From contig NZ_JALZ01000015.1 of assembly GCF_000521785.1 (NCBI RefSeq), positions 1-64,000 of the forward strand: DNA of 64,000 nt, written 5' to 3'. The first letter of the stretch is position 1, and each line of letters opens with the position of its first letter. Below the pieces are notes generated by a model. The model saw only the letters and a program-made list of their open reading frames with translations. It did not search any database and was not told the origin of the DNA. Of this stretch, positions 1 to 64,000 are shown piece after piece. Position numbers and translations under genes: made by a program. The DNA comes from Roseivivax halodurans JCM 10272 (GTDB taxonomy: Bacteria > Pseudomonadota > Alphaproteobacteria > Rhodobacterales > Rhodobacteraceae).

Positions 1-131
1 GTTCGAACTTTTCCTTTGCCATCTCTCACAGACGCCTTTGTTGAGGGTTCTTGGACCGATGAGGCCCGGCTTACATCGCGGGGCACATATTGGGATCAGG
101 GGGGAAAATCAAGCGGGGTTTCGGGGCCGCG

Positions 132-776
132 TCACCCCTCCCGCGCCGCCCTCCGCGGGATGGCCGGATCTTCCGCAACGTCACCTTCCGCGTCGCCCGT
201 CGCCTCGGCCGCAACCGCGTCCGCACCGCCGAACCAGCCGTCCTCGTGGGCGCGGCGGCGCATCCACTTCTCGATCTGAAGCGCGGCGTTGCGGCTGAGA
301 TTGTCCATCTGCTCGCGTTTCGTCTGGGTCACGCCCGATCCGACGAGCGTGTCCGCCGAGGGCGCCTCGAGCGTGGTGATCTCCTCGGCCTCGGGATGGA
401 GGCGCGCCTCGGCCGCGGTCTCGTATTCCCCGTCGCGCAGCACGGAGACCCGCACGATCAGCACCGAGTTAGGGTTGAAGACCAGCGGAATGCCGGGGCG
501 GGCGAGCACGTAGCCCTCGACGCTCACCCCGAGATGGTAGAGCTGGTCGCCCTCGTAGCGGCGGAAGCGCTCCTCGAGCGCGGCGTCCATCGCGGCGATC
601 CACTCCTCCTCGCTCGCCTTCCGCGACGCCGGGCCCTGCACGAGGTTCGGCGCCACGACCACCGCGTGACCGAGCCGGAAATCGCCCATCGGCTCCAGCG
701 GCTGCCTGAGCTCGCGCGCGCCGTCGGCGCAGGCGGCAATAAGGAGGACGGCTAGGAGCGAGGCGAGGCGGCGCAT
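132..776 (-). CDS. putative lipoprotein, function unknown
   Basis: A 214-residue protein that begins with a lipoprotein signal peptide: Arg-Arg, then a hydrophobic stretch ending in the lipobox LIAAC, so it should be lipidated at Cys16 and held in the envelope. The mature part has no motif I recognise. It resembles small secreted proteins with one alpha/beta domain, and the Asp/Glu/Ala-rich tail (about residues 185-214) looks disordered. The start at 776 was chosen because it opens directly into the signal peptide; a longer frame upstream has no signal. It is divergent from the P450 gene. A DUF4136-like lipoprotein is possible but unproven. Confidence 0.7.
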   Translation of the reverse strand: MRRLASLLAVLLIAACADGARELRQPLEPMGDFRLGHAVVVAPNLVQGPASRKASEEEWIAAMDAALEERFRRYEGDQLYHLGVSVEGYVLARPGIPLVFNPNSVLIVRVSVLRDGEYETAAEARLHPEAEEITTLEAPSADTLVGSGVTQTKREQMDNLSRNAALQIEKWMRRRAHEDGWFGGADAVAAEATGDAEGDVAEDPAIPRRAAREG

Positions 777-907
777 GGTAAGGGGGTCTCCCGCAGGAAG
801 CTTCGGGTCCGGCCGGGATAGACCAGCCGACGGTAGCGCGCAATCGCGGGTTTCCCGCCACAATCCCGCCCGGTTATACTCGGATGACGCCATCGGGAGA
901 CATGGAC

Positions 908-2269
908 ATGCCCCTCGACCGCCCAGCGCCGCCCGTCTCGGTGCCGCTCCTCACGCGCGAGATCGGCATCCTCGAGACGCTGTCACTCGCGCGGAGGAAC
1001 GCGCTGTCGATCGTGCCCGAGGCCGCCCTCACCGAACCCGCGCTTTCGGGCAAGGCCGGGCGCCGCTGGCACATGCTGATGGATCCCGAGGCGCTGAAGC
1101 TCGTGCTGAAGGACCGGCTCGACAATTACCCCAAGTCGGTGGTGACCAAGCAGCTCCTGCGCCCGGGGCTCGGCGAGTCGCTCTTCATCTCCGAGGGCAG
1201 CCACTGGCGCTGGCAGCGGCGGACGGCCGCCCCCGCCTTCGCGCCGCGCCCCGTGGAGGCGATGGGCGAGGTCATGACAGAAGGCGCCGAGCGCGTCTGC
1301 GATCGCCTCGACGCGCGTATAGGCGCCCCCGCGAACCTCTACGACGAGATGGTGACGGTGACGCTCGAGGTGATCACGGCGGTGACCTTCTCGGGCGATG
1401 CGGGCTTCGACCGCGACCGCATGCACCGGGCGATCAACGCCTATCTCGACCAGGTCGGGCGGATCAGCCTTCTCGACGTGCTTGGCGCGCCCGACTGGGT
1501 GCCGCGCCCGGGCCGCCTCCTGCGCGGCGGGCAGCTGCGCGAGATGAAGGCGCAGGCGGACGAGGCGGTGGAGCTGCGGCGCGCGCGCGGCGCAAAGGAC
1601 GGCGCGCCGGACCTGCTGGACCTCCTGCTCGCCGCGGAGGATCCCGAGACCGAACGGCGCATGACCACCAGGGAGCTGCGCGACAACCTCATCACCTTCG
1701 TGGTGGCAGGCCACGAGACGACGGCTCTGGCGCTTTCCTGGGCCCTCTACCTCATCGGCCGGGACCCCGAGCGTCAGGCCAGGGCGCGCGAGGAGGCGCG
1801 GGACGTGCTTGGCGCGCGCGCGGCGACGGCCGGGGACCTAGACCGGCTGCCCTATATCCATGCCGTGATCGACGAGGCGATGCGGCTCTATCCGTCCGCG
1901 AGCCTCGTGTCGCGCAACGCGGTCGAGGCCGACCGGCTGCCGAACGCCGACGTGGCCGCGGGCGACATCGTCATGATGCCGATCTACGCGCTTCACCGGC
2001 ACCACGACCTCTGGTCCGACCCGCACGAGTTCCGCCCCGAGCGCTGGCTCGACTGGCCGCGTCCCGACCGCTACGCCTACCTGCCCTTCATCGACGGCCC
2101 CCGGATCTGCATCGGCGCGCGCTTCGCCATGCAGGAGGCGATGATCGTGCTCGCGACCCTGCTCGCCCGCTACCGCTTCACGCCCGTCCCGGGGCGGGAG
2201 CCCGATCCGGTCATGGTGATCACCCTGCGGCCCCAGGGCGGGGTCTGGCTGGTGCCCGAGCGGATCTAG
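908..2269 (+). CDS. cytochrome P450
   Basis: A 453-residue heme-thiolate monooxygenase. The I-helix oxygen-activation motif AGHETT is at about residues 267-272, the ExxR pair at Glu323/Arg326, and the heme-binding loop FIDGPRICIG at 394-403, with Cys401 as the axial ligand. There is no N-terminal membrane anchor, so it is a soluble bacterial P450 that needs a ferredoxin/reductase pair encoded elsewhere. The substrate cannot be read from sequence. The ATG at 908 was chosen because GGGAGA lies 7 bases upstream; ATGs at 884 and 902 are in frame but badly spaced. Its stop overlaps the end of the convergent adenosyltransferase gene by 4 bases. Confidence 0.93.
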   Translation: MPLDRPAPPVSVPLLTREIGILETLSLARRNALSIVPEAALTEPALSGKAGRRWHMLMDPEALKLVLKDRLDNYPKSVVTKQLLRPGLGESLFISEGSHWRWQRRTAAPAFAPRPVEAMGEVMTEGAERVCDRLDARIGAPANLYDEMVTVTLEVITAVTFSGDAGFDRDRMHRAINAYLDQVGRISLLDVLGAPDWVPRPGRLLRGGQLREMKAQADEAVELRRARGAKDGAPDLLDLLLAAEDPETERRMTTRELRDNLITFVVAGHETTALALSWALYLIGRDPERQARAREEARDVLGARAATAGDLDRLPYIHAVIDEAMRLYPSASLVSRNAVEADRLPNADVAAGDIVMMPIYALHRHHDLWSDPHEFRPERWLDWPRPDRYAYLPFIDGPRICIGARFAMQEAMIVLATLLARYRFTPVPGREPDPVMVITLRPQGGVWLVPERI

Positions 2270-2838
2270 CGGTTCGCGCCCGGCACCCAGAGAACGTCGG
2301 CCCGCCCGTCGTCGTTGGCGATGCGGGCCGCGACGAAGAACCAGTCCGAGAGGCGGTTGAGATACTTGATCGCCGCCTCGTTCACGCCTTCCATGGTGGA
2401 GAGCTCGATCGTGTTGCGCTCGGCCCGCCGCGACACCGTGCGGCAATGATGCAGATGTGCGGCGAGCGCCGAGCCCCCGGGCAGGATGAAGCTGCGCAGC
2501 GGCTCGAGCCGCTTGTTCATGGCGTCGATCTCGCGCTCGAGCCGGTCGGTCTGCGACGGCACCATGCGCAGCGGCTCGTATTCCGCCTCGCCGTCACGAT
2601 GCATGTCGGGCCGGCAGAGATCCGCGCCGAGGTCGAAGAGGTCGTTCTGGATGCGCGAGAGCTGCTCGTCGAGCTCGGGCCCCGCATGCAGACGCGCTAT
2701 GCCGACGACGGAATTGAGCTCGTCCGTCGTGCCGTAGGCGCGCACCCGCAGCGAGTGCTTGGCGACCCGCGTGCCGTCGCCGAGCGCGGTCTCCCCGGCA
2801 TCGCCGGTCCGCGTGTAGATCTTGTTCAGAACGACCAT
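2266..2838 (-). CDS. cob(I)yrinic acid a,c-diamide adenosyltransferase, PduO type
   Basis: A 190-residue ATP:cob(I)alamin adenosyltransferase that transfers the 5'-deoxyadenosyl group of ATP to reduced corrinoid, giving adenosylcobalamin. Family features are the N-terminal ATP loop TRTGDAGETALGDG (about residues 9-22), the RAYGTTDELNSVVG segment, the RTVSRRAER motif and the C-terminal YLNRLSDWFFVAAR. The length is normal for the PduO/MMAB family. Adenosylcobalamin serves methylmalonyl-CoA and ethylmalonyl-CoA mutases, which fits the Mcd enzyme encoded at 20 kb. It is followed downstream at 2843 in reading order by nothing else; the HIG1-like gene lies just upstream and the two are probably co-transcribed. 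Confidence 0.93.
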   Translation of the reverse strand: MVVLNKIYTRTGDAGETALGDGTRVAKHSLRVRAYGTTDELNSVVGIARLHAGPELDEQLSRIQNDLFDLGADLCRPDMHRDGEAEYEPLRMVPSQTDRLEREIDAMNKRLEPLRSFILPGGSALAAHLHHCRTVSRRAERNTIELSTMEGVNEAAIKYLNRLSDWFFVAARIANDDGRADVLWVPGANR

Positions 2839-2842
2839 GTGT

Positions 2843-3046
2843 TCAGCCTCCCCGGCGTACCCATACGAACAGAAGGATCAGCAAGACCGCCACGAATTGC
2901 GCCGCGATGCGCCAGCGCATCAGCTTGTTGGCGTATTTGCGGTTGAACTCGCCGCCCTTCGCAAAGCCGCCGATGCCGGTCATCAGGATCAGCACCACGA
3001 CGATCATCACGCCGGCCATCACGAGAAAGAGCGGATCACTGGCCAT
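2843..3046 (-). CDS. HIG1-like twin transmembrane protein
   Basis: A 67-residue protein with two membrane helices (about residues 6-25 and 46-63) joined by a short basic loop containing NRKYANKLMRWR. The loop and two-helix layout match the hypoxia-induced HIG_1_N family found as small twin-TM proteins in Rhodobacterales. In mitochondria HIG1 proteins act in respiratory supercomplex assembly; a similar inner-membrane role here is inference only. It ends 4 bases before the adenosyltransferase start, so the two probably form an operon. Confidence 0.85.
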   Translation of the reverse strand: MASDPLFLVMAGVMIVVVLILMTGIGGFAKGGEFNRKYANKLMRWRIAAQFVAVLLILLFVWVRRGG

Positions 3047-3116
3047 CTCGGGGCTCCCTTACCTGTCTCATCTGCGGAGTCTGCGACCTAGACCGCCCCA
3101 AACGCAAGGCGAACGC

Positions 3117-3941
3117 TCAGGCCTTCGCCAAAAGGCGGTCGAGCGCTCGTGTCGGCAGGATCCGCGCCGCGAGCGCGCCGAGATGGGCGGGCCGCGTCAC
3201 CGTGTAGCGCGCCTTCGGCCGTTTCGCCTCGAGCGCCCGGATGACGACCCTGGTGGCCTCCCCGACCGGCCAGTTCCGACCCGAGCCGTGGTAGAGCTGA
3301 TCGAGCAGCGAGGCGCGGTATTCGTCCGCCCGCGCGCTCTTTTCCCAGTCGATCCAGCGCTCGAACTCGGCCACCGCGTTCTGGCGGAACTTCGTCGCGA
3401 TCGGGCCCGGCTCGATCAGAACGATCTCGATCCCGGTGCCCTCCATCTCCATCCGCAGCGTGTCCGACCAGCCCTCGACCGCGAACTTCGTGGCGACATA
3501 GGCCCCGCGCCATTTTGCCGCGACGAGACCGAGGATCGAGGAGTTGTTGAGGATGCGCCCTCCCCCGTTCGCCCGCATCAGCGGAATCACCCGGATGGTG
3601 AGGTCGTGCCATCCGAAGAAGTTCCCCTCGAAGGCCGCGCGCATCGCGTCGGTCGACACGTCCTCGAGCGGTCCGGGGATCGCCGCCGCGCCGTTGTTGA
3701 AGAGCGCGTCCAGCGTTCCGCCGGTCGCCTCCGCCACATCCGCGACCGCCGTGGCGATGCTGGCGGGGTCCGCCAGGTCGAGCTGCAGCGCCTCCAGCCC
3801 CTCGGCCTCTAGGCGCGCGCGATCTTCTTCGCGGCGGGCGGATGCGAAAACGCGCCAGCCGCGGACGGCCAGCGCGTGGGCGGTGTCGTGGCCGATCCCG
3901 GAGGAACAGCCGGTGATGAGAATGGTCCGGGGCGATGTCAT
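3117..3941 (-). CDS. SDR family NAD(P)-dependent oxidoreductase
   Basis: A 274-residue classical short-chain dehydrogenase. It has the Rossmann cofactor loop TGCSSGIG at residues 10-17, NNG (variant of NNAG) at 82-84, the catalytic serine region NNSS near 132-135 and the Tyr148-xxx-Lys152 pair. An Arg-rich stretch after the second strand (SARREEDRAR) suggests NADP(H) preference. The substrate is unknown; similar proteins are annotated as general retinol/steroid-type SDRs. It is a cytoplasmic, probably single-gene unit between the HIG1-like gene and the SH3 protein gene, all on the same strand. Confidence 0.9.
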   Translation of the reverse strand: MTSPRTILITGCSSGIGHDTAHALAVRGWRVFASARREEDRARLEAEGLEALQLDLADPASIATAVADVAEATGGTLDALFNNGAAAIPGPLEDVSTDAMRAAFEGNFFGWHDLTIRVIPLMRANGGGRILNNSSILGLVAAKWRGAYVATKFAVEGWSDTLRMEMEGTGIEIVLIEPGPIATKFRQNAVAEFERWIDWEKSARADEYRASLLDQLYHGSGRNWPVGEATRVVIRALEAKRPKARYTVTRPAHLGALAARILPTRALDRLLAKA

Positions 3942-3978
3942 GGCGCGAGTTACACGCGGGCCCGCCCCGAGCGCAACG

Positions 3979-4578
3979 TCACTCCGCGGACGCCGTCACG
4001 AGGTAGTTCGCCATCCAGCCGATCTTCTGGGTGTCGCTGACCCGCAGCTTGAGCCAGTCGCCCTCCGAACGGAGCACCTCGACCTCGTCGCCGCGGCTGA
4101 GCTGGTCGACCACCGAATACTTCGTTCCCGGCCCGGTGCGCATGTTGACGACGCTGCCGTCGACCCGGCGCAGATCCAGCGTCGGCTCGGACTTCATGTC
4201 GTCCGTGCGGATCACCTTGGCCGAGGTGAGCGCGCGGGCCGCAGGGGTCTCGGTGTCGCGCTTCGTCAGCAGGATCTCGTTCACCCGCGCGGTCAGCTCC
4301 TCGGTCGGCATCGGTGCCTCGACTGCGGGCTCAACGTCCTCGGGCGCCACCGTGTCGGCCGCTGCGGGCGAGCCGACGACCTGCGAGAGCAACCCGCCGG
4401 TATCGGCGCGGGCGACCTGTTCCTCCTCGGCCGCGTCCGCCTCCGGCGCCGCGGCGTCGGCCTCGGCCCGCTCGGCGCGGGCTTCCATCACGGCGCCCGG
4501 CTCGAAGTCGGAACCGCCCGACATTTCGTAGAACCCCCAGAACAGGAAGGCGAACGTGCAAACGATGAACTTTTTCAT
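3979..4578 (-). CDS. membrane-anchored bacterial SH3 domain protein
   Basis: A 199-residue protein with one hydrophobic N-terminal segment (about residues 3-18) that acts as a signal peptide or anchor, a long Ala/Glu-rich low-complexity linker, and a C-terminal SH3b domain (about residues 130-190). The domain has the diagnostic VNMRTGPGTKYSVV strand-turn and a GDWLKLR...GWMANYLV ending. SH3b domains usually bind cell-wall peptides or proteins, so an envelope role is likely. The start at 4578 gives the MKKF signal sequence; an in-frame ATG 33 bases upstream would hide it. Divergent from parC across 159 bases. Confidence 0.85.
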   Translation of the reverse strand: MKKFIVCTFAFLFWGFYEMSGGSDFEPGAVMEARAERAEADAAAPEADAAEEEQVARADTGGLLSQVVGSPAAADTVAPEDVEPAVEAPMPTEELTARVNEILLTKRDTETPAARALTSAKVIRTDDMKSEPTLDLRRVDGSVVNMRTGPGTKYSVVDQLSRGDEVEVLRSEGDWLKLRVSDTQKIGWMANYLVTASAE

Positions 4579-4737
4579 GGTCGTTACCCCTTTGGCGCGA
4601 CCGCCGGACACAACACACCGGCGAGATCTTGCTTACAGCCTTCCAACGACGCCGTGGGGTAAATTGTTTCGAAATCGTTGAACTTCGCACTTGGCCCGTG
4701 CTTTACGAGGGTTCGCCCCAAAGGTATCACACGATCT

Positions 4738-7056
4738 ATGGACGACCTCTCCGACGACCCCAACATGAACCCCCGCAATCTCGCCGAGCCGCTGCGCCGC
4801 GCGATCGGGGAGCGCTACCTGACCTACGCGCTCTCGACGATCATGAACCGCGCGCTGCCCGATGCGCGGGACGGGCTGAAGCCGGTGCACCGCCGAATCC
4901 TCTTCGCGATGCGAGAACTCAGGCTGGCCTCGAACGGCGGTTTCCGGAAGTCGGCCAAGATCTCGGGCGACGTGATGGGCAACTACCACCCGCACGGCGA
5001 CGCCGCGATCTACGACGCGATGGCCCGCCTCGCGCAGGATTTCGTGATCCGCTACCCGCTGGTCGACGGTCAGGGCAACTTCGGAAACATCGACGGCGAC
5101 AACCCGGCGGCCTCCCGCTACACCGAGGCGCGCATGTCCTCGGCCGCCGAGGCGCTGCTCGAGGGGCTGAACGAGAACGCGGTCGATTTCCGCGCCAATT
5201 ACGACGGCACGCTCGAGGAACCGGTGGTGCTGCCGGCCTCCTTCCCGAACCTTCTCGCGAACGGGTCGAGCGGCATCGCCGTCGGCATGGCGACGAATAT
5301 CCCGCCGCACAATATCGGCGAGCTGATCGATGCGTGCCTCCAGATGATCAAGCGCCCGGGAATCGAGGACGACACGCTCGTCAACTACATCCCCGGCCCC
5401 GACTTCCCCACGGGCGGCGTGCTCGTCGAGGGGCGCGACCAGATCCTGCAGGCCTACCGCACGGGCCGCGGCGCGTTCCGGCTGCGCTGCAAGTGGCACA
5501 TCGAAGAGCTCGGCCGCGGCACCTGGCAGATCGTCGTGACCGAGATCCCCTACCAGGTGCAGAAGTCCAAGCTGGTCGAACGGCTCGCCGAGCTGATCCA
5601 GACCAAGAAGGTGCCGATCCTCGCCGACATCCGCGACGAGAGCGCCGAGGACGTCCGCATGATCCTCGAGCCGCGCTCGAAGAACATCGATCCCGACGTC
5701 ATGATGCAGACGCTGTTCCGGAACTCGGACCTCGAGATCCGCTTCTCGCTCAACATGAACGTGCTGATCGACGGCGTGACGCCCAAGGTCTGCTCGCTGA
5801 AGGAGGTGCTGCGCGCCTTCCTCGACTTCCGCCGCGAGGTGCTGGTCCGCCGCTCGCGTCACCGGATGGAGAAGATCGACCACCGGCTCGAGGTGCTCGA
5901 GGGCCTGATCGTCGCCTTCCTCAACCTCGACCGGGTGATCGACATCATCCGCTACGACGAGAATCCCAAGGCCGCGCTGATGCGCGAGGATTGGGGAAAG
6001 GACCACGTCCGCGCCACGAACGAGCGCGACTACGTCTCCCCGCCACGGGTGGCCGAGGACGCGATGAGCCTGACGGAAGTGCAGGCCGATGCCATCCTCA
6101 ACATGCGCCTGCGCAGTCTGCGGCGGCTCGAGGAGATGGAGCTCGTCGCCGAGCGCGACCGCCTGATGGAGGAACGCGCTGGCATCGAGGACCTGCTCGC
6201 CAGCGAAGAGCTGCAATGGTCCGGCATCTCGGACGAGCTCAAGGCGACCAAGAAGGCCTTCACCAAGGACCATCCCCGCGGCCAGCGCCTGACGCTGATC
6301 GACGAGGCGGGCGAGGTCGAGGAGGTCCCGCTCGAGGCGATGATCGAACGCGAGCCGGTCACCGTCGTCTGCTCCGAACGCGGCTGGATCCGCGCCATGA
6401 CCGGCCATATCGATCTCGGCCGCGAGCTGAAGTTCAAGGACGGCGACGGCCCGCGTTTCACCTTCCATGCCGAGACCACCGACAAGCTGCTGGTCTTCGC
6501 CTCGAACGGCCGCTTCTACACCGTCTCGGCCTCGAACCTGCCCGGCGGGCGCGGCATGGGCGAGCCGCTGCGGCTCATGGTCGACCTGCCCAACGAGGCC
6601 GAGATCGTCGACATCCTCGTGCACAAGCCCGGCCGCAAGCTGCTGCTCGCCTCGAGCGCCGGTGACGGCTTCATCGTCACCGAGGACGAGGTCGTCGCCC
6701 AGACACGCGCCGGCAAGCAGGTGCTGACCGTGCGCGGCGACGTGCGAGCGGCCCTCGTCAAACCGACCTCGGGCGATTCCGTCGCCGTCGTCGGCCAGAA
6801 CCGCAAGCTTCTGGTCTTCGACCTCGACGAGCTGCCCGAGATGGCCAAGGGCAAGGGCGTGCGCCTCCAGCGCTACAAGGACGGCGGGATGTCGGACGCC
6901 ACAACCTTCCTGCGCGAGGCGGGCCTGACCTGGAAGGACCCCGCCGGCCGCGTCCGCACCGTACAGAGCCCCGAGCTCGACGAATGGGTCGCAAAGCGCG
7001 CCACCGCCGGCCGCATGGCCCCGCGCGGCTTCCCGCGGGACAACACGTTCACCTGA
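4738..7056 (+). CDS. parC: DNA topoisomerase IV subunit A
   Basis: A 772-residue ParC subunit, which cuts and rejoins DNA to unlink daughter chromosomes as a heterotetramer with ParE. The catalytic tyrosine is Tyr128 in AASRYTEAR. The breakage-reunion core runs to about residue 480 and is followed by the beta-pinwheel DNA-wrapping domain. Within the quinolone-determining segment [12 protein letters not shown], the position equal to E. coli Ser80 is Ala89 and that of Glu84 is Asp93. The beta-pinwheel lacks the full GyrA box, which favours ParC over GyrA. The start at 4738 fits the alphaproteobacterial N terminus; an ATG at 4678 is also in frame. Confidence 0.93.
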
Positions 7057-7077
7057 TCCCGCGCCGTTCGGCGTATC

Positions 7078-7105
7078 TCCCGGGGCCCGGCTCGCGGCCC
7101 CGGGA
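7078..7105 (+). terminator. parC hairpin terminator (weak U tract)
   Basis: A perfect 10-bp stem (TCCCGGGGCC pairing with GGCCCCGGGA) with an 8-base loop starts 22 bases after the parC stop. The following bases (CTGTTCCGCTCT) are only mildly U-rich, so termination may be partial. It is the only strong hairpin between parC and etfB. Confidence 0.55.
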
Positions 7106-7300
7106 CTGTTCCGCTCTGCGGTCTACATCTCTGGTAACGCGCCGTCTCCGGCGAAAAACGCGACGTTGCCGAGCGCTAACAGGCCGGTTTTGCCCTGTTG
7201 TCCCCACCTGCGGGCCGTTATCACCCTCGGGACGCGACTTGTCCGAGACGCGGGTGCCGCGCGCCGTCGCCCGCCGAACCTGAAGAGGAGGCTGAACAGG

Positions 7301-8059
7301 ATGAAGGTTCTCGTACCCGTCAAACGGGTCATCGACTACAACGTGAAGGTCCGCGTGAAGGCGGACGGCAGCGGTGTCGACCTCGCGAACGTCAAGATGT
7401 CGATGAATCCCTTCGACGAGATCGCCGTCGAGGAGGCCATCCGCCTGAAGGAAGCCGGCAAGGCCGAAGAGGTCATCGCCGTCTCCATCGGCGTGAAGCA
7501 GGCGCAGGAGACGCTGCGCACCGCCCTCGCCATGGGCGCCGACCGCGCGATCCTCATCGTCGCCGCCGACGACGTCCACCAGGACATCGAGCCGCTGGCC
7601 GTCGCCAAGCTGCTGAAGGCCGTGATCGACGAGGAGCAGCCGGGTCTGGTGATCGCCGGCAAGCAGGCGATCGACAACGACCTCAACGCCACCGGCCAGA
7701 TGCTGGCGGCGCTCACCGGCTGGTCCCAGGCGACCAATGCCAACACGCTCGACATCGACGGCGATCACGCCACCGTCGCGCGCGAGGTGGACGGCGGCCT
7801 TCAGACCATCAAGGTCAAGATGCCGGCCATCGTCACCACCGACCTGCGCCTCAACGAGCCGCGCTACGCCTCGCTGCCGAACATCATGAAGGCGAAGAAG
7901 AAGCCGCTCGAGGAGAAGACGCCCTCGGATTACGGCGTCGACGTGAGCCCGCGCCTCGAGGTCGTGAAGACCACCGAGCCGCCGGAGCGCGAAGCGGGCG
8001 AGATCGTGCCCGACGTCGACACGCTTGTCGCCAAGCTCAAAGAGAAGGGGGTGGTGTGA
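7301..8059 (+). CDS. etfB: electron transfer flavoprotein subunit beta
   Basis: A 252-residue ETF beta subunit. With EtfA it forms the FAD/AMP heterodimer that takes electrons from acyl-CoA dehydrogenases and hands them to ETF:ubiquinone oxidoreductase. Family features are the N-terminal [40 protein letters not shown] and the [14 protein letters not shown] segment. The start at 7301 follows AGAGGAGG with 9-base spacing. The stop overlaps the etfA start codon by one base (TGATG), so the subunits are translationally coupled. The likely electron donor in this window is Mcd. Confidence 0.97.
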
Positions 8060-8985
8060 TGGCCGTTCTTCTGATGGCGGAAATCAACGACGGGCACCTG
8101 TCGATGGACGCGACGGCCAAGGCCGTCACCGCGGTGAAATCGCTCGGCGACGTGACGATCCTCGCGGCTGGCGCCTCGGCGACCGAGGCCGCCAACGAGG
8201 CCGCCACGATCGACGGCGTCGCCAAGGTCATCGTGGCCGAGGACGCGCGCTACGGGCACCGTCTCGCCGAGCCCACCGCCGCGCTGGTCGCCAAGCTCGC
8301 CGAGGGGTACGACCACATCTGCGCGCCGGCGACCACGGATGCCAAGAACATCCTGCCGCGCGTCGCGGCGATGCTCGACGTGATGATCCTTACGGACGTC
8401 ACCAACGTGGTCGACGAAGGCACCTTCGAGCGCCCGATCTACGCCGGCAACGCCGTGCAGACGGTGAAGTCGAAGGACGCCAAGAAGGTGTTCACGATCC
8501 GCACCTCGACCTTCGACGCGGCCGGCACCGGCGGCAGCGCCTCGGTCGAGAGCGTGGACGCGGCCGACGATCCGGCCCTGTCGGAATGGGTCGAGGACAA
8601 GCTCGCCGCGAGCGACCGCCCCGAGCTCACCTCCGCGGGAATCGTCGTCTCGGGCGGCCGCGGCATCGGCTCCGAAGAGAACTTCGCGATCGTCGAAAAG
8701 CTCGCCGACAAGCTCGGCGCGGCGGTCGGCGCGTCCCGCGCGGCGGTCGATTCGGGCTTCGCCCCGAACGACTGGCAGGTCGGCCAGACCGGCAAGGTCG
8801 TGGCGCCGGACCTCTACATCGCCGTCGGCATCTCGGGCGCGATCCAGCACCTTGCGGGCATGAAGGACAGCAAGGTCATCGTCGCGATCAACAAGGACGA
8901 GGAGGCGCCGATCTTCCAGGTGGCCGATTACGGCCTCGTCGGCGACCTCTTCGAGCTGGTGCCGGAGCTAACCGAAAAGCTCTGA
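8059..8985 (+). CDS. etfA: electron transfer flavoprotein subunit alpha
   Basis: A 308-residue ETF alpha subunit. It has an N-terminal ETF domain (about residues 1-165) and a C-terminal FAD-binding domain with [35 protein letters not shown] (split) and [15 protein letters not shown], all conserved FAD contacts. Length is standard. It partners EtfB encoded immediately upstream in passing electrons from acyl-CoA dehydrogenases to the quinone pool. A strong rho-independent terminator follows 25 bases after the stop. Confidence 0.97.
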
Positions 8986-9001
8986 AGGCACGCTCTTTGG
9001 A

Positions 9002-9892
9002 TCAGGGGGAAAGGCCGGTGCCCGCGCGCCGGCCTTTTTCCATGCTGCCTCCCGCGGCCAAGTCCTGCGCGACCCTCTCCGCCAGAAGCTCCGCGATCTC
9101 CGCATGGGCGGGCGCCCCGAGAAGCTGCTCCGCCGCGCCCTCGTCATGGTCCGAGAAGACCATGCCCTCCATCGCCGTGAAGGCCGCCATGTTCGAGCGC
9201 ACATAGGTCACGACCTGCCCGACCCGCGCTTCGAGCGCCTCGAGCATCGCTCTCGTCACGAAGAGAGGATCGCTCCCGAGCGTGGCTCCCTCCTCGTAGG
9301 ACACTCGCTCGGGCGGCGTGAAGGAGGCCGCCCAGAGCAGGATCGGCGTGCCGCCGAGATCGCTCAGCAGCGACCTCATCCGTGCCAGCCATGCGGCCTG
9401 CAGTTCCTCCACGACCAGCGGAAACCGGTCCGGCCCGGCCTCGAGCAGCGCCTGGAGCATGCCGCGCGTGAAGGCGTGCTCGGTGAAATCGATCTCGGGA
9501 TAGAGCGCGGCGAGCGCGTCCGAGGCGCGCAGGAACCGGTCGTTGCGCCGCGGATGCACCGTGTAGAACCGGTTCGACATATTCTGCGCGCCCATCACCT
9601 GCAGCACGCAGGCCTCGGCCCCCGCCGCCAGGGCGAGGATCGTGCTGTCGCAGAGAAACGCGTCGAGGCCGGCGTTAACCACTCCGAAATTCACGCAAGG
9701 TATGCCGATCGCTGTCTCGAGCTGCGCGCAATAGGGCTCGGGAACGAAGCGCCCGTAGGTCTCCGTCCCGCCGAGGCAGGCGACATAGCGCCCCTCGCAG
9801 GATTGCCGCGGCCCGCGGAACGCGATGCGCGAATTGCCATATCGGCAGGGGAAATACTCCAGCCTGCCCCGATCGCCGGAAGCCCACGTCAT
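9002..9892 (-). CDS. DUF6473 family protein
   Basis: A 296-residue protein of the Rhodobacterales DUF6473 family, recognised from the N-terminal pattern [17 protein letters not shown], then [14 protein letters not shown] and a [14 protein letters not shown] segment. The GGTETYG and NFG..NAG motifs resemble a loosely conserved SGNH/GDSL hydrolase core, but no activity is established. No signal peptide or membrane segment is visible. The gene is convergent with etfA. Its last 12 codons lie on top of the etfA terminator hairpin. A GCCCGTTAGGC motif sits 57 bases upstream of the start. Confidence 0.8.
9010..9039 (+). terminator. etfBA rho-independent terminator
   Basis: A 9-bp stem (AAAGGCCGG with CCGGCCTTT) and a 10-base GC-rich loop are followed by five Ts. 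It is a strong terminator for etfBA on the plus strand. It lies inside the 3' coding end of the convergent DUF6473 gene. Confidence 0.85.
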
Positions 9893-9949
9893 CTCACACC
9901 CATGTCGTTCTCACCCACGGGCCAGATGACCAGATTCGAATTGCCAAAA

Positions 9950-9960
9950 GCCTAACGGGC
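9950..9960 (-). promoter_or_regulatory. GCCCGTTAGGC motif upstream of the DUF6473 gene
   Basis: This 11-base motif reads toward the DUF6473 gene and ends 57 bases before its start. The same 11 bases occur upstream of tetR (26157-26167) and tamA (26390-26400), each reading toward its gene. The copy here and the tamA copy share 14 bases (GCCCGTTAGGCTTT). Its meaning is unknown. Confidence 0.35.
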
Positions 9961-10054
9961 AAAAAGCGGCGGCGGCGGGCCGGCCCTGCCCTTGTGCCCG
10001 GCTTTTCCCCGTGCCTATGTTCCGCCCGGATCACGCAAGGCAACGAGGCAGGAC

Positions 10055-10930
10055 ATGGACATCAGGACCGTCGGGGTTGTCGGCGCCGGGCAGATGGGCA
10101 ACGGCATCGCGCATGTGATGGCGCTCGCAGGCTACGAGGTTCTGCTCAACGACGTCGATGCCGATGCGCTCGAGAACGCCGTCGCGCTGATCGAGAAGAA
10201 CCTCGACCGTCAGGTCTCGCGCGGCAAGGTCGAGGCGGCCGACCGCGACGCAGCACTCGCGCGCATCAGCACGACGATGGAGCTGACCGATCTCGGCCAG
10301 TCCGACCTCGTGGTCGAGGCCGCGACCGAGCGCGAGGAGGTCAAGACCAAGATCTTCGAGACGCTCGTGCCCGCCTGCAAGCCCGAAACGATCCTGACGA
10401 CCAACACCTCGTCGATCTCGATCACCCGCCTCGCCTCGCGCACCGACCGTCCCGAGAAGTTCATGGGCTTCCACTTCATGAACCCGGTGCCTGTCATGAG
10501 CCTCGTCGAGCTCATCCGCGGCATCGCCACCGATCAGGAGACCTACGAGGCCTGCCTCGCGGTGGTGGAAAATCTCGGCAAGGTCGCCGCCTCGGCCGAG
10601 GATTTCCCGGCTTTCATCGTCAACCGCATCCTCATGCCGATGATCAACGAGGCCTGCTACACCCTGCTCGAGGGCGTCGGCAACGTGCGCTCGATCGACG
10701 AGGCGATGAAGCGCGGCGCGAACCACCCGATGGGCCCGCTCGAGCTGGCCGACTTCATCGGCCTCGACACCTGCCTTGCGATCATGAACGTGCTGCATGA
10801 CGGGCTCGGCGACACCAAGTACCGCCCCTGCCCGCTCCTGTCGAAATATGTCGAGGCGGGCTGGCTCGGCCGCAAGACGAACCGCGGCTTCTACGATTAC
10901 CGCGGCGAGACCCCGGTGCCGACCCGCTGA
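10055..10930 (+). CDS. 3-hydroxybutyryl-CoA dehydrogenase
   Basis: A 291-residue 3-hydroxyacyl-CoA dehydrogenase of the short bacterial Hbd/PaaH type, which interconverts (S)-3-hydroxybutyryl-CoA and acetoacetyl-CoA with NAD(P). The Rossmann loop is [11 protein letters not shown] at residues 8-18. The catalytic histidine lies in [11 protein letters not shown], preceded by TNTSSIS, and the C-terminal domain holds [16 protein letters not shown]. It is a stand-alone dehydrogenase without a fused enoyl-CoA hydratase. The start at 10055 follows an AACGAGGCAGGAC leader. It ends 3 bases before the convergent acyltransferase gene. Confidence 0.95.
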
Positions 10931-10933
10931 CGC

Positions 10934-11854
10934 TCAGGCCCGGTCGAGCCCGCAGGTCCGCCGGCGCAGCCAGTTCACCAGATCGCGGCCCGATCCGTCG
11001 AAGGCGGCGATCTCCTCGGGGGTGATCGGCCTCCCGATCACCGGCGCCTGCGGCCGGCGGCACGAATGGACCACCTCGTGCAGCAGAAGCCCCTGGCGCA
11101 GCGTCGCCGAGAGCTTGTTGGCGATCTGGTAGGCGCGGCTGTTCTGCCCCGGAAAGCGGATCGGCACCACCGTCGCGCCCGAGCGCTGGATGAGGTTCGC
11201 GGTGAAGGGGTTCCACGGGGCCTCGAGTGCGGGCCCGAACCAGCGCTCCGACGCCGCCACCACCCCCGACGGGAACAGCGCGACCACACCCCCGTCCGAC
11301 AGATGCGCCATCGCGCGGCGGCGCATCTCGAGCCCCTGCGCCTTGGCGTCCTCCTCGTGCGGGAACGGCACAGGGATCATGAAGCGCTCGACCTCGCGCA
11401 CGCCCGTCAGCAGCGAGCGGGTCAGGATCCGGTAGTCGCGGCGCACGCGCCCGATGAGTTCGGCCATCACCATCCCGTCGACCAGCCCGTGCGGATGATT
11501 GGCGACGATCACAACGGGGCCCTCGCGCGGGATCCGCGCGATCTCGTCCTCTGGCGTCTCGAGGGTGATGCCCATGATCGACAGCGCCTGCGCCCAGAAC
11601 GCCTGCCCCTCGGCGGGACCGATGCGCTCGAACCGGCGCACCATGCGCAGGAGCGTCAGCTTGCCGGTCGCCCATTCCATCGTCCGGATCGTGCCGCGCT
11701 TCCACGGGCTCTCGAACGTGCCGGCATAGCTGAGCTTGCGCTTGTCGTAGGGCGCTTGCTCCGGTGGCTGGACCGTGAAGCGCTGCGGCACCTCGCGGCG
11801 CGGCGCCAGTCGCCGCTGCGGCTCGCCGCGCGGCGCGGGATCCGGCGTCAGCAT
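10934..11854 (-). CDS. lysophospholipid acyltransferase family protein
   Basis: A 306-residue PlsC-superfamily acyltransferase. The acyl-transfer motif reads NHPHGLVDG (about residues 119-127), with five residues between His and Asp rather than the usual four. This is seen in the hemolysin/OlsA-like branch (NHPFGxLDG). The phosphate-binding motif is FPSGVVAASE. It probably adds a fatty acid to a lyso-lipid at the inner membrane. Whether the product is phosphatidic acid or an aminolipid cannot be told from sequence. The start overlaps the ptsH stop by 7 bases, so it is read from the HPr-containing transcript. Confidence 0.85.
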   Translation of the reverse strand: MLTPDPAPRGEPQRRLAPRREVPQRFTVQPPEQAPYDKRKLSYAGTFESPWKRGTIRTMEWATGKLTLLRMVRRFERIGPAEGQAFWAQALSIMGITLETPEDEIARIPREGPVVIVANHPHGLVDGMVMAELIGRVRRDYRILTRSLLTGVREVERFMIPVPFPHEEDAKAQGLEMRRRAMAHLSDGGVVALFPSGVVAASERWFGPALEAPWNPFTANLIQRSGATVVPIRFPGQNSRAYQIANKLSATLRQGLLLHEVVHSCRRPQAPVIGRPITPEEIAAFDGSGRDLVNWLRRRTCGLDRA

Positions 11855-12126
11855 GACTCGCCGAACCGGTTGGCGATGAGCGCATCGATGGCGTCCGCAA
11901 GCGCCTCGGCGTCGGGCCCGGTCACCTCGACGTCGATGGTCGATCCCTTCGAGGCGGCGAGCATCAAGAGCCCCATGATGCTGTCGCCGGACGCGCTCAT
12001 GCCGTCGCGGCTGACCTCGGCCGAGGCGTCGAACCCTTCGACCACCTCGACCAGCTTGGCCGAGGCGCGGGCGTGCAGCCCCTTCTCGTTCACGATCTCA
12101 AATTGTCGGCGGACGGTGGTGCTCAT
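11848..12126 (-). CDS. ptsH: phosphocarrier protein HPr
   Basis: A 92-residue HPr. The phosphorylated histidine is His18 in EKGLHARASAKL, and the regulatory serine region is SGDSIMGLLMLAAS, the target of HprK. Together with the EIIA-Man subunit, HprK and RapZ on the same strand it makes the sugar-independent, regulatory PTS typical of alphaproteobacteria. No enzyme I or sugar permease is encoded in the window, so phosphate must come from a PtsP/EI encoded elsewhere. Confidence 0.95.
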   Translation of the reverse strand: MSTTVRRQFEIVNEKGLHARASAKLVEVVEGFDASAEVSRDGMSASGDSIMGLLMLAASKGSTIDVEVTGPDAEALADAIDALIANRFGESC

Positions 12127-12180
12127 TCGGGCCTTGAAGTTGTCTCGGATCGTCGGGCGAAGCGGGCGCGACGGGCCCTG

Positions 12181-12606
12181 TCAGGACGCCGTCTTGACGG
12201 GTCCATCCGCACCTAGATCCGGCTTAATGTTCTGGCTGTCAATGTATTTCCGCCCGGCCTCGAGCGCGCCGCGCACCGCGTCGGCCACGGTTTTCTGGCG
12301 CGATTTCGCGAGCTTGATCAGCATCGGAAGGTTGGCGCCGTAGAGGATGCGGCGGTTGTCGGGCTGACACGCCCGCAGGCTGAGATTGGAGGGCGAGCCG
12401 CCGAACATGTCCACCACGATCACCACGCCCTGCCCGGTATCGACCGCATCGGCCGCGGTGCAGATCTCGGTCTGTTTCGAGGCGCGGTTGCATTCGGGAT
12501 GGATCGAGATGGCGCGGATGCCGGACTGGACGCCCACGACATGCTCCACCGCCGCGAGGTATTCCCGCGCCAGTCCGCCGTGAGCCACGATGACGATCCC
12601 GATCAC
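12181..12606 (-). CDS. PTS EIIA component, mannose type
   Basis: A 141-residue EIIA-Man domain protein (PTS-dependent regulator). It begins VIGIVIVAHGGLA, where His9 is the phosphate acceptor, and contains VVDMFGGSPSNL, the second conserved active-site loop. There is no EIIB or EIIC partner, so it acts as a phosphorylation sensor rather than a sugar transporter. Translation starts at GTG, which overlaps the rapZ stop by 4 bases (GTGA); GGAGACGGGAGAC upstream is the ribosome-binding site. It precedes ptsH by 54 bases. Confidence 0.92.
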   Translation of the reverse strand: MIGIVIVAHGGLAREYLAAVEHVVGVQSGIRAISIHPECNRASKQTEICTAADAVDTGQGVVIVVDMFGGSPSNLSLRACQPDNRRILYGANLPMLIKLAKSRQKTVADAVRGALEAGRKYIDSQNIKPDLGADGPVKTAS

Positions 12607-13532
12607 GCGCTGCTGTCTCCCGTCTCCAGAACCCCTGCCGGGGCCGGATGGCGCGTCGCCCCTGCCAACCCCTGACGTTCCAGTTCGCGGTGCCGTATAG
12701 ACACGCGCCAGCCCTCCTGTGCAAGGGCGTCGGAGGCGCGTTCCGCCGCCGTGACCGAGCGATGACGCCCCCCGGTACACCCGAAGGCGATCGAGAAATG
12801 CGACTTTCCCTCGTCGCGGTAAGCGGGCAGCAGGAACCGCATCAGGTCCAGCACGCGGTCCTCGAACCCGCCCCAGCGCGCGTCCTGCGTCACGTGCGCA
12901 ACGACGGCCGGATCGAGGCCCGTCATCGGGCGCAGCTCCGGCTCCCAGTGCGGATTGTCGAGAAAGCGGCAGTCGAACACGGTGTCCGCCCCCTGAGGCA
13001 ACCCGCGCTTGTACGAGAACGAGCTGATCGTCACCGACAGCGCCCGCGTCTCGTCGAGCCCGAACTGCCGCGACAGCACCGCCCGCAGATCGTGCGGGCT
13101 GAACTCCGTCGTGTCGATCAGCGTGTCCGAGACGTGCCTCACCGGCTCGAGCAGCGCGCGCTCCTGCTCGATGCCCTCGGTGGGCGACGCGTCCGGGGCG
13201 AGCGGATGGCGGCGGCGCGTCTCGGAATAGCGCCGCACGAGCACGCCGATGCTGCAATCGAGGTAGAGAAGCTCCATCTCCACCCCGGCCTTGCCTGCGA
13301 AACGCGTGGTGAGGTCCACCACACCCTCGACCGTGAAGTCGCGGTTCCGCACGTCGAGGCCGAGCGCCATTGGCCGATCGGGCCCCGGCCCGTCGAGCAG
13401 CCTCGGGATCAGGGTCAGAGGCATGTTGTCGATCGCCTCGTAACCGAAATCCTCGAGCGCGTTGATCGCGGTCGTCCGGCCGGCACCCGACGGGCCGGTG
13501 ACGAGGATCACGCGTTGCGCACTCTGGACCAT
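12603..13532 (-). CDS. rapZ: RNase adapter / nucleotide-binding protein RapZ
   Basis: A 309-residue P-loop protein of the RapZ/YvcJ family. The Walker A motif is GPSGAGRTT at residues 13-21, followed by the signature INALEDFGYEAIDNMPLTL. The C-terminal half carries FAFGCTGGRHRSV-like conservation (here IAFGCTGGRHRSV). In enterobacteria RapZ targets GlmZ for RNase E cleavage; in alphaproteobacteria its position beside hprK and EIIA-Man is conserved but its role is less clear. It lies 7 bases downstream of hprK and overlaps the EIIA gene by 4 bases. Confidence 0.95.
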   Translation of the reverse strand: MVQSAQRVILVTGPSGAGRTTAINALEDFGYEAIDNMPLTLIPRLLDGPGPDRPMALGLDVRNRDFTVEGVVDLTTRFAGKAGVEMELLYLDCSIGVLVRRYSETRRRHPLAPDASPTEGIEQERALLEPVRHVSDTLIDTTEFSPHDLRAVLSRQFGLDETRALSVTISSFSYKRGLPQGADTVFDCRFLDNPHWEPELRPMTGLDPAVVAHVTQDARWGGFEDRVLDLMRFLLPAYRDEGKSHFSIAFGCTGGRHRSVTAAERASDALAQEGWRVSIRHRELERQGLAGATRHPAPAGVLETGDSSA

Positions 13533-13539
13533 GGTTACC

Positions 13540-13962
13540 CTACTCCTTCCGTCCGCCCTTCAGATATTGAACAAGCGCAGCTGCGAAATGGGGTTGCGCC
13601 ATTTTGTGAATGAGCGGGACCTGCCGTGACAAGACACAAACCTCCTTCGGATCCGGAAGCCGCGCGGTTTCCTCCCGCGATAGGTCAACCACGACACACA
13701 GAAGGGCCTTGTCGGTCACGTCTGCGTGAAGAATCCCCATTCCCCGCGCCTCGATCAGGCCCCTGATCGCGCCGGGCGCGGTCAGCGCGATTCCGTCCGG
13801 GCCGTCCTCGAGGATCACCCGGTCGTCCGAAACGAGCGCCGCACCCGCCGCCATCATCTCGAGGGCCAGAGCGGACTTTCCGCTGCCCGACGGGCCGCGG
13901 ATCAGCGCGCCTCTCGTGCCGATGGCGACGGCGGTGGCGTGGAGGATCAGCGGACCGGCCAC
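13540..13962 (-). CDS. hprK: HPr kinase/phosphorylase, short alphaproteobacterial form
   Basis: A 140-residue HprK made only of the C-terminal kinase domain; the N-terminal half of the Firmicutes enzyme (about 310 residues) is absent, as is usual in alphaproteobacteria. The Walker A loop is GPSGSGKS at about residues 23-30, followed by VSDDRV. It phosphorylates the regulatory serine of HPr. Translation starts at GTG at 13962, 4 bases after the chvG stop; no ATG gives a complete fold. It is in the chvI-chvG-hprK-rapZ-EIIA-ptsH run. Confidence 0.93.
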   Translation of the reverse strand: MAGPLILHATAVAIGTRGALIRGPSGSGKSALALEMMAAGAALVSDDRVILEDGPDGIALTAPGAIRGLIEARGMGILHADVTDKALLCVVVDLSREETARLPDPKEVCVLSRQVPLIHKMAQPHFAAALVQYLKGGRKE

Positions 13963-13966
13963 GCCG

Positions 13967-15703
13967 TCAGAGCGGCAGGCCCACGACGAAGCGGGCGCCC
14001 AGCGGTTCGGAGGTGACGTCGGCCTCGGTCGGGCGGATGTTCTCGACCCAGATGACGCCGCCATGGGCCTCCACGATCTGCTTGGAGATGGCGAGGCCAA
14101 GCCCCGAATTGTTGCCGAAATCGCTCTCCGGCCGTTGCGAGTAGAACCGCTTGAAGATCTTGGTCAGCGCCTCGTTGGGAATGCCGGGGCCGGTATCCTC
14201 GACCACCACCAGCACGCGGTTGTCGCGGCGCCGGGCCCAGACCCGGATCGCGTCGCCGTCCTCGCAGAACGAGATCGCGTTGGTGATGAGATTGACGAAG
14301 ACCTGCGCGAGCCGCGCCTCGAGTCCCTGGATGCGGATCGGCTGCGGCGGCAGGTCGGTGATGAATTCGACACCCTTCTTCTTGGCGTCCTCGCCGAGGA
14401 ACTGGGCGAGATTGTCGATCATCCCGAGCAGGTCGAACTCCTGTTCCTCCTCCTTGACGAGCTCGCTGTCGAGCCGGGAGGCGTTCGAGATGTCCGACAC
14501 GAGGCGGTCGAGCCGGCGCACGTCGTGCTCGATCACGTCGAGCAATTTCTGCCGGTGGTCCTCCTTGCGGACCATGCGCAGGCTGCCCACCGCCGAGCGC
14601 AGGGAAGCCAGCGGATTCTTGATCTCGTGGGCGACATCGGCCGCGAACTGCTCGTTGCCGTCGATCCTGTCGTAGAGCGCCGCCACCATGCCACGGATCG
14701 CGCCCGAGAGACGCCCGATCTCGTCCGGCCGCGCGGTCAGGTCGGGGATCCGGATCCGGCCCTTGTGCGCCCGTGAGCGGTTGCGGTCGCGCCCGATCTC
14801 CGCCGCCTCGGCCAGGTCCGAGATCGGATGCGCGATGGTCGAGGCCAGAACGAGGCTGAAGCCGATCGAGGCCAGCGTCGCGATCATGAACATCTGCAGC
14901 ACCCGCTCGCGCTCGAGCCGGACGGCGGCGTCGACCTCGGCGGCGGACGCGACCGACGCGACGATGCCGAGGACCCGGCCCTCCTGCATGATCGGGCTCA
15001 GAGCGGTGAAGGCGGTCTCGCCCTCCCGCGTGGCCGACCGGACCACCCGGGTCTCGGCCGGATCGCCCTCCTCGATCAGGCGAAGCACGCGCTCTTCGCG
15101 GGTCGGCGGCGCGCCCCGCGAGAGGATATCGAGGCTCCCCGACACCGCGTGCCAAGCCCCGGAGACGAGGTCCGAGATCACCGTCGGCTGCGCCTCTTCC
15201 CCGGCACCGGGCCCTTCCGCCGGATGCATCTGGCCGGTCTTCTCTCCGACAAGCGCGCTTCTTGCATCGAAGACGAAGAGCTCGGTGCCGTCGCGCAGGT
15301 TGATCCCCCCGAGTATCGCGTCGAGGTCGAGCCCCTCGCCCGGCGCGAGACCCACCTCGGCCCCTGGCGGGATCCGCGCCTCGATCACGTCCGCGACGAG
15401 TTCGATTTCGGCCTGGGCGGCATTGATGCGCTCGACCTCCAGCATCCCGCGGGAGCCGTTGAGGAACAGGATCCCCACGACCATGATGTTGAGCGCGATC
15501 AGGTTGAAGGTGATGATCTTGCGGGTCAGCGGCGAGCGGTTGAGCGAAAAGAGCCCGCGACGCTCGCGGCTGTCGCGCAGCTCCTGCTCGACATTCGCGT
15601 GGGGCGCGATCCAGTCGTCGCCGAGCACCACGTCGCTCTCGCGGCGGCCGTCCTCGTCCTGATCCCGAGACTCGTCGATGCGCGCGGCCAGAGCCATGCT
15701 CAC
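13967..15703 (-). CDS. chvG: sensor histidine kinase ChvG (ExoS family)
   Basis: A 578-residue membrane histidine kinase. TM1 is about residues 62-82 and TM2 about 271-291, flanking a periplasmic sensor of about 190 residues. A HAMP segment follows, then the phosphorylated His359 in [16 protein letters not shown], and an HATPase with N, G1 (VEDTGPGIP) and G2 (NNSGLGLAI) boxes. ChvG/ExoS responds to envelope and acid stress in rhizobia. The ATG overlaps the chvI stop (ATGA). Its place between chvI and hprK is the classic alphaproteobacterial order. Confidence 0.95.
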
Positions 15704-16401
15704 TCTTCGTTGTAGCGGTAGCCGATGCCGTACAGGGTCTCGATCGCGGAGAATTCCTCGTCCACGGAGCGCATCTTCTTGCGCAGACGCTTGATGTGGC
15801 TGTCGATGGTCCGGTCGTCGACATAGACCTGATCGTCGTAGGCGACGTCCATGAGCTGATCGCGCGACTTGACGAAGCCCGGCCGCTGCGCGAGCGCCTG
15901 CAGCAGCAGGAACTCGGTCACGGTGAGCGAGACGTCCATGTTCTTCCAGGACACCGAATGGCGCAGCGGATCCATCGAGAGCGATCCGCGCACGATCATC
16001 TTGGTGTCCTCGGTGTCGCCCACGGCACCGGTCTCGACCGCCTCCTGCCGGCGCAGCAGCGCCCGGATGCGCTCGACCAGGAGCCGCTGCGAGAACGGCT
16101 TCTTCACGTAGTCGTCGGCACCCATGCGCAGCCCGAGGACCTCGTCGATCTCGTCGTCCTTCGAGGTCAGGAAGATGACCGGCATCTTCGATTTCTGGCG
16201 CACCCTCTGGAGCAGGTCCATGCCGTCCATGCGGGGCATCTTGATGTCGAAGACCGCCATGTCCGGCATGCGCTTGTTGAAGGCGTCGAGCGCCTGCTGG
16301 CCGTCATGGTAGGTCTCGACCTCGAACCCTTCGGCCTCGAGCGTCATGGCGACCGACGTCAGGATGTTCCGGTCGTCATCGACGAGAGCGATCTTGGACA
16401 T
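15700..16401 (-). CDS. chvI: response regulator ChvI
   Basis: A 233-residue OmpR-type regulator. The receiver holds acidic residues DDD at 8-10, phospho-acceptor Asp52 in VFDIKMP, a threonine in FLTSKDD and a lysine in YVKKPFS. The C-terminal winged helix (about 135-230) ends with [17 protein letters not shown] and the YGIGYRY wing. It is the partner of ChvG; in rhizobia ChvI controls envelope, exopolysaccharide and central-carbon genes. GAGG precedes the start at 16401. The divergent neighbour is pckA, a recurrent arrangement suggesting shared control. Confidence 0.96.
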
Positions 16402-16760
16402 TGGCGAGATCCTCGTTTCTGTACTGGGCCATCTTAACCCAAGCATATGAGCGGTTTTGCGTTTACCATCAAACGGTATTTGCGAATCACTGCCGCCCCG
16501 CGACGGCATGAGATACCACGACCACTGACCAATGACTTAACCGCACACTTTCGCATCGCGAGGCGTCGCGCGCGGCAGATCCGCCGGAACCCGCGAAACA
16601 TGATTGCGCTAAACTGGGCCTGGTTGCGCTAAACTGTCCCGGCCACCCTATCGACCCCGGAAAACGACATGCTAGAGGAAACCTGTCGCCGGTGTGTCGC
16701 CGGCGGTGACGAGTGACAGGACCGCCTTCGGGGGCGGGGCGACGAGGAGCGCAAGGACCG
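16402..16760. promoter_or_regulatory. chvI-pckA divergent intergenic region
   Basis: These 359 bases hold no gene. Near chvI, an imperfect inverted element (CGTTT and AAACG arms with a 6-base spacer) lies about 16464-16479. Nearer pckA are two identical 13-mers, TTGCGCTAAACTG, at 16604-16616 and 16624-16636. The second could supply a -35-like TTGCGC with a weak CCTATC 17 bases downstream. GAGGAGC and AAGGA stand just before the pckA start. No strong consensus promoter is visible for either gene. Confidence 0.6.
16604..16636 (+). repeat. 20-bp-spaced direct repeat upstream of pckA
   Basis: TTGCGCTAAACTG occurs twice, at 16604-16616 and 16624-16636, with start-to-start distance 20 bases, close to two helical turns. 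The copies are identical and stand 125 bases upstream of the pckA start. Tandem sites on one face of the helix fit an OmpR-type regulator such as ChvI, or a pckA-specific repressor. Which protein binds is not known. Confidence 0.55.
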
Positions 16761-18359
<1,599 letters not shown>

Positions 18360-18381
18360 TCCGCGCCTGCCTCATGGCGAT

Positions 18382-18413
18382 GCGGCGCGTCCGGCCCCGG
18401 GCGCGCCGCTTTT
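18382..18413 (+). terminator. pckA rho-independent terminator
   Basis: An 8-bp perfect stem (GCGGCGCG with CGCGCCGC) enclosing 12 bases is followed by four Ts. It starts 23 bases after the pckA stop. Confidence 0.8.
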
Positions 18414-18464
18414 CGTGACGCGCCCCCGCTTGTACGCGCCCCCGCGCGCCGCCATGGTCCCCCC

Positions 18465-18992
18465 ATGTTGCGCAGCGTTCTCGCCCTCCTCCTCGTCTCC
18501 GGCCCGGCCCTCGCCGAGACGGCGCAGTACGATCCGGACCGCTTCGAGGTCACGCAGGGCGTCTTCTGCGAGGTGCCGTCCTCGGGCCGGATCGAGGCCC
18601 CGGGCACCGTCGCGGGCCATATCGAGCTCTTCGCCGAATCCCCCGAATTCGAGTGGCTGACCAACGTCGTGCCCGCCGTGAACGGTCTCAGCTTCGGGGT
18701 GAAGACCGAGGCGCTCGACGGCATGGTCTACGACGGCGTCGTGCTGACCCTCACCCACCCGCAATTCGCCGAATCGGGTGCAACGGCCCAGAGCTACGTG
18801 ACGATGCTCGGCGGCGCCTCGAGTTCGATCAACGCCTATACGTTCGACACGAAAGAGGAACTCGCGACCGGCACCTGGTCCTTCACCGCGACCCGCAACG
18901 GTGACATTCTCTACTCGGCGCTCTTCGAAGTTGTCCCACCCGAAGCCGCGCCCGAGATCGCCTCCGCCTGCGGCGGCCTGCCGATCAGCTGA
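18465..18992 (+). CDS. secreted DUF3859-like protein
   Basis: A 175-residue protein with a cleavable signal peptide (MLRSVLALLLVSGPALA, cleavage near Ala17) and a single beta-rich domain. It keeps two cysteines, in GVFCEVP and near the end in SACGG, that could form a periplasmic disulfide. Segments such as APGTVAGHIEL, NVVPAVNGLSFGVKT and VLTLTHPQF match the pattern I know for DUF3859 proteins of Rhodobacterales. No enzymatic motif is seen. It stands alone between the pckA terminator and a convergent TSUP gene. Confidence 0.75.
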   Translation: MLRSVLALLLVSGPALAETAQYDPDRFEVTQGVFCEVPSSGRIEAPGTVAGHIELFAESPEFEWLTNVVPAVNGLSFGVKTEALDGMVYDGVVLTLTHPQFAESGATAQSYVTMLGGASSSINAYTFDTKEELATGTWSFTATRNGDILYSALFEVVPPEAAPEIASACGGLPIS

Positions 18993-19020
18993 CGCAGGCC
19001 CTCGCCGCATCGCGAGCCCC

Positions 19021-19071
19021 CTTCTTCTTGGCGAAAATATCCCGGGAGCGCGAGGGCAGCGCCCTCGCTCC
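19021..19071 (+). repeat. dispersed hairpin repeat, copy A
   Basis: Copy of a 48-51 base element: CTTCTTCTTGGCGAAAATAT, then CCCGGGAGC, then a hairpin with arms GCGAGGGC and GCCCTCGC around a 3-base loop. It lies between two convergent genes (DUF3859 and TSUP), where the hairpin may help end transcription. Related copies are at 21822, 41841, 48024 and 59590. Confidence 0.85.
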
Positions 19072-19100
19072 TGCCCGCGGAACCCGAGACCCGGAAAAGA

Positions 19101-19871
19101 TCAGCCGAGCAGCGCCCGCCGCACGAGGTTCAGCCCCGCGATCAGCAGCACCGCGAGCGTCGCCCGCCGGAACGCCTGCTGGTCGATCCGGTCCTGCGCC
19201 AGCCCGCCGAGCCACATGCCGAAGACCGCCGTCGGCACCAGCGCCAGCGACAGCCAGACGGTGTTGCCGTTCAGCACCCCCGAGCCCACATGCGCCGCCG
19301 TCAGCAGCACCGCGCCGAGCCCGTAGATCACCCCCTGCACCCGCATCTGCTCGCGCTTCTCGGTGCCGATCATCGTGAGGTACGCGACCGTAGGCGGACC
19401 CCAGACCCCCGACATGCCGCCGATGAACCCGGCAAAGGCCGCGATCGCGACCTCGACGGCGCGCCCGCCGCCGCCCGGCAGATCGCCCTTCCAACCGAGC
19501 AGCTGCGCCGCCGCGAAAAGCGTGATCGGCACCCCGATCGCGAGGTAGAGCACCTGCGCCGGCAGCACCGAGACCAGCTGCGCCGAGAGAAGCAGCACCG
19601 CGCCCCCGACGATCAGGAACACCCGGAACCGCTTGACCGAGCCCCAGGCCGCGCGCGGTCCCTGCCGCAGCGCCTGCATCCCGTTGGAGAAGAGCGTCGG
19701 CAGGATCAGCCCCGCGAGCGCCAGTTCCGGAGACAGGATCGAGCTCATGCCCGAGATCATGATCATCGGCATGGCGAAGCCCACCATGCCCTTCACCACG
19801 CCCGAAACGAGCGCGATCCAGAGGCAGAGTGCCAGCCCCGCGGGGCCGATCAGGGAGAAAAGTGCATCCAT
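19101..19871 (-). CDS. sulfite exporter TauE/SafE family (TSUP) permease
   Basis: A 256-residue inner-membrane protein with about eight hydrophobic segments and the TSUP repeat pattern: G(M)VGFAMPMIMI in the first half and FIGGMSGVWGPPTVAYL in the second. TSUP proteins move sulfur-containing anions or small organic acids. The substrate cannot be predicted here and no sulfur-metabolism genes are nearby. The gene is monocistronic, convergent with the DUF3859 gene and divergent from mcd. Confidence 0.9.
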   Translation of the reverse strand: MDALFSLIGPAGLALCLWIALVSGVVKGMVGFAMPMIMISGMSSILSPELALAGLILPTLFSNGMQALRQGPRAAWGSVKRFRVFLIVGGAVLLLSAQLVSVLPAQVLYLAIGVPITLFAAAQLLGWKGDLPGGGGRAVEVAIAAFAGFIGGMSGVWGPPTVAYLTMIGTEKREQMRVQGVIYGLGAVLLTAAHVGSGVLNGNTVWLSLALVPTAVFGMWLGGLAQDRIDQQAFRRATLAVLLIAGLNLVRRALLG

Positions 19872-20019
19872 GCGCGCCTCTTAGCAGGCTCCCCGGAGAG
19901 GCACAGCCACAAACGAGCGAGAAACATAAGAACGGATCGCGACGCCGCTTGGTATTTTTGTTGCGCTGCACCTGCGAAAGACCTATTTCGTGCTCGACAC
20001 GGGATAGAGGACATCTGCA

Positions 20020-21708
20020 ATGGCTCACGACGGTCAGGACCTGACGCTTGGCGGCAGCGCGCTGCTGCCGGACCTTCTCGCCCTCACCGGCGCGGCGATC
20101 GCGCCCGCAGAGGAAGTGCTCGAGATCGCGAAGGCCCGCGTGCGCGGCCTCGTCGAGGAGGACGGCCGCGTCTCGGGCCGGCGCGTCGAAGAGCACCAGA
20201 CCGCCGCCCACGGCCTTGCCTGGCTCGCGACGTATGTCGAAGCGCTGCGCCAGATGCACGCCTGGGCGGAAAAGCTCGAGGCGACCGGCGACTTCACCGA
20301 GGTCGAGCAGCTGATCCTGCAGATCGCCTTCGGCGAATACCTCGCCCAGATCCGCGGCGGCATCCAGATGAACCAGGGCGAGGTGGTGCGCCTTCAGGAT
20401 CTCGGCCTCACCGCCGGGGACGAGGACAGGCTCGCGGCGGATCCGGTCAGAACGCTCCTTGGATCCGGCAACAGCCAGGCCGCGCGCCTGCGCCTCGTCG
20501 CGCTCATGCAGGAGCGCTCCGCCGAGATCACCGTCGGCAAGTCCGGCCTCGAGGACGAGCTCGAGATGATCCGCGAGCAGTTCCGCCGCTACTCGGTCGA
20601 GAAGGTCCTGCCCCACGCCCACGACTGGCACCTCAAGGACGAGCTGATCCCGATGGAGGTCATCGAGGAGCTCGCGGAGATGGGCGTCTTCGGCCTCACC
20701 ATCCCCGAGGAGCATGGCGGCCTCGGCCTCTCCAAGGCCTCGATGTGCGTCGTCTCCGAGGAGCTCTCCCGCGGCTATATCGGCGTCGGCTCGCTCGGCA
20801 CCCGGTCCGAGATCGCCGCCGAGCTGATCCTCGCCGGCGGCACCGAGGCGCAGAAGGAAAAGTGGCTGCCGCGCCTCGCCAGCGGCGAGACGCTGCCGAC
20901 CGCGGTCTTCACCGAGCCCAACACCGGCTCCGATCTCGGGTCCCTGCGTACGAAAGCGCGCAAGGACGAGAGCGGCGACTGGATCCTCACCGGCAACAAG
21001 ACCTGGATCACCCACGCCGCCCGCACGCATGTCATGACCGTGCTCGCCCGCACCGCTCCCGGCACCGAGGATTACAAGGGCCTGTCGATGTTTCTCGCCG
21101 AGAAGACCCCCGGCACGGACGAGGCGCCCTTCCCCGACGACGGGCTCTCGGGCGGCGAGATCGAGGTGCTCGGCTACCGCGGCATGAAGGAATACACGGT
21201 CAATTTCGACGACTTCAGGGTCGACGGAGAGAACCTCCTCGGCGGCGAGGAAGGCCGCGGCTTCAAGCAGCTCATGGAGACCTTCGAGAGCGCCCGCATC
21301 CAGACCGCGGCCCGAGCGGTGGGCGTCGCGGCCTCGGCGCTCGACGTCGGCATGGCGTACGCGCAGGACCGCAAGCAGTTCGGCAAGCCGCTCATCGCCT
21401 TCCCCCGCGTCGCCTCCAAGCTCGCGATGATGGCCGTCGAGATCATGGTGGCGCGCCAGCTCACCTATTTCTCTGCGCTCGAGAAGGATCGCGGCCACCG
21501 CTGCGACCTCGAGGCGGGCATGGCCAAGCTCCTCGGCGCGCGGATCGCGTGGTCGGCGGCCGACAACGCCCTCCAGATCCACGGCGGCAACGGCTTCGCC
21601 CTCGAATACGCAGTCAGCCGCATCCTCTGCGACGCCCGCATCCTCAACATCTTCGAGGGTGCCGCCGAGATCCAGGCGCAGGTCATCGCGAGGCGCCTGC
21701 TCGCCTGA
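20020..21708 (+). CDS. mcd: (2S)-methylsuccinyl-CoA dehydrogenase
   Basis: A 562-residue acyl-CoA dehydrogenase with an extra N-terminal region of about 150 residues, which marks the methylsuccinyl-CoA dehydrogenases of the ethylmalonyl-CoA pathway; ordinary family members have about 380-400 residues. The core shows FTEPNTGSDLGS and KTWITHAARTHVM (flavin contacts), GYRGMKEYTVNFDDF, and IFEGAAEIQ near the end, where Glu546 aligns with the catalytic base of medium-chain enzymes. It oxidises methylsuccinyl-CoA to mesaconyl-CoA using FAD and passes electrons to ETF. It is monocistronic. A diverged copy of its last 45 bases lies just downstream. Confidence 0.88.
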   Translation: MAHDGQDLTLGGSALLPDLLALTGAAIAPAEEVLEIAKARVRGLVEEDGRVSGRRVEEHQTAAHGLAWLATYVEALRQMHAWAEKLEATGDFTEVEQLILQIAFGEYLAQIRGGIQMNQGEVVRLQDLGLTAGDEDRLAADPVRTLLGSGNSQAARLRLVALMQERSAEITVGKSGLEDELEMIREQFRRYSVEKVLPHAHDWHLKDELIPMEVIEELAEMGVFGLTIPEEHGGLGLSKASMCVVSEELSRGYIGVGSLGTRSEIAAELILAGGTEAQKEKWLPRLASGETLPTAVFTEPNTGSDLGSLRTKARKDESGDWILTGNKTWITHAARTHVMTVLARTAPGTEDYKGLSMFLAEKTPGTDEAPFPDDGLSGGEIEVLGYRGMKEYTVNFDDFRVDGENLLGGEEGRGFKQLMETFESARIQTAARAVGVAASALDVGMAYAQDRKQFGKPLIAFPRVASKLAMMAVEIMVARQLTYFSALEKDRGHRCDLEAGMAKLLGARIAWSAADNALQIHGGNGFALEYAVSRILCDARILNIFEGAAEIQAQVIARRLLA

Positions 21709-21716
21709 AGATGTCA

Positions 21717-21739
21717 GCGGGCCTCCGGGGGAGGCCCGC
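21717..21739 (+). terminator. mcd hairpin terminator without U tract
   Basis: A perfect 10-bp stem (GCGGGCCTCC with GGAGGCCCGC) and GGG loop starts 8 bases after the mcd stop. No T run follows, so intrinsic termination is uncertain. Confidence 0.5.
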
Positions 21740-21750
21740 GGAGGCGGTAC

Positions 21751-21795
21751 GCCGAGATCCAGGTTCAGGTCATAGCGCGGCGCCTGCTGGCCTGA
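21751..21795 (+). pseudogene. duplicated 3' end of mcd
   Basis: These 45 bases repeat the last 45 of mcd (21664-21708) with five differences. They encode AEIQVQVIARRLLA and a stop, against AEIQAQVIARRLLA in mcd. The copy has no start codon or upstream coding sequence. It is a remnant of a partial tandem duplication or of recombination with a lost acyl-CoA dehydrogenase paralogue. Confidence 0.8.
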
Positions 21796-21821
21796 CGCTA
21801 GCGATCGCCCTTCCGGGCGAT

Positions 21822-21872
21822 GCGAGAGGCTCTGCCTCTCGCGCTCTCCGGAGTATTTTTGCCAAGAAGAAG
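21822..21872 (-). repeat. dispersed hairpin repeat, copy B
   Basis: Copy in reverse orientation: hairpin arms GCGAGAGGC and GCCTCTCGC around TCT, then GCTCTCCGGAGTATTTTT and GCCAAGAAGAAG. It lies in the gap between convergent mcd and the cytochrome gene. The hairpin arms differ from copy A, yet pairing is kept, which suggests selection on the fold or mobility as a unit. Confidence 0.85.
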
Positions 21873-21997
21873 CAGGACGACGATCTCCGCGCAGGGCATC
21901 GAATGGCCCCTCGCAGGTGAAGGACGGCCCGGTCCAAAGGGCCTCTCGACAGCCGGCTGGTCTGAGAAGGCGGTACACCCTCGCCGAAAAGCACCCC

Positions 21998-22048
21998 GCC
22001 ACGCGAGGCGCGACGGGGTGGGTGGGCGGGCGGCGCGCCTCGCGTGGC
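21998..22048. other. 15-bp inverted repeat with G-quadruplex motif in the loop
   Basis: GCCACGCGAGGCGCG (21998-22012) pairs perfectly with CGCGCCTCGCGTGGC (22034-22048). The 21-base loop contains GGGGTGGGTGGGCGGG at 22015-22030, a canonical four-run G-quadruplex motif with single-base loops. It lies 18 bases beyond the cytochrome stop and may act as a bidirectional transcription block. It has no T run. Confidence 0.75.
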
Positions 22049-22066
22049 GGCGCGCAGCGGGCGCGG

Positions 22067-22660
22067 TCAGCCCGCGGGGCAGGCCGCGCCGGTGTCGATC
22101 CAGGCCTTCACCAGCTCGCCGAAGACCTCCTGCGTTCCGGGCACCGGCTCGCGCCCCTCGCCCGGATGCCAGCCCCAGCCGACGAGCCCGTCCTCGGCCA
22201 TGTGCTCGTGGATCTCGGCGAGATCGCGGTCGCCGTTGCGCTCGGGGTCCTTGAGCTGGGCGCAGATCTCCGCCCCCGAAAGCCCGACCCAGGCCATCGA
22301 TTCGGGCGCGAGCTGCCACGGCTCGTGCCCCGGGATCGATCCGTCACCGGTGACGAAGGCGACGTTCTCGGCGCCGTGGCAGGTGGTACAGTTCATGCCC
22401 GGGGCGCCGAAATCGGCCGCGCCGCGCACCACCGGGGGCTGGTGCACCTCCATCGCGTCGCCCTGAAGCGGCGAGTCGCCCTTCGGGTGGCAATTGAGGC
22501 AGCGCGGATGTTCCACCACCTTCAGCACCTCCTCGAAGAGCGCCACGGAGCGGTCCTCGCCCTCCATCCCGTCGAATTCCTCGACGGTCCGAAGGCCGTT
22601 CACGGTCTCGGCCGAGAGCGGCGCCGCGAGAAGCGCGAGGATCAGTGTCAGTCGTCTCAT
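22067..22660 (-). CDS. periplasmic diheme cytochrome c, hydroxylase-associated
   Basis: A 197-residue exported protein: signal peptide [17 protein letters not shown], then two heme c sites, CLNCH near residue 55 and CTTCH near residue 91. The ATG follows directly after the stop of the IorB-like large subunit (TGA then ATG), so the proteins are co-translated. The likely job is to take electrons from the molybdenum hydroxylase in the periplasm. Proteins of this type are often labelled isoquinoline 1-oxidoreductase subunit. It ends the cluster before the G-quadruplex hairpin. Confidence 0.85.
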
Positions 22661-24817
22661 TCATGCACCTGCCTGGGCGAAGGGAAGCTTGCGCGGGGCG
22701 GTGCCGGTCAGGGCCCGCCACGCATTGGCGACCGCCGGGGCGATCGGCGGCGTGCCGGGCTCGCCGATCCCCGTCGGATCCGCCTCGCTCTCGATGATCG
22801 CGACCTCGACCTCCGGCATCTCGCTGATGCGAAGCATGCGGTAGGTGTCGAAGTTCTTCTGCAGCACCTCGCCGCCCGGCCCGAGCACCAGCTCGTTGAA
22901 GAGCGCGGTGCCGAGACCGTAGCCGACCCCGCCCTCGATCTGGGCGGCGATGACATTGGGGTTGATCGCGATGCCGCAATCGACCGCGACCCACACCTTG
23001 TGGACGCGCGGCATGCCGCCCTGGTCCGACACCTCGACGATCTGCGCCACGTAGGTCTCGAAGCTCTCGTGGACCGCAACGCCGTAGGCGCGGTCGCCCT
23101 TCACCTTGGTGCCGTCCCAGCCCGCCATCTCGGCGACCCGCTCGAGCACCGCGCGGTCGCGCCCCGCATCGTCGCGCATGAGGTCGAGCCGCCCCTGCAC
23201 CGGGTCCTTGCCGGCCTTCTCGAGCAGCTCGTCGAGGAACACCTCGGTCGCGTAGCCGGTATGGGTGTGCCCGACCGAGCGCCACCAGAGCACCGGCACC
23301 GGGGAGGTCGCCTTGATCCAGTCGATCGTCCGGTTCGGCAGATCGTAGGGCATCTTGGTCGAGCCCTCGAACGAGGTCGGGTCCGCTCCGCCCTGGTCGA
23401 ACGGAGTTCCCTCCATGATCGACTGGTTCACCACCCGGTCTTCCCAGGCGGTGATGTTGCCGTCCGCGTCGATCCCGCCCCGCATCCGGTGTACGGTGAG
23501 CGGACGGTAATAGGCGCCCGTAAGGTCGTCCTCGCGGGTCCAGACCAGCTTCCACGCGCCGTCGCCGCCCGTGGCCTTGGCGATCGCCGCGACCTCGGCG
23601 CCGATATGGGCCGAGGGCTGTGCCCGGCGGCCGAAACTGCCCCCCGCGAGCATCACGTTCATCGTGACGTTCTCGGGCGCGAGCCCCAGCACCTGCGCCA
23701 CCGCGCCCTTGTCGGCGGTGGGGAATTGCGCGCCCATCCAGATCTCGGCCTTGTCGCCCGTAACCTCGAGCACCGCGTCGAGCGGCTCCATCGGCGCGTG
23801 CGCGAGGTAGGGAAAGAGAAACTCGGCCTCGTGCACGGTCTCCGCACTTTCGAGCGCCGCGGCGCTGTCGCCCTCTTCCTCGACGACCACGCCGGGGCTC
23901 TCTGCCATCCGCGAGAACTCGGCGAAGATCTCCTCCGAGGACCGCGTCTCGGCCTCTGACATGTCCCATTCGACGCGCAGCGCCTCGCGGCCCTTGAGCG
24001 CCGCGGCGGTGTTCTCGGCATAGACCGCGACACCTTGAGGGATCTGCCGCACCGCGACGACGCCCGGCACTTCGAGCGCCGCGCTGTCGTCAAAGGAGGC
24101 GACCTTGGCCCCGATCACCGACGGGCGGCGGGTCACGACCGTCTGCATGCCGTCGCGATAGACGTCGAGGGTGAACTCCGCGGTGCCGGTCGACTTGGCG
24201 CGGCTGTCCACCTTGGGCACCTCGGTGCCGATCAGCGTGAATTCCGAGCGGTTCTTGACCGCGGGCTCCACCGGCACGGACTGGCGCGCCGCCGCCTCGG
24301 CAAGCTCGCCGAAGCTCGCCCGGTTCGTGCCGTCCGTCACCTCGCCCGCGCTGACCGAGATCGTGCTCGCATCGACGCCCCATTCCTCGGCTGCCGCCGC
24401 GACCAGCATCGCGCGTGCCGCCGCGCCCGCCTGCCGCATCTGCATCCAGCTGTTGGCCATGGCGGTCGACCCGCCCGTGCCCTGAAGTCCGAAGGCAAGG
24501 TTCTTGTAGAGCTCGTCGTTCGCCGGGGCGCTCTCGACGCGGATCTGGTCCCAGCTTGCATCCATCTCGTCGGCGACGAGCGTGGCGAGGCCGGTATAGG
24601 GCCCCTGCCCGAATTCGATGTGCTTCGACAGCACCGTCACCGTGTTGTCGGGCGCGATGCGGATGAAGGCGTTCGGCGCGAAGGCGCCTTCGGAGAGCGT
24701 GCCGTCGCCCAGCGCGGCGGCGGCGCCCGATTGCGCGTGGCCCTTCAGCGGCAGCGCGACCCCGATCACGAGACCGGCGGAGGAGGCAAGGAACTGCCTG
24801 CGGGATTGCTTCGTCAT
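22661..24817 (-). CDS. molybdopterin-dependent hydroxylase large subunit, IorB-like
   Basis: A 718-residue xanthine-oxidase-family molybdenum subunit of the IorB/aldehyde dehydrogenase type. It starts with a Tat-like signal ([18 protein letters not shown]), unlike cytoplasmic family members, so the enzyme is probably exported folded with its cofactor. Two molybdopterin-binding halves are seen, with GGSFGRRAQ and a C-terminal [12 protein letters not shown] segment. Members hydroxylate N-heterocycles or oxidise aldehydes; the substrate here is unknown. The gene lies 4 bases after the 2Fe-2S subunit gene and is followed directly by a diheme cytochrome c gene. Confidence 0.9.
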
Positions 24818-24821
24818 CGGA

Positions 24822-25280
24822 TCATCCCTCCAGCGTCTCGGCCGCGTCGTGGATCGCGGCGCGGATGCGGACATAGGTGGCGCAGCGGCAGATGTTGCCG
24901 GCCATGGCGTTGTCGATGTCCTCGTCGGAGGGCGCCGGGTTCATGCGCAGGAGCGCCGTCGCGCTCATCACCTGTCCCGACTGGCACCAGCCGCATTGCG
25001 GCACGTCGATCCTGGTCCAGGCATCCTGCACGGCCTTGGCCTCGGGGCCCTCGACCTTCTCGATCGTCTCGACGCTCGCGCCCTCGAGCGTGCCCACCGG
25101 CGTCACGCAGGACCGCCGCGGCATGCCGTCGACCATGACGGTGCAGGCGCCGCATTGCGCGATGCCGCAGCCGAATTTCGTGCCGGTGAGGCGCAGCTCG
25201 TCGCGCAGCGCCCAGAGAAGGGGGGTATCCTCGGGGAGGTCCAGCGAGACCTCCTCGCCGTTGACGGTCAGCAATGTCAT
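24822..25280 (-). CDS. (2Fe-2S)-binding subunit of molybdenum hydroxylase, IorA-like
   Basis: A 152-residue iron-sulfur subunit with two [2Fe-2S] sites. The plant-ferredoxin cluster uses Cys38, Cys43, Cys46 and Cys58 ([13 protein letters not shown] ... SC). The second, C-terminal cluster uses Cys96, Cys99, Cys131 and Cys133 (QCGWCQSGQ and NICRC). It passes electrons from the molybdenum centre to the cytochrome. There is no FAD subunit gene, as in isoquinoline oxidoreductase. It has no export signal and probably travels with the Tat-targeted large subunit. A good promoter lies about 115 bases upstream. Confidence 0.95.
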
Positions 25281-25378
25281 GACGTCTCTCCCAGTTGGAT
25301 GGCAGGCCGGCTCGCGCGGCCTTGGCTGTCGGGACAGGGACCGGGGCGCGGCGATGCGCGTCGCCTCGGGCCGGAAAA

Positions 25379-25422
25379 CCGAACTACGCTTCGGATATTA
25401 GACGAACCCCAAATCCGGTCAA
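25379..25422 (-). promoter_or_regulatory. sigma70 promoter and candidate operator of the hydroxylase operon
   Basis: On the minus strand TTGACC (25417-25422) and TAATAT (25395-25400) are spaced by 16 bases. An inverted repeat, CCGAA-N6-TTCGG (25379-25394), sits at the expected transcription start and could be the operator of the neighbouring TetR regulator. The hydroxylase small subunit starts about 100 bases downstream. Confidence 0.6.
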
Positions 25423-25451
25423 CGGGAAGTTGAGGGGGACCGCCGGTCCGC

Positions 25452-26108
25452 TCAGCGCCGCTTGAGGTCGAGGTAGCAATAGACCGCGCGCAGGGCTTCC
25501 TCGACATAGGCCTCGTCGGGCATGCCGGACGTCTCGCGCGGCCAGACCACGTGGTGCGACCGCCATTTGGTGATCGCCGCCATGTAATCGACGGCGAAGG
25601 CGATGGCGCGCTCCGGGTCGGGATGCCCGATCTCGCCGCTGCGCGCCCGCAGCAGCGCGGCAAGGCCGGCGTTGAATTCGGCCTTCTGCTCGAGGATGCG
25701 CGTCAGGAGATCCGGCATCCCCCGCAGGTCGGGCGAATCGAGCAGCTGCATCACCGGCGAGCCGATCAGTTCCTCGATCACGAAGCAGATGTAGCCGCGC
25801 AGGATGTCCTTGATGCTGGCGCCCTCGTGGCGGGCAGGATCGAGCGCCGCGGCATTCGTCGCCGCCATTTCCTCGCGGATCCGGTCGATGACCGCGTGAT
25901 AGAGCGCGCACTTGTCCCGGAAGTGGTGATAGAGCGCGCCGACCGACACCTCCGCCTCGGCCGCGATCTCGGTCACCGATGTCTCGTCGAGGCCCTGCTT
26001 GGCAAAGAGCCGCTCGGCGGCGTCGAGAAGCGCCCCTTGCGTCTTGCGGCTGCGGTTCTGCTGGACGGTGCGCATCCATCGCAGTTCGGAGAATGACGTG
26101 TCGCTCAT
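25452..26108 (-). CDS. TetR/AcrR family transcriptional regulator
   Basis: A 218-residue repressor-type protein. The N-terminal helix-turn-helix (about residues 24-68) reads LLDAAERLFAKQGLDETSVTEIAAEAEVSVGALYHHFRDK, a textbook TetR DNA-binding domain. The rest is an all-helical ligand-binding domain. It lies upstream of the molybdenum hydroxylase genes on the same strand and is the obvious candidate for their control. The ATG at 26108 is preferred; the open frame continues upstream but without domain homology. TTGACA (26178-26183) is a perfect -35 for this gene, with a poor -10. Confidence 0.92.
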   Translation of the reverse strand: MSDTSFSELRWMRTVQQNRSRKTQGALLDAAERLFAKQGLDETSVTEIAAEAEVSVGALYHHFRDKCALYHAVIDRIREEMAATNAAALDPARHEGASIKDILRGYICFVIEELIGSPVMQLLDSPDLRGMPDLLTRILEQKAEFNAGLAALLRARSGEIGHPDPERAIAFAVDYMAAITKWRSHHVVWPRETSGMPDEAYVEEALRAVYCYLDLKRR

Positions 26109-26156
26109 GTCGGTTCGGTCTCCGCTCCGTCCGGCCTCGCTGCGCACCCCTTCCGT

Positions 26157-26167
26157 GCCTAACGGGC
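26157..26167 (-). promoter_or_regulatory. GCCCGTTAGGC motif upstream of tetR
   Basis: Copy of the 11-base motif reading toward tetR, 48 bases before its start. It overlaps the position of a -10 relative to the perfect TTGACA at 26178-26183. Compare 9950-9960 and 26390-26400. Confidence 0.35.
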
Positions 26168-26389
26168 TGCATCCTTGTGTCAAGGAAACCCTGCCAGGAC
26201 CGCTCCGTTCCGGACGTGCCGGCGCGTCGCCTCGTTCGCCGGGAGCGCGATGTCTCCGCCAGACCCGCCTGCGACACGCCCGGCGATGCTCCTGCCACTC
26301 CCGCGCGAGCGGCTGTGGCTGACCTCGCCGCCACACCTGCGCCCACGAACTGCCTTGTGATCGCCGCGAGGCTAGAACGGTGGACGCAT

Positions 26390-26400
26390 GCCCGTTAGGC
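26390..26400 (+). promoter_or_regulatory. GCCCGTTAGGC motif upstream of tamA
   Basis: Copy of the 11-base motif reading toward tamA, 54 bases before the GTG start. It continues TTT, giving 14 bases identical to the copy before the DUF6473 gene. Its position supports the GTG start of tamA rather than the ATG at 26380, which would place the motif inside the gene. Confidence 0.35.
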
Positions 26401-26454
26401 TTTCCGTGTGGGGGCTCGCGACAACAGAAAAGAGCGACGAGGGCGGTAAGCAAC

Positions 26455-28266
26455 GTGAATTCATATAGACTTAGCCTCGGCCTGGCCGGGCTCGGCGCAT
26501 TACTCTGCGCCGACGCAGCTTCGGCACTCGACGACGTCTCCTACTCCGTGACCGCCCCCTCCGAGCAGCAGCGCGAGGAGATGCGCGACTTCCTGCGCGA
26601 CATCTCGCTCATCAGCCAGGCCGAGAACGACGGGCGCACCGATCCGCAGGGTCTCGTCTCGACCGCGCTCGCCGATTACACCCAGCTTCTCGAGGGGCTC
26701 TACTCGAAGGGCTATTATTCCGGCGTGATCAACATCACCGTCGACGGGCGCGAGGCCTCCGAGATCGCGCTTCTCGACCTGCCGGACACTGTCAGCCGCA
26801 TCCTCGTGCGGGTCGAGACCGGTCCGCAATTCCGCTTCGACCGGGCCGACATCGGTCCCCTGCCCTCCCGCCGGACGCCGATTCCCGAAGGCTACGCCCC
26901 CGGCCAGGTCGCCGAGAGCGGCGTCATCCAGGACGCGGTCGACGTCGCCATCGAGGCCTGGCGCGAGAACAGCAACGCCAAGGCGACCATCGCCAGCGAA
27001 GAGGTCATCGCCAAGCACAACGAGGCGCGGCTCTCGGCGATGATCGGGATCCGCCCGGGCCCGCGGGTGACCTTCGGCGACATGATCGTGACCACGCCCT
27101 CCTACGTGCGACAGAGCGCGATCCGCCGCATCGCCGGCTTCCCCGAGGGCGAGCCCTTCGCCCCCTCCGAGGTCGAGAAGGTGGTCGAGCGCCTGCGCGA
27201 CACCGGCGCTTTCTCCTCGGTGACCCTGCAGGAGCGCGAGGTCCTCGGCCCCGGCAACACGCTCGACATGGATCTCGCGGTCTCCGACCAGAAGCCCCGC
27301 CGCATCGGCTTTGGCGCCGAGATCTCGACCCTCGAAGGCGCGGCCGTCAACGCGTTCTGGCTGCACCGCAACCTCTTCGGCGGCGCCGAGCGGTTCCGCG
27401 TCGAGGGGTCGGTCTCGAATATCGGCTCGTCCGAAAGCGGCATGGATTACAGCCTCTCGAGCCGCCTCGACGTTCCGGCCATCTACGGCCCCGACACCGA
27501 CGGGTTCCTGTCGGGCTCCCTCGCCTATGCGGACGAACCCACCTACGAATCGACCAGCGCCGTCGCGACCTTCGGCGTGAGCCGCCAGCTCACCGACGAT
27601 CTCGAAGTCGAGCTCGGCCTCGGCCTCGCCTATTTCGACGTGATCGACGACATCGGAGAGCGCGACTTCCTGACGGTGATCTTTCCCGCCGAGCTGACCT
27701 GGGACAAGCGCTCGGACGAGCTCAACCCCAAGCAGGGCTTCTACGTCAACGCCGAGGCGACGCCCTATGTCGGTCTCGGGGACACCCAGTCGGGCGCCCG
27801 CCTCTATGGCGACGCGCGTTACTATCTCGGCTTCGGCGACGGCGATCCGAACGTCGTCGCGGCGCGGCTGCAGGTCGGCTCCGTCGTCGGCTCGGACCTG
27901 ACCGAAACCCCGCCCGACTACCTCTTCTTCTCGGGCGGCGGCGGCACCGTGCGCGGCCAGCCCTACCAGTCGCTCAACGTCGATCTCGGCGACGGCGACG
28001 AAACCGGCGGGCGCAGCTTCGTCGGCGTCTCGGCCGAGTTCCGCCGCGAGATCACCGACAATATCGGCGCCGTAGCCTTCTACGACGGCGGCTACATCGA
28101 TTCGGACAGCTTCGTCAGCGCCGACAGCGACTTCCATTCGGGCGCGGGCCTCGGCCTGCGCTACCAGACCGGCATCGGACCCATCCGCTTCGACGTCGCC
28201 AGCCCTGTCAGCGGCGACACCGGCGAAGGCATCCAGTACTACATCGGGATCGGACAGGCATTTTGA
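26455..28266 (+). CDS. tamA: translocation and assembly module outer-membrane protein TamA
   Basis: A 603-residue Omp85-family protein. After a signal peptide (hydrophobic residues about 5-25) come POTRA domains in the first half and a 16-stranded barrel in the second. It ends in the outer-membrane sorting signal with terminal Phe (IGIGQAF). With TamB it forms a bridge across the envelope that helps insert outer-membrane proteins or move phospholipids. The GTG at 26455 is preferred since it opens into the signal peptide. The stop overlaps the tamB start by 4 bases, so the two are coupled. Confidence 0.92.
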   Translation: MNSYRLSLGLAGLGALLCADAASALDDVSYSVTAPSEQQREEMRDFLRDISLISQAENDGRTDPQGLVSTALADYTQLLEGLYSKGYYSGVINITVDGREASEIALLDLPDTVSRILVRVETGPQFRFDRADIGPLPSRRTPIPEGYAPGQVAESGVIQDAVDVAIEAWRENSNAKATIASEEVIAKHNEARLSAMIGIRPGPRVTFGDMIVTTPSYVRQSAIRRIAGFPEGEPFAPSEVEKVVERLRDTGAFSSVTLQEREVLGPGNTLDMDLAVSDQKPRRIGFGAEISTLEGAAVNAFWLHRNLFGGAERFRVEGSVSNIGSSESGMDYSLSSRLDVPAIYGPDTDGFLSGSLAYADEPTYESTSAVATFGVSRQLTDDLEVELGLGLAYFDVIDDIGERDFLTVIFPAELTWDKRSDELNPKQGFYVNAEATPYVGLGDTQSGARLYGDARYYLGFGDGDPNVVAARLQVGSVVGSDLTETPPDYLFFSGGGGTVRGQPYQSLNVDLGDGDETGGRSFVGVSAEFRREITDNIGAVAFYDGGYIDSDSFVSADSDFHSGAGLGLRYQTGIGPIRFDVASPVSGDTGEGIQYYIGIGQAF

Positions 28267-31200
28267 GACGCACGCTCACGCTCCTTTCGCTCGGCACCGC
28301 CCTCGCCCTTCCGGGTGCCGTCTCCTCGCAGGACGACGACCGCGGCCGGCTGGAACGCCTGATCGAGGACAACCTCTCGGCCGAGGGCATGCAGATCGAC
28401 ATCACGGGCTTTCAGGGCGCGCTCTCGTCCGAGGCCCAGCTCGAGAGCCTGACCATCGCGGACGCGAACGGCGTCTATTTCGAATTGCGCGGCGTCGTAC
28501 TCGACTGGAACCGTCTCGCGCTGCTGCGCGGCCGGGTCTCCGTCAACGCCTTGACCGCCGACGAGATCATCTTCTCGCGCCTGCCCGGCCGTCCCGCAGA
28601 CCCGACGGTCGAGGTGCCCGACGCGGCCGCGCAGCCCTTCACCCTTCCCGAGCTGCCCGTCGCCGTGCAGATCGGCGAGATCTCGGCGGACCGCGTCGAA
28701 CTCGGCGAGAGCATCATCGGCCAGCCGGTCGAATTCTCCCTCGAAGGCTCCGCCAGCCTCGCCGGCGGCGAGGGTGACGTCACGCTCGACGTGAACCGCA
28801 CCGACGGCAAGACCGGCGAGATCACCGCCGATGTCAGCTTCTCGAACCAATCCGAAGAGCTCTCCATCTCGCTCGAGGTGGACGAAGGCCCCGAAGGCCT
28901 CGTCGCCTCGCTCGCGGGCATCCCGGGCGAGCCGCCGCTGAACCTCACCGTCGAGGGCGACGGCTCGCTCTCGGACTTCACCGCGGACCTCTCCTTCGCC
29001 ACCGACGGCGAGGACCGCCTCGCCGGCCAGGTCGAGGTGAGCGAAACCGAAAGCGGCGCGCGCGGCTTCGACGTCGCCATCGACGGCGACATCCGCCCGC
29101 TCCTGACGCCCGAGAACCGCGAATTCTTCGGCCCGAACCTCTCGCTCGACGTCGCCGGCCGACGCTTCGAGTCCGGCGCGCTCGAGATCGACACGCTCGA
29201 CCTCTCCTCCGACGCCATCAATCTCTCCGGCAACCTCGCGCTCTCCGAACAGCAATGGCCCGTCCGCTTCTCGCTTCAGGGCGAGATGGCCGGACCCGAC
29301 GGCGGCCGCGTCGCCTTGCCGATCCCCGGCCAGGAAACGCTGCTCGACCGCGCGGTCATCGACATCACCTACGATTCAGAAGAGGGCGACGGCTGGCAGG
29401 CGGACATCTCCGTCGACAACCTCGAACGCCCGGACCTCACCGCCCAGAGCTTCAGCCTCGACGGCAGCGGCACGATCACGCGCGGCGACGGCGCCGAGCA
29501 GCAGGGCGGCGCCTCGGGCGACATCGAGATCGCCGCCGAGGGCCTGTCCTTCGAGGATGCCGACCTCGCCCGCGCGGTGGGCGACGCGCTCACCGGCGTT
29601 CTCAGCTTCGACTGGACCGAGGACGAGCCGCTTCGGATCAGCGGCATCGACCTCTCCGGCGCGGGCGTCTCGGCGGAAGGCGCCGTCGCGGTCAGCGGCA
29701 TCGCCAACGACCTCAACATCGTCGTCGCGCCCGACCTGCGCATCGCGGCCGACGACATCGCCCGCTTCTCGGGCCTCGCCGGGCGCGAGCTCGCAGGTTC
29801 GGTCGACGTGCAGACCTCCGGCACCTTCGAGCCCGTCTCGGGCGCCTTCGACATGGAGGTCAGCGGCACCGGGGCCGGCCTCGAGACCGGCATCCCCGAG
29901 GTCGACGGCCTCGTCGCCGGCCAGATCGACCTCGCCATCGACGCCGCCCGCACCGAGGCCGGCGTCATCCTGCGCGCGCTCGACGTGACCTCCGAGACGC
30001 TCACCATCGATGCCGAGGGGCGGATCGGCGCCAGCGACAGCGATGCCCGCTTCGACCTCGCCATCGACGACATCTCGCGCGTGCGGCCCGAGCTCTCGGG
30101 CCCCGTCGCGCTGAGCGGCACGGTGCAGCAGTCGGGCGAGGAATACACGCTGGACGTCCGCGGCAACGGCCCCGGCGGCGCGCGCATCGACGCGAACGTG
30201 ACCGCCCGCGTGATCGAGAACGTGCTCCGCGCGATCTCGGGCGACGGCGAGGTGGCCATCGACACGCTCGGCACCTATTCCGAAATCGCAGGCCGCGATC
30301 TCGGCGGCTCGGTCCAGCTCTCGGGCTCGGGCAGCTACGAGTTCGAGACCGGCTTCGCCAGCGCCGACGTCACCGGCCGAGGCAACACCATCGCCGTCGG
30401 CATCCCCGAGGTGGACGCGCTTCTCGACGGCCAGACCACCTTCACCCTCGACGGCGACCGCGACGAGAACGGCATCACGCTGCAAACACTGGAGCTCGAC
30501 GCCCCGCGCGCCGACATCACCGCGAACGGCCGCTACGCCGACGACGGCAGCAACGCGCGCTTCGACGTGCGCCTGTCGGATCTCGCCTCCGTCGTCCCGA
30601 CCCTCTCGGGCGAGGCGACGCTTTCGGGCACGGCATCCCAGGACGGCGAGACCTGGTCCTACGACGTCACCGGCGACGCGCCGGGCGGTGTCGACATCGA
30701 CGTGACGGGCTCCGCGCAGGTCGTGCAGAACGCGCTCCGCTCCATCGCGGCCGAGGGCGACATCGAAGCGGCGGACCTCGCCCCCTATTCCGGTCTCGCC
30801 GACCGCGAGCTCGGCGGCTCCATCGACCTCACCGGGTCGGGCAGCTTCGATCTCGACTCGCAGAACTTCACCGCGGACGTCTCGGGCGAGACCCAGGACA
30901 TCCTCACCGGCATCGCCGAGGTGGACAACCTCATGCGCGGCACCACCACGCTCGACGTGGACGCCGCCCGCGACCAGACCGGCATCACCGTCAACGCGCT
31001 CGACGTCTCGAACCCGCAGGTCGAGATCACCGGCGAGGGCGTCTATGCCGAGGACGGCAGCCGCGCGACCTTCGATGCCACGATCGAGGAGCTCTCCGAG
31101 ATCGTCGAGGGCATGTCCGGCCGCGCCCAGCTCAGCGGCCGCGCCGACCAGTCCGGCGATACGGTCAACTTCGACATCACCGGCGAAGGCCCCGGCGGCG

Positions 31201-33584
31201 CAGCGGCTGACATCACCGGCGCCGCGACCCTCGACGGCATGGACCCGGTCGCGGTCGAGGCGCAGGGAACGCTCGGGATCGACGATCTCGCCCCCTATTC
31301 GCAGCTTGCGCGTCGCGATCTCGCAGGCTCCGCGCAGTTCGAGGGTTCCGGCAGCTACACCTTCGAGACGATGTTCTTCGACGCGGACGTCTCCGGGCAG
31401 TCCACAGACGTCGTGACCGGCATCGATCAGGCCGACACGCTGCTCGCCGGCACCGTCACCTACGACATCGACGCCACGCGCAACGAGAACGGCATCGTCA
31501 TCGACACCCTGCGTCTCGTCTCGCCGCGCGCGAGCGTCCGCGCCGAAGGCACCTACGCCGACGCGAACAGCGCGCTGACCTTCACCGCAGAGATAACCGA
31601 CGTCGCCGACGTGGCCCCGGGCCTCAACGGCCCCGCCCGCATCGACGGTGAAGCGACCCAGACCGGTCCCGAGACATGGGACGTGAGCGTCGAGGGCTCC
31701 GGCCCCGGCGGCGCTCAGGCCGATCTCGACGCGACCGCACGCGTGGTCGACATGATGCTCGAGCGGATCGAGGGCGGCGGCACGGTGTCGGTGAACACCC
31801 TCGCCCCCTACGGCGCTCTCGCCGGGCAGAACCTCGGCGGCTCCGTGCAGATCGAGGGCACCGGCGCCTACACGCTCGATAGCGGCGCCTTCGAGGCCGA
31901 CGTCGACGGCAGCGCCACCAACCTCACGACCGGCATCGCGCCCGTCGACCAGCTCGTCCGCGGCACCACGACCTTCGGCGCCACCGCCTCGCGCGGGTCG
32001 GACGGCGCGATCCGGATCGAGCGTCTGAACGTCGACGCGGCCGAGATCGACGCCACCGTCGACGGCACCTATGGCGGCAGCGGCGGCGATCTGCGCTATG
32101 ACGTGCGCCTCGCCAACGTGGGCCTCTTCGTCCCCGAACTGACCGGCCCCGCCACGGCGAACGGCACCGCCACCCTCACCGGCAGCGGCTACCAGGTCGA
32201 CGCGGCGCTGACCGGCCCCGGCGGCGCGACCGCGAATGTCGCGGGCTCCATCGCGCAGGATTTCGGTTCGGCGAACCTCTCGGCGAACGGCACCCTGCCG
32301 CTCGAGATCGCCAACCCGTTCCTCGAGCCGAACCTCGTCTCGGGCACCGCGCAGTTCGATCTCGGCCTGAACGGCCCCCTCGCGCTGCAATCGCTCTCGG
32401 GAAATGTCACCACCTCGGGCGCGGAGTTCTTCGTGCAGAGCCAGGCGCTCGCCATCGAGGGGATCTCGGCCAACGTGGCGCTCTCGGGCGGCCGCGCGCA
32501 GCTCGACGTCACCGGCGGGCTCTCGACCGGCGGCACGCTCTCCGTCACCGGCCCGGTGACGCTCGAGCCGCCCTTCAACGGCGATCTCTCCATCGCGCTG
32601 AACGAGCTCGTGGTGACCGATCCCGGCCTCTACGAGACGCTGGTGAACGGCCAGCTCTCGCTGACCGGCCCCCTCGCCTCGACTGCGACGCTCGCGGGCA
32701 ACATCGATCTCGGCCGGACCGAGATCCGCGTGCCCTCGGGCGGCGCCAGCGCCTCGCGCCTCACCTTCGGGATCGAGCACGTCAATCCCTCCGCGCCCGT
32801 CCTGCGCACGCAGGAAAAGGCGGGGCTTCTCGGCGGCAACGAGGAAGCCGAGGCCGAAAATGCAGGCGGCGGCGGAGGCGGCGGTCTCAATTACGGCCTC
32901 GACATCACGATCAGGGCGCCGAGCCAGATCTTCATCCGCGGCCGCGGCCTCGATGCGGAGCTGGGCGGCGAGCTGACCATCGGCGGCACGATCCAGAACG
33001 TCGTCCCCGCCGGGCAGTTCGAGCTCATCCGCGGCCGACTCGACATCCTCGGCCAGCGGATCAACCTGACCGAGGCGACTGTGGTGCTTCAGGGCGACTT
33101 CAACCCCTACATCACCGTCCGGGCCGAGACCCAGCGCGACGACAACACCATCGCGGTGATCATCGAGGGCCCGGTCTCCGAGCCCGAGGTCACCTTCCGC
33201 TCGTCTCCGGACCGCCCGCAGGAAGAGGTGCTGGCGCTCCTCCTCTTCGGGCGCGACCTGTCGGAGATCTCGGGCCTGCAGGCGCTGCGCATCGCCAACG
33301 CGATCAACACGCTCGCGGGCCGCAGCGGCACCAGCCTCGTCGACCGGCTGCGCCAGTCGACCGGTCTCGACGACATCGACGTCCAGACCACCGCGGACGG
33401 GCAGACTGAGGTGCGCCTTGGCCGTTACATCAACGAGCGCACCTATACCGACGTGACCGTCAACAGCGAGGGCGACACCGAGGTGAACCTCAACCTCACC
33501 GTCACGCCGAGCATCACCGCGCGCGGCACGGTCGGCACCGACGGCAACACCGGCGTCGGGGTCTATTACGAACGCGACTACTGA
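28263..33584 (+). CDS. tamB: translocation and assembly module protein TamB
   Basis: A 1773-residue AsmA-like TamB protein, longer than E. coli TamB (1259). An N-terminal signal/anchor (about residues 1-20) precedes a very long repetitive beta groove and the conserved C-terminal DUF490/TamB domain (about 1400-1773, with LLFGRDLSEISGLQAL and a final YYERDY). Residues about 490-1340 form five tandem units of 170 residues. Translation starts at TTG, overlapping the tamA stop (TTGA), with GGACAGG upstream. It should span the periplasm and present a lipid-lined groove to TamA. Confidence 0.9.
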   Translation: MRRTLTLLSLGTALALPGAVSSQDDDRGRLERLIEDNLSAEGMQIDITGFQGALSSEAQLESLTIADANGVYFELRGVVLDWNRLALLRGRVSVNALTADEIIFSRLPGRPADPTVEVPDAAAQPFTLPELPVAVQIGEISADRVELGESIIGQPVEFSLEGSASLAGGEGDVTLDVNRTDGKTGEITADVSFSNQSEELSISLEVDEGPEGLVASLAGIPGEPPLNLTVEGDGSLSDFTADLSFATDGEDRLAGQVEVSETESGARGFDVAIDGDIRPLLTPENREFFGPNLSLDVAGRRFESGALEIDTLDLSSDAINLSGNLALSEQQWPVRFSLQGEMAGPDGGRVALPIPGQETLLDRAVIDITYDSEEGDGWQADISVDNLERPDLTAQSFSLDGSGTITRGDGAEQQGGASGDIEIAAEGLSFEDADLARAVGDALTGVLSFDWTEDEPLRISGIDLSGAGVSAEGAVAVSGIANDLNIVVAPDLRIAADDIARFSGLAGRELAGSVDVQTSGTFEPVSGAFDMEVSGTGAGLETGIPEVDGLVAGQIDLAIDAARTEAGVILRALDVTSETLTIDAEGRIGASDSDARFDLAIDDISRVRPELSGPVALSGTVQQSGEEYTLDVRGNGPGGARIDANVTARVIENVLRAISGDGEVAIDTLGTYSEIAGRDLGGSVQLSGSGSYEFETGFASADVTGRGNTIAVGIPEVDALLDGQTTFTLDGDRDENGITLQTLELDAPRADITANGRYADDGSNARFDVRLSDLASVVPTLSGEATLSGTASQDGETWSYDVTGDAPGGVDIDVTGSAQVVQNALRSIAAEGDIEAADLAPYSGLADRELGGSIDLTGSGSFDLDSQNFTADVSGETQDILTGIAEVDNLMRGTTTLDVDAARDQTGITVNALDVSNPQVEITGEGVYAEDGSRATFDATIEELSEIVEGMSGRAQLSGRADQSGDTVNFDITGEGPGGAAADITGAATLDGMDPVAVEAQGTLGIDDLAPYSQLARRDLAGSAQFEGSGSYTFETMFFDADVSGQSTDVVTGIDQADTLLAGTVTYDIDATRNENGIVIDTLRLVSPRASVRAEGTYADANSALTFTAEITDVADVAPGLNGPARIDGEATQTGPETWDVSVEGSGPGGAQADLDATARVVDMMLERIEGGGTVSVNTLAPYGALAGQNLGGSVQIEGTGAYTLDSGAFEADVDGSATNLTTGIAPVDQLVRGTTTFGATASRGSDGAIRIERLNVDAAEIDATVDGTYGGSGGDLRYDVRLANVGLFVPELTGPATANGTATLTGSGYQVDAALTGPGGATANVAGSIAQDFGSANLSANGTLPLEIANPFLEPNLVSGTAQFDLGLNGPLALQSLSGNVTTSGAEFFVQSQALAIEGISANVALSGGRAQLDVTGGLSTGGTLSVTGPVTLEPPFNGDLSIALNELVVTDPGLYETLVNGQLSLTGPLASTATLAGNIDLGRTEIRVPSGGASASRLTFGIEHVNPSAPVLRTQEKAGLLGGNEEAEAENAGGGGGGGLNYGLDITIRAPSQIFIRGRGLDAELGGELTIGGTIQNVVPAGQFELIRGRLDILGQRINLTEATVVLQGDFNPYITVRAETQRDDNTIAVIIEGPVSEPEVTFRSSPDRPQEEVLALLLFGRDLSEISGLQALRIANAINTLAGRSGTSLVDRLRQSTGLDDIDVQTTADGQTEVRLGRYINERTYTDVTVNSEGDTEVNLNLTVTPSITARGTVGTDGNTGVGVYYERDY
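29730..32280 (+). repeat. five tandem coding units of ~510 bp inside tamB
   Basis: Five units recur with anchors at 29754, 30264, 30774, 31284 and 31797 (spacing 510, 510, 510, 513 bases). Each begins with a pattern such as LAPYSGLADRELGGS and contains GSGSYxF, TGIxxVDxLxxGxTT and GPGGA segments. DNA identity between units is moderate, so the duplications are old or under drift; length is strongly conserved. Confidence 0.85.
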
Positions 33585-33601
33585 CCCGCCTGCCCCGCAC
33601 G

Positions 33602-33639
33602 AAAAAACGCGCCGTCCGGAGGCTCCCGGGCGGCGCGTT
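33602..33639 (-). terminator. ectR rho-independent terminator, possibly shared with tamB
   Basis: Arms AACGCGCCG and CGGCGCGTT form a 9-bp stem with a structured 16-base loop. Read on the minus strand it ends in six Ts, so it terminates ectR. On the plus strand only GTTCTCG follows, giving weaker termination of tamB. Confidence 0.8.
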
Positions 33640-33661
33640 CTCGTTGGACCTGGCGGCTGTC

Positions 33662-34213
33662 TTACTGCGCGGCGCGACGCGGCGCCGAGTGCGCGGCGGT
33701 CTGCACCTCGCCGTAATCGCGTGGGGCCTCGCCGGTCTGGTGCATGCGGGTGATGTCGCCCATCGCCAGCACCGGCGAGGCGTCGATCTTGCCCGCATCG
33801 AGCATGCCGGCGACGCGCTCGAGCACCGAGACGATCATCGCCTGCTCCCATTCGGGCAGCGTCTCGAACTGGCTCACATACCGCTGCTGCAGCGCATCGG
33901 GCGCGACCTCGACCTTCGCGAGCCCCGCGGGCGTGATCGTCAGGTCGATCTGGCGCCGGTCCGCTGCGGATTGCCGGCGCTCCATCAGCCCGTAGGACAC
34001 GAGCTTCTTGATCAGGACCGAGATCGTCGCCTGGCTGACGCCCATCTGCTCGGCCACGTCCGAGGGATGGCACCTGCCCTTCTCGGCCACGATCTGCAGG
34101 ACCCGAAGCTGCACGGCCGTCAGGCCCGCATCCCGCGCGAGGTCGCGTCCGTAAAGCTCCGTCGCGCGCAGGATACGGCGGAGGGCAATCAGGCTTTCGT
34201 CGGTCCGATCCAT
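33662..34213 (-). CDS. ectR: MarR-family regulator of ectoine synthesis
   Basis: A 183-residue MarR-type winged-helix protein. The DNA-binding core (about residues 35-105) reads LTAVQLRVLQIVAEKG, then MGVSQATISVLIKKLVSYGLMERRQS, and the wing DRRQIDLTITPAG. A MarR gene divergent from ectABC-ask matches EctR1, the repressor of ectoine genes described in methylotrophs. The ATG at 34213 starts the MarR domain; the upstream open frame has no homology. A 13-base motif shared with the ectA promoter lies 92 bases upstream. It ends at a strong terminator. Confidence 0.9.
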   Translation of the reverse strand: MDRTDESLIALRRILRATELYGRDLARDAGLTAVQLRVLQIVAEKGRCHPSDVAEQMGVSQATISVLIKKLVSYGLMERRQSAADRRQIDLTITPAGLAKVEVAPDALQQRYVSQFETLPEWEQAMIVSVLERVAGMLDAGKIDASPVLAMGDITRMHQTGEAPRDYGEVQTAAHSAPRRAAQ

Positions 34214-34305
34214 CGGGGTCTCACTCGTCTCGCACGGCGCATCACCACCTCCAAGGGCGGCCCGCGCTGCACATGTCGTACTCTGGCTGGCATCTAACAT
34301 GCCCA

Positions 34306-34318
34306 TATACTTAGGCTT
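34306..34318 (+). promoter_or_regulatory. ect motif, distal copy (candidate EctR operator)
   Basis: TATACTTAGGCTTGTAATG begins here; the first 13 bases recur at 34516. The copy lies 92 bases upstream of the ectR start. It has no -35 at the right distance, so it is more likely a binding site than a promoter. Confidence 0.5.
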
Positions 34319-34493
34319 GTAATGCAGTTCCGCAACGTGAGCAACGCGTTTCAATCGCACGCGACGGGTCGAATATATCTGTCAGGCAAAGCAGCGGAAC
34401 TGCCGCCGACGCGCCTTAAGCCTCTGTTATGCTGAGTATTACTTGTAAAGGGGCTCCCCTCCCGAAGCCGGGGGAAGAAAATTGCTTTGCTTG

Positions 34494-34528
34494 TTGAAAT
34501 ACCGCTCGCAGCGACTATACTTAGGCTT
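34494..34528 (+). promoter_or_regulatory. ectABC-ask promoter with overlapping candidate EctR operator
   Basis: TTGAAA (34494-34499) and TATACT (34516-34521) are spaced by 16 bases, a near-consensus sigma70 promoter in this GC-rich genome. The shared 13-mer TATACTTAGGCTT (34516-34528) covers the -10 and the predicted start site. CTTAGGCTTACG inside it is an imperfect palindrome (8 of 12 positions). Binding of EctR there would block RNA polymerase. Confidence 0.75.
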
Positions 34529-34569
34529 ACGAATGAAAAGTCGCTAATGACGATCAAAGGTTCAGACCC

Positions 34570-35100
34570 GTGCAGACACTGCAGAGCGTGAAACCCGAAG
34601 GCACAGTGACCTTCCGCAAACCCGTCCGCGAGGACGGTGCGCAAATCTTCGAGCTCATCCGCGAGTGCAAGCCGCTCGACGAGAACTCGATGTATTGCAA
34701 CCTCCTCCAGTCCGACCACTTCCGCGACACCTGCGTCGTGGCGGAAAAGGACGGAGACATCGTCGGCTGGATCTCGGCCTATGTGACGCCGCACGATCCC
34801 GACACCGTCTTCGTCTGGCAGGTCGCCGTCTCCGCCGCCGCCCGTGGCCTCGGCCTCGGCACGCGGATGCTCTCCGCGCTCATGGCGCGCGAGGAAACGT
34901 CGGATTGCAAGCGGATGCAGACGACGATCACGCTCGACAACGACGCCTCCTGGGCGCTCTTCCGCAAGTTCGCAGACCGGTCGAACGCCGATCTGACCTC
35001 GGACGCGCATTTCACCCGCGACACGCATTTCGCAGGGGAGCACGCGACCGAGCACATGGTGACCATCACCTTCCGCGAGGCGGTCCAGAGCGCGGCCTGA
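34570..35100 (+). CDS. ectA: L-2,4-diaminobutyrate acetyltransferase
   Basis: A 176-residue GNAT enzyme that acetylates L-2,4-diaminobutyrate with acetyl-CoA, the second step of ectoine synthesis. Signature segments are IRECKPLDENSMYCNLL, VGWISAYV and VAVSAAARGLGLGTRML (acetyl-CoA loop). Length is normal. Translation starts at GTG with AAAGG upstream. It is the first gene of ectA-ectB-ectC-ask, whose cytoplasmic product is the compatible solute ectoine. No ectD hydroxylase follows. Confidence 0.97.
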   Translation: MQTLQSVKPEGTVTFRKPVREDGAQIFELIRECKPLDENSMYCNLLQSDHFRDTCVVAEKDGDIVGWISAYVTPHDPDTVFVWQVAVSAAARGLGLGTRMLSALMAREETSDCKRMQTTITLDNDASWALFRKFADRSNADLTSDAHFTRDTHFAGEHATEHMVTITFREAVQSAA

Positions 35101-35156
35101 AACCGCGCTCCCGCTTTTCGCGTTACCTCCAGTCAAACAGTCCAGAGGACTATATC

Positions 35157-36440
35157 ATGTCGACAGACAAACAGATTTTTGCGCGCCGTGAATCCGAGGC
35201 GCGCAGCTACTGCCGCGATTTCGATACCGTGTTCACCAAGGCCGTCGGCTCCGAGATGACCGACGAGGCCGGCACCACCTATATCGACTTCCTCGCCGGC
35301 TGCTCCTCCCTCAACTACGGGCACAACGACCCGGACATGAAGGAGGCGCTGATCGGCCACCTGCAGGGCGACGGCATCGCCCACGGTCTCGACATGTACA
35401 CCGCCGAGAAGGCCAAGTGGCTCGAGGCCTACGAGGACATCATCCTCAAGCCACGCGGCATGGACGACTACAAGATCATGATGACCGGCCCGACGGGCAC
35501 CAACGCCGTCGAGGCGGCGATGAAGCTCGCGCGCAAGATCACCGGCCGCCGCAACATCGTGTCCTTCACCAACGCCTTCCACGGCATGACGATGGGCGCC
35601 CTGTCGCTGACCGGCAATGCCGGCAAGCGCGGCGGCGCGGGCTGCGGCTCGCTCTGCGGCGTGACCCACCTGCCCTATGACGGCGCCTTCGGCGACGATG
35701 TCGACACGCTCGGCATCATCGAGAAGATGCTCTCCAACACTTCCTCGGGCATCGACAAGCCCGCGGCCTTCATCTTCGAGCCGATCCAGGGCGAAGGCGG
35801 CCTCAACGCCGCGTCGCAGGAATGGATCGAGGGCATCGCCCACCTCGCCCGCGAGCATGGCGCGATGATCATCGTCGACGACATCCAGTCCGGCTGCGGC
35901 CGCTCGGGCACCTACTTCGCCTTCGAGGGCATGGACATCCAGCCCGACTTCGTCACGCAGGCGAAATCGCTCTCGGGCTTCGGCCTTCCCTTCGCGTGCC
36001 TCCTGATCAAGGGCGAGCACGACATCTGGAAGCCGGCCGAGCACAACGGTACCTTCCGCGGCAACACCCACGCCTTCGTCACCGGCCGCGTGACGCTCGA
36101 GAAGTTCTGGAAGGACGACACGTTCCAGACCAAGGTTCAGGAAAAGGCCGTCCAGCTCACCGCAGGCCTGCAGGCCGTCGCGGACGAGATCCCGGGCGCG
36201 AAGCTCAAGGGCCGCGGCATGATGCAGGGCGTCGATGTCGGCAGCGGCGAGCTGGCCGAGGACATCTGCCATCGCTGCTTCGAGAAGGGTCTCATCATCG
36301 AGACCTCGGGCGCCGACGATGAGGTCGTGAAAGTGCTCGTCGCCCTGACCGTCTCGCCGGAGAACCTGCGCAAGGGTCTCGACATCCTGCTCGAGGCGAC
36401 GCGCGAGGCGACCAAGAACCACAAGATTGCAGCGGAGTGA
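35157..36440 (+). CDS. ectB: L-2,4-diaminobutyrate:2-oxoglutarate transaminase
   Basis: A 427-residue class III PLP aminotransferase that converts aspartate semialdehyde and glutamate to L-2,4-diaminobutyrate, the first ectoine step. The PLP lysine is Lys270 in QAKSLSGFGLP. Other family signatures are MMTGPTGTNAVEAA (111-120 region) and IIVDDIQSGCGRSG. The start at 35157 has AGAGGAC upstream. It lies 56 bases after ectA and 6 bases before ectC. Confidence 0.97.
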   Translation: MSTDKQIFARRESEARSYCRDFDTVFTKAVGSEMTDEAGTTYIDFLAGCSSLNYGHNDPDMKEALIGHLQGDGIAHGLDMYTAEKAKWLEAYEDIILKPRGMDDYKIMMTGPTGTNAVEAAMKLARKITGRRNIVSFTNAFHGMTMGALSLTGNAGKRGGAGCGSLCGVTHLPYDGAFGDDVDTLGIIEKMLSNTSSGIDKPAAFIFEPIQGEGGLNAASQEWIEGIAHLAREHGAMIIVDDIQSGCGRSGTYFAFEGMDIQPDFVTQAKSLSGFGLPFACLLIKGEHDIWKPAEHNGTFRGNTHAFVTGRVTLEKFWKDDTFQTKVQEKAVQLTAGLQAVADEIPGAKLKGRGMMQGVDVGSGELAEDICHRCFEKGLIIETSGADDEVVKVLVALTVSPENLRKGLDILLEATREATKNHKIAAE

Positions 36441-36446
36441 CCGACC

Positions 36447-36839
36447 ATGATCGTACGTGACGAAAACAAGATGCACGGCACCGAGCGCTCGGTGTCCGCC
36501 GAGCAATGGACCAGCGTGCGCATGCTGCTCGCCGACGATGCAATGGGCTTCTCCTTCCACATCACCCACATCAAAGCGGGGTCGGTGCACACGTTCCACT
36601 ACAAGAACCATTTCGAGAGCGTCTACTGCATCAAGGGCAAGGGCCGGATCGAGGACATCGCCACGGGCGAGGTCCACGAGATCGAGCCCGGCGTGATGTA
36701 CGCGCTCGACAAGCACGACAAGCACACCCTGACCTGCGACGAGGATTTCGTCTTCGCCTGCTGCTTCAACCCGCCGGTCACCGGCAACGAGGTGCACCGC
36801 GAGGACGGCTCCTACGCGGCGCCCGACGAGGCGGCCTGA
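36447..36839 (+). CDS. ectC: L-ectoine synthase
   Basis: A 130-residue cupin that closes N-gamma-acetyl-diaminobutyrate into ectoine with loss of water. It keeps the EctC segments [32 protein letters not shown] and [12 protein letters not shown]; the last two carry the metal ligands (a Glu, a Tyr and a His in the described enzymes). Length is standard. GGAG lies in the ectB 3' end, 9 bases before the ATG. Confidence 0.97.
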
Positions 36840-36852
36840 ACGGGAGGTCCAC

Positions 36853-38283
36853 ATGACTGTCGACTTCAAGAACCACACCGTCGAGAAGATCGGGGGCACG
36901 TCCATGTCCCGTCTCGACGAGCTGCTCGACCCGCTCTTCAAGGCCTCCGAGCCCGATTACGGCCGCATCTTCGTCGTGTCGGCCTTCGGCGGCATTACCG
37001 ACGCGCTGCTCGAGCACAAGAAGACCGGCGAGAAGGGCGTCTACGCCGAGTTTGCCAACGAGACCGAGGAGCACGGCTGGATGGCCGCGCTCTCCAAGGT
37101 CGACAAGGCGATGCGCGAGGCACATGAACGCCTGCTCGAGCACAAGGCCGACCGGCAGGACGCCGACGACTTCGTCCGCGACCGGATCGAGGGCGCGCGC
37201 AACTGCCTGATTGACCTGCACCGCCTCTGCTCCTACGGGCATTTCCGCCTTTCCTCCCACATGGCCGAGACGCGCGAGCTGCTCTCCGGCCTAGGCGAGG
37301 CGCATTCGGCCTTCGTCACCACCAAGCTCCTGAACCGCAACGGCGTGAACGCGCGCTTCGTGGATCTCTCGGGCTGGCGCGACGACCGGGTGATGTCGCT
37401 CGAGGAGCGCATCCTCGACGGTCTCGACGAGATCGACCTCGACAGCGAGATGCCGATCGTCACCGGCTACGCGCAATGCGCCGAAGGCCTGATGAACAAG
37501 TTCGACCGCGGCTATTCCGAGGTCACGTTCAGCCAGATCGCGGCGCTGACCAAGGCGCGCGAGGCGATCATCCACAAGGAGTTCCACCTCTCCTCGGCCG
37601 ATCCCAAGCTCGTCGGCGCCGAGAATGTACGCAAGCTCGGCCACACCAATTACGACGTGGCGGACCAGCTCTCGAACATGGGGATGGAGGCGATCCACCC
37701 CACGGCGGCCAAGGCGCTGCGCCAGGCCCAGGTGCCGCTGCGCATCACCAATGCCTTCGAGCCCGAGGATCCCGGCACCCTCATCGACGAGGAGGAGGCC
37801 GAGAAGGGCGTCGCCGAGATCGTCTGCGGGGTCGACGTCTACGCGCTCGAACTCTTCGAGCAGGACATGGTCGGCGTGAAAGGCTACGACGCCAGCACGC
37901 TCGAGGTGCTGACCGATCACGGCCTGCGCATCGTGTCGAAGACCTCGAACGCCAACACGATCACCCATTACGTGGACGCGCCCCTCTCGGCGCTCCGCAC
38001 GGTGGAGCAGGAGCTCAAGGAGATCTATCCGAGCTCCGAGATCAACATCCGCTCCTCGGCCATCGTGTCGGTGATCGGACGAGACCTGCGTGGCCTGCAC
38101 GTTCTGGAGCGCGGCCTCGGCGCCCTGCGCGAGGACGGCGTCGACGTCATCTCGGCGCACCAGACGACGCGCACGGTCGATGCGCAGTTCGTCGTCGATC
38201 GCGACGACCGGGACCGCTGTATCAAGGCGCTCCATGACACGTTCATGGGCAAGGACGGCCAGGCGGCAAAACTCGTGGCCTGA
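36853..38283 (+). CDS. ask: ectoine-specific aspartate kinase
   Basis: A 476-residue aspartate kinase of the Ask_Ect class that supplies aspartyl phosphate for ectoine. It begins with the ATP loop KIGGTSMSRLDELL (residues 12-25) and ends in two ACT-like domains (about 330-470). Its divergence from lysine/threonine-pathway enzymes and its place in the ect operon match a feedback-released kinase. It starts 13 bases after ectC with GGGAGG upstream and is followed by a strong terminator. Confidence 0.95.
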   Translation: MTVDFKNHTVEKIGGTSMSRLDELLDPLFKASEPDYGRIFVVSAFGGITDALLEHKKTGEKGVYAEFANETEEHGWMAALSKVDKAMREAHERLLEHKADRQDADDFVRDRIEGARNCLIDLHRLCSYGHFRLSSHMAETRELLSGLGEAHSAFVTTKLLNRNGVNARFVDLSGWRDDRVMSLEERILDGLDEIDLDSEMPIVTGYAQCAEGLMNKFDRGYSEVTFSQIAALTKAREAIIHKEFHLSSADPKLVGAENVRKLGHTNYDVADQLSNMGMEAIHPTAAKALRQAQVPLRITNAFEPEDPGTLIDEEEAEKGVAEIVCGVDVYALELFEQDMVGVKGYDASTLEVLTDHGLRIVSKTSNANTITHYVDAPLSALRTVEQELKEIYPSSEINIRSSAIVSVIGRDLRGLHVLERGLGALREDGVDVISAHQTTRTVDAQFVVDRDDRDRCIKALHDTFMGKDGQAAKLVA

Positions 38284-38309
38284 CCCCGTCCGACGATCTG
38301 AACCACCTC

Positions 38310-38337
38310 AGGCCCGCCCCCGCGCGGGCCTTTTTTT
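38310..38337 (+). terminator. ectABC-ask rho-independent terminator
   Basis: Stem AGGCCCGC/GCGGGCCT (8 bp) with a 6-base loop is followed by seven Ts. It is the strongest intrinsic terminator in the window. Confidence 0.9.
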
Positions 38338-38394
38338 GCGAAGATGACCCAAGGGCACCGGCCGGCCCCGACGACGATCAGGTCAGCCCCAGTC

Positions 38395-39207
38395 TCAGCC
38401 GTGACGCCGGGCCGCAAGCCAGCGGCGCCAGAGGCTCGCATTGCCACCGAAGACGTTGAGGTCGCAGTCACCGGAGACGCCGGGCACCTGGCCGGTCGAC
38501 GAATACTGCCAGAACGACCATGAGACGTCTGTGAAGGCCTCTTCGGGGTGCCGTGCCACGCTGCGCAACCAGTAATCGACCGGAAGACGGCGGACGTCGC
38601 GGTCGCGCCAGAACTCGATCGGCACGTAGACGATGGGACGTTGCTGGTAATGCTGCGAGACGATCGACAACCAGGTTTCCGCGACACGCCGCACCTCGGC
38701 CTGGGGCGGGCGCGTGACGCAGGTCGGCGAGAACGGGTTCCATTCGAGATCGAGGACGGGCGGCAGGGCGCCGCGGATCCGGGGCACGTTCCGGATGAAC
38801 CAGCGGGCCTGATCCTCGGGGCTGCGACAGCAATAGTAGAAGTGATACCCTCCCGCCGGCACCCCTGCCGCGGCCGCGCCCGCGAAATGCTCGGCGAAAC
38901 GCTCGTCGAGGCGGTCGCCACCCTCCGTCGCCTTCAGGAAGGCGAAATTCACGCCCGCCGCCCCCGCCGCGCTCCAGTCGATGGAGCCTTGGAACTTCGA
39001 GGCGTCGATGCCGTGAACGGCATAGGCCGACGGGGCGGGCCCGCCGCTCCAGGTCGCGACCGGGTCACTGTCGCCGAAGCGGGGCGGGCGCGCCGCCCCG
39101 GGCAGAGGCACGCGGCCCGGCAGGCTGTCCGGCGTGTCGCCCCCGCGGGGGCCGCAGGCGGCAAGCGAGGTCATGCCCAGGCAGGCGGCTCGGCGGGTCA
39201 GTCTCAT
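38395..39207 (-). CDS. GH25 lysozyme-like lipoprotein
   Basis: A 270-residue glycoside hydrolase family 25 protein. A lipoprotein signal (MRLTRRAACLGMTSLAAC) places it in the envelope. The catalytic domain has HGIDASKFQGSIDW (first catalytic Asp), NFAFLKATEG, GYHFYY and PVLDLEWN (second acidic residues), so it should cleave the muramic acid-glucosamine bond of peptidoglycan. The start at 39207 gives the lipobox; an ATG 24 bases upstream is in frame. It is divergent from the PRC-barrel-like gene. Confidence 0.88.
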   Translation of the reverse strand: MRLTRRAACLGMTSLAACGPRGGDTPDSLPGRVPLPGAARPPRFGDSDPVATWSGGPAPSAYAVHGIDASKFQGSIDWSAAGAAGVNFAFLKATEGGDRLDERFAEHFAGAAAAGVPAGGYHFYYCCRSPEDQARWFIRNVPRIRGALPPVLDLEWNPFSPTCVTRPPQAEVRRVAETWLSIVSQHYQQRPIVYVPIEFWRDRDVRRLPVDYWLRSVARHPEEAFTDVSWSFWQYSSTGQVPGVSGDCDLNVFGGNASLWRRWLAARRHG

Positions 39208-39458
39208 CGAGCCTCGCAGGGTCGCGTTCATCGGAGGGTTCAGGATCGGGCAGCGGTCGGCCGCCCCGCAATCAACACGGCAGCGTCATCCCTGGCAAGC
39301 CTCATCTGGACTCCGCCATATGCTCGCTGTCCCGACCGGCCTCCACCGCGATTCCGCCGACCTCCGGTCTTTCTTGGAACATTTGCCCGGGGGGGTCGCA
39401 TTTCTCAATCGAACCGCCCGGCAACGGGCCCGACACAACTGGAACAAGGAGACGCGAC

Positions 39459-39977
39459 ATGACCAAGCGCATCCTGACGACCACTGCCGCCCTCACCTTC
39501 GCCATCGCCGGCGCCGCATATGCGCAGGACGGTGACGAGACCAACGACATGAGCGTGACCAACCAGGCCGCACAGGTCGGCGAAGAAGTCGTCGATACCG
39601 GCCAGGCCGCAGCGCAGCAGACCGTCGATGCCGCACAGGGCGTCGCCAATGCCGCCGGCAACGCCGCCGGTGAAGCCTATGGCGCGGCCAGCAACGTCTC
39701 CGCCCAGCTCGACGCCGCACTCACCGAGGATGCCGTCGTGCGCTCCTCCGACGGCGAGATCATCGGCACGATCTACCGCACCGACCTCGACGGCGACCGC
39801 GTGCTGATCGACGTCGACGGCGAGCTCGAGAACACCATCGACCGCGACGGCATCGAGAATGCCGCGGTCAGCGTCTCCTCGCTGATGGTCGGTAACGAGA
39901 GCCTCATGCTCGACATGACCGCCGCGGAATTCGCGACCGCGCTCGAGACGGGCCCGATCGCCACCTCACGCCGGTAA
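39459..39977 (+). CDS. exported PRC-barrel-like protein
   Basis: A 172-residue protein with a signal peptide (MTKRILTTTAALTFAIAGAAYA), an Ala/Gln-rich helical stretch (about 35-85, rich in QAAQ and NAAG, likely coiled coil) and a C-terminal domain with SSDGEIIGTIYRTDLDGDRVLIDV that looks like a PRC barrel. Such proteins are common in Rhodobacterales and are thought to be stress-related, but no function is established. An AAGGAG ribosome-binding site precedes the start. Confidence 0.75.
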   Translation: MTKRILTTTAALTFAIAGAAYAQDGDETNDMSVTNQAAQVGEEVVDTGQAAAQQTVDAAQGVANAAGNAAGEAYGAASNVSAQLDAALTEDAVVRSSDGEIIGTIYRTDLDGDRVLIDVDGELENTIDRDGIENAAVSVSSLMVGNESLMLDMTAAEFATALETGPIATSRR

Positions 39978-40003
39978 TCTCCCTCGCGAAGAGGCACGTA
40001 TCG

Positions 40004-40031
40004 CGGCCGTCCCGACAGGGGCGGCCGTTTT
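40004..40031 (+). terminator. rho-independent terminator after the PRC-barrel-like gene
   Basis: A 10-bp stem (CGGCCGTCCC with GGGGCGGCCG, one T-G pair) and GACA loop is followed by TTTT. The GNAT gene on the other strand ends 8 bases beyond. Confidence 0.85.
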
Positions 40032-40038
40032 CATGTCG

Positions 40039-40497
40039 TCAGCCCAGATCGCGCCGCATCGTCGCCATGCCGTTGCGCCGCGACAGCTCCTCGTATCCCG
40101 CCGAGAGATAGGCGTTGAGCGCCGGCTCGTTGTCGGTCTCCACCTTCAGCGTGATGGTCAGCGCCTCGAGCCCCCGCGCCGCCTCCTCGACGAGCCGCGC
40201 CATCTCGGCCCCCGCGCCGCCCCGCGCCTCCTCGGCGACGAAGACATAGGTGAGGTGCCGCACCTCCGGTCCGACCCCAACACGGAGCGCGAAGAACCCG
40301 ACCTCACGGCCATCCGCATCGAGGATGTAGAACGACGCATCGTCCGGCTCGTTGAGCCATTTCTCCGACCATTCCTGCGGATCGAACGGATGCTTGGCGT
40401 TGGGATTGACCAGTTCGAGGTCAGCGGGATCGGTCAGCATCTCGCCGAGCGTCACCAGCTCAAACGGCGCGTTCTTGCGGATCGTGAGGTCAGGCAT
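40039..40497 (-). CDS. GNAT family N-acetyltransferase
   Basis: A 152-residue acetyltransferase of the GNAT fold. The acetyl-CoA-binding strand-loop is YVFVAEEARGGAGAEMARLV, followed by LTITLKVETDNEPALNAYLSAGY, the usual alpha4-beta7 end. The substrate is unknown. The ATG at 40497 is set by AGGAG 7 bases upstream. It is the last gene of a minus-strand run after the DNA-repair cassette, 60 bases downstream of the UdgX gene, and could be co-transcribed with it. Confidence 0.88.
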   Translation of the reverse strand: MPDLTIRKNAPFELVTLGEMLTDPADLELVNPNAKHPFDPQEWSEKWLNEPDDASFYILDADGREVGFFALRVGVGPEVRHLTYVFVAEEARGGAGAEMARLVEEAARGLEALTITLKVETDNEPALNAYLSAGYEELSRRNGMATMRRDLG

Positions 40498-40557
40498 CGG
40501 GCATCTCCTGTCGCATCGGGCGTGCCCTTGCCACGGATCGCGCCGCGCCCGCAACCG

Positions 40558-42039
40558 TCAGGCCATGCCCTGCAGGAGCCGCGCCGCCGCGCCCAGATCC
40601 TCGCGGAACGCCGCCCGCTCCGCCTCGGCCCGGCCCGCATCGGGGATGCGCAACAGGTACGAGGGATGCATTGTCAGCAGCACGGGCGTTCCGTCCTCGG
40701 CCTCCTCGATCCGCCCCCGCCGCTTCAGGATCCCCTTCCCCGTCCCGGTCAGCGCCTCGGCGGCCGTCGCCCCCATCGACAGGATCAGCTTCGGCGCGAC
40801 CAGCTCGCGTTCGAGGTCGAGCCACCAGCGGCAGCGCTCCACCTCGCCCGCATCGGGCTTCGAATGGATGCGCCGCTTGCCCCGCGGCGCGTACTTGAAG
40901 CCCTTGACCGCGTTGGTGACATAGGCCGCCCCGCGGTCGAGCCCCGCCGCCTCCGCGCTCTCGTCCAGAAGCCGCCCCGACGGTCCGACGAAGGGCCGCC
41001 CGGAGAGGTCCTCGTGATCCCCCGGCTGCTCGCCCACGATCATCAGCTCCGCCGAGACCGGCCCCTCCCCCGGCACCGGCGCCGTCGCCTTCGGGCAGAT
41101 TCCGCAGCGGGCGCAGGCGCCGATCTCGCGATGAAGCCGCCCGAGCGCATCGTCGGGCTCCGCCTCGGCCAGGAGCGCCCGCGTCCGCTCGCGCACCTTC
41201 TCGGCCCGCCCGTGCGGTACCGCGGCAGGCGCCGTCTCCGCCATCTGCCGCACCCGCGCCTCCGCCCCCGCGACGAGCCCCGGGATCAGCTCCGCCTCGG
41301 GCAGGTTCTTCCAGTACTTCTTCGGCATCTCGGCGCACATCGCCTTCACCATCAGCCGCGCCGGGTTGAAGATCGACGCGTAATAGGTCCGCCACAGCTC
41401 CTCGGTCGCATCCTCCGGCGGCCGGGCCACGTCACCCGTCTCCTCGAAGCTGAGACGCCCCTCCACGAACCGCGCCGTCACCCCAGGCGTCGCGATCACC
41501 CAGTCCATGTCGCCGAAGCGCTTGGCAAAGAACGGCGTGCCCCGCTCGACGCAATTGTGCTCGGGCTCGAACCACGCCGCGAAGGCGCGCCGCGCGCCCG
41601 TCCCCTCGACCTCCCGGAACCGCACGAAGGCATGCATCTTGTGGATGTCGCGCCCGACCGCCTTGGCCTGCCGCAGCACGCATCCGACATCGGCATCCGC
41701 CCGGTCCCCCCAGACCGCCTCGCCCCGCGACAGCCGCAGCACCAGCCGGTAGCCCCGCGCGAAGCGCTCGCGGTCCGAATGGCACATCGCGCTCTCGATC
41801 GTGTCGACCGCCGCCTTCGGCAAGCGCAGCCGCGTCCCCGCTTCTTCTTGGCGAAAATACTCCGGGGTCCGGGGCAGCGCCCCGGTCCTGCCCTCGCCAC
41901 CCGCGGCGAAGAGATCCCCCGACGCGCCCCCGACCGACCAGATCACCTCCTCCGCCGGCACGCCCGCCGCCGCCAGCGCCCGCGCCTCGCGCCGCCACGC
42001 CGCGACCGTCCCGACACGCGGCAGTACCACCTGCCGCAT
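40558..42039 (-). CDS. udgX: DUF4130-UdgX fusion, uracil-DNA binding protein
   Basis: A 493-residue two-domain protein. The N-terminal DUF4130 part (about residues 1-240) is the partner domain of the radical SAM repair family. The C-terminal part (about 290-493) is a uracil-DNA glycosylase fold with GEQPGDHEDLSG and the UdgX-type loop GKRRIHSKP. His392 of that loop matches the residue that bonds covalently to uracil-excised DNA in mycobacterial UdgX. Four cysteines (ACARCGICPK and others) suit a 4Fe-4S cluster. Residues about 51-66 are encoded by a dispersed hairpin repeat. The start overlaps the radical SAM stop by one base (TGATG). Confidence 0.9.
   Translation of the reverse strand: MRQVVLPRVGTVAAWRREARALAAAGVPAEEVIWSVGGASGDLFAAGGEGRTGALPRTPEYFRQEEAGTRLRLPKAAVDTIESAMCHSDRERFARGYRLVLRLSRGEAVWGDRADADVGCVLRQAKAVGRDIHKMHAFVRFREVEGTGARRAFAAWFEPEHNCVERGTPFFAKRFGDMDWVIATPGVTARFVEGRLSFEETGDVARPPEDATEELWRTYYASIFNPARLMVKAMCAEMPKKYWKNLPEAELIPGLVAGAEARVRQMAETAPAAVPHGRAEKVRERTRALLAEAEPDDALGRLHREIGACARCGICPKATAPVPGEGPVSAELMIVGEQPGDHEDLSGRPFVGPSGRLLDESAEAAGLDRGAAYVTNAVKGFKYAPRGKRRIHSKPDAGEVERCRWWLDLERELVAPKLILSMGATAAEALTGTGKGILKRRGRIEEAEDGTPVLLTMHPSYLLRIPDAGRAEAERAAFREDLGAAARLLQGMA
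41841..41888 (+). repeat. dispersed hairpin repeat, copy C, inside udgX coding sequence
   Basis: Forty-eight bases: CTTCTTCTTGGCGAAAATAC, TCCGGGGTCC and a hairpin with arms CCGGGGC/GCCCCGG. It matches copy E at 59590 almost throughout. It lies within udgX on the opposite strand and is read in frame as [15 protein letters not shown]. Its length is a multiple of three and contains no stop in this frame. Confidence 0.9.
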
Positions 42040-43271
42040 CAGAAAAGCGCCATCTGCTGCGGCTGCGGCGCGAACCGCGCCCGCAGCGCGTCGGCCTCGA
42101 GCATCCCCCGCGGGCTCCAGCCGCCCGCGACGATGAAGGCCTGCGCGTTCTTCATCACCGCCCCCATCGCCTTCAGGTGCTCGTAGCGCACGAGGCCGCG
42201 CCGCCGCGCCGCGAGGATCCGCCCGACCGTCTTGGTGCCGAAGCCCGGCACCCGCAGCAGCTCCTCCCGGCTCGCCCGGTTCACATCGACCGGGAACCGC
42301 TCGCGGTGCTCCAGCGCCCAGGCGGTCTTGGGATCGACCTCGAGATCGAGCATCCCCGAGCCGCCGCCGATCTCCTCGACCCCGAAGCCGTAGAACCGCA
42401 AGAGCCAGTCCGCCTGGTAGAGCCGGTGCTCGCGCACGAGCGGCGGCGGCTTCAGGGGCAGCGCCTTCGCCGGGTCCGGGATCGGCGAGAAGGCGGAATA
42501 ATAGACCCGGCTGAGGCCATAGGAGGCGTAGAGCCCCGCGCTCTGCGTCAAGATCGTCCGGTCGCTCGCCCCGTCCGCCCCGACGATCACCTGCGTCGAC
42601 TGCCCCGCGGGAGCGAACCGCGCCGGCCGCTTGCCGCGGAAGGACGGGCCCGAGCGCGATTCCTCGCGCCGCATCCGCACGCCCGCCATGGACTGGCGGA
42701 TGTTCTTGGCGGATTTCTCCGGCGCGAACTCCGTCAGCGACTTCTCCGTGGGCATCTCGACGTTGATCGACAGCCGGTCCGCCCATTTCCCCGCCTCGTC
42801 GATCAGCTCCTGGCTCGCCGAGGGGATGGTCTTGAGATGGATGTAGCCGCGGAAATTCTCCTCCTGCCGCAGATTGCGGGCGATCCGCACCATGTCCGCC
42901 ATCGTGTCGTCCGGCGAGCGGATGATCCCCGAGGACAGGAACAGCCCCTCGATGTAGTTGCGCCGGTAGAACTCCACCGTGAGCGAGACGACCTCCTCGA
43001 CCGAGAACCGCGCCCGCTCGACCCGGGACGACGCCCGGTTGATGCAGTACGCGCAATCGTAGATGCAGAAATTCGTCATCAGGATCTTCAGGAGCGAGAT
43101 GCAGCGCCCGTCCGGCGCATAGGCGTGGCAGATCCCCGATCCGCCCGAGGATCCCATGCCCTTGCCGTCCCGCGAGTCGCGCTTCTCACCACCCGACGAG
43201 GCGCAGGAGGCGTCGTATTTCGCCGCGTCCGACAGGATCGCCAGTTTGTCCGTGAGAGTGCGCTTCACCAT
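42039..43271 (-). CDS. putative DNA modification/repair radical SAM protein
   Basis: A 410-residue radical SAM enzyme of the TIGR03916 type. The 4Fe-4S ligands are Cys69, Cys73 and Cys76 in CIYDCAYC, and a helix-hairpin-helix DNA-binding motif lies near the end (RASREELLRVPGFGTKTVGRIL). The N terminus (DKLAILSDAAKYDASC) is typical of the family. The chemistry is unknown. Family members are repeatedly found next to DUF4130/uracil-glycosylase proteins, as here. The start codon stands 2 bases from a doubled LexA box and about 6 bases after a -10, so the mRNA may be leaderless. Confidence 0.92.
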   Translation of the reverse strand: MVKRTLTDKLAILSDAAKYDASCASSGGEKRDSRDGKGMGSSGGSGICHAYAPDGRCISLLKILMTNFCIYDCAYCINRASSRVERARFSVEEVVSLTVEFYRRNYIEGLFLSSGIIRSPDDTMADMVRIARNLRQEENFRGYIHLKTIPSASQELIDEAGKWADRLSINVEMPTEKSLTEFAPEKSAKNIRQSMAGVRMRREESRSGPSFRGKRPARFAPAGQSTQVIVGADGASDRTILTQSAGLYASYGLSRVYYSAFSPIPDPAKALPLKPPPLVREHRLYQADWLLRFYGFGVEEIGGGSGMLDLEVDPKTAWALEHRERFPVDVNRASREELLRVPGFGTKTVGRILAARRRGLVRYEHLKAMGAVMKNAQAFIVAGGWSPRGMLEADALRARFAPQPQQMALF

Positions 43272-43273
43272 AA

Positions 43274-43299
43274 GTTCTTATTAAGTTCTCTCAACGTTC
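43274..43299. promoter_or_regulatory. doubled LexA (SOS) box
   Basis: Three GTTC half-sites at 43274, 43285 and 43296 are each separated by 7 bases, giving two overlapping copies of GTTC-N7-GTTC, the LexA operator known in Rhodobacter and other alphaproteobacteria. They cover the -10 and spacer of the promoter of the radical SAM gene. I found no other GTTC-N7-GTTC when scanning the gene starts of the window. Confidence 0.85.
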
Positions 43300-43306
43300 C
43301 ACTCAA
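43278..43306 (-). promoter_or_regulatory. promoter of the radical SAM-udgX cassette
   Basis: On the minus strand TTGAGT (43301-43306) and TAATAA (43278-43283) are spaced by 17 bases. The expected start site falls on or next to the ATG at 43271. No Shine-Dalgarno sequence fits at the right distance. The LexA half-sites overlap both the -10 and the spacer. Confidence 0.6.
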
Positions 43307-43434
43307 GGGGCATGGGTGCGTCATGTCGCCCGCGATTTTCCGCGTCACGACAGAACCCGGCCGCCGCTTGCTTGCACTCACACCCTCACCGGCTACTTTC
43401 CGCGCGAGCCGAGAAAAATCTGAGAGTTTCATCC

Positions 43435-45879
43435 ATGTGTCGTTCCCTGCGGTCTCTCGGGGCCATCCTCCTTGCCCTCACGATCGCCGCCTGCCTCGCG
43501 CTCCCGCTGGCGGTCTCCGCGCCCGCCCCGGCCTGGGCGCAGGGCCAGCCCGCCGCCGAGAGCTCCGGAGGCGGCGGTGAAGGCGGCGGTGACGCCGCCA
43601 CCGAGACGCTCGCGCTGCAGAGCCTGCTGACGGTCCTGCAGGACGACGCCGCGCGCGAGGAACTCGTCACCCAGCTGCAATCTGTGCTCGATCAGGGCGA
43701 GGGCGGCGACGGCGACGGAGCTTCCGAGGGCGAGACCGGCGGCGCCGCCATCGACCCCGGCGAACGCCAGTCGCTCGGCGCGCAGGTGGCGGAGCTGACG
43801 CAGGGCATCGCCGAGACCGTGCTCGACGAGGTCAACGCGGTCGTCTCCAGCTTCTCGAGCGACCGCAACGTCTTCCGCGGTCTCAACGGCGGCGAGCTCT
43901 CGGTCCTCGTCGAGGCCTTCGGCAACCTCTTCCTGATCATCGCCATCACCGTCGCGGTCTATGTCGGCCTGCGCCTCGCGCTGGTGCCGTTCTTCCGCCG
44001 CATGGGCGCCCGCGCCGAAGAGGCGAGCTTCCTGCGGACGGTGCTGATCTATCTCGGCTCGGCCATCCTCGACGTCCTGATCGTGGTCCTCGCCTGGGCC
44101 ATCGGCTACGCCATCACCCTCCTCGTCATCGGCGATGCGGGACAGGTCGGCTTCCGTCAGGCGCTCTATCTCAACGCCTTCCTGCTGGTCGAGCTCGTCA
44201 AGGTGGCGATCCGCATGATCATCGCGCCCGCCGCGGGCGGGCTTCGGCTGGTCAACCTCTCGGACGGCGGCGCCAAGCGTCTCTACCGCCTCCTCAACCT
44301 CGTGGTGAGCGTGCTCGGCTACGGCCAGCTCCTGATCGTGCCGATCGTGAACCGCACCGTCGGCTTCACCGCGGGGCTCGGCGTCTCGGCGCTCCTGTCG
44401 CTGCTGGTGCTGCTCTACCTCGTCGTCTCGGTCGTGCGCTTCCGCAATCCGGTTGCGGACTGGCTGGCGCGCCGCCTCGCCTCGGCGACCTTCCATGACG
44501 AGACCGAGGACAGCGCCACCTACGGCGTGCCCGACCGCAACAAGCCCGGCGGCATCGTCGGCTCCTTCATCCGGCTCTGGCACTGGTTCATGCTCGCCTA
44601 TCTCGCCGTGATGTTCGTGATCATCATGACCCGTCCGGCTGACGTGGTCTTCGCGACCCTGGCGGCCTCGGGCAAGATCGCGCTCGCCATCCTCATCGGC
44701 TCGATGATCGTCGGCGCCTTCGGGCGCGCGGCCAAGAACGGCATCACCCTGCCCGACGAGATCCACGCCAAGCTGCCGCTCCTGCAGTCGCGCCTCAATT
44801 CGGTGGTCCCGAAGATCCTGATGATCCTGCGCATCGTCGTGGCGCTGGCCGTGGCGATCTACACGATCAACGTCATCGGCGTGCTCGGCATCGCGGACTG
44901 GCTCGCCTCGGACCGCGGCCTCATGTTCACCGGCGGGCTCGTCTCGGTCGCGTTCATCCTGATCATCGCCGCGGCGATCTGGCTCGCGCTCAACGCCTGG
45001 ATCGACTACCGGCTCGACGCGACCGTGGGCAAGGCGCCCACCTCGCGCGAACAGACGCTGCTGTCGCTCTTCCGGAACGCCGCGGTAATCGCGCTCATCA
45101 TCCTCACGCTGATGTTCGCGCTCTCCGAGATCGGCATCAATATCGGCCCGCTCCTCGCCTCCGCCGGTGTGCTCGGCCTCGCCATCGGTTTCGGCGCCCA
45201 GAAGATGGTGCAGGACATCATCACCGGCGTCTTCATCCAGCTCGAGAACGCGATGAACGTGGGCGACGTGGTGACAGTCGGCGGCACCACCGGCACGGTC
45301 GAGAAGCTGACCATCCGCTCGGTCAGCCTGCGCGCGCTCGACGGCACCTTCCACATCATCCCGTTCAGCTCGGTCGACATGGTGTCGAACTACATGCGCG
45401 AATTCGCCTACACCGTCACCGACATGGGCATCGCCTACCGCGAGGACATCGACGAGGCCAAGCAGGCCATGCATGACGGCTTCGACCAGCTGCGCCAGAG
45501 CGAGGCGGGCGAGGCCATCATCGGCGACATGGAATGGTTCGGCGTCAACTCGCTCGGCGACAGCGCGGTGGTGCTGCGGGCCCGGATCAAGACCCAGCCC
45601 GGCAGCCAGTGGGGAATCGGCCGCGCGTTCAACGAGATCCTCAAGAAGCTCTTCGACGAGCGCGGCATCGAGATCCCGTTCCCGCACCAGACGCTCTTCT
45701 TCGGCGAGAGCAAGGACGGCACCACCCAGACCCTGCGCCTGCGCGAGGTCGGTGCCGCCGAGGACGACGGGGGCGACACCGGCACCCCGCGCCCCCGCGG
45801 CGCGGACGAGGCCCGGACGCCCACCGGCGACGCCCCGCCCGACGCCGATCTCGGCCCCGATGCGGGCGGCGACCGCTAG
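43435..45879 (+). CDS. large MscS-family mechanosensitive channel
   Basis: An 814-residue mechanosensitive channel. A signal peptide (about 1-30) precedes a Gly/Glu-rich exported segment, then about ten membrane helices. The pore helix and MscS core lie near residues 570-620: LLASAGVLGLAIGFGAQKMVQDIITGVFIQLEN, followed by the beta domain with GDVVTVGGTTGTVEKLTIRS. The C-terminal alpha/beta domain ends near residue 770 and is followed by a disordered tail. It should open under hypo-osmotic shock, a fitting partner for ectoine accumulation. It starts after TGAGAG. Confidence 0.92.
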   Translation: MCRSLRSLGAILLALTIAACLALPLAVSAPAPAWAQGQPAAESSGGGGEGGGDAATETLALQSLLTVLQDDAAREELVTQLQSVLDQGEGGDGDGASEGETGGAAIDPGERQSLGAQVAELTQGIAETVLDEVNAVVSSFSSDRNVFRGLNGGELSVLVEAFGNLFLIIAITVAVYVGLRLALVPFFRRMGARAEEASFLRTVLIYLGSAILDVLIVVLAWAIGYAITLLVIGDAGQVGFRQALYLNAFLLVELVKVAIRMIIAPAAGGLRLVNLSDGGAKRLYRLLNLVVSVLGYGQLLIVPIVNRTVGFTAGLGVSALLSLLVLLYLVVSVVRFRNPVADWLARRLASATFHDETEDSATYGVPDRNKPGGIVGSFIRLWHWFMLAYLAVMFVIIMTRPADVVFATLAASGKIALAILIGSMIVGAFGRAAKNGITLPDEIHAKLPLLQSRLNSVVPKILMILRIVVALAVAIYTINVIGVLGIADWLASDRGLMFTGGLVSVAFILIIAAAIWLALNAWIDYRLDATVGKAPTSREQTLLSLFRNAAVIALIILTLMFALSEIGINIGPLLASAGVLGLAIGFGAQKMVQDIITGVFIQLENAMNVGDVVTVGGTTGTVEKLTIRSVSLRALDGTFHIIPFSSVDMVSNYMREFAYTVTDMGIAYREDIDEAKQAMHDGFDQLRQSEAGEAIIGDMEWFGVNSLGDSAVVLRARIKTQPGSQWGIGRAFNEILKKLFDERGIEIPFPHQTLFFGESKDGTTQTLRLREVGAAEDDGGDTGTPRPRGADEARTPTGDAPPDADLGPDAGGDR

Positions 45880-45920
45880 CGCGCGGCTTGCCTCGGGGCC
45901 GGGCCCGTGCATAGCCTGAA

Positions 45921-45946
45921 CCGGTGCGGCACTCCCGCCGCGCCGG
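45921..45946 (+). terminator. hairpin after the mscS gene
   Basis: CCGGTGCGGC pairs with GCCGCGCCGG (10 bp, one T-G) around a 6-base loop, 41 bases after the stop. No T run follows, so it may be a transcript-end structure rather than a terminator. The next gene starts 16 bases on. Confidence 0.35.
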
Positions 45947-45962
45947 TCCGGATGCACCTCTC

Positions 45963-46493
45963 ATGGCCAAGCTCGTCTTCGGAATGAACCAGTCGCTCGA
46001 CGGCTTCGTCGACCACACCGAGTTCGCGCCCGACCCTGATCTCTTCCGCCACTTCGTCGCCGAGGCCGAGGCGCAGACCGGCAGCCTCTACGGCCGCAAG
46101 ATCTACGAGATCATGCGCTACTGGGACGACGACCGCCCCGAATGGAACGCCGACGAACGCGCCTTCGCGGCGGCCTGGCGGGCGCAGCGCAAATGGGTCG
46201 TCTCCCGCGCGACACCTGCCCTCGGCGCAAGCGCCGAGCTCGTCCGGGGCGATCTGGCAACCGCCATCCGCGCGCTGAAATCCGACATCGAAGGCGAGAT
46301 CGAGGTGGCGGGACCCGACCTCGCGCACAGCCTGACCGGGCTCGGGCTGATCGACGAGTACCGCATCTACCTGCATCCCGTGGTGCTCGGGCACGGCACG
46401 CCCTATTTCGCGGGCCCGCGCCCGCCCCTGCGGCTCCTGAGCTGCGATCGCATCGGGCAGGATGTCATCCGTTTAAGCTACGCGCCGGTCTGA
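45963..46493 (+). CDS. dihydrofolate reductase family (RibD C-terminal-like) protein
   Basis: A 176-residue protein with the RibD C-terminal/DHFR fold: KLVFGMNQSLDGFVDH at the N terminus, GRKIYEIMRYW, and the IEVAGPDLAHSLTGLGLIDEYRIYLHPVVLGHGTPYF segment near the end. Proteins of this YyaP/YwjB group bind NADPH, but their substrates are mostly unknown. It is not the folate-pathway enzyme FolA. It follows mscS on the plus strand and is convergent with livF. Confidence 0.88.
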   Translation: MAKLVFGMNQSLDGFVDHTEFAPDPDLFRHFVAEAEAQTGSLYGRKIYEIMRYWDDDRPEWNADERAFAAAWRAQRKWVVSRATPALGASAELVRGDLATAIRALKSDIEGEIEVAGPDLAHSLTGLGLIDEYRIYLHPVVLGHGTPYFAGPRPPLRLLSCDRIGQDVIRLSYAPV

Positions 46494-46508
46494 CCCGCCC
46501 GCGCAGCG

Positions 46509-47222
46509 TCAGACCGACAGGTAGGCGTCCCGCACCTGCGGCTGCGCATCGAGCTCCGCGAGAGTGCCGTCGAAGCGCACGGCCCCGTGTTCGAGGATCA
46601 CCGCACGGTCCGCGACCGCATGGGCGAAATGCAGGTTCTGCTCGGAGAGCAGCACCGTCAGCCCTTCGGACTTGAGCCGCAGGATCGCGGCGGCCATCTG
46701 CTCGACGATCACCGGCGCAATACCCTCGGACGGCTCGTCGAGGAGGACGAGGCTGGGGTTGCCCATCAGCGTCCGCGCGATGGTCAGCATCTGCTGCTCC
46801 CCGCCCGAGAGCGCCTTGCCGAGATTGCCGCGCCGCTCCGCGAGGTTCGGAAAGAGATCGAAGAGCGCCGCCTCGGTCCAGGGGGCCGCGCCCTCCCGCG
46901 GCCTCTGGCGCCCGACCTCGAGGTTCTCGGCAACCGTCAGCTGCGTGAAGATGCGCCGCTCCTCGGGCACGTAGCCGAGCCCCGCCTTGGCGACCCGGTG
47001 CGGCGGCCAGCGCGTGATGTCCTGCCCCCGGAACGTCACCCGCCCCCGCCGCGGCGGCACGAGCTGCATGACGGACTTGAGCGTCGTCGTCTTGCCCGCC
47101 CCGTTGCGCCCGAGGAGCGCCACGACCTCTCCGGCACGGGCGTCGAAGCTCACGCCGTGCAGCACCTGGGCGCGGCCGTAGAAGGTCTCGAGCCCCGAGA
47201 CGGAGAGCATGGGATCAGCCAT
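46509..47222 (-). CDS. livF: branched-chain amino-acid type ABC transporter ATP-binding protein LivF
   Basis: A 237-residue ABC ATPase. Walker A is GRNGAGKTT (about residues 36-44), the signature LSGGEQQML and Walker B LVLLDEP. The short length, YVPEERRIF and SEQNLHFAHAVADRAVILEHG are typical of LivF. It energises the importer with LivG, LivHM and LivK encoded upstream. Its start overlaps the livG stop by 8 bases. It is the last gene of the livK-livHM-livG-livF unit. Confidence 0.94.
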   Translation of the reverse strand: MADPMLSVSGLETFYGRAQVLHGVSFDARAGEVVALLGRNGAGKTTTLKSVMQLVPPRRGRVTFRGQDITRWPPHRVAKAGLGYVPEERRIFTQLTVAENLEVGRQRPREGAAPWTEAALFDLFPNLAERRGNLGKALSGGEQQMLTIARTLMGNPSLVLLDEPSEGIAPVIVEQMAAAILRLKSEGLTVLLSEQNLHFAHAVADRAVILEHGAVRFDGTLAELDAQPQVRDAYLSV

Positions 47223-47988
47223 CCGCGCCCCTCCCCGCCGTGATCGCCCCGCCGCCGAGATAGACCTCCCGCACGCGGGCATCGCCGCGGATCGCCTGCG
47301 GGGTGCCATCCGCGATGATCTGCCCGCGGTTCATCACCATGATCCTCTGCGCATGGCCAAAGACGACGTCCATGTCGTGCTCGGTGAAGAGCACCGCCGT
47401 CCCCCGCTCCGCCACGATCCCGGCGACCAGCTCCATCAGCGCCGCGCGCTCGCCGGGCGCCATCCCCGCGGTCGGCTCGTCCATCAGGAGGAGCCTCGGT
47501 GCATGCGCCAGCGCCATCGCCAGCTCCAGCCGCTTGAGGTCCCCGTAGGCGAGGATCGCCGCGTGCCGCTCGGCCTGCGCCCCCATGCCGACGGTCTCGA
47601 GCAGCGCCATCGCCTCGTCGCGGTAGAGACGGTGGGCGCGAGGGATCAGCGAAAAGGTCCGCCGGTGATGCGAGAGGCACGCCATCTGCACGTTCTCGAT
47701 CACCCGCATCGAGGCATAGGTCGCGGTGATCTGGAACGTCCGCCCGACGCCCGCCCGCCAGATCCGCCGCGCGGGCCATCCGGTGATGTCGCGCCCCTCG
47801 AGCAGCACCTGCCCCGAGCTTGGCGCAAGCTGCCCCATCGCCATGTTGAAACAGGTGGACTTGCCCGCCCCGTTCGGCCCGATCAGCGCCAGAAGCTCGC
47901 CCGGCGCCAGCGCAAAACTCACATCGTCGACGGCGCGGATCGCGCCGAAGTGGCGCGTCAGATGCCGGGCTTCGAGGACGGGGGTCAT
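47215..47988 (-). CDS. livG: branched-chain amino-acid type ABC transporter ATP-binding protein LivG
   Basis: A 257-residue ABC ATPase. Walker A is GPNGAGKST, and it carries the LivG-type insertion with RAGVGRTFQIT. The D-loop and H-loop end in LFTEHDMDVVFGHAQRIMVMNRGQ. It pairs with LivF in the importer. AGGTGG precedes the ATG at 47988. The upstream frame stays open through a dispersed repeat but that stretch is not part of the family. The signature region (AYGDLKRLELAMAL) lacks a perfect LSGGQ, common in LivG. Confidence 0.93.
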   Translation of the reverse strand: MTPVLEARHLTRHFGAIRAVDDVSFALAPGELLALIGPNGAGKSTCFNMAMGQLAPSSGQVLLEGRDITGWPARRIWRAGVGRTFQITATYASMRVIENVQMACLSHHRRTFSLIPRAHRLYRDEAMALLETVGMGAQAERHAAILAYGDLKRLELAMALAHAPRLLLMDEPTAGMAPGERAALMELVAGIVAERGTAVLFTEHDMDVVFGHAQRIMVMNRGQIIADGTPQAIRGDARVREVYLGGGAITAGRGADG

Positions 47989-48023
47989 CGCGGGCCACCT
48001 TCCGCGGGATGGCGGCTTGCGGA

Positions 48024-48072
48024 GCGAGGGCTCTGCCCTCGCGCTCCCGGAGTATTTGTACCAAGAAGAAGG
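48024..48072 (-). repeat. dispersed hairpin repeat, copy D
   Basis: Reverse-oriented copy in the 94-base gap between livG and livHM: hairpin arms GCGAGGGC/GCCCTCGC around TCT, then GCTCCCGGAGTATTTGTA and CCAAGAAGAAG. It interrupts an operon, so the hairpin must not fully stop transcription, or the ATPase genes have their own promoter. Confidence 0.85.
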
Positions 48073-48082
48073 GGGGACGCGG

Positions 48083-49930
48083 TCATCTGTCCTCACCCCC
48101 CTGCCGGCGGGCGAGGCGCTTCAACGTGCCGACGATACCCTCGGGGGCGGCGATGACCACCGCGATGATCAGAAGGCCGAGTGCGAGGCGCCAGTAGTCG
48201 AAGCGGGTCAGCAGGTCCTCGGCGCTCTTGAAGACGCCGCCGCCGACCCAGCCGCCCGAGAGCGTCTTCACCCCGCCGAGGAACACGACGATGAGCGCAT
48301 CGAAGCTGCGCGCGATCTCGAGCTCGTTGGGAAAGACCGAGCCCTTGGAGAAGGTGAAGAGCCCGCCCGCGAGCCCCGCCATTGCGCCGGCGAAGGCGAA
48401 GGCGACCAGACGGATGCGGCGCGTGTCGAGTCCCGTCGCCTCCGCGCGGAGCGGCGCGTCGCGCGAGGCGCGCAGCGCGTAGCCGAAGGGCGCGTGGGCG
48501 GCGTGGCGCAGCACAAGGATGCCGCCGACGCAGAGGACCAGCGTCAACCAGAAGAACGCCGCGCCGCCCGAGGCCCAGTCCGCGGGCCAGATCCCGACGA
48601 TCCCGTCGTCTCCGCCCGTCACGTCGCCCCACTGGTAGACGAGCGACCACAGAAGCTGCGCGAAGGCGAGCGTCAGCATCGCGAAATAGACCCCGCTGGC
48701 GCGAAGCGCGACCCAGCCGACGATCAGCGCGCCGAGCCCCGCGCCGAGGGGCGCGAGGATCAGCGCCAGCTCCATCGGCGTGTCCGCGTGACGCACGAGC
48801 AGAGCCGCGACATAGGCGCCGCCGCCGTAGAACGCCGCATGTCCGAAGGAGACGAGCCCGCCCTGCCCGAGCAGGAAATGCAGCGAGGCGGCGAAGAGGC
48901 AGAAGATCAGGATGTCGGTCGCCAGCACCAGCGCGAAGCCGCCGCCCCAGGCGGGCAGCGTCGCCAGGAGGACGAGCGCCGCGGCGACGCCCGCCCGCAC
49001 CGGCCAGCCCGCCGGACGGACCGGCTCCTCGGGCGCGCCGACCTGCCCGAGCTCGCCCGCGACCTCCGCGCGCCCGAGGAGCCCGAAGGGCCACCATATC
49101 AGCACCGCGACCATGACGACATAGGTGAGGACCAGCGTCGATTGGGGCAGGTACGCCACCCCGAAGACGTTGATCACCGAGATCAGCACGCTCGCGATCA
49201 GCGCCCCCGGCAGCGATCCCATGCCGCCGATCACCACCACGACGAAGACCTGCGCGAGAATGGTGAAATCCATCAGCAGGTCCGCGCCCCCTTTCGGCAG
49301 CTGCAGCGCGCCGCCGAGGCCGGCGAGCGCGCAGCCGAGGAAGAACGTGCCGGTGAAGAGCCAACTCTGGTTCACGCCCAGCGCGCCGACCATCTCGCGG
49401 TCCTGCGTCGCGGCGCGCACGAGGATGCCGACCCGCGTCTTCGCGATGAGGTACCAGAGCGCCAGCGCCACCCCGGGCGTGATCGCGATGAGGGCGAGGT
49501 CGTATTGCGGCACCGGCTCGCCCATCACCCGCACCACGCCCGTCAGCCCCGGCGCGCGCGGCCCGAGAAGGTCCGTCGGCCCCCAAATCATCAGCGCCAG
49601 ATCCTGCACCACGAGGATCACGCCGAAGGTCGCGACCAGCTGGAAGAGCTCGGGCGCGGCGTAGACCCGGCGCAGGATCAGCATCTCGACCGCCGCGCCG
49701 ACGAGCCCGACGATGACCCCCGCGACGAGGATCGCCCCCCAGAAGCCCAGCGCCCCCGGCAGGACCTGCATCGCGGACCAGCCCACATAGGCGCCGAGCA
49801 TGTAGAACGAGCCATGCGCGAAGTTCACGATCCGCGTCACGCCGAAGATCAGCGACAGCCCGGACGCGACCATGAAGAGCGCCCCGGCATTGGCGAGGCC
49901 GGTCAGCAGCTGCGCAAGGATCAGGCCCAT
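48083..49930 (-). CDS. fused LivH-LivM ABC permease
   Basis: A 615-residue inner-membrane protein joining the two permease subunits that are separate in E. coli. The LivH half (about 1-290) has GLSLIFGVTRIVNFAHGSFYMLGAY and the EAA-like GGMGSLPGAL. After a charged linker (about 300-330) comes the LivM half, with GQGGLVSFGHAAFYGGGAY and GGVKTLSGGWVGG. It forms the channel for the importer with LivG/LivF. The substrate may be amino acids, amides or other small organics. It lies 52 bases after livK. Confidence 0.92.
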   Translation of the reverse strand: MGLILAQLLTGLANAGALFMVASGLSLIFGVTRIVNFAHGSFYMLGAYVGWSAMQVLPGALGFWGAILVAGVIVGLVGAAVEMLILRRVYAAPELFQLVATFGVILVVQDLALMIWGPTDLLGPRAPGLTGVVRVMGEPVPQYDLALIAITPGVALALWYLIAKTRVGILVRAATQDREMVGALGVNQSWLFTGTFFLGCALAGLGGALQLPKGGADLLMDFTILAQVFVVVVIGGMGSLPGALIASVLISVINVFGVAYLPQSTLVLTYVVMVAVLIWWPFGLLGRAEVAGELGQVGAPEEPVRPAGWPVRAGVAAALVLLATLPAWGGGFALVLATDILIFCLFAASLHFLLGQGGLVSFGHAAFYGGGAYVAALLVRHADTPMELALILAPLGAGLGALIVGWVALRASGVYFAMLTLAFAQLLWSLVYQWGDVTGGDDGIVGIWPADWASGGAAFFWLTLVLCVGGILVLRHAAHAPFGYALRASRDAPLRAEATGLDTRRIRLVAFAFAGAMAGLAGGLFTFSKGSVFPNELEIARSFDALIVVFLGGVKTLSGGWVGGGVFKSAEDLLTRFDYWRLALGLLIIAVVIAAPEGIVGTLKRLARRQGGEDR

Positions 49931-49982
49931 GAGCGTCTCCGCTTGGCGGCGAGGGCGGGGCCGCGGCACCGCCCTCGCGGCG

Positions 49983-51182
49983 TCAGTCGGCGGGGCGCAG
50001 CTCGCGCACGCGCTCGTCGGACGGCAGGCAATCGGCGCCGTCCTCGTAGGTCCAGTCCACCATGACGCCCCCGCCGTCCCTGAGCGCGGTCGTGCCGACC
50101 CAGGCCCCGTGCGTCGCCTGGTTGTCGATCTCGCGGTAGGTGATCTCGCCGGCGGGCACGGCGACGGTCAGCCCCTCGAAGGCCTCGCGGATCGCCGCGC
50201 TCTCGGTCGAGCCCGCCGTCTCGATCGCCGCGGCGACCGACAGCGCCGTCGCGTAGCCGACGTTCGAGCCGTTCTTCGGCGTCTCGTCCCAGCGCGCCTC
50301 GTAGGCCGACACGAACTCCGCGCCCGCGCCGTCCTCGAAATCGTACCAGGGATAGCCGGTGACCACCCAGCCCTCGGGCGCCTCGGCGCCGAGCGGCTCG
50401 AGATATTCGGGCTCGCCCGAGAGGAGCCCGTAGACCTGCCGGTCCTCGAAGAGGCCGCGGGTCTCGCCCTCGCGCACGAACTTCGCGAGATCCGTGCCGA
50501 AGGTGACGTTGTAGATCGCGTCGGGCTTGGCGCGCTCCAGCGCCTGCACCTCGGCGCCCGCGTCGATGTCGAAGAGCGGCGGCCATTGCTCGGCGACGAA
50601 CTCCACGTCGGGCTTGAGCTCGGTCAGCACCTCCTTGAACGCCGCGACCGCATCCTTGCCGTAGGCGTAGTTGGGGGCGATCGTCGCGTAGGTCACGGCG
50701 TCCGTCCCGGCCGCGGCCTCGGCCAGCATCGCCGCCTGCATGTAGGTGGACGGCCGCAGCCGGAAGGTCCAGGCGTTGCCCTGGCCCCAGGTCAGCGCGT
50801 CGGCGAGCGGCTCCGAGGCGAGGTAGACGAATTCCCGCCGCGCCGCGAGCGAGGAGATCGCGAGGCCCACGTTCGACAGGATCGAGCCGGTGATCATCAC
50901 CGTGCCCTCGCGCCGCATCAGCTCCTCGGCGATCTTGATGGCCTCGCCGGGCTCGCCCTGATCGTCGCGGAAGACAAACTCGAGCGGCCGCCCGAGCACG
51001 CCGCCCGCCTCGTTGATCTCCTCGACCGCCATCTCGATGCCCCGGCGGTAGGGTTCGGCGAAGGCCGGCATGCGCGTGAAGTGGTTGATCTCGCCGATCT
51101 TGATCGGCTCCCCCTCCTGCGCGGCGGCGGGCAGTGACGCCAGAACGGCGGCGGCGAGCGTCGGGAACAGGGCTCGGGGCAT
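49983..51182 (-). CDS. periplasmic substrate-binding protein, LivK type
   Basis: A 399-residue type I periplasmic binding protein (Leu/Ile/Val-binding family). A signal peptide (MPRALFPTLAAAVLASLPAAA) precedes GEINHFTRMPAFAEPYRRGIEMAVEEINEAGGVLGRPLEF, the usual first lobe. The ligand is unclear: the FTRMPAFAEPYRR motif differs from classical LivK, so amides, aromatic acids or polar compounds are possible. GAGGAGG stands before the ATG at 51182. It is the first gene of the transporter unit. Confidence 0.92.
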   Translation of the reverse strand: MPRALFPTLAAAVLASLPAAAQEGEPIKIGEINHFTRMPAFAEPYRRGIEMAVEEINEAGGVLGRPLEFVFRDDQGEPGEAIKIAEELMRREGTVMITGSILSNVGLAISSLAARREFVYLASEPLADALTWGQGNAWTFRLRPSTYMQAAMLAEAAAGTDAVTYATIAPNYAYGKDAVAAFKEVLTELKPDVEFVAEQWPPLFDIDAGAEVQALERAKPDAIYNVTFGTDLAKFVREGETRGLFEDRQVYGLLSGEPEYLEPLGAEAPEGWVVTGYPWYDFEDGAGAEFVSAYEARWDETPKNGSNVGYATALSVAAAIETAGSTESAAIREAFEGLTVAVPAGEITYREIDNQATHGAWVGTTALRDGGGVMVDWTYEDGADCLPSDERVRELRPAD

Positions 51183-51263
51183 GTCGGTCCTCCTCAAGGG
51201 GATGCTGGGCCCGCTTGTCGTGTCTTGCGCGCCGTTTGCCAAGCCCGCCGTTGCGGCCGGCGG

Positions 51264-53063
51264 CTATTCCGCGGCGATGCCGTCGGTGAACTGCAGCCGC
51301 GCGAGCCGCGCATAGAGCCCGCCCTCGGCGACCAGCGCGTCGTGCCCGCCGGTCGCGACGATGCGCCCGTCCTCCATCACCACGATCCGGTCCGCCTTCT
51401 TCACGGTGGCGAGCCGATGCGCGACGATCAGCGTGGTGCGGCTGCGCGAGAGCTCGTCCACCGCCGCCTGCACCGCCCGCTCGCTCTCGGCATCGAGCGC
51501 CGAGGTCGCCTCGTCGAGGAGCAGCACCGGCGCGTCCCGCAGGATCGCCCGTGCGATCGCAATGCGCTGTTTCTGCCCGCCCGACAGCATCACGCCCCGC
51601 TCGCCGAGCCAGGTGTCGTAGCCCTCGGGCAGCCGCGCGATGAAGTCGTGCGCCGCCGCCGCGCGCGCCGCCGCCTCGATCTCGGCCTCGTCCGCATCGG
51701 GGCGCCCGAACCGGATGTTGTCCCGCGCCGAGGCGGCGAAGATCACCGGGTCCTGCGGCACGAGCGCGAGGTGGCGGCGGAACTCCCGCCGCGCGAGCCG
51801 GTCGAGCGGCACGCCGTCGAGCATCACCCGCCCCTCGTCCGGATCGTAGAAGCGCTGGAGGAGCTGGATGAGCGTCGACTTGCCCGCCCCCGAGGGCCCG
51901 ACGATGGCGACGGTCTCTCCGGGCTTCACGTCGAGATCCACGTGGTCGAGCGCGGCGATCCCCGGCCGCGAGGGGTAGGAGAACGACACGTCCTCGAACC
52001 GCACCGCGCCGCGCACCGGCTCGGGGAGCGTCTCGGGGCTCTCGGGATCGGTGATCGCGTCCTCGGCGTCGAGCAGCTCGACCAGCCGCTCGGTAGCGCC
52101 GGCGGCGCGCTGAAGCTCGCCGAAGATCTCCGACAGGGCCGCGACCGCGCCCGCGACCATCACCGAGTAGATCAGGAACTGCACCAGCGCGCCCACGGTC
52201 ATCTCTCCGGCGCGCACGTCCCACGCGCCCATCCAGAGCACGCCGACGATGCCGGTGAAGACGAGGAAGATCACGATCGCCGTCAGGATCGCCCGCGTGA
52301 AGATCCGCCGCCGCGTCGCATCGAAGCTCTTTTCCGTCACGCTCGCGAACCCGGCCTTCGAGATCGCCTCGTGGGTGTAGCTCTGCACCGTCTGCACCGC
52401 GAGCAGCGCCTCGGAGGCCGATCCCGAGGAGGCCGCGATCCAGTCCTGGCTCTCGCGGCTGAGACTGCGCAGCCGCCGCCCGAGCACGAGGATCGGCACC
52501 ACCACCGCCGGCACGATCAGCAGCACCATCGCGGTCAGCTTCCACGAGGTCGCGATCATCAGGCCGATGCCGCCCACCAGCAGCAGCGCGTTGCGCAGCG
52601 CGATCGAGATCGACGAGCCGATGACCGACAGGATCAACGTGGTGTCGGTGGTGATCCGGCTCAGCACCTCGCCGGTCATGACCTTCTCATAGAACACTGG
52701 CGACAGGCCGATCACCCGGTCGAACACCGCCTTGCGGATATCCGCGACCACCCGCTCGCCCAGCCGCGTCACCAGCGCGTAGCGCAGCGCCGTGCCGAGC
52801 GCGAGCAGGCCCGCGATGCCGAGCGCGGCGAGGAAGTACTGGTCGAGCAGCGCTGCATCCGGCCCCTCGAAATTGTCCACCACGCGGCGCACCGCCAGCG
52901 GCAGCACCAGCGACACCGCGGCGGTCAGCACCAGCGAGGCGAGCGCGGCGGCGAGAAGCGCCCGATAGGGATCGAGAAACGGCCAGAGCCGCGCCAGCAT
53001 GCCCAGCTTGCGCGACTTCGCCCGCTCGTCCTGCGCGCCCGCATGCGCGGTATCTCGAGCCAT
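51264..53063 (-). CDS. ABC exporter half-transporter (ABCB/MsbA-like)
   Basis: A 599-residue protein that fuses a six-helix membrane domain (about 25-310) with a C-terminal ATPase. Walker A is GPSGAGKST (about 381-389), the signature LSGGQKQRIAIARA, Walker B VLLLDEATSALD and the H-loop VAHRL. It should work as a homodimer that exports lipids or hydrophobic compounds. The group is annotated as ABC transporter ATP-binding protein/permease in Rhodobacterales. GGAGG precedes the start. It may be a separate unit from livK, 81 bases downstream. Confidence 0.93.
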   Translation of the reverse strand: MARDTAHAGAQDERAKSRKLGMLARLWPFLDPYRALLAAALASLVLTAAVSLVLPLAVRRVVDNFEGPDAALLDQYFLAALGIAGLLALGTALRYALVTRLGERVVADIRKAVFDRVIGLSPVFYEKVMTGEVLSRITTDTTLILSVIGSSISIALRNALLLVGGIGLMIATSWKLTAMVLLIVPAVVVPILVLGRRLRSLSRESQDWIAASSGSASEALLAVQTVQSYTHEAISKAGFASVTEKSFDATRRRIFTRAILTAIVIFLVFTGIVGVLWMGAWDVRAGEMTVGALVQFLIYSVMVAGAVAALSEIFGELQRAAGATERLVELLDAEDAITDPESPETLPEPVRGAVRFEDVSFSYPSRPGIAALDHVDLDVKPGETVAIVGPSGAGKSTLIQLLQRFYDPDEGRVMLDGVPLDRLARREFRRHLALVPQDPVIFAASARDNIRFGRPDADEAEIEAAARAAAAHDFIARLPEGYDTWLGERGVMLSGGQKQRIAIARAILRDAPVLLLDEATSALDAESERAVQAAVDELSRSRTTLIVAHRLATVKKADRIVVMEDGRIVATGGHDALVAEGGLYARLARLQFTDGIAAE

Positions 53064-53168
53064 GCGCCCCTCCGTTCCAGATGCGAACCCGTTCTGCCAT
53101 TCTGAGAGCCGGGGTCAAGCGGCGCGAGGCCGCAGGGGGATGCGAAGGCGTGTCAGGGGGGGAAGATC

Positions 53169-53242
53169 TGGAGCGGGCAGCGGGAATCGAACCCGCACCA
53201 AGAGCTTGGAAGGCTCGTGTGATACCATTTCACCATGCCCGC
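53169..53242 (-). tRNA. tRNA-Gly (anticodon UCC)
   Basis: Folds as a complete tRNA on the minus strand: acceptor arms GCGGGCA and TGCCCGC, anticodon stem-loop GAGC-CTTCCAA-GCTC with anticodon TCC, and T-arm GCGGG-TTCGATT-CCCGC. The discriminator is T and CCA is encoded. It reads GGA and GGG codons. A consensus-like promoter (53255-53283) stands just upstream. No other tRNA or rRNA lies in the window. Confidence 0.97.
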
Positions 53243-53254
53243 TCGGTAGGCCAT

Positions 53255-53283
53255 GGCTTAGGCGATGCGGCGAGTAGGGTCAA
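53255..53283 (-). promoter_or_regulatory. tRNA-Gly promoter
   Basis: On the minus strand TTGACC (53278-53283) and TAAGCC (53255-53260) are spaced by 17 bases, ending 12 bases before the mature tRNA 5' end. Confidence 0.7.
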
Positions 53284-53385
53284 GCGGGTGGCGTCCTTCG
53301 TCCGGCCTCAATTCGGCCCGAAACCGGCATTACCAGACAGGCCCCATAACGCCCGGGTTTTCGTGTCACCAGTGAGGCTCGCACC

Positions 53386-53739
53386 ATGTCCCGTCTGATC
53401 AAGGCCGCCCCCCTTCTCGCCGCCGCGCTCGCCGCGCCGGCGTTCGCCGCCGAGCACGAGGTCATCATCGTGCGGGGCGGCTACTTCCCCGAAACCATCT
53501 ATGCCGCGCCCGGAGACACCATCCGCTTCGTCAACGCGGGCGGCGCCACCGCCACGATCGCCGCGACCGACGGCAGCTGGGCGAGCGATCTCATCGATGT
53601 CGACGCCACCGCCACGATCCCGGTCGTCGAGGGCATGACCAAGGCCTATTCCCGCCCCGCGTCTCAATCCACGAGCGGCGAGGCCGCGGTCGGCTACATC
53701 GAATGGGAGGTCCCGGTCCCCTCGGGCGACGCCGGCTGA
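53386..53739 (+). CDS. exported cupredoxin-like protein lacking clear copper ligands
   Basis: A 117-residue protein with a signal peptide (about 1-22) and a small beta domain containing IYAAPGDTIRFVN, the strand-turn typical of plastocyanin/cupredoxin folds. The usual Cys-His-Met copper ligands are absent: there is no cysteine and the only histidine in the mature part is near the N terminus. It is probably a periplasmic protein that has lost or never had blue-copper chemistry. It is convergent with the SRAP gene 9 bases downstream. Confidence 0.75.
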   Translation: MSRLIKAAPLLAAALAAPAFAAEHEVIIVRGGYFPETIYAAPGDTIRFVNAGGATATIAATDGSWASDLIDVDATATIPVVEGMTKAYSRPASQSTSGEAAVGYIEWEVPVPSGDAG

Positions 53740-53748
53740 CCCGCGCGC

Positions 53749-54366
53749 CTAACCCGGGGCGCGCGCCTCGAAGGAGAGCAATCCCTCCGGCGCGGACCGC
53801 ATCAGCCGCGCCGCGCCCTTTCCCGCCTCGCCGAGCCAGAGCGCCCAGTCCTCCCGCTCCAGCACCACGGGCATCCGGCTGTGCAGCTCCGCCATCGCCC
53901 CCGCCGCCGCCGTCGTGACGATGGCACAGGTGCTGAGCCGCTCGCCCTCCCGCTCCCAGACCTGCCAGATCCCCGCCATCACCAGCGGTTCCGCATCCGC
54001 GCGGGTGATGAGGTAGGGCTGCTTGGCGCCGTCCTCGTAGGTTTTCCATTCGTAGAACCCCGAGGACGGGATCAGGCACCGCCGCGCCCGCGCCGCCTCG
54101 CGAAAGGCGGGCTTCTCGGCCACCGTCTCGGCCCGCGCGTTGATCAGCAGCGGCCAGTCCTTCGCGGTCTTGTACCAATGCGGCAGGAAGCCCCAGCGCA
54201 TCCCCTCGAGCCGCCGCGTCCCGGTCTCGTCCGTCCGCACCGCAAAGACGGATTGCGTCGGCCGCACGTTCAGATTCGGCACCTCAGGCAGATCGTTCGC
54301 CGGCACCGCGGCGAAGAGCTGCGCCATCGCCTCGGGCGGCAGGGTCACCGAAAAGCGTCCGCACAT
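53749..54366 (-). CDS. SRAP/HMCES family abasic-site protein
   Basis: A 205-residue SOS response-associated peptidase (YedK/HMCES family). The catalytic Cys2 directly follows the start Met (MCGRF); other conserved residues are Asn33/Arg35/Pro36 (NVRP), Asn76 (NARAET), Glu106 (GFYEWK) and His162 (LHSRMP). Such proteins form a covalent thiazolidine link to abasic sites in single-stranded DNA and protect them. No LexA box is seen near its start. It lies 15 bases downstream of the methyltransferase gene. Confidence 0.95.
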   Translation of the reverse strand: MCGRFSVTLPPEAMAQLFAAVPANDLPEVPNLNVRPTQSVFAVRTDETGTRRLEGMRWGFLPHWYKTAKDWPLLINARAETVAEKPAFREAARARRCLIPSSGFYEWKTYEDGAKQPYLITRADAEPLVMAGIWQVWEREGERLSTCAIVTTAAAGAMAELHSRMPVVLEREDWALWLGEAGKGAARLMRSAPEGLLSFEARAPG

Positions 54367-54381
54367 GCGCGCGTCCCTCCC

Positions 54382-55578
54382 TCAGCGCCGGCGCAGCAGG
54401 CCCGAGAGCAGCATCAGCCCCCAGGGTGCCAGCGCCGCCTCGATCCGCCCCCAATGCGACGCGGCGGCGATCGGATCGAGGCGGACTGTGGCCGAGATCT
54501 CGGCGACGCTCCGACGCCCGTCGATGGCGCCGAGAAGCGGCGCGGCCCCCTTCGGCAGGCTCAGCTCCCGCGTCTCGGAGCCAAGCCGCAGCGGCAGCGG
54601 CTTGCCCGCCGCGACCGCCCGCGCCGCCGCATCCGCCTTCAGCCCCCGCAGATGCGGCACGAGCTTCGTGTCACGCACCGACGCCTTCGGCACCTCGGCC
54701 CCTTCCGGCACTGCGTAGGCGATATGGGTCTTGATCGTGCCCCGCAGCTTCTCCGCCGCCGCCATCCGCGCCCGCTCAGGCAGGTCCGCCCCGTGCGGCG
54801 TCAGCGCCCCGAGATCGTAGAGCCCCGGCATCGCGAACCGCGCCAGCTGCCAGCCCGTCGCATCGAACGTCTCGAGCAGCTCGGTCACGCTGTAAGGCCG
54901 GTCCTGCCCGTGCAGCAGAAGGTCGTAGAACCCGGCATCCGAGGCCGCATGATCGACGAGGTTCGGATTGCTCCGGAACGGATGGCCCTGCGGCACCCCT
55001 CCCATGATCCCCTTCGCTGCGTTCAGCCGCTCCTCGGGCGGCAGCCCGCCCAGTATCGCGCCGAACGCCTCCTGCAGCGGATAGACCCCCGAGCGCCCGT
55101 AAGGCGCGTAGACCATCATCCCCATCCCGCCACCTGGCGCGAGCGCGGCGCGCAGCGCGCGGAACCCCGCCTCGGGATCGTCCAGATGGTGCAGCACGCC
55201 GCAGCAATCGATGTAGTCGAAGGGCCCGTGCTCCCCGGCCTCGAGCAGCGATCCGGTGCGGAACGTGATGTCGAGCCCCCGCACCCGCGCCCGCTCCTCC
55301 GCGACCCTGCGGGCCGAGGCCGAGAGGTCGAGATAGGTGATCTCCGCCGGCGCCCCCGCGCTCTTCAGCACCTGCGCCAGCTGGATCAGCCCGTCCCCGG
55401 TGCCGCCCCCCGCGACGAGCGCGCGCAGCGGCCTCGACCAGTCGCGCGCGCCGCCCCAGAGCGCGTGGTCCATCTCCAGCGGATGCGAGGGAGAGCCGGT
55501 GATCAGACGCCTGCGCTCCTCGGAAGGGTCGCGCTCGGGATAGGGATAGGCGTCGTAATGCTCGGCGAGGGTGACCAT
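54382..55578 (-). CDS. class I SAM-dependent methyltransferase
   Basis: A 398-residue protein with a Rossmann methyltransferase domain (about 45-190): LRALVAGGGTGDGLIQLAQ is motif I, ITYLDLSASARRVAEERA motif II and FDYIDCCGVLHHL motif IV. The C-terminal half (about 230-398) is an extra domain without assignment. An AEHYDAYPYPERDP start is shared by bacterial family members with unknown substrates. The ATG at 55578 gives this conserved N terminus. It may be co-transcribed with the SRAP gene downstream. Confidence 0.88.
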   Translation of the reverse strand: MVTLAEHYDAYPYPERDPSEERRRLITGSPSHPLEMDHALWGGARDWSRPLRALVAGGGTGDGLIQLAQVLKSAGAPAEITYLDLSASARRVAEERARVRGLDITFRTGSLLEAGEHGPFDYIDCCGVLHHLDDPEAGFRALRAALAPGGGMGMMVYAPYGRSGVYPLQEAFGAILGGLPPEERLNAAKGIMGGVPQGHPFRSNPNLVDHAASDAGFYDLLLHGQDRPYSVTELLETFDATGWQLARFAMPGLYDLGALTPHGADLPERARMAAAEKLRGTIKTHIAYAVPEGAEVPKASVRDTKLVPHLRGLKADAAARAVAAGKPLPLRLGSETRELSLPKGAAPLLGAIDGRRSVAEISATVRLDPIAAASHWGRIEAALAPWGLMLLSGLLRRR

Positions 55579-55633
55579 CGAGGGGGGCTCCGGTTCGTTC
55601 GAGCCCCGTGATAGCCGCTTAGACCGTATAGGC

Positions 55634-55658
55634 AAAGGCGGGCGCTCTCGCGCCCGCC
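55634..55658 (-). terminator. 5'-nucleotidase gene terminator
   Basis: GGCGGGCGC pairs with GCGCCCGCC (9 bp) around a 4-base loop. On the minus strand it is followed by TTTGCC. It lies 9 bases beyond the stop of the 5'-nucleotidase gene. Confidence 0.6.
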
Positions 55659-55666
55659 CGGCCCCG

Positions 55667-57229
55667 TCACTCGACGCTGATGCGGTCTTCGGTGAAGGGC
55701 TCGTAGGGGCTGTTCGCGGAGAGGTACTCCGCCGTCACATCCGCGAGATCCGGCCCGAAATCGTAGGCGTCCTCGGCATCCACGAACATCGCGTAACCGT
55801 CGCCGCCGTTGCGGACGTAGTTGTTCGACACGACGCCGTACATCTTCTCGGGATCGAGAGCCTCCTCGCCGATCATGATGTCCGACACGCGGCTGCCCAC
55901 CTCGGCGGCGCTGTCGACCGCAAAGGACATGCCCGCCACCTGCGGGAAGCGGCCGCCGGCCTCCTCCATCTGGCTGACGCCGTTCTCGAGCGCCTCCTTG
56001 ATCACGGACCCGGACACCCGGAAGGTCGAGAGCGTGTTCTGGAACGGCAGCACCGTCAGCACCTCGCCCATGGTGACCTCGCCCTCGTCGATCGAGGCGC
56101 GCAGGCCGCCGCCATTGGTGATGGCGACCTCGATGCCCTGATCCTTCACGCGGTCGAGCATCGCGTCGGTGACGAGGTTGCCCATCTCGCACTCGCCCGC
56201 CCGGCAGGTCTCTCGCGCGCCGTCGATGGGCGCCGAGGACTCGGCGATGACCGTCGACCGGAGCTCTTCAAGCGGTTCGGCGAGCTCGGCAACGCGGGCC
56301 TTCGCCTCCTCGTCCTCTTCCACCGAGGCATCGAGCAGGATCGGCGCGCCGCCCGCATCGGTCACGTTGCCCTCGTCGTCGAAGGTCAGGGTGATCTTCC
56401 CCAGATACTTGCCGTAGGCATAGGCGGTGTAGATCGGCACCTCGCCCACGGTGGCGGGATAGGAGTCCGCCGCACCCTCCATGTCGCCGAGCAGCGTGTG
56501 GCTGTGGCCGCCGATCACGACGTCCGCGCCGCTCACCTCCTCGGCGAGCCGCTGGTCCTGCTTGAAGCCCACATGGGTCAGGAGGACGATCTTGTCGACG
56601 CCCTGCTCGCTCAGGCTGTCGATCTCGGCCTGCGCCGCCTCGACGATCGGCGAGAACACCACGTTCTGGCCCGGCGACGAGGTCTCGGGCGTGTCCTCGG
56701 CGAGGACCGACACGACGCCGATGCGCGCGCCGCTCTCGGTCTCGATCACCGCGGAGCTTCCCACCCGGTCCGCGAGCACGTTGCTCCTGCTCACGTCGAT
56801 ATTGGCCGAGAGCACGGGGAACTCGACGCCGTCGAGGAATTCGGCCAGCCCCTCGGGCCCGTTGTCGAACTCGTGGTTGCCGACGGCCATGGCGTCGTAA
56901 TCGAGCCCGGACATGAATTCCGCGGCGAGCGCGCCGCCGTATTCGGTGAAGAACAGCGAACCCTGGAACCAGTCACCCGCATCGAGCAGCAGAACGTCCG
57001 TCTCCGCCTCCGCGCGCGCGGCCTCGACCGCCGTCACCAGCCGCGCGATCCCGCCGAAGCATTCGCCCGCCGCGTTGTCCTCCTCCGAACAGGTCGAATC
57101 GTAGGCCGAGATCGGCTCGAACCGGTCATGGAAATCGTTCGTGTGCAGGATGGTGAGCTCGTAATCGGCCTGCGCCGCCCCGGCGCAGAGTGCGAGCGCG
57201 GCGGTGCCTGCCCAAAGACGATGTGACAT
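55667..57229 (-). CDS. periplasmic bifunctional metallophosphatase/5'-nucleotidase
   Basis: A 520-residue UshA-family enzyme. A signal peptide (MSHRLWAGTAALALCAGAAQA) precedes a calcineurin-like metallophosphatase domain with the metal sites HTNDFHDRF, DAGDWFQGS, VGNHEFDNG and IGGHSHTLL. The C-terminal 5'-nucleotidase domain (about 320-520) holds NGGGLRASIDEGEVTMGEVLTVLPFQN. It releases phosphate and nucleosides from extracellular nucleotides. GAGG stands 6 bases before the start. A TTGACA promoter lies upstream. Phosphate starvation control is plausible, but no Pho box was identified. Confidence 0.95.
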   Translation of the reverse strand: MSHRLWAGTAALALCAGAAQADYELTILHTNDFHDRFEPISAYDSTCSEEDNAAGECFGGIARLVTAVEAARAEAETDVLLLDAGDWFQGSLFFTEYGGALAAEFMSGLDYDAMAVGNHEFDNGPEGLAEFLDGVEFPVLSANIDVSRSNVLADRVGSSAVIETESGARIGVVSVLAEDTPETSSPGQNVVFSPIVEAAQAEIDSLSEQGVDKIVLLTHVGFKQDQRLAEEVSGADVVIGGHSHTLLGDMEGAADSYPATVGEVPIYTAYAYGKYLGKITLTFDDEGNVTDAGGAPILLDASVEEDEEAKARVAELAEPLEELRSTVIAESSAPIDGARETCRAGECEMGNLVTDAMLDRVKDQGIEVAITNGGGLRASIDEGEVTMGEVLTVLPFQNTLSTFRVSGSVIKEALENGVSQMEEAGGRFPQVAGMSFAVDSAAEVGSRVSDIMIGEEALDPEKMYGVVSNNYVRNGGDGYAMFVDAEDAYDFGPDLADVTAEYLSANSPYEPFTEDRISVE

Positions 57230-57266
57230 GGAGGACCTCTCTGTCGGATGATGTTCTTCTGCGGCG

Positions 57267-57295
57267 ATGCTGCCGCGCGGCAGGGCCCTTGTCAA
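57267..57295 (-). promoter_or_regulatory. candidate promoter of the 5'-nucleotidase gene
   Basis: TTGACA (57290-57295) is a perfect -35; CAGCAT (57267-57272) at 17 bases is a modest -10. The leader would be about 30 bases. Confidence 0.45.
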
Positions 57296-57371
57296 AGTCC
57301 TGTGACATGGCCGACCCTGCGTCACCCCCGCCCGCTTGACCGGGCATCGCGCGCGCGGCATGAGCGGTGCC

Positions 57372-57710
57372 ATGACGCTCATCTACAAGATCTTCCGCGC
57401 CGGTGAATGGCAGGCCCTCGAACGGGACGGCGAAACCACCGGCGCGCCGGTGGACCTCGCCGACGGCTACATCCACTTCTCGACCGCCGAGACCGCCCCC
57501 GGCACCGCCGAAAAGCATTTCGCGGGCGAGGACGGCCTGATCCTCGCCGCGCTCGATGCGGACACGCTCGGCGACGCCCTGAAATGGGAGCCCTCGCGCG
57601 GCGGCGCGCTCTTCCCACACCTATACCGCCCCCTGCGGCGCGAAGAGGTGCTCTGGGCCAAGCCCCTGCCCCTCCGCGGCGGCGCCCACGATTTCGGCGA
57701 CCTGCTGTGA
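57372..57710 (+). CDS. DUF952 domain protein
   Basis: A 112-residue DUF952 protein: [16 protein letters not shown], then [13 protein letters not shown], and [20 protein letters not shown]. The family is structurally related to ADP-ribosyl/glutathione-like small enzymes but has no defined reaction. It precedes pyrD and overlaps its GTG start by 4 bases (GTGA), a linkage common in Rhodobacterales. The start at 57372 fits the family N terminus; an ATG at 57360 is also possible. Confidence 0.9.
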
Positions 57711-58765
57711 GCCTCGCCGAACGCGCCGGCCTCGCGCTCCTGCACCGGATGGAGCCCGAGCGCGCCCACGGGCTCGCGCTCCGGGCGCTGCAAGCGGGTC
57801 TCGTGCCGCAGCCGGGCCTCGTCACCGGCGAGCGCCTGAAATGCCAGGTCGCGGGCCTGAGACTGCACAACCCCGTCGGCCTCGCCGCCGGCTTCGACAA
57901 GAACGCGGTCGCGATGGCGCCGCTCGCGCGCTGCGGCTTCGGCTTTCTCGAGGTCGGCGCGGCGACGCCCCGCCCGCAGCCCGGCAATCCCGCGCCGCGG
58001 CTCTTCCGCCTGACCGAGGACCGCGCGGCGATCAACCGCTTCGGCTTCAACAACGACGGGATGGAGGCGATCGCCGCCCGGCTCGAGGCCCGCCCCCGGG
58101 ACGCGGTGATCGGCCTCAACCTCGGCGCCAACAAGGACAGCGCCGACCGCGCGGGCGATTTCGCCGCGGTACTGGCCCGCTGCGGCGCCCATCTCGACTT
58201 CGCGACGGTGAACGTCTCGTCCCCCAACACCGAGCGCCTGCGCGATCTGCAGGGCAAGGACGCGCTCGCCGCGCTTCTCGGCGGGGTGCTCGAGGCGAGG
58301 GACGCCCTGACTTCCCGCCCCGCGATCTTCCTCAAGATCGCCCCCGACCTCGACGAGAACGGCCTCCGGGACGTGGCCGAGGTCGCCCTCGCCTCCGGCA
58401 TCGACGGGGTGATCGCCACGAACACCACGCTCTCCCGCGACGGGCTGCGCTCTCCGCATGCGGGGGAAACCGGCGGCCTCTCCGGCGCGCCGCTCTTCGA
58501 CCGCTCGACCCGCATCCTCGCGCGGCTTTCGCAGCTCACGGGAGGAAAGCTCCCGCTGATCGGCGTCGGCGGCGTCGGCTCCGCCGATCAGGCGTATGAG
58601 AAGATCCGCGCGGGCGCCTCCGCGGTGCAGCTCTACACCGCCCTCGTCTACGAGGGACCGGGCCTCGCCGCCCGCATCGCGCGGGATCTCGACACGCGGC
58701 TCGCATCGGAAGGATTCGCCTCCGTCGCCGAAGCGGTCGGCACCGGCCGCTCCGCCTGGCTCTGA
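57707..58765 (+). CDS. pyrD: dihydroorotate dehydrogenase (quinone), class 2
   Basis: A 352-residue membrane-associated FMN enzyme of pyrimidine synthesis that oxidises dihydroorotate to orotate with quinone. The N-terminal helical extension (about 1-40) is the quinone/membrane domain of class 2. Core motifs are [22 protein letters not shown], the catalytic serine region [18 protein letters not shown] and LIGVGGVGS. Translation starts at GTG overlapping the DUF952 stop. No terminator is obvious downstream. Confidence 0.96.
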
Positions 58766-58914
58766 CCCGGGCACGGCCGGCGGACACAGCCCGGCAAGGC
58801 ACGGCGCATCGCGGCAATGTCGCGCCGACCGCGTTGCCACGGGGTCGCCCCGCGCGTCACCCGAGGCGCGGGAACGGCCAACGTCGCAGGCGCCCCCGGC
58901 GCGGCCCGCCCCGC

Positions 58915-59574
58915 TCAGAGCTTCGGCACGACCTCGGCGCCCCGAGCGCCCCGCACGAAGGCCTCGATCTTCGCGGCATCCTTCAGCCCCGGCTCCGCCT
59001 CGACGCCCGAGGAGACGTCCACCTGCCGCGCCCCGGTCATCTCGACCGCCCGCGCCACATTGTCCGGCGTCAGCCCCCCCGCCAGCATCCATGGCACCGG
59101 CACCCGCCGCCCCGCGATCAGCCGCCAGTCGAAGGCGAGCCCGTTGCCGCCCGGCAGCTCCGCCCCCTTCGGGGCCTTGGCGTCGAGCAGCAGCTGATCC
59201 GCCACCCGGCCGTAGAGCGCGATCCGGCCGACATCCTCCTCGGACGCGATCCCCAGGGCCTTCATCACCGGCAGCCCGGTGCGCGCCCGCACCTCCGCCA
59301 CCCGCTCCGGGCTCTCGCTGCCGTGCAGCTGCACCATGTCGAGCGGCACCTCCGCCATCACGGCGTCGAGCAGCGCATCCTCCGGATCGACCATCAGCCC
59401 GACCTTCGCGAGCCCGACCGGCGCCTCCAGCGCCAGCGCCCGCGCCGCCACGACGCTCACCGCCCGGGGCGAGCGCGGGAAGAAGACGAACCCGCCATAG
59501 GCCGCGCCCGCCCGCCCCGCGGCGGCGACGTCCTCGGCCCGCGTCAGGCCGCAGATCTTAACCCGCACGTCCAT
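58915..59574 (-). CDS. trpF: phosphoribosylanthranilate isomerase
   Basis: A 219-residue TIM barrel that isomerises N-(5-phosphoribosyl)anthranilate in tryptophan synthesis. The catalytic cysteine is in [12 protein letters not shown] near the start; the C-terminal acid is in [16 protein letters not shown]. Phosphate contact [10 protein letters not shown] is present. In many Rhodobacterales trpF is followed by trpB; here the gene is near the ihfB-lapA end and convergent with pyrD. The downstream side has 149 bases to pyrD without a clear signal. Confidence 0.95.
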
Positions 59575-59589
59575 GGCGCACGCTCCCGT

Positions 59590-59637
59590 CTTCTTCTTGG
59601 CAGAAATACTCCGGGGTCCGGGGCAGCGCCCCGGTCC
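59590..59637 (+). repeat. dispersed hairpin repeat, copy E
   Basis: Forty-eight bases: CTTCTTCTTGGCAGAAATAC, TCCGGGGTCC, then hairpin arms CCGGGGC/GCCCCGG and GGTCC. It fills the gap between lapA and trpF. It differs from copy C (inside udgX) by a two-base GA/AG swap in the conserved part. Confidence 0.9.
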
Positions 59638-59640
59638 GCG

Positions 59641-60003
59641 TCAGGCCTTCTGGCCGCGCGGCTGGTCGAGGATGGCGAGCACCTCGTCCTTGCCCTGGTC
59701 GCGCTCGGCGCGGGTGCGCTTGAGCTCCCGCTCGAGGCGCCTGGCCTCCGCCTCGCGCCGGGCCGCGGCCGAGCGGTGCTTGTGCTCGCGCAGCCATTCC
59801 CAGACGAAGCCGATCAGCAGCCCCGCCACGATCCCGATGAAGATGACCAGAAACAGCGGCAGTGAGACGCCGTACTGCACCCCGAAGAGCGTCGCGACGT
59901 CCGGCGGCAGCAGCTGCAGCGTCACCATCGACCGGTTCGCCAGCGCCACGCAGACGAGGATGGCTGCCAGGATCGCGAGGAAAGCGTATCGGATGTAGCG
60001 CAT
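59641..60003 (-). CDS. lapA: LapA family membrane protein
   Basis: A 120-residue inner-membrane protein with two helices (about 4-24 and 45-68) and a charged coiled-coil tail (about 70-110, rich in Arg/Glu/Lys), the LapA layout. In E. coli LapA acts with LapB in lipopolysaccharide assembly control; that role here is only inferred. It lies 7 bases after ihfB, the usual alphaproteobacterial rpsA-ihfB-lapA-trpF order. Confidence 0.9.
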   Translation of the reverse strand: MRYIRYAFLAILAAILVCVALANRSMVTLQLLPPDVATLFGVQYGVSLPLFLVIFIGIVAGLLIGFVWEWLREHKHRSAAARREAEARRLERELKRTRAERDQGKDEVLAILDQPRGQKA

Positions 60004-60010
60004 GGGGAGG

Positions 60011-60295
60011 TCAGGCCTTTCCGTTCAGACGGTCGCGTAGCAGTTTGCCGGTCTTGAAGAAAGGCACGTGTTTCTCGTCGACGTCAACCGACTCGCCGGT
60101 CCGGGGGTTGCGGCCCACCCTTGCGTCCCGCTTCTTGACCGAGAAGGCGCCGAAGCCGCGCAGCTCGACCCGGTCGCCCCGGGCCATCGCCGAGACGATC
60201 TCCTCGAAGATCGTGTTCACGATCCGCTCCACGTCGCGCTGGTAGAGATGCGGGTTCTCATCCGCGATCTTCTGGATCAGTTCCGACCTGATCAT
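60011..60295 (-). CDS. ihfB: integration host factor subunit beta
   Basis: A 94-residue HU/IHF-family DNA-bending protein. It has [30 protein letters not shown], the [11 protein letters not shown]-type segment (here [20 protein letters not shown]) and the DNA-arm [12 protein letters not shown] with the intercalating proline. The position behind rpsA marks it as the beta subunit. It pairs with IHF alpha encoded elsewhere. The ATG at 60295 is preceded by the rpsA terminator region, so it has its own promoter or depends on read-through. Confidence 0.96.
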
Positions 60296-60520
60296 GGTCA
60301 CGTATCCCCCTGAAGCCCTTGGCCCACCCACCGGTTCTGACAGGGCACTATAGGGGGTGAGCATGCATTCGAAAACCGAAACGATTCCGAAAAATGCTTC
60401 ATTCGGCGCCACTTCGCCGGATTTTGCGGGGGCGTTGCGGATCGGGTCACGATTCCGGCGACCGCGCGGCGCGCTCCCACACGTTCAGGATGCGGGAGCG
60501 CCCCACTCGATTCGAGACGC

Positions 60521-60551
60521 AAAAAGGCCCCGGCCGTTCCCGGCCGGGGCC
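60521..60551 (-). terminator. rpsA rho-independent terminator
   Basis: An 11-bp perfect stem (GGCCCCGGCCG with CGGCCGGGGCC) and 4-base loop, followed on the minus strand by TTTTTGCG. It starts about 30 bases after the rpsA stop. The remaining 225 bases to ihfB have no clear promoter. Confidence 0.9.
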
Positions 60552-60581
60552 CCTGCGCCGCGGGCACGTGGCCCGGAGCGC

Positions 60582-62264
60582 TTACTCGTCGTCGCGGTTC
60601 AGCGCCGCGCCGAGGATGTCGCCGAGCGATGCGCCCGAGTCGGAGGAGCCGTACTGCTCGACCGCTTCCTTCTCTTCGGCGATCTCGCGGGCCTTGATCG
60701 AGAGGCCCAGGCGACGCGTCTTCATGTCGACGTTGGTCACGCGCACGTCGATCTTGTCGCCGACCGAGAAGCGCTCGGGGCGCTGCTCCGCACGGTCACG
60801 CGACAGGTCGGAGCGGCGGATGAAGGACTTCATGCCCTCGTATTCCACCTCGATGCCGCCGTCCTCGATCGCGGTGACCTCGCAGGTCACGATCGAGCCG
60901 CGCTTGATGCCGCCGGCCGCCTCGGCGAACTTGTCGCCGCCCAGCGCCTTGATGGAGAGCGAGATGCGCTCCTTCTCGACGTCGGTGTCCTGAACCACGG
61001 CCTGGACGACGTCGCCCTTGCGGTAGTTCTGGATGGCGTCCTCGCCACGCTCGTCCCAGGAAAGGTCCGAAAGGTGGACCATGCCGTCGATGTCGCCTTC
61101 GAGGCCGACGAACAGACCGAACTCGGTGATGTTCTTGACCTCGCCCTCGACCTCGGTTCCCGGCGGGAACTGCTCGTCGAAGACTTCCCACGGGTTGCGC
61201 TGGGTCTGCTTGAGACCGAGCGACACGCGGCGCTTGGCCTGATCGATCTCGAGCACCATGACCTCGACCTCCTGGGAGGTGGAGACGATCTTGCCCGGAT
61301 GCACGTTCTTCTTGGTCCAGCTCATCTCGGAGACGTGGACAAGACCCTCGACCCCCGGTTCCAGCTCCACGAAGGCGCCGTAATCGGTGATGTTGGTGAC
61401 GCGGCCGGTATGCACGGAGGCCAGCGGGTACTTCGCCGCCACCAGATCCCACGGATCTTCCTGCAGCTGCTTCATGCCGAGGCTGATGCGGTGCGTCTCG
61501 CGGTTGATCTTGATGACCTGAACCTTGACCGTCTCGCCGATCGCGAGGATCTCGGACGGGTGGTTCACGCGGCGCCACGCCATGTCGGTCACGTGCAGCA
61601 GGCCGTCGACGCCGCCGAGATCGACGAACGCGCCGTACTCGGTGATGTTCTTGACCACGCCGTCGACCGCCTGGCCCTCTTCGAGGTTGGCGATGACTTC
61701 GGCGCGCTGCTCGGCGCGGCTCTCCTCGAGGATCGCACGGCGCGAGACCACGATGTTGCCGCGGCGGCGGTCCATCTTGAGGATCTGGAACGGCTGCTTG
61801 AGGCCCATGAGCGGGCCTGCGTCACGCACGGGGCGCACGTCGACCTGGGAGCCGGGCAGGAACGCCACGGCGCCGCCGAGATCGACGGTGAAGCCGCCCT
61901 TGACGCGGCCGAAGATCGCGCCCTCGACGCGGGCGTCCTCGCCGTAGGCCTTCTCGAGACGGTCCCAGGCTTCCTCGCGGCGTGCCATGTCGCGGCTGAT
62001 GACGGCCTCGCCGCGGGCATTCTCTGCCGCGCGGAGGTAGACCTCCACCTCGTCGCCGACGGTGATGCCGGAATCTTCGCCGGGATTCGCGAATTCCTTG
62101 AGATCGACGCGGCCTTCCATCTTGTAGCCGACATCGATGATGGCCTGGCCCGCCTCGATGGCGATGACCTTGCCCTTGACGACACTGCCCTCGTTGGGCG
62201 TGTCCATTTCGAGGCTTTCGTTAAGGAGGGCCTCGAAGTCCTCCATGGATGCGTTCTGAGCCAT
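60582..62264 (-). CDS. rpsA: 30S ribosomal protein S1
   Basis: A 560-residue S1 protein with six S1 RNA-binding domains; repeated signatures include GFTVDLGGAVAFLPGSQV, TEYGAFVDLGGVDGLLHVTDM, TDYGAFVELEPGVEGLVHVSEMSW and TEFGLFVGLEGDIDGMVHLSDLSW. It holds mRNA on the 30S subunit during initiation. The order cmk-(DUF4168)-rpsA-ihfB is conserved apart from the inserted DUF4168 gene. AAAGGA stands upstream of the start at a somewhat long distance. A strong terminator follows. Confidence 0.98.
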   Translation of the reverse strand: MAQNASMEDFEALLNESLEMDTPNEGSVVKGKVIAIEAGQAIIDVGYKMEGRVDLKEFANPGEDSGITVGDEVEVYLRAAENARGEAVISRDMARREEAWDRLEKAYGEDARVEGAIFGRVKGGFTVDLGGAVAFLPGSQVDVRPVRDAGPLMGLKQPFQILKMDRRRGNIVVSRRAILEESRAEQRAEVIANLEEGQAVDGVVKNITEYGAFVDLGGVDGLLHVTDMAWRRVNHPSEILAIGETVKVQVIKINRETHRISLGMKQLQEDPWDLVAAKYPLASVHTGRVTNITDYGAFVELEPGVEGLVHVSEMSWTKKNVHPGKIVSTSQEVEVMVLEIDQAKRRVSLGLKQTQRNPWEVFDEQFPPGTEVEGEVKNITEFGLFVGLEGDIDGMVHLSDLSWDERGEDAIQNYRKGDVVQAVVQDTDVEKERISLSIKALGGDKFAEAAGGIKRGSIVTCEVTAIEDGGIEVEYEGMKSFIRRSDLSRDRAEQRPERFSVGDKIDVRVTNVDMKTRRLGLSIKAREIAEEKEAVEQYGSSDSGASLGDILGAALNRDDE

Positions 62265-62708
62265 GTAGCTTACGTGTTTCCTTTGACGTCGTTATGCTGG
62301 CCGGGTGGTTGTCTCCACCGGTCTTGGGTTGGTCGGGGGCGATGCGCAAAACAAAGAGGGCCGGTGGTTCCGACCCTGCTCGATCCCTGTCCTGCGGCGT
62401 TTTCGCTCTGGTGACGCCGCGCGGTATACGTCCAACGCGACGTTAACGCAAGTCCGCCGGCACTGGCCGCGCCGCCCCGTCCGCGCGCCGCGCCACTCCG
62501 ACCCTGCCGTCACGCGCCGCGGGTGTCCGCCCGTCGCCGCGGCATGGCGCCTCCGTCCCGCGGGATGCGCATCGAGACCGGCGACATCTTGCGAACGTTT
62601 CCCCGCGACGTCCCGTCGGACCGCCGCGACCGGCGTGCCCGTCCCGGCGATCCCGGCGCCCCGTGCGGCGACGGCTTCGCGCACGGCCCGCGCTAGCGAT
62701 ACCATTCG

Positions 62709-62742
62709 GTACGAAACTCCCCGGACTTCTTGCGTTTCGTAC
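62709..62742. promoter_or_regulatory. GTACGAAAC / GTTTCGTAC inverted repeat
   Basis: Perfect 9-bp arms at 62709-62717 and 62734-62742 with a 16-base spacer. It could be an operator or the stem of an unassigned transcript structure. No known regulator site was recognised. Confidence 0.5.
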
Positions 62743-62772
62743 AATCCCCTCGGGGACAGCCCTGTCGGCCAT

Positions 62773-62801
62773 AAAAAGGGCGGACCCGAGAGGATCCGCC
62801 C
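62773..62801 (-). terminator. DUF4168 gene terminator
   Basis: GGGCGGA pairs with TCCGCCC, the inner CC with GG, around GAGA. On the minus strand TTTTTATGG follows. It starts about 34 bases past the DUF4168 stop. Confidence 0.85.
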
Positions 62802-62834
62802 GAAAACCCGGAACAGGTCCGTGTGAGGCTCGGA

Positions 62835-63317
62835 TCAGCCCGCGTCTTCGCTCTGCATTTCCTGCAGGCGCTGGGCGATCTTCTGGTTCAGTTCCTCGTC
62901 CATGGACGCGGCGCGGTTGATCGCCATATAATCCTCGAACGACAGCCCCTCGGTCTCCTCGATGGCGGCGCGCATCTCGGTGTTCGCCTCCTCGATGATC
63001 TCCTTCTGCTGGGCCTCATCCTCGACGCCCTGCAGCTGCGATGCGTATTGGTCACGGATTTCAGTGACTTCCATGACAGCCGACGCGAACGCCTCGATCT
63101 GCTCGTCCTCGAAGACCGGCGTCTGCTGGTCGCTCTGCGCGGTCGTCTCGTCGCCGGTCGCCGGTGCGGACTGCTCGCTCTGCTGCATCTCGTCCTGCGA
63201 CTGCGTCTCGGTCTGCATGTCGCCTGTGGAGCTCTCCTGAGCGGCGACGAAGGATGCCGGAACGGCTGCGATGGCGGCGGCCAGGGTGGCGGCGGTGATC
63301 TTGCGCGTCGGGAACAT
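62835..63317 (-). CDS. exported DUF4168 protein
   Basis: A 160-residue protein: signal peptide (MFPTRKITAATLAAAIAAVPASFVAA), a Gln/Glu/Ser-rich linker (about 28-68) and a helical DUF4168 domain with FEDEQIEAFASAVMEVTEIRDQYASQLQ and a SFEDYMAINRAA end. The family is found in alphaproteobacteria and cyanobacteria; function is unknown. AAGGAG precedes the ATG at 63317. It sits between cmk and rpsA, which are usually adjacent, so it is an insertion into that conserved pair. Confidence 0.88.
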   Translation of the reverse strand: MFPTRKITAATLAAAIAAVPASFVAAQESSTGDMQTETQSQDEMQQSEQSAPATGDETTAQSDQQTPVFEDEQIEAFASAVMEVTEIRDQYASQLQGVEDEAQQKEIIEEANTEMRAAIEETEGLSFEDYMAINRAASMDEELNQKIAQRLQEMQSEDAG

Positions 63318-63448
63318 GGCTGCTCCTTTCCAGTCTGTGGATGCCGGTCGCGCTCTCCGCGTCCGGTCTGACCCCGACATGGGGTCCATGACCGCGCGGT
63401 GCAAAATACATCGGCGTAATCTTGCGTTTACCCGACGAGAGCGGGCGG

Positions 63449-64000
63449 CTATCCGCCCCGCGCCGCCTCGACGGCCGCGATGGCCGCGGCAACCGCCGTC
63501 TCGATGTCGAGCCGCGATGTGTCGATCTCAGTCGCGTCGTCGGCAGGACGCAGCGGCGCATCCGCCCGCCCCATGTCCCGCTCGTCCCGGTCGCGAATGT
63601 CCTGCAGCACATCCTCGAACCGCGTCTCCGCCCCTCCCGCGACGAGTTCACGAAAGCGCCGCTCCGCCCGCACCTCGGCGCTCGCGGTGACGAAGATCTT
63701 GGCCTCGGCGTCGGGACAGATCACCGTGCCGATGTCACGCCCGTCGAGGACAGCACCGCCCGACCGGCGCGCGAAGGCGCGCTGGAAATCGAGCAGCGCC
63801 GCGCGCACCTCGGGGATCGCCGCGACCTTGGAGGCCGCCTGCCCCGCCTCCGCGGACCGCAGCGCCGCCGCATCGCCGAGATCCGCCGCCTCGAGTGCCC
63901 GCGCCGCCGCGATCGGCTCCGCGCCGTCGAGCATGCGCCGCCCCACGGCGCGGTAGAGCAGCCCGGTGTCGAGATGCCCGAAGCCGTAATGCGCGGCGAC
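63449..64000 (-). CDS. cmk: (d)CMP kinase, 5' end outside the window
   Basis: The last 183 codons of cytidylate kinase, which phosphorylates CMP and dCMP. The window begins after the ATP P-loop. Visible motifs are [21 protein letters not shown] (split) for nucleotide binding, [24 protein letters not shown] (the DGRDIGT signature) and the lid [16 protein letters not shown]. The remaining N terminus and start codon lie beyond position 64000. It is the expected neighbour of rpsA. Confidence 0.95.

Follow-up and report, generated by a model that had tools for sequence, protein, structure and literature searches.

Does a repeated GTTC word in front of a radical SAM (rSAM) gene and udgX of Roseivivax halodurans JCM 10272 place this gene pair under LexA control, and how would such a switch be built? 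The window, i.e. the whole 64,000-nucleotide stretch of contig NZ_JALZ01000015.1 that was analysed, carries GTTC at positions 43274, 43285 and 43296 with 7 bases between each copy, just as an earlier note on this DNA had described. A pattern search of the window returned GTTC-N7-GTTC at 43274-43288 and 43285-43299, in agreement with the direct reading. On the minus strand, which is the gene strand, the three words read as a direct repeat, GAAC-N7-GAAC-N7-GAAC, that ends 2 nt upstream of the ATG of the rSAM gene (43271). Two overlapping LexA boxes are predicted. The start-proximal box 1 (43274..43288, minus strand; GAACTTAATAAGAAC on the gene strand) lies 2 nt before the ATG and is the generally conserved one; the start-distal box 2 (43285..43299, minus strand; GAACGTTGAGAGAAC on the gene strand) has its inner half-site in common with box 1. 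Both half-sites and spacing are identical to those of the alphaproteobacterial LexA operator, the identity that the earlier note had proposed, as this operator is given in the accessible text of PMC8565304; in that of PMC12907096, GTTC-N7-GTTC is called the exact known consensus of C. crescentus. The window site differs from this operator in that two copies overlap and a likely -10 hexamer lies inside the spacer.

The count of the pattern in the window is not significant, with 2 matches vs 1.28 expected and at least 2 in 35 of 100 shuffles. It was therefore dropped as a measure of the site and conservation was taken instead; it is by its place and its conservation, and not by this count, that the site stands beyond chance. 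In the whole genome, 107 matches were counted (50 forward, 57 reverse) vs 56 (25 and 31) for the pattern read backwards. Perfect boxes precede the genome's own recA (match at C1:124657-125619, minus strand; box at C1:125715-125729), lexA (match at C4:99935-100621, minus strand, over the cut-off; box at C4:100658-100672) and uvrA (match at C1:495968-498742, plus strand; box at C1:495867-495881), which identifies the GAAC/GTTC repeat as the LexA motif of this genome. From the sequence comparisons, the three GTTC words very probably form a real LexA damage-response switch at the start of the radical SAM and UdgX pair.

As a separate observation, further GAAC-N7-GAAC boxes stand close upstream of open frames of the same genome (L242, L243, L248 and L246), and these frames resemble, by eye, DnaE2, ImuA, a small protein and a gene divergent from cytidine deaminase.

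The radical SAM and UdgX gene pair

The gene next to the box (42039..43271, minus strand) encodes a radical SAM protein of 410 aa, which scored 571 bits against TIGR03916 (cut-off 343.5), a family that we take to be the same as COG4277, and which is also over the cut-off of Radical_SAM (PF04055). The protein presents a CX3CX2C motif (CIYDCAYC, 43067-43044) and a helix-hairpin-helix near 42284-42228, where the HHH models scored below their cut-off. Its stop codon overlaps, as TGATG, the start of the second gene (40558..42039, minus strand), which encodes a DUF4130-UdgX fusion of 493 aa with DUF4130 and UDG domains, over the cut-offs of TIGR03915 and TIGR03914. The defining motifs of UdgX were taken from the accessible text of PMC10359453 on the Mycobacterium smegmatis protein. 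The window protein has in common with it motif A with its Q (GEQPG, 41034-41020), the R-loop with the nucleophilic His (KRRIH, 40878-40864) and motif B, which reads HPSYLLR (40668-40648) vs HPS(S/A)(L/V)(L/V)R in that text, i.e. with Y at the S/A place. Unlike UdgX of M. smegmatis as presented there, it follows DUF4130 within a fusion protein, and its gene is the partner of a radical SAM gene.

The pairing was followed in the loci with enough sequence, which for the alphaproteobacteria meant at least 1600 bases after the rSAM gene (n = 84); 87 of 195 loci were too short and were left out. A UdgX/DUF4130 relative lies downstream of the rSAM gene in 83 of the 84 alphaproteobacterial loci and in 24/24 others, and 156 of the 157 R-loops in the alignment retain their nucleophilic His. 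A GNAT acetyltransferase gene downstream of udgX in the window (40039-40497, minus strand) was ruled out as a regular operon member, with a relative in just 4 of the 84 loci. On the other side of the shared upstream interval, a mechanosensitive channel gene (start taken as 43435) is divergent from the rSAM gene. Members of the rSAM family over the cut-off were found in 36/198 genomes of the family draw, 25/385 of the class draw and 84/398 of the phylum draw. The pair is patchy across genomes, and the box accompanies it almost without exception in the alphaproteobacteria sampled.

Conservation of the box and change of the operator type

We collected 196 orthologous rSAM promoters, of which 189 were distinct after removal of 7 duplicates: 163 from alphaproteobacteria, the window's included, and 26 from other classes of the phylum. 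A box was defined as a perfect GAAC-N7-GAAC or GTTC-N7-GTTC within -120 to +15 of the start. Partial or low-score matches (L164-L168) were dropped before the counts; 6 of the 36 members from the family draw and 9 of the 84 from the phylum draw (3 of them outside the class) were over the cut-off yet left out of the promoter set.

A perfect box was present in 161 of the 163 distinct alphaproteobacterial promoters, compared to 0.565 expected per shuffle. The boxed promoters comprise 145 with the GAAC orientation and 18 with GTTC, two having both. When control patterns were searched in the same 163 promoters, the reversed form gave 2 matches, a spacer of 6 bases gave 3, and both a spacer of 8 bases and the inverted form gave 0. 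Before duplicate removal, the box was found in 30/30 promoters of the family, 22/23 of the class, 37/37 alphaproteobacterial promoters of the phylum draw, and 79/80 of a set made of the best 80 of 576 relatives. The latter set is biased to close relatives, but the three genome draws are in agreement with it. Of the two promoters without a perfect box, L118 shows GAAC-N7-GAAT where the box usually stands, and L143 comes from a genome (G394, 92% complete) without a full-length LexA match.

Outside the class, GAAC-N7-GAAC was found in 0 of the 26 promoters. These promoters, all from Pseudomonadota, carry instead CTGT-N8-ACAG, which we take to be the E. coli-type LexA box, in 19 of 26 cases (0.035 expected, control 0), or in 22 of 26 with one mismatch allowed in an arm. 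This second motif occurs once among the 163 alphaproteobacterial promoters, and in 6 of them with the mismatch. The type of operator follows the type of LexA, a strong argument that LexA is the regulator. The conservation of GTTC-N7-GTTC before orthologous rSAM/DUF4130-UdgX genes, which the earlier note had named as a check, together with the second motif outside the class, strongly supports the LexA control that it had proposed for the pair.

Five promoters have no LexA-like box even with the mismatch allowed: the alphaproteobacterial L143, and L169, L192, L193 and L211. Two of them belong to genomes without a full-length LexA match, G394 and G641, the LexA-like match of the latter being C-terminal only, and a third belongs to a genome (G897) with a LexA match below the cut-off. 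The remaining two genomes, G848 and G658, are of one family; their LexA is over the cut-off and a palindrome, TTAGTAGTAATACTACTAA, stands before lexA (L354 and L355). Inspection by eye of their rSAM promoters revealed neither TTAGTAGTAATACTACTAA nor another LexA box. These two are either real exceptions to LexA control or have a site of an unrecognised type. The rSAM promoters L192 and L193 show a TCTCAT-N3-ATGAGA inverted repeat in place of TTAGTAGTAATACTACTAA.

The doubled half-sites

The earlier note had presented the window site as a doubled LexA box. The two overlapping sites do exist; the doubling, however, is found only at the level of a clade, and general conservation is confined to the start-proximal box. 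The exact GAAC triple is present in 4 of 169 distinct alphaproteobacterial rSAM promoters, those of the window, G937, G934 and Ferranicluibacter rubi (L134), and for this reason a general role of box 2 was rejected. Three of the four triples are within the window's genus, in which the start-proximal box is present in 9/9 genomes. In the tree of these nine members, the three genomes with the triple group with Roseivivax jejudonensis and G938 in a clade of five (support 99/97).

The third half-site in the genus could be a chance, neutral acquisition without function, and we give this reading slightly less than even weight. It is favoured by the rarity of the triple and by the sequences GATC and GACG that occupy the place of the third half-site in R. 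jejudonensis and G938. The offset profile bears on it in two ways: perfect half-sites occur at offset -11 in 4/151 promoters, the numbers at 36 other offsets ranging from 0 to 2, yet three of these four are close relatives, and when matches of 3 or 4 bases are counted, offset -11 (14/151) is exceeded by offset -6 (16). Against neutrality, GAAC is kept in the window, G937 and G934 while their 7-base spacers differ, and the same triple recurs before another gene. GAAC-N7-GAAC-N7-GAAC is present in 9 of 28 lexA loci of the family (L293-L296, L299, L303, L304, L310 and L312), always shortly upstream, after TTGAC, at roughly 45-85 bases before the lexA match, compared to 0/30 recA loci and 0/30 uvrA loci. 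The lexA promoters with the triple thus have this arrangement in common with the window's rSAM promoter; they differ in that their triple is close behind TTGAC, with a leader before lexA, whereas that of the window abuts the ATG. As a sequence pattern, the triple is a recurrent form of the predicted LexA operator. It would perhaps give LexA two overlapping registers and a tighter hold.

Promoter layout, predicted transcript and SOS context

On the minus strand, the rSAM promoter of the window reads TTGAGT-GGAACGTTGAGAGAACT-TAATAA-GAACTT-ATG. The predicted -35 hexamer TTGAGT (43301..43306, minus strand) is 17 bp from the predicted -10 hexamer TAATAA (43278..43283, minus strand), which lies within the 7-base spacer of box 1. 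The sites had been said to cover the -10 and the spacer of this promoter; this placement is consistent with the prediction, the likely -10 being inside box 1 and box 2 occupying the stretch between -35 and -10. A generic promoter scan gave a different pair of hexamers, TTGAGA-16-TATGGT, which was discarded because the second one overlaps the ATG, whereas TTGAGT-17-TAATAA matches the column counts given below.

This layout agrees with that of the orthologous promoters. In 126 of the 145 alphaproteobacterial promoters with the same orientation, the box ends 0-7 nt upstream of the first in-frame start, with a gap of 2 nt in 80, 3 nt in 19 and 5-7 nt in 19. Aligned on the box, the 126 promoters show T92 T83 G82 at 18-16 bases before it, where the TTG of the window's -35 falls, and T122 A114 T77 A57 A62 T79 at positions 6-11 of the box, the columns of the window's TAATAA. 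These column counts point to a -35 and a -10 with a spacing of 17 bp, the -10 being inside the LexA spacer. The start codon is ATG in 123 of the 126.

When the gap is 2 nt, the A of the ATG falls on the seventh base downstream of the -10, the position at which transcription usually starts. The rSAM mRNA should therefore be leaderless, with the ATG of the window (43269..43271, minus strand) as its predicted transcription start, and a leader a few bases long would be expected at gaps of 5-7 nt, e.g. those of the Rhizobium loci. No Shine-Dalgarno-like 4-mer was found before the window's rSAM ATG, nor in 116 of the 126 box-adjacent promoters. This absence is weak evidence because lexA and uvrA of the family often have none either (such a 4-mer precedes the candidate ATG in 23/24 recA, 17/25 lexA and 13/29 uvrA loci), and the distance from the -10 to the ATG is the stronger argument. 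From this spacing, the SOS transcript of the rSAM-UdgX operon is predicted to have no leader or almost none. In Sinorhizobium meliloti, 171 leaderless starts have been mapped, all of them AUG, according to the accessible text of PMC3616915, where AUG is part of the definition.

The 2-nt form is present in several families of the class, e.g. in L148 (family f13), L158 (f63), and L219 and L222 (f174). The design is not universal: the distance to the start is 9-31 nt for 19 of the 145 boxes, and a box of opposite orientation is present in 18 of the 163 promoters, at about -88 in one family. In family f171 (L144, L184, L185, L186, L189, L190 and L218), a GTTC-orientation box lies 87-90 nt before the aligned start and is followed by TAATATAAAG; this layout suggests a longer leader or another start.

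The control SOS genes of the window's family are arranged differently. The box lies mostly 48-57 nt before the ATG of recA and most often about 20-57 nt before the start of lexA, shortly after TTGAC (6 and 3 loci, respectively, were unreadable by the motif used and were left out of these gap counts). In the uvrA loci (L321-L350) its orientation is the opposite one, GTTC; it precedes a TTGG word and, in the majority of these loci, lies about 62-70 nt upstream of the ATG. Boxes were present in 21/24 recA, 26/26 lexA and 22/30 uvrA readable loci. In the promoters sampled, a LexA box accompanies the rSAM-UdgX pair with roughly the regularity seen for lexA, and with a higher frequency than for uvrA in this family sample. 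We regard it as an even question whether operator, -10 and start codon are fused in one conserved block of about 20 bp, from which release of LexA would give a leaderless mRNA, as a dedicated SOS design for a DNA-crosslinking enzyme in several alphaproteobacterial families, unlike recA, lexA and uvrA of the window's family.

LexA could also bind the box mainly on behalf of the divergent mechanosensitive channel gene, with which the rSAM gene has its upstream interval in common. We consider this very improbable, as the box is 2-3 nt from the rSAM start in 99 of the 145 same-orientation promoters, whereas in the window it is about 136 bp from the channel start as taken, and it covers the likely -10 of the rSAM promoter. 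Least credible of all is that the GTTC words are due to chance, as the window count would allow, or are kept only through overlap with the promoter and the ribosome-binding region, as the overlap with a likely -10 would allow, because both half-sites are kept at the exact spacing with only 0-3 matches to the altered forms, the outer half-site corresponds to no -10 or Shine-Dalgarno sequence, and a different LexA-type motif is found near the start outside the class.

The pair had been put forward as under likely SOS control. LexA control is supported, but the novelty is smaller than implied, since SOS control of the COG1573-COG4277 operon, i.e. a UDG and its partner, is already reported for Bacteroidetes in the accessible text of PMC8565304, which also cites earlier SOS reports for this operon in Verrucomicrobia and Caulobacter crescentus. 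Both that operon and the one in the window are two-gene operons of a UDG and a partner assigned to SOS; a leaderless design or a doubled box is not mentioned for the former in the accessible text of the same paper. A literature search, outside which subscription journals mostly lay, found no paper joining UdgX with SOS and LexA, or UdgX with radical SAM, and the matches for leaderless, LexA and Alphaproteobacteria together were, by title, on other subjects. To this, the present analysis adds how deeply the box is conserved, the shift of operator along with the LexA type, the predicted fused design of operator, promoter and start, and the status of the doubled box.

Taken as a whole, the element is, with high probability, a LexA operator that the rSAM-UdgX operon carries within its core promoter. 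In the mechanism that we infer, LexA would sit on the GAAC direct repeat in the undamaged cell, covering the -10 and keeping the operon off, and the doubled half-sites would offer it two overlapping registers. Upon damage, RecA would trigger the self-cleavage of LexA and transcription of the operon would begin at the A of the ATG and yield a leaderless mRNA, from which the TGATG overlap would allow the radical SAM and DUF4130-UdgX proteins to be made together. UdgX would then trap uracil or abasic sites covalently, and the radical SAM protein would act on the same damaged DNA.

This arrangement points to a self-crosslinking glycosylase that stays repressed as long as no damage occurs. The prediction of a leaderless SOS transcript is simple and can be checked; if the fused design is true, translation independent of a Shine-Dalgarno sequence could go on in stressed cells. 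The role of the radical SAM enzyme becomes, in turn, a question testable in SOS-induced cells.
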